DNA from: Planosporangium thailandense
Lineage (GTDB): Bacteria > Actinomycetota > Actinomycetes > Mycobacteriales > Micromonosporaceae
DNA: 46,668 nt
Direction: 5' to 3'
NCBI RefSeq assembly: GCF_011947195.1
Contig: NZ_JAATVY010000039.1
Coordinates: 1-46,668 of the forward strand
Shown here: in pieces, positions 1 through 46,668 of the stretch
Layout: each line of letters begins with the position of its first letter
How positions within the stretch are numbered: the first letter of the stretch is position 1
Translations under genes and position numbers: made by a program
The notes under the pieces: generated by a model
Told to the model about the DNA's origin: nothing
Databases searched by the model: none
Seen by the model: only the letters and a program-made list of their open reading frames with translations

Positions 1-29
1 GTCCCGCCCGCGACCGCCCGGGCCGCCGG

Positions 30-1559
30 TCAGGTGGTCCTACTGACCAGGCTGGCCAGGGCGGCCGGCACGGCGTCGGCCAGCCGGCGCAGATCGGGCA
101 GGGTCTGCCGGTCGGCGTGCAGGCCGACGTGGACGCGCCCCTGGTAGGCCGACAGGGCGATGCCGAGAGCCTGTCCGCTGGCCAGCGGCGCGATCGGGTA
201 CACCTCCTGCAGCTGCGCTCCGGCGAGGGTCAGGCCCCGTGCGGGGATGGGCACGTTGGTGATCATTGTGTCGAACAGCAGCGGCGCGCCGTGGCGTACC
301 AGAGGCCCGGCCACCCGGTGAACCGCCGCCGGGACCCGGTCGGCGAGCACGGGGATCGCGCCCGGGCCGCGCGTGAACCCGGCGGCCTTGTGGCGGTCCA
401 TGGCGGAGCGGACCTGGCGCAGCCGGTCGAGCGGGTCCTCCTCCTGGATGGGCAGGTCACACAGGTACCCGGAGAGCAGGTTGCCCCGGCGCGGGCCGTT
501 GGCGCCGCTGCGCCGGCTGACCGGGATGAACGCCCGTACGTTGAGGCTCTCGGCGCGGTGGCCCTGCTCGGCCAGCCAGTCCCGGATCGCCCCGGTGACC
601 ACGGCGAGCAGCACGTCGTTGTCGGTGCCGCCGTGGCGTTTGCGTACCTGCCGCACCGCGCCGACGTCCAGTTTCAGCAGGGCCAGCCGGCGGTTCGCCG
701 CGGACCCGCGCGAGGCGGCCGTACCTGCGGTGGGCAGCGCCGGCGTGCCGGCCAGTGCCGCCGGCCCGCCGTTGAGCGGGGCGGTCAGGCTCGACGGGTC
801 GGTCGGGATCGGTGCCGTGCTCAGGCTCGGTGGCGCGGTGAGCGCCGGTGACAGGAGCGCGCCGAGCCGGGCACAGGCCACTATGGACGATGCGATGCCG
901 ACGGTGCTCACCGCCTGCGTGATCGCGCCTGGGATCCCCACGGCGCTGCGGGCCAGCCCGGCCAGCAGCCGGTCCGGGCGGACGGCGGCCCCGGCTGCCG
1001 CCCGGGCCGTCGCGACCACCGACGACAGGCGGCCGGCCGGAGCGTGGTCCGCCGCGGCGGGTACGGCCGGCGCGACCGGCAGCCGGTCGCTGTACCCGTC
1101 CAGCAGGCCGACGCTCAACTCCACCGCCCTCAGCCCGTCGGCCATCGCATGGTGGAGCTTCACCAGTACCGCGAACCGGCCGGCGCCCAGTCCGGTCACC
1201 AGGTGCAGTTGCCACAGGGGCCGGTTGAGGTCGAGCGGTTCGGCCATCAGCTCCTCGGTGAGCCTGGCCAGCGCCGCCGACCCGCCCCGGTCGAGCTTGT
1301 GCAGGTGGAGGTGGCGGCTGAGGTCGAAGGCCGGGTCCTCCGCCCAGACCGGGGCGCCAAACGGCAGCAGCATCGGGCGTACCCGCTGCCGCAGGTGCGG
1401 CAGCCGGGTAATGCGCTCGCCGAGGACGGCGAGCAGGCGCGCCGACTGGACGCGTCGTGGCGACTGGAACACCGCGAGGGCTCCGAGATGCAGCGGGGCT
1501 TGCGGGGACTCCAGGCACAGGAAGGCGGTGTCGAGAGCGCTCAGTCGTTCACGATCCAT
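30..1559 (-). CDS. WS/DGAT wax ester synthase / diacylglycerol acyltransferase family protein
   Basis: The 509-residue protein has the active-site motif HHAMADG (residues 136-142, family pattern HHxxxDG) preceded by PLWQLHLV, the order found in bacterial acyl-CoA:alcohol/diacylglycerol acyltransferases. The first residues (SALDTAFL...) match the usual N-terminus of the family, and the length (family about 450-500) is normal apart from a Pro/Ala/Thr-rich stretch around residues 235-290. Enzymes of this family make triacylglycerol or wax esters from acyl-CoA at the inner face of the membrane. The ATG at 1559 is the first start after the upstream stop. The gene stands alone, divergent from the ZIP gene; an 18-bp perfect palindrome lies 84 bp upstream and is a candidate operator. 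The family call is firm; which acceptor is used cannot be seen. Confidence 0.93.
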   Translation of the reverse strand: MDRERLSALDTAFLCLESPQAPLHLGALAVFQSPRRVQSARLLAVLGERITRLPHLRQRVRPMLLPFGAPVWAEDPAFDLSRHLHLHKLDRGGSAALARLTEELMAEPLDLNRPLWQLHLVTGLGAGRFAVLVKLHHAMADGLRAVELSVGLLDGYSDRLPVAPAVPAAADHAPAGRLSSVVATARAAAGAAVRPDRLLAGLARSAVGIPGAITQAVSTVGIASSIVACARLGALLSPALTAPPSLSTAPIPTDPSSLTAPLNGGPAALAGTPALPTAGTAASRGSAANRRLALLKLDVGAVRQVRKRHGGTDNDVLLAVVTGAIRDWLAEQGHRAESLNVRAFIPVSRRSGANGPRRGNLLSGYLCDLPIQEEDPLDRLRQVRSAMDRHKAAGFTRGPGAIPVLADRVPAAVHRVAGPLVRHGAPLLFDTMITNVPIPARGLTLAGAQLQEVYPIAPLASGQALGIALSAYQGRVHVGLHADRQTLPDLRRLADAVPAALASLVSRTT

Positions 1560-1642
1560 CGGTGGCCTGTCTCATCGTGCGTCGCCCTTCATGGATTCCC
1601 GCTGCTTGCCCGCAGCCGGCGCGCCGGACCACCCAACCGAAC

Positions 1643-1660
1643 CGTAGTCATATGACTACG
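1643..1660. promoter_or_regulatory. 18-bp perfect palindrome upstream of the WS/DGAT gene
   Basis: CGTAGTCATATGACTACG reads the same on both strands without a spacer. It lies in the 336-bp divergent gap between the WS/DGAT start (1559) and the ZIP start (1896), nearer to the WS/DGAT gene. Such spacerless palindromes are typical binding sites for dimeric TetR- or GntR-type repressors. No regulator gene is adjacent, so the cognate factor is unknown. Apart from this site and the iron box at 1859-1877 I see nothing else structured in the gap. Confidence 0.5.
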
Positions 1661-1858
1661 CCGAGTCGATCGGGTGCATCCGACGTTACGATCCCGGTCC
1701 GGTCTGGTCGAGGCCGGTTTCGAGGCGTACCGGGATCGCCCCTGCGCCGTGCAGCGGCACGATCTCCCCTTTGGGCACAGATAAACCTGTATGTAGGAAC
1801 GTCGAAGGCGTTAATGCCGGCGGTCCTCGGCCGGTCGGGTGGTGACGACGCGCTCTTG

Positions 1859-1877
1859 TTAGGCTAGCCTTGCCTAA
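1859..1877 (+). promoter_or_regulatory. DtxR/IdeR-type iron box overlapping the ZIP transporter promoter
   Basis: TTAGGCTAGCCTTGCCTAA is a 19-bp imperfect palindrome that closely follows the actinobacterial iron box (consensus near TTAGGTTAGSCTAACCTAA). It starts at a possible -10 hexamer TAGGCT (1860-1865) and ends 18 bp before the ATG at 1896, with a ribosome-binding site AAGGGAGG at about 1883-1890. The position is that of a repressor site: iron-loaded IdeR/DtxR would block the promoter, so the downstream gene should be expressed when iron is scarce. Confidence 0.8.
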
Positions 1878-1895
1878 CGCTCAAGGGAGGCATCA

Positions 1896-2774
1896 ATGTC
1901 CGCAGCCGGAATCGCGCTTCTGGGCGCTGTCGCCGGGTTCACCATCTTCCTCGGTCTGCCCGTCGGCCGGTTGCGCGCCGACGCGCCGCGGCTGCGGGCG
2001 CTGCTGAACGCGGCAGCCATCGGCATCCTGCTGTTCCTGCTGTGGGACGTGTTGACGCACGCCTGGGAACCGATCGACGACGCTCTCGCCAAGGGTGCGT
2101 ACGCCCCGGCCGTCCGGAACGGCCTGGTGCTCGCGCTCGGATTGACCGCCGGCCTCGCCGGACTGGTGTACTTCGACCGCTGGATCGGTCGGCGCCGGAG
2201 CCGCATGGTCGCCGCCACCGCCGTGAGCGCGGCGGCACCGGTGCCGGCGACCGTTCCCGGCGCGCCGGCGACCGCCGGGGCCGCGGGGCCGGCGGAGACC
2301 GGTACGGGCTGGCGCAGCACCGGCGGTCAGCTCGCGCTGCTGATCGCGGTCGGCATCGGGCTGCACAACTTCGCCGAGGGGCTGGCCATCGGCAACTCGG
2401 CGGCCAAAGGGGAGATCGCGCTCGCGGTGCTGCTGATCGTCGGGTTCGGTCTGCACAACGGCACCGAGGGGTTCGGCATCGTCGCCCCGATGGCCGCGAG
2501 CGGGACCCGCCCGTCGTGGGGGTACCTCGGCGTGCTCGGCCTGATCGGCGGCGCGCCGACGTTCCTCGGCACCCTCGTCGGGCAGCGCTTCACGAGCGAG
2601 CCGGTCAGCGTCGCGTTCCTGGCGCTGGCGGCCGGATCGATCCTGTACGTGGTGATCGAACTGCTCGCCGTGGCCCGGCGGATGGCCGCCAAGGAGATCA
2701 CGACGTGGGGCATCCTGGCCGGGCTGGCGGTCGGGTTCATCACCGACGCCATCGTCACCGCCGCCGGGGCGTGA
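1896..2774 (+). CDS. ZIP family divalent metal transporter
   Basis: A 292-residue membrane protein of the ZIP (ZupT-like) family. The two metal-binding helices carry HNFAEGLAIGNS (about residues 154-165) and HNGTEGFGIV (about 188-197), corresponding to the HNxPEG signatures of helices IV and V, with Ala or Thr in place of Pro as in the actinobacterial subgroup. A Pro/Ala-rich cytoplasmic loop (about 110-140) separates helices 3 and 4, normal for ZIP proteins. ATG 1896 has a strong ribosome-binding site. The iron box over its promoter suggests import of iron, or of iron and zinc/manganese, under iron starvation; specificity itself is inferred. It ends 33 bp before the convergent EamA gene, where a short direct repeat of GCCGGGGCGTGACC straddles the stop codon. 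Confidence 0.92.
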   Translation: MSAAGIALLGAVAGFTIFLGLPVGRLRADAPRLRALLNAAAIGILLFLLWDVLTHAWEPIDDALAKGAYAPAVRNGLVLALGLTAGLAGLVYFDRWIGRRRSRMVAATAVSAAAPVPATVPGAPATAGAAGPAETGTGWRSTGGQLALLIAVGIGLHNFAEGLAIGNSAAKGEIALAVLLIVGFGLHNGTEGFGIVAPMAASGTRPSWGYLGVLGLIGGAPTFLGTLVGQRFTSEPVSVAFLALAAGSILYVVIELLAVARRMAAKEITTWGILAGLAVGFITDAIVTAAGA

Positions 2775-2807
2775 CCGCTCGCCGGGGCGTGACCCGCCCG
2801 CCGACGG

Positions 2808-3785
2808 TCAGGAGGTGGCCGGCGCCGGTTCCGGCTGCGGCTCGGCCTGCTGTCCGCGTGCCCGAGCCGCCGGCAGCCGCAGCATGCCCTGCGAGACCGC
2901 GACGCCGGTGAGGACCACGAGCGCGCCGACCGGCTGGTGCCAACTGATGTGCTCGCCCAGACCGGCCAGGCCGATGAGGGTGGAGACGATCGGCATCAGG
3001 TAGGTGACCGAGGCTGAGGTGCTCGCTCCGGCGAAGCGGATGACCCGGAAGTTGAGCACGAACGCCAGGCCGGTGCCGAGTACCCCGAGCGCCAGCACGC
3101 TCGCGACCACGGGTGCGGACAGCGAGGTCGGCGCGGGCGGCGCGCCGGCCACCAGCGGCGCCACGATCAGCAGGGCGAGGGCGGCCATGATGAGCTGCCC
3201 GGCGGGTACGGCCAGCCCGGAGCCGGACAGCCCGCCGAGGAAGCGCCGCTGGTACGGGATCGCGATGCCGTAGCAGGCCGCGGCACCCAGGCACATGAGC
3301 TGGCCGGTGAGCTGTACGCCGCCGATGCCGTGCCAGACGCCGAGGACGACCAGGACGCCGGCGAAGCCGACGAGGATGCCGGTGAGCCGCCGGGCCGTCA
3401 TGCGCTCGGTGCGGAAGACCAGGGTCGCCACCGGAAGGGCCACCAGCGGTGTGGTGGCGTTCCAGATGCCGGCCAGCACGGACGAGACCCGCTGCTCGGC
3501 GTATCCGAACAGGGTGAACGGCATCGCCACGCCGAGGATGCCGATGACCGCCAGGTGGCCCCAGACGCGCGGGTCGCGGGGTAGCCGTACGCGGGTGATG
3601 AGCACGGTCGCGAGTACGGCGAGCGCGCCGGCGAGGACCCGGCCGAGGGTGACGTAGAGCGGGTGCAGCTCCCGGATGCCCACCTTGATGAACAGGAAGC
3701 TGGAGCCCCAGATCATGGCGAGAACGAGGTAGCCGGGCAGCCAGGCACGCAGCCCGGCCCTGTCAGGACTGGTAGCCGTGTTCAC
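2808..3785 (-). CDS. EamA/DMT-family membrane transporter
   Basis: About 325 residues with ten predicted membrane helices arranged as two EamA repeats: the first begins LVLAMIWGSSFLFIKVG, the second includes ACYGIAIPYQRRF and ends GALVVLTGVAVSQG. This is the drug/metabolite transporter superfamily, members of which export amino acids, nucleosides or drugs across the cytoplasmic membrane. The reading frame is open far upstream, but homology starts just before SPDRAGLRAW, so I chose the GTG at 3785 (another GTG is at 3794); neither has a clear ribosome-binding site. The tail is rich in Pro, Glu and Gln. It is divergent from the FMN reductase gene at 3963. Substrate unknown. Confidence 0.88.
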   Translation of the reverse strand: MNTATSPDRAGLRAWLPGYLVLAMIWGSSFLFIKVGIRELHPLYVTLGRVLAGALAVLATVLITRVRLPRDPRVWGHLAVIGILGVAMPFTLFGYAEQRVSSVLAGIWNATTPLVALPVATLVFRTERMTARRLTGILVGFAGVLVVLGVWHGIGGVQLTGQLMCLGAAACYGIAIPYQRRFLGGLSGSGLAVPAGQLIMAALALLIVAPLVAGAPPAPTSLSAPVVASVLALGVLGTGLAFVLNFRVIRFAGASTSASVTYLMPIVSTLIGLAGLGEHISWHQPVGALVVLTGVAVSQGMLRLPAARARGQQAEPQPEPAPATS

Positions 3786-3962
3786 CCGTGACACGATGCC
3801 GGACCGGTGTGGCGTTGTCGCGCGACTTTCGGACGCTTTGGTGCCACTTCCCGTCAATCCTGCCGGCCGGCGGCCGTCACACTCCGTGGATGCTCCCGAC
3901 AACCGTGACGGCGCGCCCGATACGGTGCGAACCGCCAGACACGCCGCAGAGGAGGAGCTTCG

Positions 3963-4526
3963 GTGCTGAAGTTGCAGATCATCATCACGAGTACCCGTCC
4001 CGGCCGGGTGGGCCTGCCGGTCGGCCAGTGGTTCGCCGAGCGGGCCCAGTCGCACGGCGGCTTCAAGGTCGAGGTGGTCGACCTGGCCGAGATCAACCTG
4101 CCGTTCCTGGACGAGCCCAACCACCCGCGGCTGCGGCAGTACACCCACCAGCACACCAAGGACTGGAGCGCGACCATCGACTCCGGTGACGCGTACGTGT
4201 TCGTGATGCCCGAGTACAACTACGGCATGAACGCCCCGATGAAGAACGCGATCGACTACCTCCACCAGGAGTGGCAGCACAAGCCGGTCGGCTTCGTCAG
4301 CTACGGCGGCGTCTCGGCGGGTACCCGGGCGGTGCAGATGGCCAAGCAGGTGGTGACCACGCTGAAGATGGTGCCGCTGCCCGAAGCGGTGTCGATCCCG
4401 TTCGTCGCGCAGTTCCTCGACGACGAGGGCCGGATCCAGCCCAACGACGTGATGAACACGTCGGCCGACGCGCTGCTCGCCGAACTGCTGCGGTACGCCG
4501 AGGCGCTGGCCCCGCTGCGGGCTTAG
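3963..4526 (+). CDS. NADPH-dependent FMN reductase family protein
   Basis: A 187-residue flavodoxin-fold protein. The FMN-phosphate loop is TSTRPGRVG (residues 9-17), followed by the family motif PEYNYGMN (83-90) that contacts the isoalloxazine ring and SYGGVSAGTRA (113-123). Proteins of this family reduce FMN, quinones, azo dyes or chromate with NADPH in the cytoplasm. GTG 3963 is preceded by the strong ribosome-binding site GAGGAGGAG. Its stop codon TAG overlaps the TAA of the convergent MFS gene (shared bases 4523-4526). The divergent EamA gene may share its control region. Family firm, substrate unknown. Confidence 0.92.
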   Translation: MLKLQIIITSTRPGRVGLPVGQWFAERAQSHGGFKVEVVDLAEINLPFLDEPNHPRLRQYTHQHTKDWSATIDSGDAYVFVMPEYNYGMNAPMKNAIDYLHQEWQHKPVGFVSYGGVSAGTRAVQMAKQVVTTLKMVPLPEAVSIPFVAQFLDDEGRIQPNDVMNTSADALLAELLRYAEALAPLRA

Positions 4527-5857
4527 GCACCGGCGAGCGCGGATTCTTCCGTGGCGGGCGCCGTTTCGTCCGTCGCCGTTTCGTCCGGAGCCGCTTCGGC
4601 CGGCGCTGCTTCGTCCGGAGCCGCTTCGGCCGGCGCCGCGGGCATCGTCCGCAGCGGGCGTACCGCCGACAGCAGGACCGCGAGGGTGCCGAACGGGATC
4701 GCCGCACCCGCCACGGCCACCGTGGCGTGCAGCCCGATGCCGGCCGCGAGCAGACCGCCCGCCCCCGCGCCGAGCGGCATGGTGCCCCAGATCAGGAACC
4801 GGTTGGTGGCGTTCATCCGCGCCAGCATCGGCGCCGGCGTCGTCGTCTGACGCAGGCTCACCGCGTCGACGTTCCAGATGCCCTGCCCGGCCGCGGCGAC
4901 CAGGAAGCCGCCGATGAGCCACGGCAGCGGATGGGTACGCGGGGCGAGGGCGGCCCCGAAGTAGGCGCCGTGCAGGAGCACGCCCAGCGCGATGGTCAGG
5001 CCGAGGCCGATGCGCCGGTTGAGCCACGGGGTGAGGAGCGAACCGCCCAGGTAGCCGAGGTTGGCCACGCCGAGCACCACGCCCACGGCGGCCGCCGGCA
5101 GGTGCAGGTGCCGCACGGCGTACGTGATGAACACCGCGAGCAGCGCCTGGGTCCAGAAGTTCATCCACGCGGCGGCCATCGCCAGCGGCCGGATGTAACG
5201 GTGGGTGAGGCAGAAGCGGATGCCGGCGCGGATCTGCGCCACCAGCGGTTCCCGCGCCCCGGCGGGGGCCGCTGGTGGCAGCGCCGGCAGTCCGTGCAGG
5301 AGCAGTGCGGACAGCAGGTAGCTGACCGCGTCGACCACGAGCGCGACCGGCGCGGTGATCGCTTGTACGAGGGCGCCGCCGAGGGCCGGCCCGCCGGTCT
5401 CGGCGATCGCCCGGGTGGCTTCCAACCTGACGTTCGCGGCGGCGATCCGGCCGGGCCGGACCAGCGCCGGCAGCACGGACAGCGAGGCAACGTCAAACGG
5501 CACGCTGAGCGCCCCGATCCCGGCGGCCACCACGTACAGGTGGGGCAGGGTCAGCACGCCCGCCGCGAACGCCAGTGGGACGCTGATCAGCAGGGCCGCG
5601 CGGATCAGGTCGGCGGAGACCATGAGGCGCCGTGGCCGGCACCGGTCGACGATCGCCCCGGCCGGCAGCCCCAACAGGAGAAAGGGCGCGGTGCCGGTCG
5701 CGGCGAGCGCCGCCACCTGCCCGGCCGAGGCGTGCAGCGCGGCGAGCGCCGTCAGCGGCAGGGCGAGCGTCGTCACCTGGGTGCCGATGAGGCTGACGCC
5801 GACCGAGCCCCACAGTCGGCGAAGGGTACGGCGCTCCGTCGAATCCGGCGTTTCCAT
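4523..5857 (-). CDS. MFS transporter (MFS_3 / EntS-like exporter)
   Basis: About 444 residues with 12 predicted helices; the opening RLWGSVGVSLIGTQVTTLAL and the loop IVDRCRPRRLM (MFS motif A region) match the multidrug/siderophore-exporter branch of the major facilitator superfamily. ATG 5857 is chosen because GAGGAGGA lies directly upstream; an earlier in-frame start at 5926 would run into the promoter. The C-terminal ~35 residues are a low-complexity Ala/Glu/Pro/Thr/Asp tail produced by tandem DNA duplication (see 4581-4640). It is transcribed away from the MocR-type regulator at 5996, whose presumed operators cover its -35 (TTGACA, 5946-5951) and -10 (TATGGT, 5922-5927). Likely an efflux pump induced or repressed through that regulator. 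Confidence 0.92.
   Translation of the reverse strand: METPDSTERRTLRRLWGSVGVSLIGTQVTTLALPLTALAALHASAGQVAALAATGTAPFLLLGLPAGAIVDRCRPRRLMVSADLIRAALLISVPLAFAAGVLTLPHLYVVAAGIGALSVPFDVASLSVLPALVRPGRIAAANVRLEATRAIAETGGPALGGALVQAITAPVALVVDAVSYLLSALLLHGLPALPPAAPAGAREPLVAQIRAGIRFCLTHRYIRPLAMAAAWMNFWTQALLAVFITYAVRHLHLPAAAVGVVLGVANLGYLGGSLLTPWLNRRIGLGLTIALGVLLHGAYFGAALAPRTHPLPWLIGGFLVAAAGQGIWNVDAVSLRQTTTPAPMLARMNATNRFLIWGTMPLGAGAGGLLAAGIGLHATVAVAGAAIPFGTLAVLLSAVRPLRTMPAAPAEAAPDEAAPAEAAPDETATDETAPATEESALAGA
4581..4640. repeat. 30-bp tandem duplication in the 3' end of the MFS gene
   Basis: Two adjacent 30-bp units (4581-4610 and 4611-4640) differ only in their last bases. They start with TCGTCCGGAGCCGCTTCGG and encode, on the minus strand, the acidic Pro/Ala/Glu repeats of the MFS tail. 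A looser related unit precedes them (4561-4580). Being a multiple of three, the duplication keeps the frame. Confidence 0.85.
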
Positions 5858-5918
5858 CGCTCCTCCTCGTGGCCGGGCTGTGCGGCGGGGTTCGCCGATG
5901 GGCGGGCGCGCGGCCAAT

Positions 5919-5973
5919 GACACCATAGATCAACAAAATTTATGGTGTCAATTTAAACTTGTACGGTGTCAAT
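5919..5973. promoter_or_regulatory. MFS promoter with three TA(T/C)GGTGTC operator half-sites between MFS and MocR genes
   Basis: GACACCATA (5919-5927) and TATGGTGTC (5941-5949) form a perfect 9-bp inverted repeat with 13 bp between; a further copy TACGGTGTCAAT (5962-5973) repeats TATGGTGTCAAT (5941-5952) in the same orientation exactly 21 bp away, two helical turns. On the minus strand these sites contain TTGACA (5946-5951) and TATGGT (5922-5927) with an 18-bp spacer, a near-ideal housekeeping promoter for the MFS gene. Direct repeats two turns apart plus an inverted copy are the layout known for MocR/PdxR-type regulators. The AT-rich island is obvious against the GC-rich background. Confidence 0.75.
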
Positions 5974-5995
5974 ATGGCGTGGGATGATCGCAACC

Positions 5996-7456
5996 ATGGC
6001 ACGACCGACCACCACGCGATCGGGCGCCGCTCAACCGGGCAGCGCTCAACCGGGAAGCGCTCAGCCGGGCAGCGCTCAGCCGGGCGGCTGGAGCCCGCCG
6101 CCGCTGGCCCAGGACCGCCCCGCGTACCAGGCGCTCGCCGACGCGATCGCGGCCGACGTCGCCCACGGCCGGCTCAAGCCGGGAGATCGGCTGCCCACGC
6201 ACCGGGCGCTCGCTCGTACGCTGGGGGTGACGGTCGGCACGGTGGCCCGCGGTTACGCCGAGGCCGAGCGCCGGGGACTACTCGGCGGTGAGGTGGGCCG
6301 GGGCACCTTCATCCGGGGCGGGTTCGGCGTGAGCCCGGCGGCGGGCGCGGACCTGGTCGACCTGGCGAGCCTGCATCCTCCAGCGCGGCGAATTGACTCC
6401 ATTGCGCTGCTGGCGGAGACGCTCAATTCCATCGCGACCGACCGGTCGGCCCTGCGGACCATCGTCGACACCGACCACGGCGACGACGCGCCAGCGCACC
6501 GGCGCGCGGCCGCTGCCTGGCTGACCCATCGCGGCTTCCGCCCCGATGCCGGCCAGATCACGCTCACGGCGGGCGCACAGCACGCGATCACCGCGGCCCT
6601 GAGCGCGCTCGTCGAGCCCGGCACGGTCATCGCCACCACCGCGCTGACCAATCCCGGCCTCCTCGCCGGCGCCCGCCAACTGCGCCTGCCCGTCGTGGCG
6701 GTGGCGTCCGACGACGACGGAATGGTGCCGGCGGCCCTTGCCGAGGCCTGCCGGGACAACGCGGTCTCCGTCGTGCACCTGCAGCCCACGCTGGACAACC
6801 CGACCGGCCGGGTCATGCCGGCCGAGCGCCGCGCGGCGCTCGCCCAGGAGTGCGCCCGCGCCGGTGTGTGGGTGCTCGAGGACGATCCGCTCGGGGTACT
6901 GGTGGCCGACCGTCCCGACCCGGTCGCCGCGCTGCTGCCCGAGCGCACCTGCCACGTGGCGAGCGCGGCGAAGGTCCTCAGCCTGGGTCTGCGCGTCGGC
7001 GTGCTCACCACGCCGCCGGCCGCCCGCGCCCGGGTGGTCGGCGCGGTCCGCGCGACCGCCTGGCTCGCCGCGCCCCTGCTCGGTGAGGTGTTCGCGCGAT
7101 GGGTCGGCGACGGGACGGCGGACCGGTTGGTGGCCGCCCGGATCGCCGCCGCCACGGCGCGCCGGGCGCTGGCCGGGGACCTGCTCGCCCCGTACCCGAT
7201 CGCAGCCGCGCCGCAGGCGGCGCACCTGTGGCTTCCGCTGCCCGAACCGTGGACGGCCGGACTGCTCGTCGCCGCCGCCCGGCAGGCCGGGGTACTGGTG
7301 TCGCCGGGTGACGACTACGCGGCGACCCGGGCCGTGCCGGCCCACGGCGTCCGCCTCGGGCTCAACGCCGAGGTGGACGACGACCGGCTGCGCGAGGCGC
7401 TGCTGACCCTGGTCGCGCTCCTGGCCGCCGGCCCGGTGCCCGGTGGCCTGAGCTGA
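5996..7456 (+). CDS. MocR-type regulator: GntR HTH fused to class I aminotransferase fold
   Basis: About 486 residues. A winged helix-turn-helix of the GntR type (DRLPTHRALARTLGVTVGTV, about residues 59-78) is joined to an aminotransferase fold I domain with DNPTGRVM and the pyridoxal-phosphate lysine in SAAKVLSLGLRVG. MocR proteins use PLP or an amino-acid adduct as effector and usually control a neighbouring gene. The first 35 residues hold four Gln-Pro-Gly-Ser-Ala repeats encoded by a 15-bp tandem array. ATG 5996 is preferred; a GTG at 5966 would lie inside the operator and ATG 5984 is also possible. Divergent arrangement with the MFS gene points to that exporter, and itself, as targets. 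Confidence 0.9.
   Translation: MARPTTTRSGAAQPGSAQPGSAQPGSAQPGGWSPPPLAQDRPAYQALADAIAADVAHGRLKPGDRLPTHRALARTLGVTVGTVARGYAEAERRGLLGGEVGRGTFIRGGFGVSPAAGADLVDLASLHPPARRIDSIALLAETLNSIATDRSALRTIVDTDHGDDAPAHRRAAAAWLTHRGFRPDAGQITLTAGAQHAITAALSALVEPGTVIATTALTNPGLLAGARQLRLPVVAVASDDDGMVPAALAEACRDNAVSVVHLQPTLDNPTGRVMPAERRAALAQECARAGVWVLEDDPLGVLVADRPDPVAALLPERTCHVASAAKVLSLGLRVGVLTTPPAARARVVGAVRATAWLAAPLLGEVFARWVGDGTADRLVAARIAAATARRALAGDLLAPYPIAAAPQAAHLWLPLPEPWTAGLLVAAARQAGVLVSPGDDYAATRAVPAHGVRLGLNAEVDDDRLREALLTLVALLAAGPVPGGLS
6029..6088. repeat. 15-bp x4 tandem repeat in the MocR N-terminus
   Basis: Four consecutive units of GCTCAACCGGGCAGC or close variants (6029, 6044, 6059, 6074), each encoding Ala-Gln-Pro-Gly-Ser. 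The array lies between the start codon and the HTH and keeps the frame. Copy number may vary between strains. Confidence 0.85.
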
Positions 7457-7481
7457 TCGCGCCGGGCACCGGGCCGGTGCC
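7430..7481. terminator. Stem-loop terminator between convergent MocR and ABC-2-like genes
   Basis: GGCCCGGTGCCCGG (7430-7443) is a perfect complement of CCGGGCACCGGGCC (7462-7475), spanning the MocR stop codon. The second arm can instead pair with GGTGCC at 7476-7481 as a tighter hairpin (GGCACCG-GGC-CGGTGCC, 7465-7481). No T-run follows, as is usual in GC-rich actinomycetes. Placed in a 49-bp gap between converging genes, it probably ends transcripts from both sides. Confidence 0.6.
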
Positions 7482-7505
7482 GCGCGCTTCATCACGGTAC
7501 GCGTG

Positions 7506-8504
7506 TCAGCCGGGTGACTCGGTCGGCTTGCGACCTGTCACCCGTACGGAGATCAACAACGCTGCGAGGCAGCCCACCAGCCACAGGCCTTCGACGAGGA
7601 ACGGTCCGCGGCGCTGGGTGTGCGCGAAGTACACCGTCTGGTGGATCAGGCGCACCGCCGCGCCGGACGGCGTGAGGCGGCCGACGAGAGCGTAGAGCTG
7701 GGGTAGCAGCGGCGCGGCGACCGCGCCGCCCGACGACGGGTTTCCGAATGCGATGAACAGCAGCCAGGTGGGGATGATCGCCCAGCGGTGGAACAGGACG
7801 AGCATCGTGGAGTTGAACAGCGCCGCCACCGCGATCTGGACGGCCAGTACCCCCCACAGCTCGCCGAACGCGCCGCGCAGCGCGTGCAGGATGGGGTCGA
7901 CGACCACGGTGAACGCGAGACCGCCGAGGACGGCGAGGATCCCGATGAAGGACAACCAGTCGCGCAGCGACAGCCCCGCCGCGTTCGCCCGCAACTGGAA
8001 CATCACGACGAACCCGAGGACCGTGGCCGCGATCGTCACGTAGAAGCTGACCAGGCCCTGCGGATCGGTGGGCGGCAGCGGGTGGACGTCCACGACGCGC
8101 ACCGGCTGAGCTCTCCCCGGTGCCAGCTGTTCGCCCACCTGTTCGGCCGCCCGCTCGAGTACCAGCGCCACGGACGCGCCCGACGCGCTCGAGACGAGCA
8201 GCAGCGCGCGATCGGGGCTCAGCACGAGCGCGGCGAAGAGCTCTTGCCGGTCGATCGCGGCCCTGGCCGCCCGAGCCGACGGGTACGGGTGGAGTACCAG
8301 GGCCCTGCGGGTCGCCTGCTCCAGCGCCGCCACCAGAACGGGGTGCTGGGCCGGGTCGCCGACCACGCCCGTCGGTATGCGCCTCGGCGCCGGCCGGCCG
8401 AGCGCGAGGCTGTACGACGCCACGAACAGCGACGCCATGATGATGCCGATCAGGATGACGACAAGCCCGGCGCGGTACTCCCGCCGCGCGGTCCTGTCGT
8501 TCAC
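7506..8504 (-). CDS. Integral membrane protein of ABC-2 / YhgE-Pip type
   Basis: A 332-residue protein with one N-terminal helix (about residues 12-33), an extracytoplasmic domain (about 35-150) and five to six C-terminal helices (from FYVTIAATVLGFVVMFQLRA onward, ending at GLWLVGCLAALLISVRV). This layout is that of YhgE/Pip-like and ABC-2-type export permeases. A loop FGNPSSGGAVAAPLLP near the penultimate helices is characteristic of actinobacterial members that I have seen annotated as ABC transporter permeases. No ATPase gene is adjacent. GTG 8504 is used; no strong ribosome-binding site. Function unknown; export of a cell-envelope component is only a guess. Confidence 0.75.
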   Translation of the reverse strand: MNDRTARREYRAGLVVILIGIIMASLFVASYSLALGRPAPRRIPTGVVGDPAQHPVLVAALEQATRRALVLHPYPSARAARAAIDRQELFAALVLSPDRALLLVSSASGASVALVLERAAEQVGEQLAPGRAQPVRVVDVHPLPPTDPQGLVSFYVTIAATVLGFVVMFQLRANAAGLSLRDWLSFIGILAVLGGLAFTVVVDPILHALRGAFGELWGVLAVQIAVAALFNSTMLVLFHRWAIIPTWLLFIAFGNPSSGGAVAAPLLPQLYALVGRLTPSGAAVRLIHQTVYFAHTQRRGPFLVEGLWLVGCLAALLISVRVTGRKPTESPG

Positions 8505-8648
8505 GCGGAACGCATGCCCGGGTCGAACCTGAACATGCCGGGAAAGAAAGCCCTATGGTCACAAATGGGGGAGATCCCACTGCGCCCTGCAACTGAGCGC
8601 AAACCGAACGGCACCGGCCGGTAACCCCGACTCATCGAGACTGATCGG

Positions 8649-10892
8649 GTGACCAGTAAGGGCGACCGGCTGCTGCGGGCGTGGCTCGCGGGCGGACTGC
8701 TGGCCGTCGTCGTCTACTGCCTTCTGCCGGCCCGCCCCTGGTACGGCGTACTGATCTACGAACCCCTGGGGTTCGTGTCGCTGATCATGATCCTGGTGGG
8801 GGTTCGCCGGCACCGTCCGGCCCGGCGGCGCATCTGGTACTGCATCGCGGCCGGCCAGGCCCTCTGGGTGCTCGGCGACGTCACCTTCGACTTCTACGAC
8901 TACGTCCTGCACCGCTCGCCGTTCCCCTCGCTCGCGGACGTCTTCTACCTGGCCGGATACCCGGTGCTCATGGCGGGGCTGTTCATCCTCGTCCGCGGCC
9001 GCACCGCCGGTCGCGACCGGGCCGGTCTGATCGACGCCGCCGTCATCGCCACCGGGCTGGGTCTGGTGTGCTGGGCCTTCTTCATGCGGCCGATCGTCCA
9101 GGACGACTCGCTGTCGCCGGTGACGGCCGTGATCTCACTCGCGTACCCGGTCATGGACGTGGTCATGATCGCGATGATCGCCCGGTTGTTCACCGGCCCG
9201 GGCGCCCGCACCCCGAGCTACCGGTTCCTGATGGCCGGGGCGGTGCTGCTGACCGGCTCCGACATCTTCTTCTCCGCGCTCAACGCGTTCTTCACCTACG
9301 ACGGCGGCGCGACGGACGCTGGCTTCCTGCTGTCCTACCTGTTGTGGGGAGCCGCCGCCCTCCACCCCTCCATGCGCTCGCTGTCGGAGCCGGCCACCGA
9401 CCACGTCGCACGGCTGAGCCGGGTTCGCCTCGCGCTACTGGCCGCCGCTTCGCTGCTCGCCCCGTGCCTGCTGCTCATCCAGGGGCTGCACGACCCGCGC
9501 CACGTCGACTGGGTCGCCAGCGGCGTCGGTGCCGTCGTCCTGTTCCTGCTCGTCCTGGTCCGCATGTCCGGCCTCGTGACGCTGGTACAGGAGCAGGCCA
9601 CCCAGGACGAGCTGACCCGGCTGGGCAACCGCCGGCTCCTGCACCGGGAGGTTGAACGGGCGCTGGCCGAGCTGGCGCCCGACCAGGTGCAGTTGGCGCT
9701 CATCGACCTCGACGACTTCAAGACGGTCAACGACCGGCTCGGCTACCACGTCGGCGACCAGTTGCTCACCGCCGTGGCGGGCCGGCTCACCGAAGCGACC
9801 GCGCCCGGCACGGTACTCGTGCGGCTCGGCGGTGACGAGTTCGCGGTACTCCTCGCGCCCGCGACGCAGCCGGAGGCCGACGCCGTGGTGCGGGAGGTCG
9901 CCGAGGCGCTGCGGCAGCCGATGTGCGCCGACGGCCACGATCTGTTGATCCGCGCCAGCATCGGGGTGGCCGACGCCGCCGACACCCAGGAGCCGCGGGA
10001 ACTGCTGCGCCGCGCTGATGTGGCCATGTACGCGGCGAAGGACAACGGCAAGCAGCGGGTGGCGCGCTACCACCTCGAGATGGACCTGCACTCCGTCGAG
10101 GAGGTCCGGCTCGGCGCGCAGCTGCGGCACGCCATCGACGCCAGCGAGATGCACCTGGTCTACCAGCCCATCGTCGAGCTTCCCGACGGGCGCATGGTCG
10201 GGGTCGAGGCGCTGGTCCGGTGGCAGCACCCGCAGCACGGGCTGGTGTCGCCGGGCCTGTTCATACCGGTCGCCGAACGCAACGGCCTCATCGTGACGCT
10301 CGGCGAATGGATTCTGCGCGAGGCGTGCCAGCAGGCCGCGCGGTGGCAGAACGGGCCCGGGTCGCAGCACCTGCGCCGCATCTCGGTGAACGTGTCCGCG
10401 CGGCAGCTGCGTGAACCGGACTTCGCGGCCACGGTCGCCGGGATTCTCCGCGCGACCGGGCTGGAGCCCGAACGGCTGGTGGTGGAGGTGACCGAGACCG
10501 CCGTCTTCGACGGCGGTGCGGCGCTGGAATCGGTGTGGGCGCTGCACCGGCTCGGTGTGACCATCGCGCTGGACGACTTCGGTACCGGGCACTCCTCGCT
10601 CGGGCTGCTGCGTACCTGCCCGGCGAACATCCTCAAGGTGGACAAGAGCTTCGTCGACGAGGTCGGTGGTGGCAGCGACCAGGACGTGATCGCCACCGCG
10701 TTGATCCAGATCGCCGGTGGGCTGCGACTGGACGCGATCGCCGAGGGCGTGGAGTCCGCCGGCCAGGCCGACCACCTGCACCGGATCGGGTACCGGTACG
10801 CGCAGGGGTTCCACTTCGCCCGTCCCGTACCGGCGGCCGAGATCACCGAACTGCTGCGCGCGGAGGCGGCCGGCAGCCTCGTGGTCCCCTAG
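8649..10892 (+). CDS. Membrane-bound GGDEF-EAL cyclic-di-GMP protein
   Basis: 747 residues. The first ~300 form about eight to nine membrane helices of an MHYT/MASE-like sensor of unknown type. A GGDEF domain follows (RLGGDEFAVLL, GGDEF near residue 394, with no RxxD inhibitory site just upstream), then an EAL domain (GVEALVRWQHP near 518-528). All usual EAL catalytic positions are present: NVSARQL, VEVTET, ALDDFGTGHSS, LKVDKSF, EGVES and QGFHFARP. The protein could therefore both make and degrade cyclic-di-GMP at the membrane; which activity dominates cannot be read from sequence. GTG 8649 starts the first hydrophobic helix region. It converges on the small gene at 10900, with 7 bp between stops. 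Confidence 0.95.
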   Translation: MTSKGDRLLRAWLAGGLLAVVVYCLLPARPWYGVLIYEPLGFVSLIMILVGVRRHRPARRRIWYCIAAGQALWVLGDVTFDFYDYVLHRSPFPSLADVFYLAGYPVLMAGLFILVRGRTAGRDRAGLIDAAVIATGLGLVCWAFFMRPIVQDDSLSPVTAVISLAYPVMDVVMIAMIARLFTGPGARTPSYRFLMAGAVLLTGSDIFFSALNAFFTYDGGATDAGFLLSYLLWGAAALHPSMRSLSEPATDHVARLSRVRLALLAAASLLAPCLLLIQGLHDPRHVDWVASGVGAVVLFLLVLVRMSGLVTLVQEQATQDELTRLGNRRLLHREVERALAELAPDQVQLALIDLDDFKTVNDRLGYHVGDQLLTAVAGRLTEATAPGTVLVRLGGDEFAVLLAPATQPEADAVVREVAEALRQPMCADGHDLLIRASIGVADAADTQEPRELLRRADVAMYAAKDNGKQRVARYHLEMDLHSVEEVRLGAQLRHAIDASEMHLVYQPIVELPDGRMVGVEALVRWQHPQHGLVSPGLFIPVAERNGLIVTLGEWILREACQQAARWQNGPGSQHLRRISVNVSARQLREPDFAATVAGILRATGLEPERLVVEVTETAVFDGGAALESVWALHRLGVTIALDDFGTGHSSLGLLRTCPANILKVDKSFVDEVGGGSDQDVIATALIQIAGGLRLDAIAEGVESAGQADHLHRIGYRYAQGFHFARPVPAAEITELLRAEAAGSLVVP

Positions 10893-10899
10893 CCGCCGG

Positions 10900-11478
10900 T
10901 TACGGCACCTCGGTGACGCTGGCGTCTGGCGCGTCGCCGTCCCACCGGACCTCGAGCGCCGACGTGTGCAGGATCATCGTGAACGTCACCCGGAGCGGGT
11001 CGCTGCCGGCGGGCGTGACCGTCATGACGTACCCCGGCCGGGGCGTGGCGGACAGCAGCGCGACCTCGTCCGGGCCGGCCTGGACCGTGGCGGTGCCGCC
11101 GGTCAGCCGGAAGGTCCGCACGTAGCGCCCGTCGCCGGTCGGCGTCCACCCGGCCGGCACGGGCACCGCCGGCGAAGCGGTCACGCTGGCCGACGGCGCC
11201 GGCTGCGGTGTCCGGGAGGGCGATCGGGAAACCGGTACGCCCGACCGCGGCGCGGCGCTGCGCGTGCCCGGCGGGCGGCTCTCCGATGAGGCCGGTACGG
11301 CAGGGGTCTGCGGCGCCGTCTGCAGCCCGCTGACCGGGAAGGCGACGAGGCGCTCCGGCACGGCGGCGTCCAGCAGCGGGCGTACGCCGAACCAGGACAC
11401 CCCGATCCCGACGCCGGTCGCCGCGAACCAGATAGCGGCAGCTCTTGCTGTTTTGGCCCCGCTACGCATGGCCGCCAT
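10900..11478 (-). CDS. Small membrane-anchored extracytoplasmic protein, unknown function
   Basis: About 192 residues: a short basic N-terminus, one hydrophobic helix (AAAIWFAATGVGIGVSWFGV), a Pro/Ser/Ala/Arg-rich linker, and a C-terminal beta-rich region (from GWTPTGDGRYVRTFRL to the end) of about 80 residues. ATG 11478 is preceded by GAGGTG at a good distance; a second ATG lies at 11469. The gene is divergent from the two-component system at 11505, only 26 bp apart, so it is a plausible target of that response regulator. I do not recognise a family. Confidence 0.7.
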   Translation of the reverse strand: MAAMRSGAKTARAAAIWFAATGVGIGVSWFGVRPLLDAAVPERLVAFPVSGLQTAPQTPAVPASSESRPPGTRSAAPRSGVPVSRSPSRTPQPAPSASVTASPAVPVPAGWTPTGDGRYVRTFRLTGGTATVQAGPDEVALLSATPRPGYVMTVTPAGSDPLRVTFTMILHTSALEVRWDGDAPDASVTEVP

Positions 11479-11491
11479 CTTCGCACCTCGA

Positions 11492-11497
11492 TACGGT
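11492..11497 (+). promoter_or_regulatory. Putative -10 element for a leaderless response-regulator mRNA
   Basis: TACGGT fits the actinobacterial -10 pattern TANNNT and ends 7 nt before the ATG at 11505, the spacing that puts transcription start at the start codon. No ribosome-binding site precedes the ATG, consistent with leaderless translation. Confidence 0.4.
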
Positions 11498-11504
11498 GCC
11501 TTGC

Positions 11505-12212
11505 ATGCCAACGGTGCTTCTGGTCGAAGACGACAGCATGATCCGCACCGCCCTGGTCAAGGCGCTCACGAACGCGGGGCACGTGGTGAGCGCCGTCGGA
11601 ACCGCGATGGACGCGCTGCGCGAGGTGGCCGTACGGCCGCCGGACGTGGTCGTGCTCGACCTCGGGCTGCCCGACGTCGACGGTGCGGCGGCGCTGCGGA
11701 TGATGCGTGGTGACAGCGACGTGCCCATCATCGTGGCGACCGCGCGCACCGGGGAGAACAACATCATCCGGCTGCTGAACGCCGGCGCGGACGACTACCT
11801 CACCAAGCCGTTCTCCGCCGAGCACCTGCTGGCCAGGATCTCGGCGGTGCTGCGCCGGCGGGGCAGCTTCGTGACCGCCCCGCCGGCGATCGAGGTCGGG
11901 TCCCTGCGCATCGACCTCGCCCGCCGCGCGGCCACCCTCGACGGGCAGCCGCTCGACCTCAACCGCAAGGAGTTCGAGCTGCTGGCCTACCTCGCCGCCC
12001 GGCGCGACACCCTGGTCACCCGGCAGGAGCTGATCGAGGAGGTGTGGCGGCAGCCGTACCGGGGCTCCGAGCAGACGGTGGACGTCCACATCTCGTGGCT
12101 GCGCCGCAAGCTCGGTGAGTCGGCCGCGAACCCCCGGTTCCTGCGGGTCATGCGCGGCGTCGGGATCATGCTCGTGGAACCGCGAGTGGAACCGCGAGTG
12201 GAACCGCGATGA
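11505..12212 (+). CDS. OmpR-family two-component response regulator
   Basis: 235 residues. The receiver has the acidic pair ED (residues 8-9), the phospho-acceptor D52 in VVVLDLGLPDVDG and the conserved Lys in LTKPFS (about 103). The C-terminal winged helix is of OmpR/PhoB type (KEFELLAYLAARRDTLVTRQELIEEVW ... VDVHISWLRRKLGE, shown in parts). It binds DNA when phosphorylated by the kinase encoded next, whose ATG overlaps its stop codon. The last twelve residues are Val-Glu-Pro-Arg three times, from a 12-bp triplication. No ribosome-binding site is seen, so the mRNA may be leaderless. Confidence 0.95.
   Translation: MPTVLLVEDDSMIRTALVKALTNAGHVVSAVGTAMDALREVAVRPPDVVVLDLGLPDVDGAAALRMMRGDSDVPIIVATARTGENNIIRLLNAGADDYLTKPFSAEHLLARISAVLRRRGSFVTAPPAIEVGSLRIDLARRAATLDGQPLDLNRKEFELLAYLAARRDTLVTRQELIEEVWRQPYRGSEQTVDVHISWLRRKLGESAANPRFLRVMRGVGIMLVEPRVEPRVEPR
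12174..12209. repeat. 12-bp x3 tandem repeat at the response-regulator 3' end
   Basis: Three exact copies of GTGGAACCGCGA occupy 12174-12209 and run straight into the TGA/ATG overlap with the kinase gene. Each unit contains an in-frame GTG for the regulator and a purine-rich GTGGAA sequence. Since the kinase start lies immediately after the array, changes in copy number alter the regulator tail without affecting the kinase frame. Confidence 0.9.
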
Positions 12213-13489
12213 GGTGGGCGCTCACCCGGGTCGCGCTGGCCACCACATCCATGGTGGCGCTGGCGTTCCTCGTACCACTGTGGATGGTGGTCGGCCAGAT
12301 CGCCCCGGAGCGCGCGCTCGCCGACGCCCGCCAGCAGGCGTCCGCCATGGTTGCGGTGCTCACGGTCACCGACGACCGGGCCGCGCTGGCGGAGGCGGCC
12401 GCGAGTACCGAGGCTGGCGGCGCGGGGCGGCTGGCGCTGCACCCGCCGGACGGGCCACCGGTGGGGACCGCCCACGTCAGCGCCGGCGAGGTGGGCGTGG
12501 TGGCGCGGGCCCGGCGGGCGGCGGTCCGCGACGTCGCCGGCGGCACCGCATACCTGCAGCCCGTCGCCGTACGCGGAGGCCGCATCGCCGTGATCGAGGT
12601 TTTCGTGCCGCAGTCCGTGCTGCGTCGTGGCGTGCACCGGGCCTGGTTCGCGCTCGCCGCCGTCGCGCTGGGCCTGGTGGCGGGGTCGGTCCTGGTCGCC
12701 GACCGGCTGGCCGCGCGGATCGTCGCCGCCACCCGGAACCTGGCGGCCGCCACCCGGAGCCTGGGCCGCGACGACCTCGCGGTCCGGGTCACCCCGGACG
12801 GGCCGCCGGAGCTGGCCGAGGTGGGGCGCTCCTTCAACGCCATGGCCGAGCGGATGGTCGGGCTGCTGCGCGCCGAGCGGGAGCTCGCGGCCGACCTGTC
12901 CCACCGGCTGCGTACGCCGCTGACCGCGCTGCGGCTGGAGCTGGAGACGTGCGGCGGGCAGCCGGACGTGCAGCGGCTGCGCCGCGCGGTGGGGCTGCTG
13001 TCCGACGAGGTCGACGGCATCATCCGGACCGCGTTGGAGCCGTTGTCACGGCGTACGACCGAGTGGTGCGACCTGACCGACGTGCTCGCCGACCGGTTGG
13101 CCTTCTGGTCGGTCCTCGCCGAGGACCACGGGCGGGCGTGGACCGTGCTCGGCGATCCGGCGCCGCTGTGGGTACCGGTACCGCGTGACGAGGCGGAGGC
13201 GGCCGTCGACGCGTTGCTCGGCAACGTCTTCCACCACACGCCGGAAGGCACGGCGTTCCGGGCGGGGGTGGTCGGCTCGACGCTGGTCGTGGAGGACGAC
13301 GGTCCGGGTATCGACGATCCGGACCGGGCGGTGCGGCGGGGGGCCAGCTCGGGCGGGTCGACCGGGCTCGGGCTCGACATCGTGCGGCGGATGGCGTCGA
13401 CGTGCGGCGGCACCGTCGTCGTCACCCGTGGCCAGCGGGGCGGTGCCCGGATCGAGGTGCGCCTTAAAACAACCTCCGACCGCCCCTAA
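12209..13489 (+). CDS. Sensor histidine kinase
   Basis: 426 residues. Two membrane helices (about 9-30 and 145-165) enclose a roughly 110-residue extracytoplasmic sensor region. A HAMP domain follows (ending SFNAMAERM), then the phospho-acceptor H232 in DLSHRLRTPL, and the catalytic domain with the N box (LLGNVFHHTPEG), G1 (VEDDGPGID) and G2 (GGSTGLGLDIV). The H-box SHRLRTPL is that of the OmpR-partner kinases. The ATG overlaps the regulator stop (ATGA), so both are translated from one mRNA. The signal is unknown; the divergent small secreted protein may be part of the same response. Confidence 0.95.
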   Translation: MRWALTRVALATTSMVALAFLVPLWMVVGQIAPERALADARQQASAMVAVLTVTDDRAALAEAAASTEAGGAGRLALHPPDGPPVGTAHVSAGEVGVVARARRAAVRDVAGGTAYLQPVAVRGGRIAVIEVFVPQSVLRRGVHRAWFALAAVALGLVAGSVLVADRLAARIVAATRNLAAATRSLGRDDLAVRVTPDGPPELAEVGRSFNAMAERMVGLLRAERELAADLSHRLRTPLTALRLELETCGGQPDVQRLRRAVGLLSDEVDGIIRTALEPLSRRTTEWCDLTDVLADRLAFWSVLAEDHGRAWTVLGDPAPLWVPVPRDEAEAAVDALLGNVFHHTPEGTAFRAGVVGSTLVVEDDGPGIDDPDRAVRRGASSGGSTGLGLDIVRRMASTCGGTVVVTRGQRGGARIEVRLKTTSDRP

Positions 13490-13600
13490 CAGCACCTTAA
13501 ACGATCTTTCCGTCGACATCGGCGGGCGTAACTTCTTACCCGTGCAACTCGGGATCGTCGCAGCCCGTACGGGTGCCGACGCAGGCCTGTCCCTGTCAGG

Positions 13601-13629
13601 TCACCGGCGGATCGATCCGCCGCCGGTGA
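13601..13629. terminator. Hairpin downstream of the two-component operon
   Basis: TCACCGGCGGATC pairs with GATCCGCCGCCGGTGA, leaving only a 3-base bulge. It is the first of three strong stem-loops between the convergent kinase gene and TPR-GGDEF gene. Confidence 0.6.
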
Positions 13630-13725
13630 CTCGGCTTGCGGTGCCGGGCCGGCTCGGGCCGGCTGACCGGGCTTCCGTGCGGCCGCGGCCCGCTCCAGCC
13701 GCGTACCGCACCTAGGCGACGAGTA

Positions 13726-13769
13726 CCGGCTGCCCCGCCCGCTCTCCTCCTCCCCGGCGGGGCAGCCGG
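13726..13769. terminator. Second hairpin in the convergent gap
   Basis: CCGGCTGCCCCGCC (13726-13739) and GGCGGGGCAGCCGG (13756-13769) are perfect 14-bp arms around a pyrimidine-rich 16-nt loop. The sequence works on both strands. Confidence 0.6.
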
Positions 13770-13805
13770 TCGACGCCGGCGACGAGACCGTGCTGGCCGG
13801 GGGGT

Positions 13806-13843
13806 CAGTGGGGGTCGTGAACCGCGTGGCGCGGCCCCCACTG
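13806..13843. terminator. Third hairpin, next to the TPR-GGDEF stop codon
   Basis: CAGTGGGGG (13806-13814) and CCCCCACTG (13835-13843) form a 9-bp stem. It lies about 35 bp downstream of the end of the minus-strand TPR-GGDEF gene and is its likely terminator. The rest of the 387-bp gap (13490-13876) shows no convincing gene. Confidence 0.55.
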
Positions 13844-13876
13844 CGTGCGGCCGCTGATTCAGGGCTGCCTTGGACT

Positions 13877-15580
13877 TCAGCGGTCGGCGACCGTCCGGTC
13901 CCGGCCGGAGCGCTTGGCGATGTAGAGGTTGTGGTCGGCCCGCCGCAGCAGCGCGGACTGGCTCGCGCCGGCGGTCGGCACGGTCGCCACGCCGATGCTC
14001 GCGGTCACCGGAAGGCTGCCCGTCATGGGCTGCCAGGGGTACGAGCGGATCGACTCGTGGAGCTCGTCGAGCCGGGCCTCGGCCGCCGCGGCGTCGAGGC
14101 CGGGCAGTACGAGCAGGAACTCCTCACCGCCGAGCCGCGCCGCGAACGCCCCCGTGGTGGCGGCCCCGGCGGAGCCGGACCGGTCGTCCAGGCCCGCCAC
14201 CAGCAGTTCGCTGAAGGTTCGCAGGACCTGGTCACCCGCGTCGTGCGAGTACGTGTCGTTGATCCGTTTGAAGTGGTCGATGTCGACCAGGGCGATGGAC
14301 AACGGCGCCCCGTTGTTCGCGGCCTTCCCCAGCAGGACCGGTAACTGGCTGTCGACGTACCGCCGGTTGAACAGGCCGGTCAGCGGGTCGCGCAGCGCGA
14401 GGTCCCGGTAGTGCCGGCTGGAGCGGCGCGCCTCGTCGGTCTCGAACACCGCCTGCAGGATGCGCGCCCGGGCGTCGCGTTCCGCGTTGTACACCGCGGT
14501 TGCCTCGGCGTGGAACACCTTGTACTGGGCGTAGGCGTCCTCGAAACAGCCGAGCGCCGCGTACAGTTCAGCTCGCTCGCCCCACGCCCGCATCCGGGTT
14601 CCCCGCAGGTCGGCGCGGTCGCAGATGCGCAGGCACTCGTCGAGCGTCGCGCGGGCCTGCTCGGTGGCGCCCCGCAGCCGCTGGATCTCGGCCAGGGTGA
14701 GCAGGCATTCGGCGTATCCGTCCACTTCGGTGGTCGCCAGCACGTCCGCCGCCTCGACCACGGCCCGCAGGGTCTGCTCCGCTTCGGCGTAGCGGCCCAG
14801 CCGCATCCGGGTGCGGGCGAGCGTGTCGAGGCTGAACGAGTCCAGGGCGATTCCGGTCGCTTGCGCCACCTCGGCCATCCGCTCGGCCGTCGCGAGGGCC
14901 CGGTGCGGCTCGCCGGCCTCGTGCTCCATGTACGCCAGGTTGTTGAGCACCACGAGCCGCAGCCGTACGTCACCGGCCGCCTCGGCGATCCGCTCGGCCT
15001 CGGCGTAGCGCTGCCGGGCCTGGTCGAACGAGGCGGTCTGGGCCAGGGCGCCGGCCAGGGTGGCGAGGTGGTACCCGCGGACCAGTACGGGTGCGGTGTC
15101 GTCGAGGTACTCGATGCCGCGTAGCGCGTGCTCCAGTGCCGCGGACGGGTCGCCCAGCTGCCGGTAGAACGTCGCAAGCTGCCGGTGGCTGCGCGCGCGC
15201 AGGTAACGGTGGTCGTGCTCGGTGGCCCACCGGTTCACCTCGCGGGCGATCCGCCCGCTCTCGGCGGTCTCGCCCCGGCGGCCCAGGACCGAGGCCTGTA
15301 CGAGCCGGGCCCGGCGCTCGAGGTCGGGCAGTGCCGCCGCGCGCGCCTCGTGCTCCAGGCGTACAGCCAGGTCGAACGCGTCCTCGAGCGCTCGAGGCGC
15401 GAGCGTGTCGAGGGCGTCGAGGTGGGCGCGGAGTTCGGCGACGGTACGCATTGGCCGGTCGAGGGCGGCCAGGATGTCACCGGCGTGACCCGTCCCGTCA
15501 GCTGCGGACGGCAGGGGGCTGGACGTGCCGGCAGCCGATTCGCCGACCGGGGACGGCGTCCGCACGCTGAACTCGAGCAC
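13877..15580 (-). CDS. TPR-GGDEF diguanylate cyclase
   Basis: 567 residues, no membrane helices. Residues about 60-370 are helical TPR-like repeats (for instance LVRGYHLATLAGALAQTASF and VLNNLAYMEHEAGEPHRAL), followed by a GGDEF domain with RDPLTGLFNRRYVD at its start and RLGGEEFLLVLPG (GGEEF near residue 482). No RxxD inhibitory site precedes it. It should synthesise cyclic-di-GMP in the cytoplasm with the TPR region as sensor or partner-binding module. GTG 15580 follows AGGGTGAG. It is a paralogue of the gene at 30568 and of the decayed copy divergently placed at 15880. Confidence 0.93.
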   Translation of the reverse strand: MLEFSVRTPSPVGESAAGTSSPLPSAADGTGHAGDILAALDRPMRTVAELRAHLDALDTLAPRALEDAFDLAVRLEHEARAAALPDLERRARLVQASVLGRRGETAESGRIAREVNRWATEHDHRYLRARSHRQLATFYRQLGDPSAALEHALRGIEYLDDTAPVLVRGYHLATLAGALAQTASFDQARQRYAEAERIAEAAGDVRLRLVVLNNLAYMEHEAGEPHRALATAERMAEVAQATGIALDSFSLDTLARTRMRLGRYAEAEQTLRAVVEAADVLATTEVDGYAECLLTLAEIQRLRGATEQARATLDECLRICDRADLRGTRMRAWGERAELYAALGCFEDAYAQYKVFHAEATAVYNAERDARARILQAVFETDEARRSSRHYRDLALRDPLTGLFNRRYVDSQLPVLLGKAANNGAPLSIALVDIDHFKRINDTYSHDAGDQVLRTFSELLVAGLDDRSGSAGAATTGAFAARLGGEEFLLVLPGLDAAAAEARLDELHESIRSYPWQPMTGSLPVTASIGVATVPTAGASQSALLRRADHNLYIAKRSGRDRTVADR

Positions 15581-15879
15581 GACTCACCCTGACATCAGAG
15601 ATAGTTGCGGCAACAGCTTTCTGCCAAATCTGTGACGCTCTGCACTCAGCGCAATTACTGGCTGTGGTCACATTGGTGGAAGAATCGGCCGAACGGTCGA
15701 CACTGAATGTCACATCGGGTGCGTTTCGGGCAGCTGACCGTGCGAGGTGCCCCGTGGGCGTGCCGGCCGTCCCGCCGGGTTGCACCCGGCAGGCAACCCG
15801 CCCTGCACCGTGATGCAGCCGGCGCGACACAGCCTTTCAGTCAGGTGGCGGACCTTCAGGTGAGCGGCGGCGAGGGGGG

Positions 15880-16401
15880 ATGGCGGTGACCGCGCAGGCG
15901 CCCGTACGCACGACCGACGTCGAGGAGCACGCGTTCGCCGACGTCCTCACGGGACTCCGCGAGCACGGACCCGCGACCGCCTTCGAGCTGGCCGCGCTGA
16001 TCGCGACGATGGAGACGGTCCCGCAGGCCGAGGTGCGGCGGGTGGCCGCCACGGCGGTCGTCGTGGAGCGGCTCGCGGTGGGGCTCGGCCGCCCGGACCT
16101 GGAGATGCGCGCCCGACTGATCCGGGCCGACGCCCTACAGCGCGACGGCGACACCGTCGAATCCGGCCGGCTCAGCCAGCAGGTGCAGGTGTGGGCCGCC
16201 GATAACGGCGACGATCACCTGCTCGCCCGCAGTCACAACCTGCTGGGCAGCGGCTAGCGGCAGGTGGGCGACGCGGCTGACGCGCTGGCGCACGCGGTCC
16301 GGTCCGTGGCGCACGATGCTACGGTCCGTAACCGCTGGATCCGTCGACTGTCTGGTCACTGAGGGTAACTGGCTGCCGAGTGCCTGCTCACCCTCGCCGA
16401 G
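15880..16401 (+). pseudogene. Decayed third copy of the TPR-GGDEF gene family
   Basis: An ATG/GTG-initiated frame encodes 125 residues whose last part (MRARLIRADALQRDGDTVES, then LLARSH) matches the intact paralogues (RARLVQASVLGRRGETAES, LRARSH). The frame stops at TAG 16255-16257, exactly where the neighbour has Tyr (paralogue FYRQLGD; here G-stop-RQVGD), and homology continues beyond it (RQVGDAADALAHAVRSVAHD). A second fragment in the same frame, AECLLTLAE (16375-16401), matches AECLLTLAE of the paralogue about 125 residues later, so an internal segment is gone. Stops TGA and TAA lie between, and no GGDEF part remains. The gap 15581-15879 upstream has no other gene. Confidence 0.85.
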
Positions 16402-16410
16402 CCTGGCGGT

Positions 16411-16806
16411 TCAGCGTCGCACGTCCGCCGGCCCCGAGGTCAGCGGCAGCCCGGCGCGCCGCCAGGCCTCGACTCCACCGATCATGTCCGTCGCGCGCCA
16501 CAGGCCGACCGCCCGCAGGCTGGCCGCGGCAAGGCTCGAGCTGTACCCCTGCCGGCAGACGACCACGATCTCCAGGTCGTAGTCCGTGGCCTCCGGGATG
16601 CGCGCGTCGCTGGCCGGGTCGAGCCGCCACTCGAGCACGGTCCGGTCGATCACGATCGCGCCGGGCAGCTCACCCTGCTCCCGCCGCTGGGTCTCGGTGC
16701 GGGTGTCGATGATCAACGCACCCCGCCGCCGCGCGGCTTCCGTCTCCTCCGGGGTCATCCGCCGGAGACCGGCGCGCGCCTTGGCCAGAACCTCGTCGAT
16801 ACCCAT
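16411..16806 (-). CDS. Rhodanese-domain sulfurtransferase
   Basis: A 131-residue single-domain rhodanese. The active-site loop is CRQGYSSS with Cys84, and the preceding strand-loop LIIDTRTETQR and GAIVIDR carry the usual Asp and Arg positions. The end GGVEAWRRAGLPL is the family's CH2B-like closing motif. Such proteins move sulfane sulfur in the cytoplasm (cyanide detoxification, persulfide handling). ATG 16806 has GGAGGGG upstream; an in-frame ATG at 16851 would add 15 non-conserved residues. The small membrane peptide gene at 16910-17029 lies upstream on the same strand. Confidence 0.9.
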   Translation of the reverse strand: MGIDEVLAKARAGLRRMTPEETEAARRRGALIIDTRTETQRREQGELPGAIVIDRTVLEWRLDPASDARIPEATDYDLEIVVVCRQGYSSSLAAASLRAVGLWRATDMIGGVEAWRRAGLPLTSGPADVRR

Positions 16807-16909
16807 GTGGCCGAGCCCCTCCCACGTCCACGATCCGCTCCAACCGGGCATTACCCACTGGGCGGGCGTGAATCGTCCGCGTCGCGTCGCGGGATCGCCG
16901 GACGCGGCT

Positions 16910-17029
16910 CTACCGGCTGCTCAGGAAGCGTAGCCACAGGCCGGCGGCGAGCGCGGTCGCGGCGGCGATGGCTATGAGGTAGCAGGGGGTGGGAGTCGTC
17001 GGTACAGCGGCTTTGAGTGTGTCCAACAT
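16910..17029 (-). CDS. Putative 39-residue single-helix membrane peptide
   Basis: The minus-strand frame reads MLDTLKAAVPTTPTPC, then the hydrophobic segment YLIAIAAATALAAGLWL, and ends RFLSSR. A GGAG lies 10 nt before the ATG. The helix of about 18 residues followed by positive residues predicts one membrane span with the C-terminus inside. It is in the same direction as the rhodanese gene, 103 bp upstream of it. No family recognised; chance is possible because of the short length, but the composition is unlike the other shadow frames here. Confidence 0.45.
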   Translation of the reverse strand: MLDTLKAAVPTTPTPCYLIAIAAATALAAGLWLRFLSSR

Positions 17030-17183
17030 GGGATCAGCTCCGGAAGACGGGAGCGAATGGAGAACAACATCGATGGTATGAACCGCGGACCACCCATGGT
17101 CGGGTCGCGACCGATCTGCACCGCTACCGCACCGGGCTCACCACCGGTGCGCAGGTGCACGCGGGCTGACCGCTCTCCGCGCG

Positions 17184-17231
17184 GATCTTGGACACCTGGC
17201 GGTGCTATGGGCCCGCCAGGTGTCCAAGATC
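17184..17231. repeat. 19-bp perfect inverted repeat (intergenic hairpin)
   Basis: GATCTTGGACACCTGGCGG (17184-17202) and its exact complement at 17213-17231 flank the 10-nt loop TGCTATGGGC. The element lies between two divergent genes (17029 and 17302), so it is not at a terminator position. Hairpins with outer GATCTTG...CAAGATC arms recur between genes in some actinomycetes, so it may be one copy of a dispersed palindromic repeat. Confidence 0.8.
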
Positions 17232-17301
17232 GCCGGGGAGGCGTCAGTCGAGATGATCCAACACGTCGTGTAGCGCCTCGACGTACGGGTAGATCAGCGT
17301 C

Positions 17302-17877
17302 ATGAACGCGCCTGAACTCGCCGACCGCGAGGTCGTCTACCGCGGAAAGATGATCACCGTGCACCGGGACACCCTCCGGCGCGCGGACGGCGGCACCATG
17401 GTCCGCGAGGTCGTCGATCACCCCGACTCCGTGGCCGTGGTCGTGCTCGACGCGCAGGAGCGGGTGCTCCTCGTGCGCCAGTACCGCCATCCGGTCGGCG
17501 AACCGCTGTGGGAGCTGCCGGCCGGGCTGCTCGACGAGCCCGGCGAGCCGGCGCTGGACGCGGCCAGGCGGGAACTGGCGGAGGAGACGGGCCTGGCCGC
17601 ACAGGGCTGGCGTACCTTGGTCGACCTGTACACCAGTCCGGGCATGACCGGCGAGCGGACGCGCGTGTTCCTGGCGACCGAGCCGGAACGCGCGACCGGC
17701 GAGCATGAGCGGGACGCCGACGAAGGTGACATCGAGACCGCGTGGGTCGCGCTGGACGACGCGGTACGCCGGGTGTGGGCAGGTCAGATCACCAACGGGC
17801 TGGCCGTCGCGGGGCTGCTCGCCACCGCGCTGGCCCGCACCGAGGGCTTCACCGACCTGCGCCCACCCGACGCCTGA
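17302..17877 (+). CDS. NUDIX hydrolase, ADP-ribose pyrophosphatase type
   Basis: 191 residues. The Nudix box runs from G75 (GLLDEPGEP, then ARRELAEETGL, to about residue 98) with one extra residue between G and E, as in mycobacterial ADP-ribose pyrophosphatase. It is preceded by VRQYRHPVGEPLWELPAG and followed by the SPGMTGERTRVFLA segment of the ADPRase subgroup. The enzyme would split ADP-ribose into AMP and ribose-5-phosphate in the cytoplasm. ATG 17302 matches the start of homology although the ribosome-binding site is weak. In many actinomycetes this gene sits with DNA-repair or xerD genes; here it is alone. Confidence 0.93.
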   Translation: MNAPELADREVVYRGKMITVHRDTLRRADGGTMVREVVDHPDSVAVVVLDAQERVLLVRQYRHPVGEPLWELPAGLLDEPGEPALDAARRELAEETGLAAQGWRTLVDLYTSPGMTGERTRVFLATEPERATGEHERDADEGDIETAWVALDDAVRRVWAGQITNGLAVAGLLATALARTEGFTDLRPPDA

Positions 17878-17881
17878 CGCG

Positions 17882-18091
17882 CTACGCCCGCTCGCCGTGC
17901 CACGGGCTGGCCGCCTGGGGCTCGCGGCACACGCAGATCCCCCGGCTGGCTACCAGGCCGGCCCGCGCGCGGGTGTACTCGTCCCTGGTCAGGGCCGGCA
18001 ACGGCCGGCCGCAGGCGGAGCAGGTCCGCACCGACGCTCCGGCCGCGGGCGACGCCGGACGCCGGACGGGTGCCTCGTACATCATGGTCAT
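17882..18091 (-). CDS. Small zinc-ribbon-like protein, unknown function
   Basis: 69 residues with Cys24-x2-Cys27 (TCSACGRPLP) and Cys53-x-Cys55 (GICVCREP), about 25 residues apart, a spacing fitting a small zinc-binding knuckle. ATG 18091 is preceded by GGAGGA at an ideal distance; the longer frame up to 18178 lacks this. It lies just downstream of the truncated hsp20 and may be transcribed from the same CIRCE promoter. It converges on the NUDIX gene with 4 bp between. No family recognised. Confidence 0.65.
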   Translation of the reverse strand: MTMMYEAPVRRPASPAAGASVRTCSACGRPLPALTRDEYTRARAGLVASRGICVCREPQAASPWHGERA

Positions 18092-18191
18092 TGTTTCCTC
18101 CAGGTGTGCGCACCCGCGGGGTCTCGGGCCCCCGCGGAGTGACGAGCTCCGCTGCGGAGCCCGCTGATGTCTGCGCATGGAGCGGTGCCGG

Positions 18192-18350
18192 TCAGCTCGC
18201 GGTCGGCTCGCCGTGCAGGACGTAGTGATCGTCAGCCCGGTACGGGTCGACGGGCATGCCGACGGACATCGGGCTCAGGCCGCTCGACGCTCGGTACATC
18301 TGCTCGGCGAGCTCATCGAATCGACTGAAGGGATCGAACCGCAGCACCAC
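18192..18350 (-). pseudogene. hsp20: Truncated Hsp20 (alpha-crystallin family) N-terminus
   Basis: A 52-residue frame starting GTG 18350 after GAGGAGGTG reads VVLRFDPFSRFDELAEQMYR ... MPVDPYRADDHYVLHGEP and stops. This is the N-terminal arm and first beta strand of actinobacterial Hsp20 proteins (typical MLRFDPFRDLDRLAEQ...MPMDAYRDGDHFVVHFDLPG). The alpha-crystallin core of about 90 residues is missing: after HGEPTAS comes TGA and then the small zinc-ribbon gene. The promoter with its CIRCE element (18449-18475) is intact, so a short product may still be made upon heat shock. I interpret it as a deletion remnant; a functional micropeptide is the alternative. Confidence 0.75.
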
Positions 18351-18448
18351 GGACAATCACCTCCTCGTAGACACACGTGGCGCTGAATGTCGCGCCGGCC
18401 GCCGACGACCCCGGGGGCCGTCTCACGGTCGGTGGTTCAGCTCCAGAA

Positions 18449-18475
18449 TTAGCACTCACGGGAAGCGAGTGACAA
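18449..18475. promoter_or_regulatory. CIRCE element (HrcA operator) over the truncated hsp20 promoter
   Basis: TTAGCACTC (18449-18457), nine bases, then GAGTGACAA (18467-18475); the consensus is TTAGCACTC-N9-GAGTGCTAA, so 16 of 18 arm bases match. On the minus strand it spans a possible -35 TTGTCA and -10 TAATTC. It is 99 bp upstream of the GTG at 18350. HrcA binds CIRCE to repress heat-shock genes, mainly groE operons, in many Gram-positive bacteria. Confidence 0.85.
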
Positions 18476-18521
18476 GCCTCCGGCGCGGTCCGTCGAGTTC
18501 GGGTGCCAGGGTGCATACCCC

Positions 18522-19724
18522 TCAGTTGCCCAGAACGGTAAGACCGGTGCGGTCGGCGCCGCGGCTGCGCAGCTGCGTGCTGATCCGGTTGTAGGCGGCC
18601 TGGTAGACGGCGCGCTGTGCGGCCGGCACCGCCGGGTCCGCCAACACTTTCGGCAACTCCACGATGTGGATGGTCGGCGTGAGGTCCACCCACGTGGGCA
18701 CCGCCTCGGCCTTGGTGACCTCCCAGTGTCCGGGGGCGGACTCGGTGAAGGTGAACCGTGGCATCACGCCCTCCCGGCTGGCGTCGATCGGGTCCTCATG
18801 GCGGGCCACCTCGTTGCCCATGCCGTACACCACCCACTTGCCGTTGACCTTCTCGAACGGCTGCACCACGTGGGCGTGGCAGCCCAGGATCAGGTCGATC
18901 TCCGGTGCCGCCGTCAACTGCTGGGCCCAGCGCACCTGGTCGGCGTCGGCGTTCACGTCGTACTCGGTGCCCCAGTGCATCGACGCGATCACGATCTGCG
19001 CGCCGGCGGCGCGGGCCCGCTTCGCCTCGGCGATGATCGCCGCCGGGTCGATCAGGTTGGCGATCCACTCCTTGCCGGCCGGGCGGCGCAGGCCGTTGAA
19101 GCCGAAGGTGTACGACAGGTCGGCCACCTTCACCCCGTGCACGTCGATGATGTCCGGCGTCTGCTGTGCGGTGGCGTCACGGTAGCTGCCGGCGTGGTGC
19201 AGCCCGGCCGTGTCCAGGGCGTCGAGGGTACGGTCGACCCCCTGCTCCCCGACGTCGAGGGTGTGGTTGGACGCGGTCGAGCAGTCGTCGAAGCCGGTCT
19301 CGGAGAGGGCGGCCGTGACCTGTGGCGGCACGCTGAACGAGGGATAGCCGGAGAACGGGCCGCCGGGCGGTCCCAGGGGCGTCTCCAGGTGACAGATCGC
19401 GAGGTCCGCGGCGGACACCTCCGGCTTGACGCCGGCGAACACGGGCCCGAAGTCGTACCCGGACCGCCCCTGCGCCTTCGCGTCCGCGGCGGCCTGCTCC
19501 CACAGTGGAGGGTGCAGCAGCACGTCGCCGGCGCCTATGACGGTCAGCGTGCGGGGCCCGGACGGGCTCGCGCCGGCCTGGGGTTTCCGCGGGGTGGACC
19601 AGACGGCCTGCGCGGCGCCCGGACGGCCGGCTGGTCGCAGCACGACCCAGGCGGCGACCAGTCCGAGTACGACGACGGCCGCCGCGGCGACCCAAACGGC
19701 GGTGCGGGTCCGGTTCACTGTCAC
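18522..19724 (-). CDS. CapA-family (poly-gamma-glutamate capsule type) metallophosphatase-like protein
   Basis: About 400 residues with one N-terminal membrane anchor (VWVAAAAVVVLGLVAAWVVL), a Pro-rich linker and a CapA/PGA_cap domain outside the cell. Motifs: IGAGDVLLHPP (metal-binding D), ICHLETPLG, ASNHTLDVGEQG, MHWGTEYD and LGCHAHVVQPFE, then VVYGMGN, all in the family order. Members take part in poly-gamma-glutamate or other surface polymer handling, but most actinobacterial copies are of unknown role. No capB/capC neighbours are present. GTG 19724 is used; GTG 19718 or TTG 19742 are alternatives without clear ribosome-binding sites. Confidence 0.88.
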   Translation of the reverse strand: MTVNRTRTAVWVAAAAVVVLGLVAAWVVLRPAGRPGAAQAVWSTPRKPQAGASPSGPRTLTVIGAGDVLLHPPLWEQAAADAKAQGRSGYDFGPVFAGVKPEVSAADLAICHLETPLGPPGGPFSGYPSFSVPPQVTAALSETGFDDCSTASNHTLDVGEQGVDRTLDALDTAGLHHAGSYRDATAQQTPDIIDVHGVKVADLSYTFGFNGLRRPAGKEWIANLIDPAAIIAEAKRARAAGAQIVIASMHWGTEYDVNADADQVRWAQQLTAAPEIDLILGCHAHVVQPFEKVNGKWVVYGMGNEVARHEDPIDASREGVMPRFTFTESAPGHWEVTKAEAVPTWVDLTPTIHIVELPKVLADPAVPAAQRAVYQAAYNRISTQLRSRGADRTGLTVLGN

Positions 19725-20044
19725 GCCCGCACTGTGGACCAACCCGTCGACCGGGGCAACCCAAACACATGAACGGGTGGCGTGAACCGGATCGCTTTAA
19801 GGTACGTACCAGTCAATGACCAGGCATTCGCCTTCTTGTTAAGACTCCTTGTTAAGGCTGCGCCTAAGACCGTCTGATGCTTGTCTTAGAGACCGGCTTC
19901 GATCCCCCGGGCGGCGGTAGCGTACGGCCAACCTGATCTCAGTACGTGGAACCCCGGCGCCGGCACGGTGCCGCGACCAACGCACCGAGACCCACCGTCG
20001 CGCCGCCGCGTACCGCCGGCGGCGCACCTGCGAAGGGGTGCACA
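19725..20044. other. Intergenic region with direct repeat CTTGTTAAGRCT
   Basis: The 320-bp divergent gap between CapA and the LPXTG protein carries the palindrome GGTACGTACC (19801-19810) and a direct repeat CTTGTTAAGACT (19835-19846) / CTTGTTAAGGCT (19848-19859) with a 13-bp period. These AT-richer sites are plausible regulator-binding sequences. I see no gene in it. Confidence 0.5.
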
Positions 20045-22063
20045 GTGCCTGGGCAGAGGCGAACCATGCCGTCACGTACCCGGCCTCGCGGACGACGCGG
20101 CCGCACCGGCGGCAAGATCTGGAAGGCCGCGCTGTTCGCCGGCCTGATCATGATGACCGTCGTCGGCGGCCGGATGGCGTTCGCGGCCGGCGAGGCGGCC
20201 GGCGCCACGTGCACCCTGACGGTGCCGCCGGACCCGCTGAGCGCGCCGGGCCTGGCCACCCCGTACGAGCTGAGCGGCCCCTGCCACGAGTCCGACCCGG
20301 ACACCGCGGCGTTCGTGCAGGCCACGATCATCGACCCGGCCACCGGCAGCGTCTCCGTGTACGACCCGCTCGTCGTCGACCGCGGCAGGCGGCCGGCTCT
20401 CGAGCCGCCCGTGCCGGAGCTACCGGCCGGAGCCGTGGTCGGCCTGTGGTTCGGGTTCAACGGTGACAATCTCGTCCTGGGTGGAGCCAAGGACAGCCTG
20501 GCCGCCGGCCGGTGTGTCAACGGACTCAACGGGTCGACCTTCGGGCAGTTCGCGTACTGCAACGCGCCGGCGTTCTTCAGCGCCGCCTCCGCCGCCATCG
20601 CCGCGGGCAGGCTACGTATCCCGGCACCGGGCACCGACCGGGAGGGGCAGCCCTGCCTGACCGTGCGCGACTTCGGGCTCGTCGACATGGACCAGAGCGA
20701 CAACGTCACCAGCACGTACCTGTTCCTGCCCGACGGCAGGACCGCGCAGAACACCTCGGCCAACCGGGCCGCTCTCGCCCAGCGAGGCGCCAAGATCGTC
20801 ATCAACGGCAGCGACAACGCGCTGCTCGACGACTTCGTCGACCCGGCGCTCGGCTGCACCCCGTTCACGGCGCCGGACCTGGCCCAGCCGGGCCGGACGA
20901 CCACCTCGCTGGCGCTCAACGAGCTGCAGGCGGCCGCGTTCCAAGCTGAGCCGGTGGCCCTCGTGCCACCGAACGACCCGATGGCCCTGGTCAACGGCGC
21001 ACCCAGCATCCAGAAGGCCAACCTGTACCGGGCCGGTGTCGGCCAGCGCCCGGTGGACCCGGCGGCAGACACGCCGCTGGCGTACTGCCGGAACCTGGTC
21101 CAGGCCGGGGTGCCCCGCGTCCAGCGGGAACGCGAGTTCACGCTGCGCGGCAACTCCCCGAACTCGGCGGTGGCGACCAACCTGTTCACGTTCCTCGCAC
21201 AGCGGCTGTCCGGCAGCTTCGAGGCGCTCGGCTGCGGCAAGCTGCTCCACGTGCCGAACCCGGTCACGGTGGTCACCGACAAGAACGGCACGGCGGTCGA
21301 AGCCCGGTTCGCGGCCGTGCTCCCGCCCGCCCCGACACCCTCGGTCACCGTCAACGCCTCGGCCACCGCGCAGCCGTCGGCCACCGCAAAGCCTTCGGCC
21401 ACCGCGAACCCGAGCCCCAGCGCCTCGGCTCCGTCGGCCCGGCCGACCGGTTCGCCGTCCGCCTCGGCGAAGCCGACCGGTACGGGGTCGGGCTCGGCGC
21501 GGCCCACCCGTACCCGCTCAGCCACCCCACGGCCGGTGCACAGCAGTGCCACCGCGCCGGCCGCGACACACACGTCCCCGCCGGCCACACGCAGCAGCGC
21601 CGGCGGTCCGGTCGTGGTGCAGGGACACCAGCCACCGCCCGCCGCGCCGTCCGGACCGAACGGTGCGCCGGCCGACCCCGGGTTGGTCATGGCTCAGCAG
21701 CCGGCGCCCGGCCAGCAGGCGCCCGGCGCCCAGCCACCGGTCTCCGACCAGCAGGCGGCCGCCGGCCAGCAGGTGACCGACGGGCAGGCGGACGCGGGCG
21801 CGGTGGCGAACGGGGCCGTTCCGGCTGCGGACCAGCAGAACGTGGTCGGGCTCGCCGGTACGCCGACAGGTCCGCTGGCCGGGCTTCCCGCCGCGCCCGC
21901 CCCGGTCCGCCATACCTCGTCCGGCAGCAGCCAGCTACCCCTGACCGGCTCGGCGCTGGGTGCGGCGTTGGCGGTCGCGGGCGCGCTGCTGGCTGGCGGC
22001 ATGGCGCTGCGCCACGTACGTGGCTGGCGCCGCCGGGAACAGGACGTCATCGTCACGGTTTGA
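20045..22063 (+). CDS. LPXTG-anchored cell-surface protein
   Basis: About 672 residues: a basic N-terminus with a long hydrophobic signal segment (AALFAGLIMMTVVGGRMAFA), a secreted globular region of about 370 residues with paired cysteines (for example GRCVNGLNGS, FAYCNAP, GCTPF, YCRNL, LGCGK), a Ser/Thr/Pro/Ala-rich stalk, a Gln/Ala/Pro-rich stretch (QQPAPGQQAPGAQ), and a sortase signal: LPLTG at about residue 631, a hydrophobic helix and a basic tail RGWRRRE. It should be linked to peptidoglycan by a sortase, not encoded in the window. GTG 20045 has GAAGGGG upstream; ATG 20066 with AGAGG is almost as good. The globular domain is not one I recognise. A hairpin terminator follows. Confidence 0.85.
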   Translation: MPGQRRTMPSRTRPRGRRGRTGGKIWKAALFAGLIMMTVVGGRMAFAAGEAAGATCTLTVPPDPLSAPGLATPYELSGPCHESDPDTAAFVQATIIDPATGSVSVYDPLVVDRGRRPALEPPVPELPAGAVVGLWFGFNGDNLVLGGAKDSLAAGRCVNGLNGSTFGQFAYCNAPAFFSAASAAIAAGRLRIPAPGTDREGQPCLTVRDFGLVDMDQSDNVTSTYLFLPDGRTAQNTSANRAALAQRGAKIVINGSDNALLDDFVDPALGCTPFTAPDLAQPGRTTTSLALNELQAAAFQAEPVALVPPNDPMALVNGAPSIQKANLYRAGVGQRPVDPAADTPLAYCRNLVQAGVPRVQREREFTLRGNSPNSAVATNLFTFLAQRLSGSFEALGCGKLLHVPNPVTVVTDKNGTAVEARFAAVLPPAPTPSVTVNASATAQPSATAKPSATANPSPSASAPSARPTGSPSASAKPTGTGSGSARPTRTRSATPRPVHSSATAPAATHTSPPATRSSAGGPVVVQGHQPPPAAPSGPNGAPADPGLVMAQQPAPGQQAPGAQPPVSDQQAAAGQQVTDGQADAGAVANGAVPAADQQNVVGLAGTPTGPLAGLPAAPAPVRHTSSGSSQLPLTGSALGAALAVAGALLAGGMALRHVRGWRRREQDVIVTV

Positions 22064-22070
22064 GCCGGAT

Positions 22071-22110
22071 ACGGCGCTGCGGGGGTGGCGGGCCACCCCC
22101 GCAGCGCCGT
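22071..22110. terminator. Bidirectional terminator hairpin, 19-bp perfect stem
   Basis: ACGGCGCTGCGGGGGTGGC (22071-22089) and its exact complement (22092-22110) are separated by two G's, followed by TTT on the plus strand. It sits between the converging LPXTG and acyltransferase genes and should stop both transcripts. Confidence 0.85.
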
Positions 22111-22115
22111 TTCGG

Positions 22116-23288
22116 TCAGGCCGCGGACGGTACGGGTACCGGCTGTCCGGTGGGCGCCGGCTGTGCGGTCGCCGCCGGCGGAATGATCGCCGGGCGGCGG
22201 TGGGCGGCCAGGTCCTCGATCCAGCCGGTGGCCATCACGGCGAGCGCGGTCAGCACGCTTCCGGCGACGAGCGTGAGGGCCATCCCGCCCGCGCTGTCGA
22301 CGTTGACGCCGGCGAGCTTCAGCAGCGCGGCGGTGGCGAACAGGGCGGGCAGGTGCCAGACGTAGATGGTGACGGAGCGCGCGTTGATCAGGCTGACCAG
22401 TCGGCTGAGCCGGGGGGTACGGGCCAGCCAGGCCAGCGTCGGGCGGACCCGCATCAGGCCGAGCGCGTAGCCGGTACCCCACAGCAGGTCGGCGAGCGCG
22501 TCGTCGGACAGGTTGGCCACGCCGCCGTGGAAGGCGGCCCAGCCGAGACCGGCGCCGGTGAGAGCGGCCACGAGTACGGCGCAGGCCCACCCGGGCAGCC
22601 GGTCGAGCTGGCGGGTGTAGCGGGCGAACCCGATCAGCCAGCAGGTGCCGTACGTGGCGGTGGACAGCACCACGTCGGTGACCTTGTCAGCGGGCAGGTT
22701 GACCAGCGGCGAGTAGAACAGCGCGGCGGCGGCCATCGGCGCGAGCAGGGTGGGCAGCGGCCAGCGGCGGTAGGCCCACCACAGGATCGGCGACAGTAGG
22801 ACCAGCCAGAGGTAGGCGCGCAGGTACCACAGCGCCAGCGCGAAGGGCAGGCCCCACGAGCTGGCCGGCGGGTTGGCCAGGGGGAAGAGCCACCAGGCCA
22901 GGTCGGGCCAGTGCAGCGGGCTGTCCGGGTCGACCAGCCAGCCGTGCGCGAGCATCACCGGCGTCGCGATCAGCGCCAGCGCCCACAGCGGGGGGAGCAG
23001 CCGCCGGGTCCGGGTCCGTACGGTACCGATGCCGCCCCGGCGATCCAGCGACGAGGCCGTCAGGCAGCCGGCGAGCGCGAACATCACCGACATCGACGGG
23101 AAGATGACCGTCAACCAGCTGATCCACAGCGTGTGGTGCAGGTACACCCGCACGATCGCCGCGGCGCGCAGCGCATCGAGGTACCGGCTGCGGGGGCGGG
23201 TGCGGGCGACGGGTTGGTTCGGGGAGACGGTGGGCGGCCGGTCGGTCAGGGGTGCCTGGGGCCGGCCGGTATCGATACCGCTCGCCAT
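22116..23288 (-). CDS. Acyltransferase family 3 (OafA-like) membrane protein
   Basis: About 390 residues with ten or so membrane helices. The N-terminal motif RYLDALRAAAIVRVYLHHTL holds the Arg and His expected of the acyltransferase-3 fold, and the C-terminal ARSVTIYVWHLPALF is typical as well. These proteins transfer acetyl or other acyl groups to sugars or glycolipids at the cell envelope. ATG 23288 is chosen because homology begins just after it; the open frame extends 52 codons further without resemblance. The terminal 25 residues are Pro/Ala-rich. Substrate unknown. Confidence 0.88.
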   Translation of the reverse strand: MASGIDTGRPQAPLTDRPPTVSPNQPVARTRPRSRYLDALRAAAIVRVYLHHTLWISWLTVIFPSMSVMFALAGCLTASSLDRRGGIGTVRTRTRRLLPPLWALALIATPVMLAHGWLVDPDSPLHWPDLAWWLFPLANPPASSWGLPFALALWYLRAYLWLVLLSPILWWAYRRWPLPTLLAPMAAAALFYSPLVNLPADKVTDVVLSTATYGTCWLIGFARYTRQLDRLPGWACAVLVAALTGAGLGWAAFHGGVANLSDDALADLLWGTGYALGLMRVRPTLAWLARTPRLSRLVSLINARSVTIYVWHLPALFATAALLKLAGVNVDSAGGMALTLVAGSVLTALAVMATGWIEDLAAHRRPAIIPPAATAQPAPTGQPVPVPSAA

Positions 23289-23735
23289 GGCGACGTGGTC
23301 CTTCCTGACGATGGGCCGTTGCGCCACGACCCGGTGGGCATTGGTCGCCGCCGTGCGGCGCTGGAACGGCAACCGCGTGGGGCGGCGACCTCGAGCTCGG
23401 CCCGGCACGCACACCGACCGCGGCGCGGTCCGCCGGGTGAACATCGCCGCCCATTGTGCTGGCGCCCGGTCGGAGCCGGATCGGCGTCAGCTGGTAGCGC
23501 GCTGGGAACGCTCACCGTTTGCCGCAACGACTGTAACGCGGCGTGAAGCGCGACTGATCCCGCCGGTCGGTACGGGCCCCGGCGGGGGTGCGCGCACAGC
23601 AGGTTCACAGGTGTTCCGAGCCGGCTCCGAGGTTGGTTTGACGCGGCATTGAGCCGGCTGGGTCGAGATGAGGTGGCGGCCGGCTGATCCCGGCGACCGG
23701 GCAGGTGTCGACATCGTGCGTTGAAGGGTGGTCGG
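23289..23735. other. 447-bp divergent intergenic region, no gene recognised
   Basis: Between the acyltransferase and beta-lactamase-like genes. Frames that cross it are antisense extensions of the neighbours. I see no strong hairpin or operator; it probably holds both promoters. Confidence 0.5.
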
Positions 23736-24740
23736 ATGGGCAGGCCGGTGATCCGTACCGCCCGTGCGACGGGCCGCTCCTCGGCCGCGCCCGGCCGGCC
23801 GGTACGCGGACCTCGTGCCGGGTGGCCGACCGTGGCCGGCGTGCTCGCGGTGGTGACGGCGCTGTCCGCGGGTGTCGGGCTGCGCCAGGCGGGTGCGAGC
23901 GCCAGATCTGCCGGGATGGGTGCCGCCCGTGCCGAAGTCACGCCGGCGGCCGGCGCCGCGCCGTTGGCGTCCACCGCGGCGTCGCCGGCGACACCCTCCG
24001 CTCCGACCGCGTCCCCGACGCCCTCGCCGTCCCCGACGCCATCGCCGCTGCTCGTCGCCGGCCCGGTCGCGGTACAGGTGCCGGGCTTCTTCTCCTGGGC
24101 GCTGCTCGATCGGCGTACCGGCGCCGTGGCGGGCTCGGCCAATGACGAGAGCGGTACGAGCAGCACCGAGTCGATGATCAAGGCTTGGATCACATCCGAC
24201 TACCTGCGACTGCTCGGCAACCAGCAGCCCAGCCAGCAGCGGCTCGACGAGCTGCGCAGGATGATCCGGGACAGCGACGACCAGGCGGCCGAGGAGATCT
24301 ACCGGGCCGACGGCGGCGACTCGGTGGTCTACCGGATGATCCGGATTTGCGGGCTGACCGACACGACCGTCGAGTCCGGCTGGTGGAGCATGACCCAGAT
24401 CTCCGCCCGGGACGCGGTACGCCTCGGCCAGTGCGTCGCCGATGGCCGGGCGGCGGGCCCGACGTGGACCGCCTGGGTGCTCGACCAGATGCGCCAGGTC
24501 GAAGGCGAGGGGCGCTTCGGCATCATCGACGCGCTGCCGGCCGACATCGCGGCCCAGACGGCGATCAAGAACGGCTGGACGTTGATCTACGCCGACGGGT
24601 TGTGGCACGTCAGCTGCCTCGCCGTACACGACGACTTCGTGCTCGCCGTCCTCGCCCGCTATCCGGGTTCGCTGGGCCTGTCGTACGGGGCGAACGTCTG
24701 CAAGAGCGTCGCCGTGCAGCTGCAGACGCAGCACTCGTAA
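23736..24740 (+). CDS. Secreted/anchored beta-lactamase-fold serine hydrolase-like protein
   Basis: 334 residues: a basic N-terminus, one hydrophobic segment (VAGVLAVVTALSAGVGL), an Ala/Thr/Ser/Pro linker (to about residue 105) and a domain of about 220 residues. The domain has SMIK (146-149) where class A beta-lactamases have SxxK, SDD (180-182) where they have SDN, and KNG (278-280) where they have KTG, in the right order and roughly the right spacing. The missing or altered residues (no clear Glu166 motif) suggest it is not a classical beta-lactamase but a related envelope protein. ATG 23736 follows AGGGTGG. Its stop codon is the first unit of a tandem repeat. Confidence 0.78.
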   Translation: MGRPVIRTARATGRSSAAPGRPVRGPRAGWPTVAGVLAVVTALSAGVGLRQAGASARSAGMGAARAEVTPAAGAAPLASTAASPATPSAPTASPTPSPSPTPSPLLVAGPVAVQVPGFFSWALLDRRTGAVAGSANDESGTSSTESMIKAWITSDYLRLLGNQQPSQQRLDELRRMIRDSDDQAAEEIYRADGGDSVVYRMIRICGLTDTTVESGWWSMTQISARDAVRLGQCVADGRAAGPTWTAWVLDQMRQVEGEGRFGIIDALPADIAAQTAIKNGWTLIYADGLWHVSCLAVHDDFVLAVLARYPGSLGLSYGANVCKSVAVQLQTQHS

Positions 24741-24811
24741 TGGCGCACCGGTCGTAGTAATGGCGCACAGGTCGTAGTAATGGCGCGCACCGGTCGTAAT
24801 GGCGCTCCGGG
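24738..24811. repeat. 20-bp tandem repeat starting at the stop codon
   Basis: Units begin at 24738, 24758, 24778 and 24797: TAATGGCGCACCGGTCGTAG, then one with CACAG, then a variant with an inserted GC that lacks the last TAG, and a partial fourth copy. Every unit starts with TAA, so the first gives the stop codon of the preceding gene. It is not CRISPR (no spacers). Confidence 0.85.
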
Positions 24812-24838
24812 CGGGACTGTGACGAGTCCGATCGTCGC

Positions 24839-24869
24839 TTGATATTTAGCTCTGCAACAGAGGTATATT
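24839..24869 (+). promoter_or_regulatory. Promoter and probable auto-operator of the marR-ABC operon
   Basis: TTGATA (24839-24844) and TATATT (24864-24869) form a -35/-10 pair with a 19-bp spacer. The -10 ends 6 nt before the GTG at 24876, so the mRNA would be leaderless. Inside the spacer is an inverted repeat built on CTCTG-CAA-CAGAG (24850-24862) with ATATTTAG and GGTATAT flanks, a likely MarR-type operator. Confidence 0.65.
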
Positions 24870-24875
24870 CGAGGA

Positions 24876-25322
24876 GTGACCGAGGAACTTGCGGACGAGG
24901 TCCTCCAGCAGATCTACGGCATCCGCCGGGTGCTGCGTCGCCGCCTGCGCGCCGCGATGGACGGGCCGGCCCTCACCGCGAGCCAGGTCGAGCTGCTCCG
25001 CCTGGTGGAGAACTCCGCCGGCATCGGCGTTTCGGCCGCCGCGCGGGCCCTCCACCTGGCGGGCAACTCGGTCAGCACCCTCGTCAACCAGCTCACCGAG
25101 GCCGGCTACCTGCGGCGGGAGACCGACCCGCAGGACCGGCGGGCGGTCCGGCTGTACCTGACCGACGCGGCGACCACCCGGCTGACGAGCTGGCGCAGCG
25201 CCCGGGCCGAGCTCGTCGGCACCGGCCTGGCCGCGCTGCCGGCCGCCGACCGCGAGGCCATCGTGCAGGCGCTGCCCGCGCTGCGGCGGCTCACCGAAGC
25301 CCTAGCGGAGGAGAACACATGA
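24876..25322 (+). CDS. MarR-family transcriptional regulator
   Basis: 148 residues with a winged helix-turn-helix (TASQVELLRLV, then SAAARALHLAGNSVSTLVNQL) and the MarR wing motif RRETDPQDRRAVRLYLTD (residues about 86-103). Helical N- and C-termini would form the dimer interface. GTG 24876 begins right at the expected transcription start. The stop TGA overlaps the ATG of the ABC ATPase (25319), so regulator and exporter form an operon. It most likely represses the operon until a toxic ligand binds. Confidence 0.93.
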   Translation: MTEELADEVLQQIYGIRRVLRRRLRAAMDGPALTASQVELLRLVENSAGIGVSAAARALHLAGNSVSTLVNQLTEAGYLRRETDPQDRRAVRLYLTDAATTRLTSWRSARAELVGTGLAALPAADREAIVQALPALRRLTEALAEENT

Positions 25323-26125
25323 CGCCCGGTCCCGCCGCGGTCGAGGTCCGCGGGTTGCGGCACACCTTCGGCGACACCGTCGCGGTCGACGACCTCGACC
25401 TGACCGTCCAGCCGGGGGAGATCTTCGGGCTGCTGGGCCCCAACGGCGCCGGCAAGACCACCACGATCCGCGTGATCACCACGCTGCTGCCGCCCATGGC
25501 CGGCTCGGTCACGGTGTTCGGGCTCGACGTGAACGGCCGGAAGATGGCGGTCCGCCGGCTGGTCGGGTACGTTCCGCAGCTGCTGTCCGCCGACGGTGCG
25601 CTGTCCGGCCGGGAGAACGTCGCCCTGTTCGCCCGGCTCTTCGACGTACCCCGTGCGCAGCGGCGCGAGCGCACCGCGGCGGCCATCGACGCGATGGGGC
25701 TGTCGGAGGCCGCCGACCGGCCGGCGAGCACCTACTCCGGCGGCATGGTGCGCCGGCTGGAGCTGGCCCAGGCGCTGGTCAGCTCCCCACGGCTGCTCAT
25801 CCTCGACGAGCCGACCATCGGCCTCGACCCGGTCGCCCGGTCCGGCGTGTGGGAGCGCATCCTCGACGTCCGGCAGCAGACCGGGATGACCGTGCTCGTC
25901 ACCACCCACTACATGGATGAGGCCGAGCAGTACTGCGATCGGGTCGCGCTCATGCACCGGGGTCGGATCCGCGCCATGGGCACTCCGGGCGAGCTGATCG
26001 CGAGCCTGGACGGCGCGGGCGAGAGCCTCGACGACGTGTTCCGTTCCTACACCGGTGACGATCTCGATTCGGGAGGATTCCGCGATGTCCGTGCCGCTCG
26101 CCGCACCGCACGCCGGCTCGGCTAG
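25319..26125 (+). CDS. ABC transporter ATPase (DrrA-like)
   Basis: 268 residues. Walker A GLLGPNGAGKTT (37-48), Q-loop YVPQLLSADG, signature YSGGMVRRLELAQAL, Walker B LLILDEPTIGLD and H-loop VTTHYMDEAEQ are all present. The subgroup is that of daunorubicin-resistance-type and ABC-2 exporters. The ATG overlaps the MarR stop. The tail from about residue 245 (GESLDDVFRSYTG) is typical; the final residues run over the start of the permease gene, 41 bp of overlap. It energises the permease encoded next. Confidence 0.95.
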   Translation: MTPGPAAVEVRGLRHTFGDTVAVDDLDLTVQPGEIFGLLGPNGAGKTTTIRVITTLLPPMAGSVTVFGLDVNGRKMAVRRLVGYVPQLLSADGALSGRENVALFARLFDVPRAQRRERTAAAIDAMGLSEAADRPASTYSGGMVRRLELAQALVSSPRLLILDEPTIGLDPVARSGVWERILDVRQQTGMTVLVTTHYMDEAEQYCDRVALMHRGRIRAMGTPGELIASLDGAGESLDDVFRSYTGDDLDSGGFRDVRAARRTARRLG

Positions 26126-26900
26126 ATTCGCCAACCCGGTCCGGGTGCTGTTCTCCCGTACCGGCGCGATGTGCCTGGTCGAACTGCAGAAGCTGCGCCG
26201 CGACCGTACCGAGCTCATCACCCGGGCCATCCAGCCCGCGCTCTGGCTGGTCATCTTCGGGGAGACGTTCACCCGGATCCGCGCCATCCCCACCGGCCAC
26301 ACGCCGTACCTCGACTTCCTGGCGCCCGGCATCCTGGCGCAGTCGGCGCTGTTCGTCTCGATCTTCTACGGCATTCAGATCATCTGGGAGCGGGACGCCG
26401 GCGTCCTGGCGAAGCTGATCGTCACGCCGACGCCGCGCGCCGCGCTGGTGACCGGCAAGGCGTTCGCCGCCGGGGTGCGGGCGCTGTTCCAGGCGTTCGT
26501 GGTCGTGATCCTGGCGGCGATCCTCGGGGTCGGCATGACCGCGAACCCGCTCAAGCTGCTGGGCACCGCGGTCGTGCTGCTGCTCGGTTCGGCCTTCTTC
26601 TGCTGCCTGTCCATCACGATCGCCGGCCTGGTGCTGAAGCGGGAACGGATGATGGGCATCGGCCAGGCCATCATGATGCCGCTGTTCTTCGCGTCGAACG
26701 CGCTGTACCCGGTGGCGATCATGCCGGGCTGGCTGCGGGTGCTCAACCACATCAACCCCTTGAGCTACGAGGTCGAGGCGCTGCGCGGCCTGCTGATCGG
26801 CGCGCCGGCCCGGCTCGGGCTCGACTTCGGGATCCTGATCTGCGCCACCGTGGTGGCCATCAGCGTCGCCTCCGGGCTGCTCGGCCGGCTGACCCGGTAG
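26085..26900 (+). CDS. ABC-2 type transporter permease (DrrB-like)
   Basis: 271 residues with six predicted helices and the ABC-2 signature region near the end (MPLFFASNALYPVAIMPGWL, then HINPLSYEVEALRGLL). ATG 26085 is preceded by GGGAGGA inside the 3' end of the ATPase gene, which is the most convincing start although the frame opens at 26055. With the ATPase it should form an exporter for a drug or lipid under MarR control. Confidence 0.93.
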   Translation: MSVPLAAPHAGSARFANPVRVLFSRTGAMCLVELQKLRRDRTELITRAIQPALWLVIFGETFTRIRAIPTGHTPYLDFLAPGILAQSALFVSIFYGIQIIWERDAGVLAKLIVTPTPRAALVTGKAFAAGVRALFQAFVVVILAAILGVGMTANPLKLLGTAVVLLLGSAFFCCLSITIAGLVLKRERMMGIGQAIMMPLFFASNALYPVAIMPGWLRVLNHINPLSYEVEALRGLLIGAPARLGLDFGILICATVVAISVASGLLGRLTR

Positions 26901-26903
26901 TAC

Positions 26904-27350
26904 CTACCGCCCTTTCTCCCGAGCCTCGGCGGTCGCCCGCGCGTTCACCTTCTGGATCGCCGCCACCAGGTCGGACTTGTTCAGGTCTTCGGGGTGCTCG
27001 ATGCCGACCTTGCGGGCCACCTCGTCGAGGTGGACCTTCGGGGCGTAGGCGTCGACGCCCTGCGCGGTGTCCCGCTGCTGCCGGCCCGATTGCGGCGTAC
27101 CCTGCTCGGCCTGCGGGTCCGAGGGTCCCGTGCGCTCTTTGGGCTCCCAGTGGTCACCGACCTTCTCGTGCGTGTGCTTCAGCGACGCGTACGCGATGCG
27201 GCGGGCGCGCTCGCCGGGGCCGTACGTCTCCTCGGCCGATTCCAGCGTCTTCTCGTACGTCCGCACGGCCTTGTCGTCGGAACGGGCGATGGTCGACGGA
27301 ACCTCGTCACGCATCTCCTCGGCCTGCCCATGCTTGTCCTTGCCCGGCAT
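26904..27350 (-). CDS. ChaB-domain protein with Rho-N-like C-terminus
   Basis: 148 residues. The centre (about 8-70: EVPSTIARSDDKAVRTYEKT ... RIAYASLKHTHEKVG) is a ChaB domain, and the end (DEVARKVGIEHPEDLNKSDL, about 110-130) resembles the small Rho N-terminal/SAP-like helix bundle common at the end of actinobacterial ChaB proteins. Between them is a Gln/Pro/Glu-rich linker. Soluble, charged and likely nucleic-acid associated; physiological role unclear. ATG 27350 has AAGGTG upstream. It converges on the ABC permease with 3 bp between. Confidence 0.85.
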   Translation of the reverse strand: MPGKDKHGQAEEMRDEVPSTIARSDDKAVRTYEKTLESAEETYGPGERARRIAYASLKHTHEKVGDHWEPKERTGPSDPQAEQGTPQSGRQQRDTAQGVDAYAPKVHLDEVARKVGIEHPEDLNKSDLVAAIQKVNARATAEAREKGR

Positions 27351-27470
27351 CTCGATCACCTTCCCGGGTGGCGGACCGGTACCCCGGCGGACCGGTACCC
27401 CGTAGGCATACCCCGCCACCCACGGTCGACCCTTGCCGGCGGATTGTGACTGACTTCCCAATAAGCAAAC

Positions 27471-27485
27471 TTGCCTAATGGGCAA
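27471..27485. promoter_or_regulatory. Inverted repeat TTGCC-N5-GGCAA between ChaB and hydrolase genes
   Basis: TTGCC-TAATG-GGCAA lies in an AT-rich patch (AATAAGCAAAC before, AAAGATTG after). It resembles the site TTGCC-N7-GGCAA upstream of the NiCoT gene at 29366-29382, so the same factor may bind both. It is 133 bp before the hydrolase start and 120 bp before ChaB. Confidence 0.4.
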
Positions 27486-27618
27486 AGATTGACGATGCTG
27501 GTGCGTGCCCATCGAAAACAGGGAGGCGCGCCACGCCTGAGCAGCACCGACGCCACACTCGTCCCGGCCCCGGCCACACTCGTCCCGGCCTCGGCCACCC
27601 GGCGAGAAGGCCGCGCCG

Positions 27619-29295
27619 TTGATCGGCGTCGAGTCGATCACCGTACGGGAGCCGCGGCAGCTTCCGGCCGGCCCGGTGCGACGTGCCGGCCGGCCCACGC
27701 GCCTGTCCGGGCTGAGCGGTGCGACCCTGGCGCTCTGCGCGTCGCTGACCCCGTCGCTCCTACCGCGTACCTGGGTTCAGCAGGGGGTGATCAGCGGCTT
27801 CGCCGCCGTGATCGGTTACGTCCTGGGGATCGTCGTCGGCTGGCTGGTCACGAGGTTCGTACGGGTGGGCCCGCGGCTGCGGCGCATCGCCGGCCGGACG
27901 GCGGTGGCGCTCGGCGCGCCGCTCCTGGCCGTCTCCCTGTACGAGGGGGCGCGCTGGCAGCGCGACATCGACCGGCTGATGGGGCTGCCCGCGTCGCCGG
28001 TGTACCTGTGGCTGGGCGTGCCGGTCATCGCCGCGGGCGTGGCCGGGGCCCTGCTCATGCTCGGTCGCGGCCTCGGTGGCGCCGTACGGGCGGTCGCCCG
28101 GCTGCTGACCCGGTGGATCCCGCCGGCGGTCTCCCAGGTCACCGCCGTACTCGTGGTGGCGTTGCTGACCGCGGGCCTGCTCAACGGGGTGGTCTACCGC
28201 GGACTGCTGCGCGTGGCGACGTCGACGGCCGGCGCGGTCGACCAGAGCACGGGCAGCGGGGTGGCCGCCCCGACCAGCCCCGCCCGGTCCGGCAGCCCGC
28301 AGTCGCTGGTCAGCTGGTCCTCGCTCGGCATGCACGGGCGGGAGTTCGTCTCCGGCGGCCCGAGCGTACAGGCGCTGGCGCAGTTCAACGGCGCGCCGGC
28401 GAAGGAGCCGATCCGCGCCTACGCCGGCCTCGACTCGGCGCCCACCGTCGCCGACGAGGCGGCGTTGGCCGTACGCGAACTGCGCCGGACCGGCGCGTTC
28501 TCCCGCCAGGTGCTGTGCGTCGTCACCACGACGGGCACCGGCTGGGTGGACCCGAAGGCCGCGGCCGCGCTGGAGTACCTGTACAACGGCGACACCGCGC
28601 TGGTCGGCATCCAGTACTCGTACCTGCCGAGCTGGATCTCGTTCCTGGTGGAGAAGGGCAAGGCCCAGGAGGCCGGGCGGGAGCTGTTCGACCAGGTGTA
28701 CGCCGCGTGGTCGGCCCTGCCGCCGGACGGGCGACCCCGGCTGCTGGTCTTCGGCGAGAGCCTCGGATCGATGGGGTCGGAAGCGGCGTTCAGCGGGCTC
28801 GACGACATCAGCGCCCGCGCCGACGGTGTGCTGTGGGTCGGGCCGACCAATGCCAACAGCCTCTGGGGCCGGCTGGAGCGCGGGCGGGACCCGGGCACGC
28901 CGGCGGTCCTGCCGACCTACGGGCGCGGCCGGGTCGTACGCTTCGCCGCCAAGCCGGCCGACCTGGCTCCGGACTCGCCGGACCGGCCGAAGGTCGTCTA
29001 CCTGCAGCACGCCTCCGACCCGGTCGTCTGGTGGTCGCCGAAGCTGCTGCTGCACCGGCCCGACTGGCTCAAAGAGCGCCGTGGCGGTGACGTGCTCCCG
29101 TCGATCCGGTGGTACCCCTTCGTGACGTTTCTGCAGCTCACTGCGGATCTGGTGTCGGCGTACGGCGCGCCGGACACGCACGGACACCGCTACGGGGGGA
29201 CGGTCGCCGCGGCCTGGTCGACCGTCGCGCCGCCGCCGGGGTGGTCGGCGGCCCGGACCGCTCAGCTCACCAAGGTGATCGCGCCGAACGGGTGA
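27619..29295 (+). CDS. Membrane alpha/beta-hydrolase (Abhydrolase_9 type)
   Basis: 558 residues. The N-terminal part (about 30-205) has four to five membrane helices, starting LSGATLALCASLTPSLLPRTW, followed by an extracytoplasmic alpha/beta-hydrolase domain with the nucleophile elbow GESLGS (Ser about 381) and VVYLQHASDPVVWW with the acid residue near the end. This two-part arrangement is that of the Abhydrolase_9 family, common in actinobacteria and of unknown substrate. TTG 27619 has GAGAAGG upstream but is not certain. The gene is followed by the NiCoT gene 122 bp later. Confidence 0.87.
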   Translation: MIGVESITVREPRQLPAGPVRRAGRPTRLSGLSGATLALCASLTPSLLPRTWVQQGVISGFAAVIGYVLGIVVGWLVTRFVRVGPRLRRIAGRTAVALGAPLLAVSLYEGARWQRDIDRLMGLPASPVYLWLGVPVIAAGVAGALLMLGRGLGGAVRAVARLLTRWIPPAVSQVTAVLVVALLTAGLLNGVVYRGLLRVATSTAGAVDQSTGSGVAAPTSPARSGSPQSLVSWSSLGMHGREFVSGGPSVQALAQFNGAPAKEPIRAYAGLDSAPTVADEAALAVRELRRTGAFSRQVLCVVTTTGTGWVDPKAAAALEYLYNGDTALVGIQYSYLPSWISFLVEKGKAQEAGRELFDQVYAAWSALPPDGRPRLLVFGESLGSMGSEAAFSGLDDISARADGVLWVGPTNANSLWGRLERGRDPGTPAVLPTYGRGRVVRFAAKPADLAPDSPDRPKVVYLQHASDPVVWWSPKLLLHRPDWLKERRGGDVLPSIRWYPFVTFLQLTADLVSAYGAPDTHGHRYGGTVAAAWSTVAPPPGWSAARTAQLTKVIAPNG

Positions 29296-29362
29296 GGTCC
29301 GCCGACACCGGCTGGTGATCTCCAACAGAGACGAAGGCCATTAACGCTTGCCTCACGGCCTC

Positions 29363-29385
29363 TTATTGCCAAAGATAGGCAATAA
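29363..29385. promoter_or_regulatory. Inverted-repeat operator upstream of the NiCoT transporter
   Basis: TTATTGCC (29363-29370), AAAGATA, GGCAATAA (29378-29385): a perfect 8-bp inverted repeat with a 7-bp spacer, 32 bp before the ATG. Its size and place suit a metal-sensing ArsR-, Fur/Nur- or TetR-type repressor. The sequence does not match the NikR consensus (GTATGA-N16-TCATAC). Confidence 0.65.
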
Positions 29386-29417
29386 CAAGACGTCGTCGAC
29401 AGCTGAGTGAGGATCGC

Positions 29418-30548
29418 ATGGCCGTCACCACGCTGACGCGTACCACCCCGACAGGCCCGGTGCGCGCGGCCCTCGACCGTCGGGGCTGGGCCAGCCTGGC
29501 GGGGATGGCGGCCTTCATCGCGGCGCTGCACATCGTCGGCTGGGGGATCCTGCTCCTGGTCGTCGCCCCGGCGCGCTACCACGTCGGCACCGCAGGCGTC
29601 TTCGGCGTCGGCATCGGTATCACCGCATACACCCTCGGGATGCGGCACGCCTTCGACGCCGACCACATCGCCGCGATCGACAACACCACCCGCAAGCTCA
29701 TGGTCGACCGGCAACGGCCCGTCTCGGTGGGGTTCTGGTTCTCGCTGGGCCACTCCAGCGTCGTGTTCGGGCTGTGCCTCCTGCTCGGCATCGGGGTGCG
29801 CGCCCTGGCCGGGCAGGTGGAGAACGGCAGCTCGACGCTCCAGCGGACCACCGGCCTTATCGGCACCACCGTGTCGGGGGTGTTCCTCTACCTCATCGGC
29901 ATCATCAACCTGGTCATCCTGGTCGGCATCGTCAAGGTCTTCCGGCAGATGCGCCGGGGCGTCTACGACGAGCAGGCGCTCGAAGAGCAGCTCGACAAGC
30001 GCGGTCTGATGAACCGAATCCTGTCCGGCGCCACCAGGGCCGTGAGCAGGCCCTGGCAGATGTACCCGATCGGGCTGCTGTTCGGCCTCGGCTTCGACAC
30101 CGCCACCGAAGTCTCCCTGCTCGTCCTGGCCGGCGGCGCGGCGGTGTTCAACCTGCCCTGGTACGCCATCCTCACCCTGCCGATCCTGTTCGCCGCCGGC
30201 ATGAGCCTGCTCGACACCATCGACGGCTGCTTCATGAACTTCGCCTACGGCTGGGCGTTCTCCAAGCCCGTCCGCAAGGTGTACTACAACATCACCATCA
30301 CCGGCCTGTCGGTGGCCGTGGCGCTCATCATCGGCACCATCGAGCTGGCCTCGATCCTCGCCGAGAAGCTCGACGTCACCACCGGTCCGCTCGCCGCGAT
30401 CGGCGGCCTCGACCTCAACAACGTCGGGTACGTCATCGTCGGCCTGTTCGCCGTCACCTGGGTCGTCGCCCTGCTGATCTGGCGCTACGCCCGGATCGAG
30501 GACAAGTGGGCCGCCCGGCTCGCCGAGAGCCCGGTCGACGCCGAGTAG
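29418..30548 (+). CDS. NiCoT-family nickel/cobalt transporter
   Basis: 376 residues with eight predicted helices. The family signature RHAFDADHIAAIDNTTR (HX4DH motif) is in the second helix, with FSLGHSSVVF, LGFDTATEVSLL and GMSLLDTIDG as the further conserved motifs. Members carry Ni2+ and/or Co2+ inward with high affinity for urease, hydrogenase, nickel SOD or B12 enzymes. No such enzyme is encoded in this window. ATG 29418 is preceded by GTGAGGA. It ends 19 bp before the convergent GGDEF gene, with no terminator in between. Confidence 0.95.
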   Translation: MAVTTLTRTTPTGPVRAALDRRGWASLAGMAAFIAALHIVGWGILLLVVAPARYHVGTAGVFGVGIGITAYTLGMRHAFDADHIAAIDNTTRKLMVDRQRPVSVGFWFSLGHSSVVFGLCLLLGIGVRALAGQVENGSSTLQRTTGLIGTTVSGVFLYLIGIINLVILVGIVKVFRQMRRGVYDEQALEEQLDKRGLMNRILSGATRAVSRPWQMYPIGLLFGLGFDTATEVSLLVLAGGAAVFNLPWYAILTLPILFAAGMSLLDTIDGCFMNFAYGWAFSKPVRKVYYNITITGLSVAVALIIGTIELASILAEKLDVTTGPLAAIGGLDLNNVGYVIVGLFAVTWVVALLIWRYARIEDKWAARLAESPVDAE

Positions 30549-30567
30549 CCGGTTCCGAGTCGTCGTT

Positions 30568-32184
30568 TCAAAAGGGCGCGGCCACCACCCGGTCGCGGCC
30601 GGCACGCTTCGCTGCGTACAGGTTCTGGTCCGCCGCCCGTAGCAGATCCGCCGGTGAGCCGGTGTCCGCGCTGCTCACGGCGACGCCGAAGCTGGCCGTC
30701 ACCGGCAGCTGGCCGGTCAGCGGCGCCCAGTCGTGCGCGTGCACGAGCCGGCGTACCTTCTCGCAGCGCCGCACCGCCTGCGCGCTGTCATCTCCGGGCA
30801 GCACCAGCACGAACTCCTCGCCGCCGAGCCGGGCGGCGAAGCCACCCTCGGCCGGCGCGCTGCCGAGGTAGCCCGCGACCGCCTTGAGGACCAGGTCGCC
30901 CGTCTCGTGTGAGCACTGATCATTGATCTGCTTGAAATGGTCGAGGTCGACGATCGCGACGGCGACGACGCCGCCGGTCTCGGCCGCCTCGGCCAGCAGC
31001 GCCGGCAGCCGCTCCTCCACACGACGGCGGTTGTACAGGCCGGTGAGCGGGTCGCGGAACGACAGCTCCCGGAAGCGGTCGGAATCCTGCCGCGCCTCCG
31101 CGGCCTCGAACACGGCCTGGGTGATGCGCGCCCGGGCGTCACTCTCCGCCTGGTGCAGCTCCGCCCACTCCCGATGGAAGACGAGGTGCTGCTCGAACGC
31201 TTCCCGGTATCGCCCCTGGCCGGCGTACAGGTGTGCCCGGGCGAGCAGGGCGCTGGCCCGGATCTCGGCAAGGCCGCCCTCGTCGGACAACGCGAGACAC
31301 CGGTCCAGCGTCTCCTCGGCCGCTGCCGTGTCGTCCACGCGGCGGTACACCTCTGCGAGGGTCAACAGGCAGCTGGCGACCGCGTCGGCCTCCGTGGTGA
31401 CGACCTGCGCGTCGGGCGCCGCCACGCGCAGCAGCGCCGCCCGCGCCGCCTCGTACTCGCCGTTGGCCAGGTACGCCTCTCCCAGCGTGTCGATGAAGGA
31501 GGCCGGCAGCACCACATCGTGCGCATCGGCCAGCGTCTGCATCCTGCGGGCGACAGCAAGGCTCGCGGCGGCGTTGCCCGCCTCGTACTCGCAGTACGCA
31601 AGGTTGTTGAGCACCGACAACCGGTGCCGCAGCGTGCCGTGTGCCTCCGCGAGCTGCCCGGCGCGCCCGTACCGGCGCCGCGCCGCCGCGTACGACCCGG
31701 TCATCGACAGCGCGACGGCCAGCGTCAGCTCGTGGTCGAACCGGACGACCGGGTGCGTGTCGTCGGGCGTGAGCTCCACCGCCCGCACCGCATCCTCGAG
31801 GGACCGCTGCCGGTCGCCCAGGTAACGGAAGAAGCGGGACAGGACCACGTGGCTGCGGGCAAGCAGGTACTGGTGCCGGTTCGCGTCGGCCCACCGGTTG
31901 ACGTCACGGGCGGTGCGCCCGCCGGCCGCGGTCTCGCCGCTGCGCAGCAGGATGTCGGCCTGGACCAGCCGGGCTCTCAGCTCGAGGTCGACCAGCCCGA
32001 GGGCTGCGGCGGCCCGCTCGACCCGCTCGGCCCGCGCCATGTGCCGTGGATCGAACAGCTCCGTTTCCAGGCGTACGCTTTCGCGTCGCAGCTCTTCGGC
32101 ATCCGCCGGCCCGGTCGGCGAATCCGCGACGGCGTTCTGACTCACAGCGGAGAGATCGGCGTCCACCCCGCCAGCATTAGCCAA
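30568..32184 (-). CDS. TPR-GGDEF diguanylate cyclase (second paralogue)
   Basis: 538 residues with TPR-like repeats (about 50-360, for instance HRLSVLNNLAYCEYEAGNAA) and a GGDEF domain starting RDPLTGLYNRRRVE with RLGGEEFVLVLPG (GGEEF near residue 454). No RxxD inhibitory site. Domain order, spacing and many repeat sequences match the gene at 13877. TTG 32184 is the longest start; a GTG at 32166 is equally possible and neither has a clear ribosome-binding site. It follows the methyltransferase gene in the same direction at a 51-bp distance and could be transcribed with it. Confidence 0.92.
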   Translation of the reverse strand: MANAGGVDADLSAVSQNAVADSPTGPADAEELRRESVRLETELFDPRHMARAERVERAAAALGLVDLELRARLVQADILLRSGETAAGGRTARDVNRWADANRHQYLLARSHVVLSRFFRYLGDRQRSLEDAVRAVELTPDDTHPVVRFDHELTLAVALSMTGSYAAARRRYGRAGQLAEAHGTLRHRLSVLNNLAYCEYEAGNAAASLAVARRMQTLADAHDVVLPASFIDTLGEAYLANGEYEAARAALLRVAAPDAQVVTTEADAVASCLLTLAEVYRRVDDTAAAEETLDRCLALSDEGGLAEIRASALLARAHLYAGQGRYREAFEQHLVFHREWAELHQAESDARARITQAVFEAAEARQDSDRFRELSFRDPLTGLYNRRRVEERLPALLAEAAETGGVVAVAIVDLDHFKQINDQCSHETGDLVLKAVAGYLGSAPAEGGFAARLGGEEFVLVLPGDDSAQAVRRCEKVRRLVHAHDWAPLTGQLPVTASFGVAVSSADTGSPADLLRAADQNLYAAKRAGRDRVVAAPF

Positions 32185-32235
32185 GATCGTTGACGATTCC
32201 AGTGGTCGAATCGGGTCTCACCCGGCTGGCGGGCG

Positions 32236-32838
32236 TCAGTCCCGGACCGCCGTCACGACCGTGTCGATGGCGTCGACACACCGGCCGTCCTCGGTCGTCA
32301 CCGGGCGGCGTGCCCGCTCGGCGCGGCCGATGCGCAGCCCGGGAAGCGTGGCGACGACCGCCTCCGGGCTGAGCAGGATCGCCGGGTCCTGCGGGCCGCC
32401 GATCCCGTCGGTGAGGTTGGTCAGGTCGTGGCCGATGACGACGAGCACGCCACCCGGGGCCAGGGCGCCGGCGGCGCGGGCCAGCACGGCCGCCCGGTCC
32501 GGGGCGGGCAGGTGCAGATAGGCCACCAGCACCGCGTCGAACGCAGCTGCCGGCGGGGCGTACCCGAGGAGGTCGGCGGTCACCCACTCCACCCGTACGC
32601 CGCGGGCGTCGGCCAGGCGTCGTCCCTTGTCGACGGCGACGGGCGAGAAGTCGACGGCGGTGACCTCCCATCCCCGGCCGGCCAGCCATACGGCGTTGCG
32701 GCCCTCACCCGCCGCCAGGTCGAGCGCCCGGCCCGGGGGCAGGGCGGCGAGCTCCTCGACGGCGAACCGGTTGGGCTCGCCGGTCCAGACCAGATCGGGC
32801 GCGGACGCGTAGCGGGCATCCCAGGCGGCACTGTCCAT
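32236..32838 (-). CDS. SAM-dependent methyltransferase
   Basis: 200 residues of class I methyltransferase fold: motif I ALDLAAGEGRNAVWLA (about 38-53), the acidic end of strand 2 in TAVDFSPVAV, and post-motif AFDAVLVAYLHLP. Close in type to the TehB/ubiE-like tellurite-resistance or thiopurine methyltransferase group (opening WDARYASAPDLVWTGEPN is typical). ATG 32838 is preceded by ATGAGG. It is divergent from the TetR gene, with a palindrome in the gap, so it may be its target. Substrate unknown. Confidence 0.9.
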   Translation of the reverse strand: MDSAAWDARYASAPDLVWTGEPNRFAVEELAALPPGRALDLAAGEGRNAVWLAGRGWEVTAVDFSPVAVDKGRRLADARGVRVEWVTADLLGYAPPAAAFDAVLVAYLHLPAPDRAAVLARAAGALAPGGVLVVIGHDLTNLTDGIGGPQDPAILLSPEAVVATLPGLRIGRAERARRPVTTEDGRCVDAIDTVVTAVRD

Positions 32839-32962
32839 GACAGGACCTCATCATCGGTGCGTTGCGCGCACAAGAGATGTACGGATGCGTGTCGGCGCGA
32901 CCACAATCTGCTACAGACCGATACGCTGGCGCGCGGCACCGGTTCATCTCTCCGATGGCACC

Positions 32963-32976
32963 GTGCCGATCGGCAC
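32963..32976. promoter_or_regulatory. Palindrome GTGCCGATCGGCAC upstream of the TetR gene
   Basis: A perfect 14-bp palindrome, flanked by CCGATG on the left and CATCGG on the right so that the symmetry extends with a 5-base offset (32952-32982). It lies 64 bp before the TetR ATG and 124 bp from the divergent methyltransferase, the usual place of a TetR auto-operator. Confidence 0.55.
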
Positions 32977-33040
32977 CATCGGATCGTTGGCTGAAAGCCA
33001 ACGCCGAAGGCGTCACGGTGTTCGTTCAACAGGAAGCACA

Positions 33041-33709
33041 ATGGAAAGCAACAACCCCGTCCCTCAAACCGGGGGTCATATCCGTACGCATGCCGGATCG
33101 TCGACGGCGTCCATCGAGCCCATCGGGCTGCGGGAGCGCAAGAAGCGAGAGACCTTCCGCGCACTTCAGTCCGCGGCCTGGCGCCTGGTCGCCGAGCGCG
33201 GCCTGGAGAACGTGACGGTCGACGAGATCGCCGCTGCCGCGAACGTGTCCAAGCGCACCTTCTTCAACTACTTCGACTCCAAGGAAGCGGCGATCGTCGA
33301 CCCCGATCCGGGCCGGGTCGAGTGCCTGGCGGCGTCGCTGGCGGCGCGACCGGCTGACGAGCCGCCGCTACAGGCGCTGCGGTCGGCCTCGATGGCCAGC
33401 CTGACCTGTCACGCCCGCGACCTGCAGCGCCTGACCACGCTGGTCTGCGCCAACCCGGGCCTGCTCGGGCCACAGGTACAGGCGTTCAACCCGTTGCGGA
33501 AGGTCATCGTCGAATGGGCGGCTGAGCGTACCGGCACCGATCCGGACACCGACATCTACCCGGAACTGCTGGCCGGAGTCACCAGTCTCATGCTGTGGCT
33601 GACCGTGTCCCGGTGGCGGCCGGAGACCGGCGACGAGGCGTTCATCCAGTTGGCGGATGAGATCTTCGTGCTGCTGGCCAACGGGCTGGCCGCCCCGCAA
33701 AAGGGATGA
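33041..33709 (+). CDS. TetR-family transcriptional regulator
   Basis: 222 residues. After a 25-residue basic/polar N-terminus comes the TetR DNA-binding domain (REKK-like LRERKKRETFRALQ, then VTVDEIAAAANVSKRTFFNYFDSKEA). The C-terminal ligand domain is helical and not assignable. ATG 33041 is preceded by AGGAAG and begins where homology to the family's usual N-terminus becomes possible; the frame itself is open from 32837. The nuclease gene starts 25 bp after its stop, and the methyltransferase is divergent; either or both may be regulated. Confidence 0.9.
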   Translation: MESNNPVPQTGGHIRTHAGSSTASIEPIGLRERKKRETFRALQSAAWRLVAERGLENVTVDEIAAAANVSKRTFFNYFDSKEAAIVDPDPGRVECLAASLAARPADEPPLQALRSASMASLTCHARDLQRLTTLVCANPGLLGPQVQAFNPLRKVIVEWAAERTGTDPDTDIYPELLAGVTSLMLWLTVSRWRPETGDEAFIQLADEIFVLLANGLAAPQKG

Positions 33710-33734
33710 ATCAGTAGTCTGCGAGACTCCAGCG

Positions 33735-36017
33735 GTGATCAGTCCGGGTGCACAGATCGAGCGGGATCCCGGCACGGGGTTGACGTTGTTCCCACCCGGT
33801 GCGCCCCGGCAGAACGGGTTCGGATTCTCCACACGGCACGACAGCATCGCCGCGTTGCGAACCTTTGTCACCCGACGGCTGGCCGAGGCCAACGCGTTGA
33901 TACACAAGCCCCACTATGCCGACTGCGCCGCCGTCCTGCCGGTTGTCGTGTCGTTTGTGCCTCGACCTGACAACGACTACAACCCTCGTGCGATCTCGGT
34001 CGCCATGCCACCCGGCGACGGGGGCTCGCCGCTCGACCGGCACATCGGCTACCTGTACGAGAGCCAGCTGCGCTGGTTCGGGGGCGCCATTCACCGGCTG
34101 GCGACCGTCTCGGCCGGCCCGGTCGGATGCCACGGCTGGATCGAGCTGTACGAGATCGACGAATACCAGCGGGAGGAGCTCGAGCGCGACGCCGACCCAA
34201 CGATGTCCGAGGGTGAGCTGCTCACCCCTGCCGAGCAGTTGCGCCTGGGCTACTCCGTCGGAAGCATCCGGCTGAATCTGCCGGATCCGGCGGACATGCC
34301 GGCACTCGTTGACGCGTACGAGCTGTCCCCGGCCCCGGCGACACCCGGCGCGGACGCTGTCGTGGCTGCGCAGCCTGCTGGCGCCCATGACGGCGCACCG
34401 GGTGTCGACCACTCGGAGGTGTTGCGGGCCGCGTACCTCACCCGGCTCGGAGAGGATCTGCGTACCGCGTTTGCCAACCGTGCCGCCACCGGCGCCTGGT
34501 GGCGGCCGACGGCCCGAAGCATGGCCGCGGACCGCCGAGCAGCCGAGGCCGAGAAGCGGCTCGAGCGGTGGAGCGACTACCGGCGCCAGCAGCACCGGTA
34601 CCGGGGGCTGCGGGCCATCAGCCACTCGGTGTACGGATTCGGAAAGGTCCTCGTCGTCGACGAGCACGGAGCACGGGTGGGGGAGTACCACCTGCCGGAC
34701 GGGCCCCTGACCCTTACCGACGAGCGGGTGCGCCCCGACGCGCTGCGGGCTCTCACCGCACATGGGATCACCCCGAAGCGCGGGCAGCAGTTGGCCGGCC
34801 TTGACGATTTCCCGGACGCGCTCGTCCTCGTGATGAGAAGAACCTGGTCGATTCGCGCCGTGCAGGAGTTGGCCGCTGCCGAGAGCCTGCCCGAGATCGG
34901 GACGTTCGAACCCGAGTCCGGCCGCCTCATCGTCTACGCGGCTCCGTACCGGGAGCCTGTCATGACACTGATCCGGCGGCACGGCCACGAACCCGCCACG
35001 GTAAATGTCGCGGCTCCGTCACGGGAGACCGAGAAATGGAACCAGGCCGCGTCCGGCTCCACCAACCAGGCCACGGCGATACGGACCACCGCGCCGCTGC
35101 GGGCGGAGCTCCGCCGATTCATCCCCGCCGAGCACCTCGCCTGCGTCGACATCACCTGGCTGACGGGCCCCACGCCCGAGGGGCTGACCTGGCGGACCCG
35201 GTCCGATCTGGAGAACGACTCCTACTACGTGCGGGAACTCACCGCCCTGTTCGGTGGGTACCGCGGGGAGGTTCGGCTGGCGCCGTGCCGGCTCTGTGGA
35301 GGCAACGCGCTGGCGGTCGGCTCAGCACTGCCGTACTGCTTCGGCTGCTGTAGGCGGGCGCAACGAGGGATACTTCAGGACAACGGAGTCGACGGGCCGT
35401 GGGTCGCGGCGGCGACGTGGGCGATCCGACGACTCGCCGAGATCGAGTTCTCCGGCCCACCGTCACTGGCGCAGCTGACCCGCCTCACCGTGACCGACGC
35501 CGGCCGGGCCGACGAGGCGATGCTCTGCCGCTTCCTCATTCCACGGCCGGAGTTCGCCTGGCCGGCCACCCGGCACCACCGCAAGCCGTATTCGTGGTCG
35601 GAGTGGTTGGCCCGCGCCGGCCTGCTGCGCGAGGGCATGCGGACCGCCAGGGGCACCAGGACGGTCGCCACCGACGGGCACCTGTGCCGGTCCCTGTTCG
35701 AGCGGCACGTCGACGACTTCTTCCACCACTGGGACATCGCGCACGACATTGAGCCGCACTATCCCTATGACAGCGAGCTCAACACCACCGGATTGCGGGC
35801 CGACTGGCGGCTGGCGGACGGGACGTTCGTCGAGGCGCTCGGCTTGCCGGACGAGAAGGCATACGCCGCGAAGGTCGAACGGAAGCTCGAGTTGGCGCGA
35901 CGAACCGGCATCCGCGTCGTCACCATCACGGCTGACGACCTGAGTCGCCTCTCCACGGTCTTCGCCCCCTGGCTGACCGGCGTGATCGGTTCACGTGCCT
36001 CGAGCGCCGGCCCGTGA
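33735..36017 (+). CDS. Large protein with HIRAN-like domain, zinc knuckle and PD-(D/E)XK nuclease
   Basis: About 760 residues, not a standard family to my knowledge. Residues about 62-115 look like a HIRAN domain (VPRPDNDYNPRAISV ... HIGYLYESQLRW), a fold that binds DNA ends. The middle holds a YGFGKVLVVDEHGARVGEYH beta module and a region of unknown fold. At about 517-537 is a four-cysteine knuckle (CRLCGG ... YCFGCC). The end (about 660-750) has VDDFFHHWDIAHDIEPHYPY, LRADWRLADGTFVEALGL and YAAKVERKLELARRTGIRVV, then ITADDL: the pattern of the nuclease found at the end of some helicases ([IV]EYWG...Y...K..RK). Base composition is less extreme than its neighbours. GTG 33735 is the preferred start; the frame is open from 33657, inside tetR. 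Confidence 0.75.
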   Translation: MISPGAQIERDPGTGLTLFPPGAPRQNGFGFSTRHDSIAALRTFVTRRLAEANALIHKPHYADCAAVLPVVVSFVPRPDNDYNPRAISVAMPPGDGGSPLDRHIGYLYESQLRWFGGAIHRLATVSAGPVGCHGWIELYEIDEYQREELERDADPTMSEGELLTPAEQLRLGYSVGSIRLNLPDPADMPALVDAYELSPAPATPGADAVVAAQPAGAHDGAPGVDHSEVLRAAYLTRLGEDLRTAFANRAATGAWWRPTARSMAADRRAAEAEKRLERWSDYRRQQHRYRGLRAISHSVYGFGKVLVVDEHGARVGEYHLPDGPLTLTDERVRPDALRALTAHGITPKRGQQLAGLDDFPDALVLVMRRTWSIRAVQELAAAESLPEIGTFEPESGRLIVYAAPYREPVMTLIRRHGHEPATVNVAAPSRETEKWNQAASGSTNQATAIRTTAPLRAELRRFIPAEHLACVDITWLTGPTPEGLTWRTRSDLENDSYYVRELTALFGGYRGEVRLAPCRLCGGNALAVGSALPYCFGCCRRAQRGILQDNGVDGPWVAAATWAIRRLAEIEFSGPPSLAQLTRLTVTDAGRADEAMLCRFLIPRPEFAWPATRHHRKPYSWSEWLARAGLLREGMRTARGTRTVATDGHLCRSLFERHVDDFFHHWDIAHDIEPHYPYDSELNTTGLRADWRLADGTFVEALGLPDEKAYAAKVERKLELARRTGIRVVTITADDLSRLSTVFAPWLTGVIGSRASSAGP

Positions 36018-36084
36018 TCGTGGCCCGCTCGCCATCGCGGGGGTCGACGTTGCTCCCGCGGCTGAACATCCGCGACAGGGCCGG

Positions 36085-36738
36085 TCACCGGGTCGCGGGG
36101 TGGAGCAGTCCGCTGCCGGCGGTGCGCTGACGGGGGATGGGCATGATCGCCGGCCGGTGCTGTCGGACCCGCGTCGCGGCGGTGAGCGCCTCGGTGGCGA
36201 GGCTGGTCTTCGCGGCGGCGGCGAGGTCGGCGGCGCGCCAGGCGACGCGTTCGGCGGCGGACGCGTCGAGGTAGGCGCGCAGTAGGTGGTCGCGGGTGGC
36301 GAGGCGCTGCCGCATCTCGACGACCGCCGGGTGCCGGCTCAGGTCGGTGTCTTCGGGGTGGCTCTGGTTGGCGTACGCGGTGGCGACCGCGGCGGCCTCA
36401 ACCGCGCGGCGGGCGGCGAGATCGGCGGCCTCGAAGGCCTGCCATGCCTTCTCCGCGGCGGCGTGGGTGTCCGCCCAAGCGGTGCGACGGCGGTGCGCGG
36501 TCACCGCGGCGTTGGCGGCTGCCGCGGCCAGTTCCTGGGCGCAGCGGTGCTGAGCCTCGTACCGGTCGCGGCGCAGCCTCGCCGCGCTGCTGCGGATCCG
36601 TGCCCGCAGGATGTGCTCGCGCCATCTGGGCCCGTGCATCAGCGCGAACCCCATCGCGGCGAGGGCGACGAGGACGGCCCACACGCCGATGGCGTCGCGG
36701 GCACCGATGAGAAGGCTGTAGTGAGAAGTGGGGTGCAT
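36085..36738 (-). CDS. Membrane-anchored coiled-coil protein, unknown function
   Basis: 217 residues: one helix near the N-terminus (AIGVWAVLVALAAMGFALMH), then an Ala/Arg/Glu-rich region of about 150 residues with long helical, coiled-coil character (AHRRRTAWADTHAAAEKAWQ ... ERVAWRAADLAAAAKTSLA) and a basic tail. ATG 36738 is preceded by GGTGAGG at a good distance. Composition resembles cytoplasmic scaffold or DNA-associated coiled coils, but no family is recognised. It may be in one unit with the gene at 36862. Confidence 0.7.
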   Translation of the reverse strand: MHPTSHYSLLIGARDAIGVWAVLVALAAMGFALMHGPRWREHILRARIRSSAARLRRDRYEAQHRCAQELAAAAANAAVTAHRRRTAWADTHAAAEKAWQAFEAADLAARRAVEAAAVATAYANQSHPEDTDLSRHPAVVEMRQRLATRDHLLRAYLDASAAERVAWRAADLAAAAKTSLATEALTAATRVRQHRPAIMPIPRQRTAGSGLLHPATR

Positions 36739-36861
36739 GCAAACCTCACCGAAGTCGTGGTGTTCGAGGGGAGGAAGGGGCGCCGCCGACGAGTGCGGCG
36801 CAGGTGAGAGCAGACGGAGCGCGAAACGCGCCCGCTACGCCCGCATGGGGCAGATCGGTGA

Positions 36862-37299
36862 CTAGGCCAAGTGAAGTGGCGGCGCGCGCGACGCGCGAGG
36901 GGCGCATGCCACACCGAGCGGCGCAGGTACGTCGGGCTCTGCCGTGGTCTGCCGCGCCGATCCGTCCAGAGCGGACCGATCGGAGAGCACACCGCACGGC
37001 GCGACGTGGCCGTGGCTGTCGTGACTCGTGATTGCGCCGGCCGCGCAACCGTCCGGCTTTGCCGAGCGGACGGCGGCACCCAGGTCGGCGGCACCCAGGT
37101 CGGCGGCCGGCGAGCCGGGGACCGCGTACGGGGTAGGAGCCGAGGTGGCCGTGACGGTCGTGCCGCCGGACGGCCCCGGCGTGACGGCGGTGGAGACGCC
37201 GCTTCCGGCAGCGACCGTGATGGCCAGCAGGGTCAGCCCGGCGGCGAACGGCCGGAGCCGCCACGATCCCCACCACCGGCGAAGACGCGTGACGGCCAT
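36862..37299 (-). CDS. Putative secreted protein with signal segment
   Basis: About 145 residues from ATG 37299: basic start MAVTRLRRWWGSWRLRP, hydrophobic segment FAAGLTLLAITVAAGSGV, then a Thr/Ala/Pro-rich region, a duplicated Ala-Ala-Asp-Leu-Gly (15-bp direct repeat near 37072-37101) and a C-terminus with three cysteines. The ribosome-binding site is not clear. The composition after the signal is low-complexity, so it could also be a frame kept open by chance. Confidence 0.5.
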   Translation of the reverse strand: MAVTRLRRWWGSWRLRPFAAGLTLLAITVAAGSGVSTAVTPGPSGGTTVTATSAPTPYAVPGSPAADLGAADLGAAVRSAKPDGCAAGAITSHDSHGHVAPCGVLSDRSALDGSARQTTAEPDVPAPLGVACAPRASRAPPLHLA

Positions 37300-37399
37300 G
37301 CGCCAAAGATATCGAAACCGGTGCACCGGTCTGTAACCGGGGATGGTCGGTGTGCGCAACTCCTGGTCCAGTGGCCAGCCATCGATGAATTCGACAAAG

Positions 37400-37432
37400 T
37401 TGTTTACGGTTGTCACACATCGTTCACGTTCT
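37400..37432 (+). promoter_or_regulatory. Possible PHO-box-like direct repeats upstream of the secreted nuclease
   Basis: Three 11-nt steps: TTGTTTACGGT, TGTCACACATC and GTTCACGTTCT. The last two share T-TCAC at the same place, and the phosphate-response PhoP of streptomycetes binds 11-nt direct repeats of GTTCACC type. The target gene encodes an extracellular nuclease/phosphoesterase, a common PhoP target. The match of the first unit is weak. Confidence 0.35.
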
Positions 37433-37525
37433 ATCCGCCGGAGGGTCGACGGTGGACGTCTAGCGTCCAGAGGCCGGCCGGTCGGACGTCGGCGCTGAGT
37501 CACGAGCACGTGGAGGTCCGAGTCC

Positions 37526-40500
37526 ATGTCCCGCGCGCGCATCCAACGAGCGGCCATCGCCGCCTTACTGTTGTCCACAGTGGGCCTTTCCGGCCCGGTG
37601 CTCGCCGTCCCGGCGTTCGCCAACCCGGCTGGGACCGGTCTGGTCATCAGCGAGGTTTACGTCAACGGCGGCTCGTCCGGCGCGAGCTACCTCAACAAGT
37701 TCGTCGAGCTTTACAACCCCACGCCGAGCGCCGTGTCGCTGACCGGCGACACCCTGCAGTACCGCGCGCCCAAGAGCACCGTCGTTCCCAGCGGCACGCA
37801 GGTGTTCACGCTTTCGGGGACGGTGGCCGCGCACGGCCACTTCCTCATCCAACTGCCAGGCAACGGCGCGAGCAGCAACCCCGGCGCACCGTTGCCCACG
37901 CCCGACCTCAGCACCGGTGGCAGCGTCAACCCGGGCGCGGCGGGCGGCACACTGTACGTGGCGGCCAGCACGTCCGGCGTGCTTCCCACCGACGGCTCCG
38001 TCATCGACAGGATCGGCTGGGGGACCAGCAACTCGCCGGAGGGAACCGCTCCGAGCGGCAACTCGGTCGCCCTCAGCTATCAGCGTGACGCAACCGGTAC
38101 GGACACCGACAACAACGCCGCCGACTTCCACACTGCCGCTCCCACACCGCAGGACGCGGCCTCCGATACGGGTAGCGGCGGCGGCACAGCCACGGTCACG
38201 GTGACGAACCCCGGCACCCGGAACGCGACGGCCGGCGCCGCGATCGCGCCACTCACCCTCAGCGCCTCGGGCGGCACCGCACCGTACACGTGGACGGCGA
38301 CCGGCCTGCCCTCCGGTCTGGTGCTCGCCTCGGACGGTGTCGTCTCGGGCACCCCGGCCGCGGCCGGCACGTCGTCGGTGACGGTGACCGCGACCGACGC
38401 GACCGGTGCGACCGGCTCGGCGACCTTCAGCTTCCAGGTCACCTCCGCGCCGACGATCGTCCCGATCGCGTCGATCCAGGGCACGAACACCGACACGTCG
38501 CCGTACGTCAACCAGACCGTGACGACCGAAGGCGTCGTGACCGCGGCGTTCCCGAGCGGCGGCTTCAACGGCTTCTTCCTGGAGACCGGCGGCACCGAGG
38601 CGGACGACGCGACGCCGGGCGCCTCCGACGCCGTGTTCGTGTACGGATCGGTCGCGGCCGGACAGGTCGCCGTCGGCGAGAGCGTCCGGGTCACCGGCAA
38701 GGTGCAGGAGCACCAGGGCGAGACCGAGATCGACAGCCCGACGGTCACGAAGCTCGACAACCCGCTGCCGCCCGTCGTGCCGGACGAGATCCCGTGGTCC
38801 GACCTCGCGACGAGTGCGCAGAAGGAGGCGCACGAGGGCGAGCTGATCGCACCGCAGGGCGAGTTCACCGTGTCGGACAACTACGACGCGAACTACTACG
38901 GCTCGTTCACCCTGGCCGCGGGAAACACGCCGCTGCGCCAGCCGACCGACGCCGGACGGGCCGGAAGCGCCGAGGCGCGGGCCGCGGCCGCCGACAACGC
39001 CGCCCGGACGATCACCCTCGACGACGGCTCGAGCTGGAACTACAGCACCAGCACGTACGCCGGCAAGCCGCTGCCGTGGCTCACTCCGGACAACCCCGTC
39101 CGCGTCGGCTCGAAGGTGACCTTCCACCAGGCCGTGGTCCTCGACTACCGCTACTCGTCGTGGAACTTCCAGCCGACGCGGCAGGTCACCGACGACGGCT
39201 CCGCGGTCGCGACCTTCAGCGACACCCGGACCGGGAACGAGAAGCCGGCCACCGTCGGCGGCACCAGCCTGGCGACGTTCAACGTCGAGAACTACTTCCC
39301 GCTGACCGGGCAGGCGTACGTCGCCAAGGGGCTGGGCACCTGCACCTACTACAACGACCGGGCCGGCACCCACATCACCGTGAACACCTGCACCGGCACC
39401 GACGGCAGCCCCGGCCCGCGCGGCGCCGCCGACGACGCCAGCTTCGCCCGGCAGCAGGCGAAGATCGTCACCGGCATCAACCGGCTCGGCGCCGGCATCG
39501 TCTCCCTGGAGGAGATCGAGAACTCCGCGAAGTTCGGCGAGCCCCGCGACACCGCGCTCGCCGGTCTCGTCGACGCGCTCAACGCCGCCGCCGGTTCGAA
39601 GGTGTGGGCGTACGTGCCGTCGCCGTCCGCCGACAAGCTGCCGTCGCTCGACGAGCAGGACGTGATCCGTACGGCGTTCATCTACAAGCCGGCGCAGGTC
39701 GCGCTCGTCGGGCCGGCGACGGTGCTCACCGGCGACTCGGACCCCGGCCAGCCGTTCTCGATCGCCCGCGAACCGCTGGCGCAGGGTTTCAAGAAGGCCG
39801 GCACCTCCGACGCCGACGCGTTCCTGGTCGTCGCCAACCACTGGAAGTCGAAGGGCAGCGGCACCCCGCTGTACGACGGCGACACCGAGGACACGTCGTC
39901 GCCGGCGGTCGACCAGGGGGCGTTCAACGCGACCCGGGTGCACGAGGCGCAGGACGTGAACGCCTTCGCCACGCGGGTGGCGACGAGCCTGGGCACGAGC
40001 CGGATCTTCCTGGTCGGCGACTTCAACGCGTATACCCACGAGGACCCGATGGAGGTGCTGTACGCCGACGGCTACACCGACCTGGGCAGCGCCGTCGACC
40101 CGGCGGAGTCGACCTACTCCTACAACGGCCTGGAGGGCTCGCTCGACCACGTGCTAGCCAACGGCGCCGCCCACGCGATGGTCACCGGGGCGGACGTGTG
40201 GCAGATCAACGCCCAGGAGGCGGTGGCCTACGCCTACAGCCGCTTCAACTACAACGCCACGCTGCTGTTCAACGGCGGCGACCCGTTCGCCGAGTCGGAC
40301 CACGACCCGGTCGTCGTCGGGCTGACGCTGCCGGCGACGCCCGCCTGGAACGCCTCGACGATCTACAACTCCGGCGACACGGTGGCCTACCAGGGGTCGG
40401 TCTGGCGGGCGCTGTGGTGGAACCAGCACCAGGCGCCGGGTAGCCCGTACGGTGCCTGGGAGCAGATCGTGACCGCCCCCGACGGCACCGCGATCTGGAC

Positions 40501-40624
40501 CCCCTCGCGGATCTTCACCACCGGCGACGTCGTCGTCTACCAGGGCAAGAAGTACGCCGCCCAATGGTGGACGCGCAACCAGGCGCCCGGCCAGCCCTAC
40601 GGGCCCTGGCGGAGCGCGGGCTGA
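37526..40624 (+). CDS. Secreted multidomain ExeM/NucH-type endonuclease with chitin-binding-like modules
   Basis: 1032 residues. Signal peptide (1-33, cleavage after AFA), lamin-tail domain (about 35-205, LVISEVYVNGG ... FVELYNPT), putative Ig-like domain (about 225-312), OB-fold of the NucH type (about 315-415), and an endonuclease/exonuclease/phosphatase domain (about 575-930) with LATFNVENYF, SLEEIEN, VVANHWKSKG, LVGDFNAY and ESDHDPVVVG. Two CBM5/12-like modules follow (WNASTIYNSGDTVAYQG... and IWTPSRIFTTGDVVVYQGKK), binding chitin or cellulose-like polymers. The enzyme should degrade extracellular DNA, possibly while attached to chitin, to gain phosphate and nucleosides. ATG 37526 follows GGAGG. 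A strong terminator lies 15 bp downstream. Confidence 0.95.
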   Translation: MSRARIQRAAIAALLLSTVGLSGPVLAVPAFANPAGTGLVISEVYVNGGSSGASYLNKFVELYNPTPSAVSLTGDTLQYRAPKSTVVPSGTQVFTLSGTVAAHGHFLIQLPGNGASSNPGAPLPTPDLSTGGSVNPGAAGGTLYVAASTSGVLPTDGSVIDRIGWGTSNSPEGTAPSGNSVALSYQRDATGTDTDNNAADFHTAAPTPQDAASDTGSGGGTATVTVTNPGTRNATAGAAIAPLTLSASGGTAPYTWTATGLPSGLVLASDGVVSGTPAAAGTSSVTVTATDATGATGSATFSFQVTSAPTIVPIASIQGTNTDTSPYVNQTVTTEGVVTAAFPSGGFNGFFLETGGTEADDATPGASDAVFVYGSVAAGQVAVGESVRVTGKVQEHQGETEIDSPTVTKLDNPLPPVVPDEIPWSDLATSAQKEAHEGELIAPQGEFTVSDNYDANYYGSFTLAAGNTPLRQPTDAGRAGSAEARAAAADNAARTITLDDGSSWNYSTSTYAGKPLPWLTPDNPVRVGSKVTFHQAVVLDYRYSSWNFQPTRQVTDDGSAVATFSDTRTGNEKPATVGGTSLATFNVENYFPLTGQAYVAKGLGTCTYYNDRAGTHITVNTCTGTDGSPGPRGAADDASFARQQAKIVTGINRLGAGIVSLEEIENSAKFGEPRDTALAGLVDALNAAAGSKVWAYVPSPSADKLPSLDEQDVIRTAFIYKPAQVALVGPATVLTGDSDPGQPFSIAREPLAQGFKKAGTSDADAFLVVANHWKSKGSGTPLYDGDTEDTSSPAVDQGAFNATRVHEAQDVNAFATRVATSLGTSRIFLVGDFNAYTHEDPMEVLYADGYTDLGSAVDPAESTYSYNGLEGSLDHVLANGAAHAMVTGADVWQINAQEAVAYAYSRFNYNATLLFNGGDPFAESDHDPVVVGLTLPATPAWNASTIYNSGDTVAYQGSVWRALWWNQHQAPGSPYGAWEQIVTAPDGTAIWTPSRIFTTGDVVVYQGKKYAAQWWTRNQAPGQPYGPWRSAG

Positions 40625-40636
40625 CCCGAGGCCGGT

Positions 40637-40680
40637 GCAACGGGGCCGTCTTCGACTCAGCTCGAAGGCGGCCCCGTTGC
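40637..40680 (+). terminator. Terminator hairpin after the secreted nuclease
   Basis: Arms GCAACGGGGCCGTCTTCGA (40637-40655) and the complementary sequence 40662-40680 pair over 19 positions with one G-T pair, around a CTCAGC loop. Placed 12 bp after the stop codon. Confidence 0.85.
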
Positions 40681-40840
40681 GATTGAGACGGTCCGTCTTT
40701 CGCCGCGTCCAACTCCGCGGGCGCGACATCAAGCCCGGTCCCACGTTGCCTACACCGACTGGCCACGCCGGCCAACAGCGTCGCACCGGTCGCTCCCGCC
40801 TCACCCTGCCGGTAACGTCACCAGGGAGAAGGAGCGCCAC

Positions 40841-41779
40841 ATGCACTCTCCAACCAACTCCCACCCCGCCGCCGCAGCCCCGGCCTGGACGGTGGGGGAC
40901 CTCACCGTTCAGCGCATCGACGAGGTGGCCCTCCCTCCGCAGACCGGGCCCTGGCTGCTCCCCTCGGCCACCCCGGACGTGGTGGCCGAGGCACCTTGGC
41001 TGCGGCCCGACTTCGTCGACAGCGCGGGCATCCTGCGCCTGGACAGCCACAGTTTCGCCGTCACGGTGAACGGCCTGCGTGTGCTCGTCGACACCGGAAT
41101 CGGCAACGGAAAGACGCGGGCCAACCCCGCATGGCACAACCTGAACAGCGACTACCTCGCACGTCTCAGCGGCGCCGGTTTCGCACCGGAGACCGTGGAC
41201 CTCGTGATCCTCACGCACCTCCACACCGATCACGTCGGGTGGAACACGTACGCGCAGGACGGCACCTGGGCTCCCACCTTCCCCAACGCCCGTTATCTGA
41301 CCGCCCGCGCCGAGTGGGACTACTGGGCGGGGGTGGACCTGGAGGAGGCCCGGCGGCAGATGTTCCGAGACTCGGTTCACCCCGTCAGGGACGCCGGCCT
41401 CCTCGACCTCGTCGATGTCCCCGACGAGGGCACCGACGTCGCCCCGGGCATACACCTGGTCCCGACCCCCGGACACACACCCGGCCACGTCGCCGTGAAG
41501 CTGCACAGCCACGCCGCAGCCGCCCTGATCACCGGCGACTGCGTCCACCACCCCGTGCAGATGCTGCATCCCGGTATCGGGAGCTGCGCGGACGTCGACC
41601 CCGTCCAGGCGGAGTACACCCGGCGCGGCCTGCTCGCCTCGCTGGCCGACACCGACACCCTGGTGCTGGGTACTCACTTTCCCCCGCCCACCGGTGGTCT
41701 GGTGGTGTCCGAGGGCGGCTCCTACCGATTCGCTCCCGCGCCTGCAAGCCCCACGAGTGACCTGCCAGCGCGCCGCTGA
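40841..41779 (+). CDS. MBL-fold metallo-hydrolase
   Basis: 312 residues with the metal site HLHTDH (H126, H128, D130, H131), preceded by LVDTGIGNGK and followed by TPGHTPGH (third site His) and ALITGDCVHHP (bridging Asp) and LGTHFPPP. This order is that of the lactonase/quorum-quenching-like and glyoxalase-II-like branch of the metallo-beta-lactamase superfamily. ATG 40841 has AGGGAGAAGGAG upstream. Possible substrates include lactones or aromatic esters; the sequence does not decide. It converges on the GYD gene. Confidence 0.92.
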   Translation: MHSPTNSHPAAAAPAWTVGDLTVQRIDEVALPPQTGPWLLPSATPDVVAEAPWLRPDFVDSAGILRLDSHSFAVTVNGLRVLVDTGIGNGKTRANPAWHNLNSDYLARLSGAGFAPETVDLVILTHLHTDHVGWNTYAQDGTWAPTFPNARYLTARAEWDYWAGVDLEEARRQMFRDSVHPVRDAGLLDLVDVPDEGTDVAPGIHLVPTPGHTPGHVAVKLHSHAAAALITGDCVHHPVQMLHPGIGSCADVDPVQAEYTRRGLLASLADTDTLVLGTHFPPPTGGLVVSEGGSYRFAPAPASPTSDLPARR

Positions 41780-41813
41780 CTGCCAGTGGATCGGAGCGGC
41801 CCTGGATTCGGGC

Positions 41814-42137
41814 CTACCGGGCACCGGGTGGCCGGTAAGTGACCTTCTGCTGGACGGCGCGATCAATTTCTTCTGGCGTAAGCAGTACAACCGTCTTCGT
41901 CCTGAGCGCGCCGGAGGCGGTAGCGGCAAAGCCGACGGCGGCGGCCGTCGCGTTGTCGGGCAGATCCACGATGAGGTATACGTCCGCACCACCGAAGGCA
42001 AAGTAGAACGACTCCAGCCGGCCTCCGAGACGGGCGATCAGGTTCTCGGTCTGCGTAACGCGGCCGCTGCCGCCTTCGTCGAGGAGGCCACGAACGCCTT
42101 CGGTCGTGTAAGTGGATTGAACCAGGTACTTCGCCAC
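41814..42137 (-). CDS. GYD-domain protein
   Basis: 107 residues, all of one GYD domain: KYLVQSTYTTEGVRGLL, RLGGRLESFYFAFGGADVYL and the conserved LPDNATAAAVGFAATASG. GTG 42137 is chosen with GAAGAAGG upstream; the longer frame to 42194 has no homology. GYD proteins are small ferredoxin-like-fold dimers of unknown function, often near oxidoreductases as here. Confidence 0.9.
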   Translation of the reverse strand: MAKYLVQSTYTTEGVRGLLDEGGSGRVTQTENLIARLGGRLESFYFAFGGADVYLIVDLPDNATAAAVGFAATASGALRTKTVVLLTPEEIDRAVQQKVTYRPPGAR

Positions 42138-42475
42138 GCACGTCACCTTCTTCCAGGGTCGCTGACCTCTGTCGGCAGCCGAACGGAAGTCCACCCACGG
42201 CCACCTCAGGCTTACGCCTTCTGCGGCGGCGCCAGGTCCGAACAGTTTCCTTATGTCGGCGACACAAACCTTCCGAGCACGTCAGCATCCGCACCGGCGT
42301 CGCGATGCTGCGCTCCGCATGGACATCGAGGGACGCGCATCCGGCGGCGCGTTTGAGCGGCTGGTCTTCGGGTACGGCCACGAGCCGACCCGTACAAGGC
42401 GACGAGCGGGAGAGCCCGATGACCGATTTCGCCGATCCTGGCGTGCCCCGCGAAACGCCGTGAAAGGTGAAACTC
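42138..42475. other. Divergent intergenic region with a possible 14-residue upstream ORF
   Basis: Between the GYD gene and the NmrA-like gene. ATG 42419 follows GGGAGAG and encodes MTDFADPGVPRETP, stop at 42461-42463, 12 bp before the start of the NmrA-like gene. It could be a leader peptide coupled to translation of that gene, or the remnant of a lost gene. I see no other structure. Confidence 0.35.
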
Positions 42476-43216
42476 ATGAAGCTCACGGTCATCGGCGGTA
42501 CCGGATTGATCGGCTCGCAGGTGGTCCGGAAGCTGACCGCAGCCGGACACGAGGCCGTGCCCGCGGCACTGTCCACCGGCGTCGACCTGATCACGGGGAA
42601 GGGTCTGGGCCAGGCGCTGGAGGGCGCCGAGGTCGTGGTCAACCTGGCGAACTCGCCGACATTCGACGAGGCCTCCCTGGACTTCTTCCGCACCTCCATG
42701 GCCAATCTGCTGGCCGAGGGAGAGCGCGCCGGTGTCCGGCACCAGGTGATCCTCTCGATCGTCGGCGTGGACCAGGTGCCCCAGCTGGACTACTACCGGG
42801 CCAAGGCCCTGCAGGAGGACCTGCTCCGCCAGGGGCCCACGCCGTACTCCATCGTGCGCGCCACCCAGTTCTTCGAATTCATGGCCGCCCTCTTGTCCTG
42901 GACCTCCGACGACACCACCGTTCGCCTGCCCTCCACCCGCGTTCAGCCGATCGCGGCCGCGGACGTCGCCGACGCGGTCGTCGACGTCGCCACCGGCACG
43001 CCACTGCGAGGCATCCGCATCGTCGCCGGCCCGGATGTCTTCGCCCTCGACGAACTCGGCAGGGCCACTCTGGCGGCACGGCAGGACAACCGGACCGTCA
43101 TCACCGACGACACGGCCGGCATGTTCGCGGGCGTCACCGGTGACGTGCTCATCGCCGGCCCGGACGCGCACGTGGCACCCACGCACTACCAGGACTGGAT
43201 CCAGACGAACCGGTAA
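42476..43216 (+). CDS. NmrA-like NAD(P)-binding oxidoreductase
   Basis: 246 residues of an atypical short-chain dehydrogenase fold. Nucleotide motif VIGGTGLIGSQV near the start, VVNLANSP in place of the SDR NAG, and the pair Y-x3-K (DYYRAKALQEDLL); the C-terminal part is short as in NmrA/HSCARG-like proteins. ATG 42476 with AAAGG upstream is preferred over GTG 42467. It may act as a redox-sensing regulator or as a reductase in the cytoplasm; the GYD and MBL genes nearby fit a small detoxification or secondary-metabolite cluster. Confidence 0.9.
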   Translation: MKLTVIGGTGLIGSQVVRKLTAAGHEAVPAALSTGVDLITGKGLGQALEGAEVVVNLANSPTFDEASLDFFRTSMANLLAEGERAGVRHQVILSIVGVDQVPQLDYYRAKALQEDLLRQGPTPYSIVRATQFFEFMAALLSWTSDDTTVRLPSTRVQPIAAADVADAVVDVATGTPLRGIRIVAGPDVFALDELGRATLAARQDNRTVITDDTAGMFAGVTGDVLIAGPDAHVAPTHYQDWIQTNR

Positions 43217-43278
43217 CCGCGTCCTCGGCCGGCACGGCAGCCTGGGGCGACAACGTGCTGCACCCTCTGGCGCAATGA

Positions 43279-44544
43279 TCAGCGCAGTGGGCTGAAGGGC
43301 CGAAGCTCGTCGGGTTGGTGGCCGGTGGTGATCTGCTCGGCGAGCAGCTTGCCGGTGATCGGGCCGAGGGTGATGCCCCACATGCCGTGACCGCCGGCGG
43401 CGAAGACCCGTGGTGACCTGGTGCGGCCGATCAGCGGCAGCCCGTCGGGGGTGCAGGGCCGTGACCCGACCCACTCGTCGGTTCGGGCGTCCAGGTCCGC
43501 TCCGCGCAGCAGTGGCCGCGCGGCCTCGGCGATGGCCGAGATCCGGCGACGGTCCAGCGGCGCCTCGGCGCTGCGGAACTCCATCATCCCGGCCACACGC
43601 AGTCGGTCGCCGAGTGGCGTACACGCCACCCGCTGCGCGGGGAAGTACACCGGACCGGCCGGGACGTGCTCGATCGCGATGCTGAAGCTGTATCCGCGAC
43701 CGGCCTGCACGACTGTCCGTACGCCGAAGCGCCGGGCCAGCGTACCGAGCCAGGTGCCGGTCGCCAGGACCACGGCGTCGTACCGGTCGGCCGAGCCGGC
43801 GGCGGTCACCACCCGTGCCCCCGTGCCTTCGTCGCGGACGTCGACGATGTCCGCTCCGATCACGAGCGATGCACCGCGGGCGCGGACGGAATCAGCCAAC
43901 GCGTGCACGTACTGTCCGGGGTTGATGAACCGCTGGCCATAGAGGCGGATGGCGGCACCGACCTGATCCGACAGCGACGGCTCCACCTCGCGCGCCTCGG
44001 CGCCGGTCAGGACGTCGTACTCGATCCGCTGACCGGCGGTGTGGATGTGCCGTAGCTCATCCAGCAACACTGAGCGCTCGACCTCGGTGCGGTACGCCGC
44101 GATGAACGACTTGGCCTCGTTCGTCTGCGCCGCGACCCCACCGTCGGCCAACGCGTCGAATCCCTCGAAGGCGCGCTGGTTCATCGGGATGTACGCCCGC
44201 ATGGCGGCCTGCCATTTCGCGGCGGTGCTGTGCCGGGCGAATCCGGTCAGGAAGCGCAGCAGTTGGGCGTCGGCGCGCGGCGGCACGTACACCGGCGACG
44301 AGGGGCTCAGCACGGCACGCAGCCCGTAACGCAGCACTGCCGGCTCGGGCAGGGGAGTGGTGATGCCAGGGGTCAGCCAGCCGGCGTTGCCCCACGATGC
44401 GCCGGCAGCGACACCGGCACGGTCGAGCACGGTGACCTGTACTCCCCGTTCCTGCAGGAACCACGCGGTGGCCAGCCCGACCATCCCGGCACCGATGACG
44501 GCGACGTGCCGGGGAGCGTGTTCGACCGACTCGGTGCCAGGCAT
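43279..44544 (-). CDS. DadA-like FAD-dependent D-amino-acid dehydrogenase/oxidase
   Basis: 421 residues. N-terminal FAD dinucleotide motif VIGAGMVGLATAW (about 16-28), then GASWGNAGWLTPG, typical of DadA, a central substrate domain, VVLATGTWLG, and the C-terminal flavin motif GHGMWGITLGPITGKLLAEQI. It should oxidise D-amino acids (or a related imino/amino acid such as proline or glycine derivative) with transfer of electrons to the respiratory chain. ATG 44544 has AAGGAG upstream. It is divergent from the PucR gene, which very likely controls it. Confidence 0.93.
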   Translation of the reverse strand: MPGTESVEHAPRHVAVIGAGMVGLATAWFLQERGVQVTVLDRAGVAAGASWGNAGWLTPGITTPLPEPAVLRYGLRAVLSPSSPVYVPPRADAQLLRFLTGFARHSTAAKWQAAMRAYIPMNQRAFEGFDALADGGVAAQTNEAKSFIAAYRTEVERSVLLDELRHIHTAGQRIEYDVLTGAEAREVEPSLSDQVGAAIRLYGQRFINPGQYVHALADSVRARGASLVIGADIVDVRDEGTGARVVTAAGSADRYDAVVLATGTWLGTLARRFGVRTVVQAGRGYSFSIAIEHVPAGPVYFPAQRVACTPLGDRLRVAGMMEFRSAEAPLDRRRISAIAEAARPLLRGADLDARTDEWVGSRPCTPDGLPLIGRTRSPRVFAAGGHGMWGITLGPITGKLLAEQITTGHQPDELRPFSPLR

Positions 44545-44604
44545 TGCGGTTCTCCTTCGGTGCAGGGTCCCCTCGATCGTCGCCTGGCCGCTTCGTGACG
44601 TCAT

Positions 44605-44661
44605 TGTCGCGTAAGGCCAATACCCAGCTAGATAATTGGCCGCAGGGAACAAATTGCGACA
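44605..44661. promoter_or_regulatory. Nested inverted repeats between dadA-like and pucR-like genes
   Basis: Outer arms TGTCGC (44605-44610) and GCGACA (44656-44661); inner arms GGCCAAT (44615-44621) and ATTGGCC (44635-44641) around 13 bp. The whole lies in the 127-bp divergent gap, so the PucR protein probably binds here and governs both promoters. The centre is AT-rich. Confidence 0.55.
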
Positions 44662-44671
44662 TCATGGTTTC

Positions 44672-46240
44672 ATGATCACTGTTGCCGGTGTCGTGGAAGC
44701 GGTCGGCGCCGCCCTACTCCGGGTCGTCGTCGCTGGCGGTGAGGCTGAGGTCCGCGACGTGACCATCGTCGAGCTCGACGAGGCAGCCAGCGGGCAACCC
44801 GGCGACCTCGTACTCGGTGCCGGCCTTGCCACACCCGAACAGGCGCTCGTCGTCATCGGGCGCTGCGCGCAGGCCGGGGCGGCAGGCATGGTCCTCAAGC
44901 CCCCGCTGGCCACGCACCCCGACGTCGCGTCGGCCGCCGCCGAGCGCAAGCTGGCCCTGGTGGAGCTGCGCAGCCACGGCTCGTGGGCACAACTCGTCTG
45001 GCTGCTGCGCGGCGTGATCGACCGGGCAACGGCGCCCGGCACGCCCGATACCGCTGCCGCCGGCGTGTACGACGAGATGTTCGCCCTGGCCGACGCGGTC
45101 GCCGCCGTCGTCGATGCGCCCGTGACGATCGAGGACGCGCAATCGCGGGTACTCGCCTACTCGTCGCGGCAGGACCGCACCGACCCGGCGCGCGTGTCCA
45201 CCATCGTCGGACGACGTGTCCCCGGCGATGTGGTCGCGCAACTCCGGTCCCGCGGCGTCTTCCGCAGGCTCGCCAAGAGCGGCGATCCGATCTTCGTGCC
45301 ACAGGGCCCGGACGGTACGTTGCCCCGGCTCGTGATCCCGATCCGTGCCGGAGGTGAGCTGCTCGGCTCGATCTGGGCCGTCGTCGAGGGCCCGGTGCCG
45401 GCCGAGCGCCTGCGCGATCTCCAGGGTCCCGCGTCCGTCCTGGCGCTACACCTGCTCCGCCTACGGGTGCAGGCCGATGTCGCGCGCCGCGTGGCAGCCG
45501 ACCGCCTGCGAGCGGCCCTGCGCGCCGTCGTCCAGACGGGTCCGGAACTGGGACTGCCAACCGGGCCGTGGCGGGTCGTCGCGCTCGGCGTTCATGTCGG
45601 GACCGGGGAGATGCTGCACAACCTGGCGGTGTGGGAGTCGATCGCCCGTCGCCACGGCTGGCGCCAGCCGCTGATCGTGGATGTCGGTGACGTCCTCTTC
45701 GCGGTCGTGGCCGCTCACGGCGAGTCGCCCGGCTCATGGCCTTGGCTGGAGAAGTTGATCCGCAGCGTCGCCGTACACGACCCGGGGCTGCGCGCCGCCT
45801 CGGGCAGCCTCGCCGTGGGGCTGGCGGACCTGCCACGATCGCGTGCCGAAGCGGCGGAACTGCTCGCGCTGCACGGCGCCGCCAGACATGCGGGCCCATT
45901 GCTACTGTTCGAGGACGCCTGGGCCGAGGTAGTCGTGCACCGTGCGGTCGCCGCGGTCCCGATCGACGACCTGCTCGTCGGCGGGCCACTGCCCGACCTG
46001 TTGGTGCATGACCGCGAGCACGGTACTGACTACGTCGCCACCCTCGCCGCCTGGCTTGACCATTGGGGAGACCCGCAGAAGACGGCCCGCCGCCTGCACG
46101 TGCATCCCAACACCCTCCGGTACCGCCTGCGCCGGATCGCGGAGGTCGTCCACCTCGATGTCGAGTCGCCACAGGCACGGCTCGCACTGCAGATCCAACT
46201 CGCGGCGTTCAGCGTGGCCCGCACCAGCCCACAGGTGTGA
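44672..46240 (+). CDS. PucR-family transcriptional regulator
   Basis: 522 residues: N-terminal PucR domain (about 1-110, ending GSWAQLVWLLRGVI), a GGDEF-like/GAF-type central region without catalytic motif (IEDAQSRVLAYSSRQ ... LVIPIRAGGELLGSIW), and the C-terminal HTH_30 (YVATLAAWLDHWGDPQKTAR and LHVHPNTLRYRLRRIAEV). PucR proteins regulate purine, amino-acid and amine catabolism in response to the substrate. ATG 44672 is the likely start; the frame opens at 44636 inside the operator. The divergent DadA-like gene is the obvious target. Confidence 0.92.
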   Translation: MITVAGVVEAVGAALLRVVVAGGEAEVRDVTIVELDEAASGQPGDLVLGAGLATPEQALVVIGRCAQAGAAGMVLKPPLATHPDVASAAAERKLALVELRSHGSWAQLVWLLRGVIDRATAPGTPDTAAAGVYDEMFALADAVAAVVDAPVTIEDAQSRVLAYSSRQDRTDPARVSTIVGRRVPGDVVAQLRSRGVFRRLAKSGDPIFVPQGPDGTLPRLVIPIRAGGELLGSIWAVVEGPVPAERLRDLQGPASVLALHLLRLRVQADVARRVAADRLRAALRAVVQTGPELGLPTGPWRVVALGVHVGTGEMLHNLAVWESIARRHGWRQPLIVDVGDVLFAVVAAHGESPGSWPWLEKLIRSVAVHDPGLRAASGSLAVGLADLPRSRAEAAELLALHGAARHAGPLLLFEDAWAEVVVHRAVAAVPIDDLLVGGPLPDLLVHDREHGTDYVATLAAWLDHWGDPQKTARRLHVHPNTLRYRLRRIAEVVHLDVESPQARLALQIQLAAFSVARTSPQV

Positions 46241-46448
46241 TATCTGCGGTTCGGCGCCGATTTCCACGACGTCGATGGGTGCCGTTTCCCTGCCGGCCAC
46301 CGTGGTGGCTATGCCCTGACCGGTGCCGGTCTCGCCATCACCACGGCACTCGCCGCCGCCCGCTCCGTCGTTGTGACACTGGACTACCGACCGGCCGAGA
46401 TCACCGTGTCGCCACCCTTCCGGCAGCTGTCGAGGGTGGGGTTGCCCG
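46241..46448. other. Region after pucR, no intact gene
   Basis: In the frame leading into the following remnant the translation includes ARSVVVTLDYRPAEITV, which resembles a strand of the ATPase domain of NarL-partner histidine kinases, but the surrounding boxes are missing. This may be kinase debris or chance. Confidence 0.3.
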
Positions 46449-46526
46449 GTGACGATACGAGTGCTGACCGTTGACGACCGCGCCATCGTGCACGCCGGTT
46501 ACTCATGTGGGCGCATACTCGGTTGA
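46449..46526 (+). pseudogene. Possible remnant of a NarL-type response regulator
   Basis: GTG 46449 begins VTIRVLTVDDRAIVHAG, which matches the usual opening of NarL/FixJ receivers (MTIRVLLVDDHALVRAG), then diverges (YSCGRILG) and stops at 46524-46526. The rest up to the window end shows a GGGACA...TGTCCC hairpin and no further gene. If the call is right, deletion removed nearly the whole receiver and the HTH. Confidence 0.4.
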
Positions 46527-46668
46527 AACGGGACAGTCGGCGAGCCTGTGTCCCGGATGGGCGACCACACTCATGCATCAGGGGCGTGTCGATTTCTGGT
46601 CGGCTCCTCGGGGATCGTTCGATGATTTTGCGGCCGGGCACCGGTCTACGTTCGTGCCGGCACCCAAG

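Follow-up and report, generated by a model that had tools for sequence, protein, structure and literature searches.

The gene and its surroundings

The window analysed here, i.e. the whole stretch of 46,668 nucleotides from contig NZ_JAATVY010000039.1 of Planosporangium thailandense, carries on the + strand at 33735..36017 a gene that starts with GTG and encodes a protein of 760 amino acids, and it is the only copy in its own genome. A longer frame of 786 amino acids would start at an in-frame ATG at 33657 and overlap the open reading frame (ORF) of a TetR-type regulator. The GTG start is preferred because the open frame in six relatives (L030–L033, L036 and L037) begins only 12 bases ahead of the matching start; the remaining start positions in the alignment of 29 rows discussed below were our choice. 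The motifs PDNDYNPRAISV...RHIGYLY, CRLC (518)...CFGC (535), RADW (688–691), VEALG and YAAKVERK were all confirmed in the 760-residue ORF. A Pfam search with the protein gave no family at E≤10, NCBIfam and PDB sequence searches gave one chance match each (E 0.084 for NCBIfam), and the PADLOC search returned one candidate model, PDC-S69, at residues 642–744 (E 1.5e-6). Neither a Walker A nor a DExx pattern was found, in agreement with the first-pass annotation, which had described a 760-residue protein without helicase motif. A helicase fragment was rejected as an explanation, since these patterns are missing and the relatives are of similar size, and a spurious or frameshifted ORF could be dismissed because the HIRAN motif is kept in 24 of 28 aligned relatives and dN is lower than dS.

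Directly upstream lies the ORF of the TetR-family regulator (32837..33709, +; Pfam TetR_N 2.6e-14, TetR_C_14 1.9e-9), which ends 25 bases before the GTG, as had been annotated, and which may be co-transcribed with the nuclease gene. TetR is not a conserved partner of the family, as TetR_N was present in 2 of the 62 neighbour proteins (one neighbour set) scanned with Pfam. The regulator ORF contains some 110 residues ahead of the helix-turn-helix (HTH), with TetR_N at residues 112–151, so that translation probably starts at some position downstream of 32837, and it has the lowest GC3 among the called ORFs of at least 150 amino acids.

The GC content of the nuclease gene (0.696) is indeed slightly lower than that of the rest of the window (0.717), but the acquisition that had been read from this difference is poorly supported by it: among 28 loci of relatives, the GC content of the gene is below that of the flanks in 12 and its GC3 below that of the neighbours in 16, and the TetR ORF of the window has a lower GC3. 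Composition was thus set aside as proof of transfer.

Three neighbours in the window that were scanned with Pfam are a regulator, a protein without family assignment and a secreted multidomain protein. A large secreted-type protein is encoded at 37526–40624 (+), with lamin-tail, Ig-like, endonuclease/exonuclease/phosphatase and CBM5/12 matches; at E≤1e-30 none of the three genus-mates has a match to it. Two further genes, at 30568–32184 (−) and 13886–15370 (−), belong to one protein family that is GGDEF-like as judged by eye. At E≤1e-30 this family is matched 16 times in the own genome and 2, 5 and 3 times in the three genus-mates, pointing to an expansion in this lineage.

Parts of the protein and their conservation

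The window protein was aligned with 28 of the 35 loci that were obtained from a scan of GTDB genomes, leaving aside loci that are split, broken or short (L045, L053, L054, L057, L059, L061 and L062); a further alignment also omitted the four members that lack the HIRAN motif (L050, L051, L052 and L060). Residues C518, C521, C535, C538, E656, D690, E700 and K717 are invariant in all 29 rows, and K713 is a lysine in 28, which implies that the patterns exceed chance. The alignment and an AlphaFold2 model (mean pLDDT 83, pTM 0.61) give the order of parts as a HIRAN-like N-terminus, a linker, a middle region, a CxxC/CxxC site and a C-terminal nuclease core. In all 28 domain-by-pair comparisons (7 pairs) dN was below dS, and in 5 of the 7 pairs dN was highest in the HIRAN part. 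These predicted parts are well supported as far as fold and conservation are concerned. The first-pass annotation had itself named what would speak against it, namely absence of the two folds, or homologues that are all in housekeeping positions and conserve neither glutamate nor lysine; neither situation was encountered.

The HIRAN-like domain comprises about residues 64–182 (33924..34280, +), on the evidence of hhalign, a separate structure model and Foldseek. The consensus of the N-terminal part in the 29-row alignment is LVPRPDNxY(D/N)xxA(I/V)SV...RHxGYxY, and N80, Y82 and N83 of the window protein occupy the positions of the N-x-Y-(D/N) motif. Pfam HIRAN (PF08797) does not match the window protein and was found in only 4 of the 29 members (best E 0.0011), while two plasmid-encoded proteins scored 14.6 and 13.0 bits against it, below the cut-off of 24.7. 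Since the gathering score is not reached, we use the term HIRAN-like. When compared by hhalign with six actinobacterial HIRAN domains found by a PF08797 search, a set of which the profile retrieves 3k2y and HLTF in the PDB, the region matched at 95.3% (E 2.1e-8). A separate model of residues 1–200 (pLDDT 91.9) gave Foldseek matches of which ranks 1 to 12 are all HLTF HIRAN or 3k2y, HLTF HIRAN being the first, although with E values of 0.075–0.44 and none at E≤0.001 against the PDB. The N-terminus annotated as HIRAN-type thus appears to be a divergent HIRAN-like fold, which shares the motif N-x-Y-(D/N)-x-x-A...GY and its leading fold match with established HIRAN domains (PF08797; HLTF 4xzf and 4xzg, lp_0118 3k2y), whereas the protein as a whole differs from HIRAN proteins such as HLTF in staying below the Pfam cut-off and in having no SWI2/SNF2 motor. 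Y82, which is a tyrosine in 24 of the 29 rows, is probably equivalent to Y93 of HLTF, a residue that borders the dinucleotide pocket of this protein (PMC4666394). A separate HIRAN match, above the Pfam cut-off, occurs in the same genome on contig 104, in an open frame of 236 amino acids (L064).

The middle region, on which the first-pass annotation was silent, is by sequence comparison an internal duplication covering residues 288–422. Repeat 1 (residues 288–348; 34596..34778, +) and repeat 2 (residues 356–422; 34800..35000, +), which forms strands and a helix in the model, matched each other in hhalign at 90.1% (E 1.6e-6, 34 columns), as compared to at most 3.2% in six control comparisons. 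It is followed by the CxxC...CxxC motif (35271..35354, +), annotated earlier as a knuckle in the middle of the protein, of which the invariance of the four cysteines agrees with a predicted zinc-type site. The zinc part of the C-terminal profile aligns with ribosomal L43 proteins at E 0.45.

The C-terminal core (residues 642–744; 35658..35966, +) is PD-(D/E)XK-like as judged from the model, Foldseek, conservation and the PDC-S69 match. Its modelled order is alpha-beta-beta-beta-alpha-beta (helices 654–665 and 708–724; strands 670–672, 691–693, 698–702 and 728–732), with the invariant acidic residues D690 and E700 at strands 2 and 3. The canonical lysine of the ExK motif, which should lie two places past E700, is absent: position 702 is L in 22 rows, W in 5, F in 1 and A in 1. 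The assignment to PD-(D/E)XK therefore holds for the core order and for E656, D690 and E700, but the missing ExK lysine is the reason why we call the core PD-(D/E)XK-like. Lysines are retained elsewhere in the core, at 713 and 717, and displaced lysines are known in the PD-(D/E)XK superfamily. Among the best 50 matches of the whole model to the PDB, none reached E≤0.001, and five exceeded a probability of 0.5, namely three TnsA chains, I-Bth0305I and an R2 retrotransposon protein, all of which we take to carry PD-(D/E)XK-type nucleases. Lower in these 50 were Hjc (0.28) and FAN1 (0.23), with metallo-beta-lactamases in between at about 0.1. Five matches to viral models did reach E≤0.001, including a HIRAN protein and a Holliday junction resolvase; Endonuclease I, DUF2726 and DUF559 proteins also occur among the viral models matched. 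The C-terminal profile places E656, D690 and E700 on phage endonuclease I (2pfj), with an E value (0.48) at the level of chance. With TnsA, I-Bth0305I, phage endonuclease I and Hjc, which presumably are all members of this superfamily, the window protein shares the core order and the placement of Glu, Asp and Glu; it differs from them by a displaced lysine and the absence of a significant sequence match. A match to 8vd6 (E 2.7e-7) was rejected, as its score is summed over a repeated HTH-like stretch in the C-terminal extension of some relatives, which is absent from the window protein, and proteasome profile matches (E about 1) were attributed to chance.

Regarding the combination of modules, the founding paper on HIRAN reportedly mentions that in eukaryotes HIRAN occurs in fusion with a nuclease that has the restriction-endonuclease fold. 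Plant FAN1 joins HIRAN with VRR-Nuc (PMC5704218, PMC4402529), and the Arabidopsis enzyme, which also has a putative zinc finger of the UBZ type, acts in crosslink repair (PMC4402529). The architecture is thus not new in kind, since like modules of three kinds already occur together in one helicase-free protein (PMC4402529), and the statement that they are known to be attached to helicases needs this correction. The bacterial family does, as had been supposed, seem to be undescribed: among open-licence papers, searched by titles and the beginnings of abstracts, no description of a bacterial HIRAN/zinc/PD-(D/E)XK-like family was found. It differs from plant FAN1 by the nuclease subfamily, the duplicated middle region and its patchy occurrence as a bacterial accessory gene; VRR-Nuc (PF08774) gave no match in the window protein at E≤10 and is not among the 17 Pfam families of the 29 members (E≤1). 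Prokaryotic HIRAN domains have been termed uncharacterized (PMC11090510), whereas the HIRAN domain of human HLTF has a role in fork remodelling (PMC4666394). HIRAN and HipA genes were reported beside diDNase genes in genomic islands of gram-positive bacteria (PMC11706625); PMC2292703, PMC5512222 and PMC4103454 mention HIRAN in references or general remarks.

Distribution, modularity and gene context

Matches, with partial ones counted, were obtained in 6 of 298 genomes of the order, the own genome included (5 of 297 others), in 8 of 394 genomes of the class and in 1 of 4 of the genus, again with the own genome, so in none of the three genus-mates; several of the order and class matches cover the nuclease part only. 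A further scan, in which 6 candidates were scored per genome, gave matches in at least 5 of 396 genomes, including the own. The 35 loci from GTDB all have actinobacterial titles, 18 of them Streptomyces, but the scan used an alignment of 8 rows and required one of two short patterns, so that absence elsewhere is not proven. In viral contigs and phage records no relative was found (57 viral stretches carried a pattern, none of them related), which says little either way. Matches occur in 8 of 72,556 plasmid records, none covering more than 80% of the query in one place, and one record has a full-length copy on a conjugative plasmid. The window protein is at most 50% identical over its whole length to a Streptomyces copy and 40–41% identical to the copies from Micromonospora, a genus presumably of the same family as the window's organism, and a tree grouping it with two Micromonospora rows was rejected (p-AU 0.0175), which, with long branches present, would be moderate evidence of transfer. 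An empty site could not be demonstrated in the genus-mates, where the region is not syntenic.

An aspect absent from the first-pass annotation is that, as far as the alignments indicate, the zinc–nuclease part is a unit that recurs without the HIRAN-like part. The four rows without HIRAN motif retain the cysteines and the nuclease, shorter proteins of 322 (L014), 336 (L012) and 369 (L013) residues match the C-terminal part only, and so do plasmid-encoded proteins of 364 and 551 residues. The reverse is also found, since plasmids of Streptomyces NBC_01276 (L100, 7752–8678; 308 amino acids) and Arthrobacter StoSoilB3 (L105, 7974–8429; 151 amino acids) encode a HIRAN-like domain without nuclease; these proteins could be remnants, or they might regulate or counteract the full-length one. 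In seven members the protein is extended at its C-terminus, and Pfam HTH models give weak matches, each in at most three members. Copies at six of the 35 loci (L045, L053, L054, L057, L061 and L062) are in pieces or shortened, which would reflect decay or may in part be due to assembly errors.

A conserved neighbour was sought across 43 loci, but no family other than that of the gene was present at more than 6 of them, which argues against an operon partner. Only 18 of 630 pairs among 36 loci share at least two neighbour families, one of these 18 being the same locus twice, and many of the neighbour families are metabolic. For a comparison with known defence genes, 122 of 126 proteins encoded within two genes on each side of 34 loci outside the window (62 and 60 proteins; three of more than 1,600 amino acids and one at a locus edge were omitted) were searched with PADLOC, next to 61 of 64 control proteins from 16 arbitrary regions (one of 1,260 amino acids and two others omitted). 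Counted as families and not as proteins, so that the numbers do not amount to a test, this gave 20 for the 62 neighbours, 137 for the 60 and 14 for the controls; at least 27 of the 137 stem from one protein, a type IV restriction-like neighbour that directly precedes the copy in Actinotalea. Strong matches were few in neighbours and controls alike, without clean enrichment. All 29 members themselves match PDC-S69, and two match HEAT_CxxC_PDDEXK. The window protein covers positions 180–278 of the 289 of the PDC-S69 model, i.e. the nuclease part only, and in a literature search of open-licence papers no published text on this candidate was found.

An N6_Mtase (PF02384) match lies within 15 kb in 6 of 33 host genomes (L038, L039, L046, L053, L054 and L060), as compared to 0.44 expected under uniform placement, a lenient null, and with a distance limit that was set after the positions had been seen; L048 and L058, both from metagenome-assembled genomes, were left out of the 35 loci. 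Strong matches alone leave 5 genomes, or 4 if the syntenic L039 and L046 are taken as one (P 0.001). The match at L038 is weak, the copies at L053 and L054 are split and L060 lacks the HIRAN motif, so that an unbroken copy with this motif is near N6_Mtase only at L038, L039 and L046. The distances are based on matched contigs for 7 loci and for the others on the assumption that contig numbers track accession serials, as they do in those 7; 13 further contigs that were compared did not match the loci. On a Streptomyces plasmid, a short zinc–nuclease relative (L104, 7308–8402) lies amid an N-6 DNA methylase, an endonuclease VII-type gene, a Pycsar effector and transposases. Taken together, the gene context is suggestive of defence islands and falls short of proof.

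Possible functions

The scattered occurrence in genomes, the plasmid copies and the lack of a conserved partner support the view that this is an accessory gene. DNA-end binding, metal-dependent cleavage and defence are what we infer for its product. A mechanism that would follow from the predicted parts is that the HIRAN-like domain, of a kind known to bind DNA ends, selects what is cut (most probably a free 3' end, a junction or a structure resembling a stalled fork), that the middle duplication and the zinc site serve to hold the DNA or the domains together, and that the PD-(D/E)XK-like core cuts the DNA in a metal-dependent reaction. Invading DNA would then be recognised by its structure, and not by sequence or methylation. 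Given that the protein lacks a motor, that no methyltransferase is a conserved partner and that the distribution is scattered, use of such a single-gene nuclease against incoming phage or plasmid DNA appears the likeliest single role, which we put forward tentatively.

The protein could also be a structure-specific nuclease for repair or replication that acts on host forks or crosslinks, as the bacterial counterpart of plant FAN1 or a junction resolvase. The module set and crosslink-repair role of the Arabidopsis enzyme (PMC4402529, PMC5704218) argue for this, as do the weak fold matches to Hjc and FAN1 and, at chance level, the profile match to phage endonuclease I. However, the gene is rare and patchy within the order, class and genus, its loci share few neighbours, copies are located on plasmids, and six of 35 loci are split, broken or short, even if this is maybe partly due to assembly errors, which makes a repair function rather unlikely. 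A nuclease that serves mobile elements, by homing-like spread, plasmid competition or a transfer function, would agree with the fold matches to TnsA and I-Bth0305I, with relatives on plasmids, with a phage-type integrase 0.8 kb from the L037 copy (among the matches listed, from which no rate follows) and with the C-terminal extension in seven members, to which a few weak HTH matches belong. Yet the small number of plasmid records with a match, none with more than 80% of the query in one place, and the absence of a transposition partner, as no neighbour family goes beyond 6 of 43 loci, leave this quite unlikely. It would finally be conceivable that the nuclease fold is retained in a catalytically inactive or weakly active sensor or regulator of DNA structure, as the missing ExK lysine might suggest. 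We regard this as improbable, in view of the strict conservation of E656, D690, E700 and K717, the near-invariance of K713 and the fact that, of the parts compared, the nuclease has the lowest dN in 5 of the 7 pairs.

Returning to a role against incoming DNA, these proteins may form a class of bacterial immune nucleases that are modular and act as single proteins, with a common zinc–nuclease core combined with interchangeable recognition heads. The HIRAN version would sense invader DNA by its ends or fork structures alone and need neither motor nor guide nor modification mark; such a generalization is speculative and at present rather doubtful. A HIRAN nuclease that is encoded by one gene and has no helicase would offer a simple way to find out what is recognised by HIRAN domains of bacteria, and it could show whether sensing of DNA structure suffices to discriminate an invader from self.
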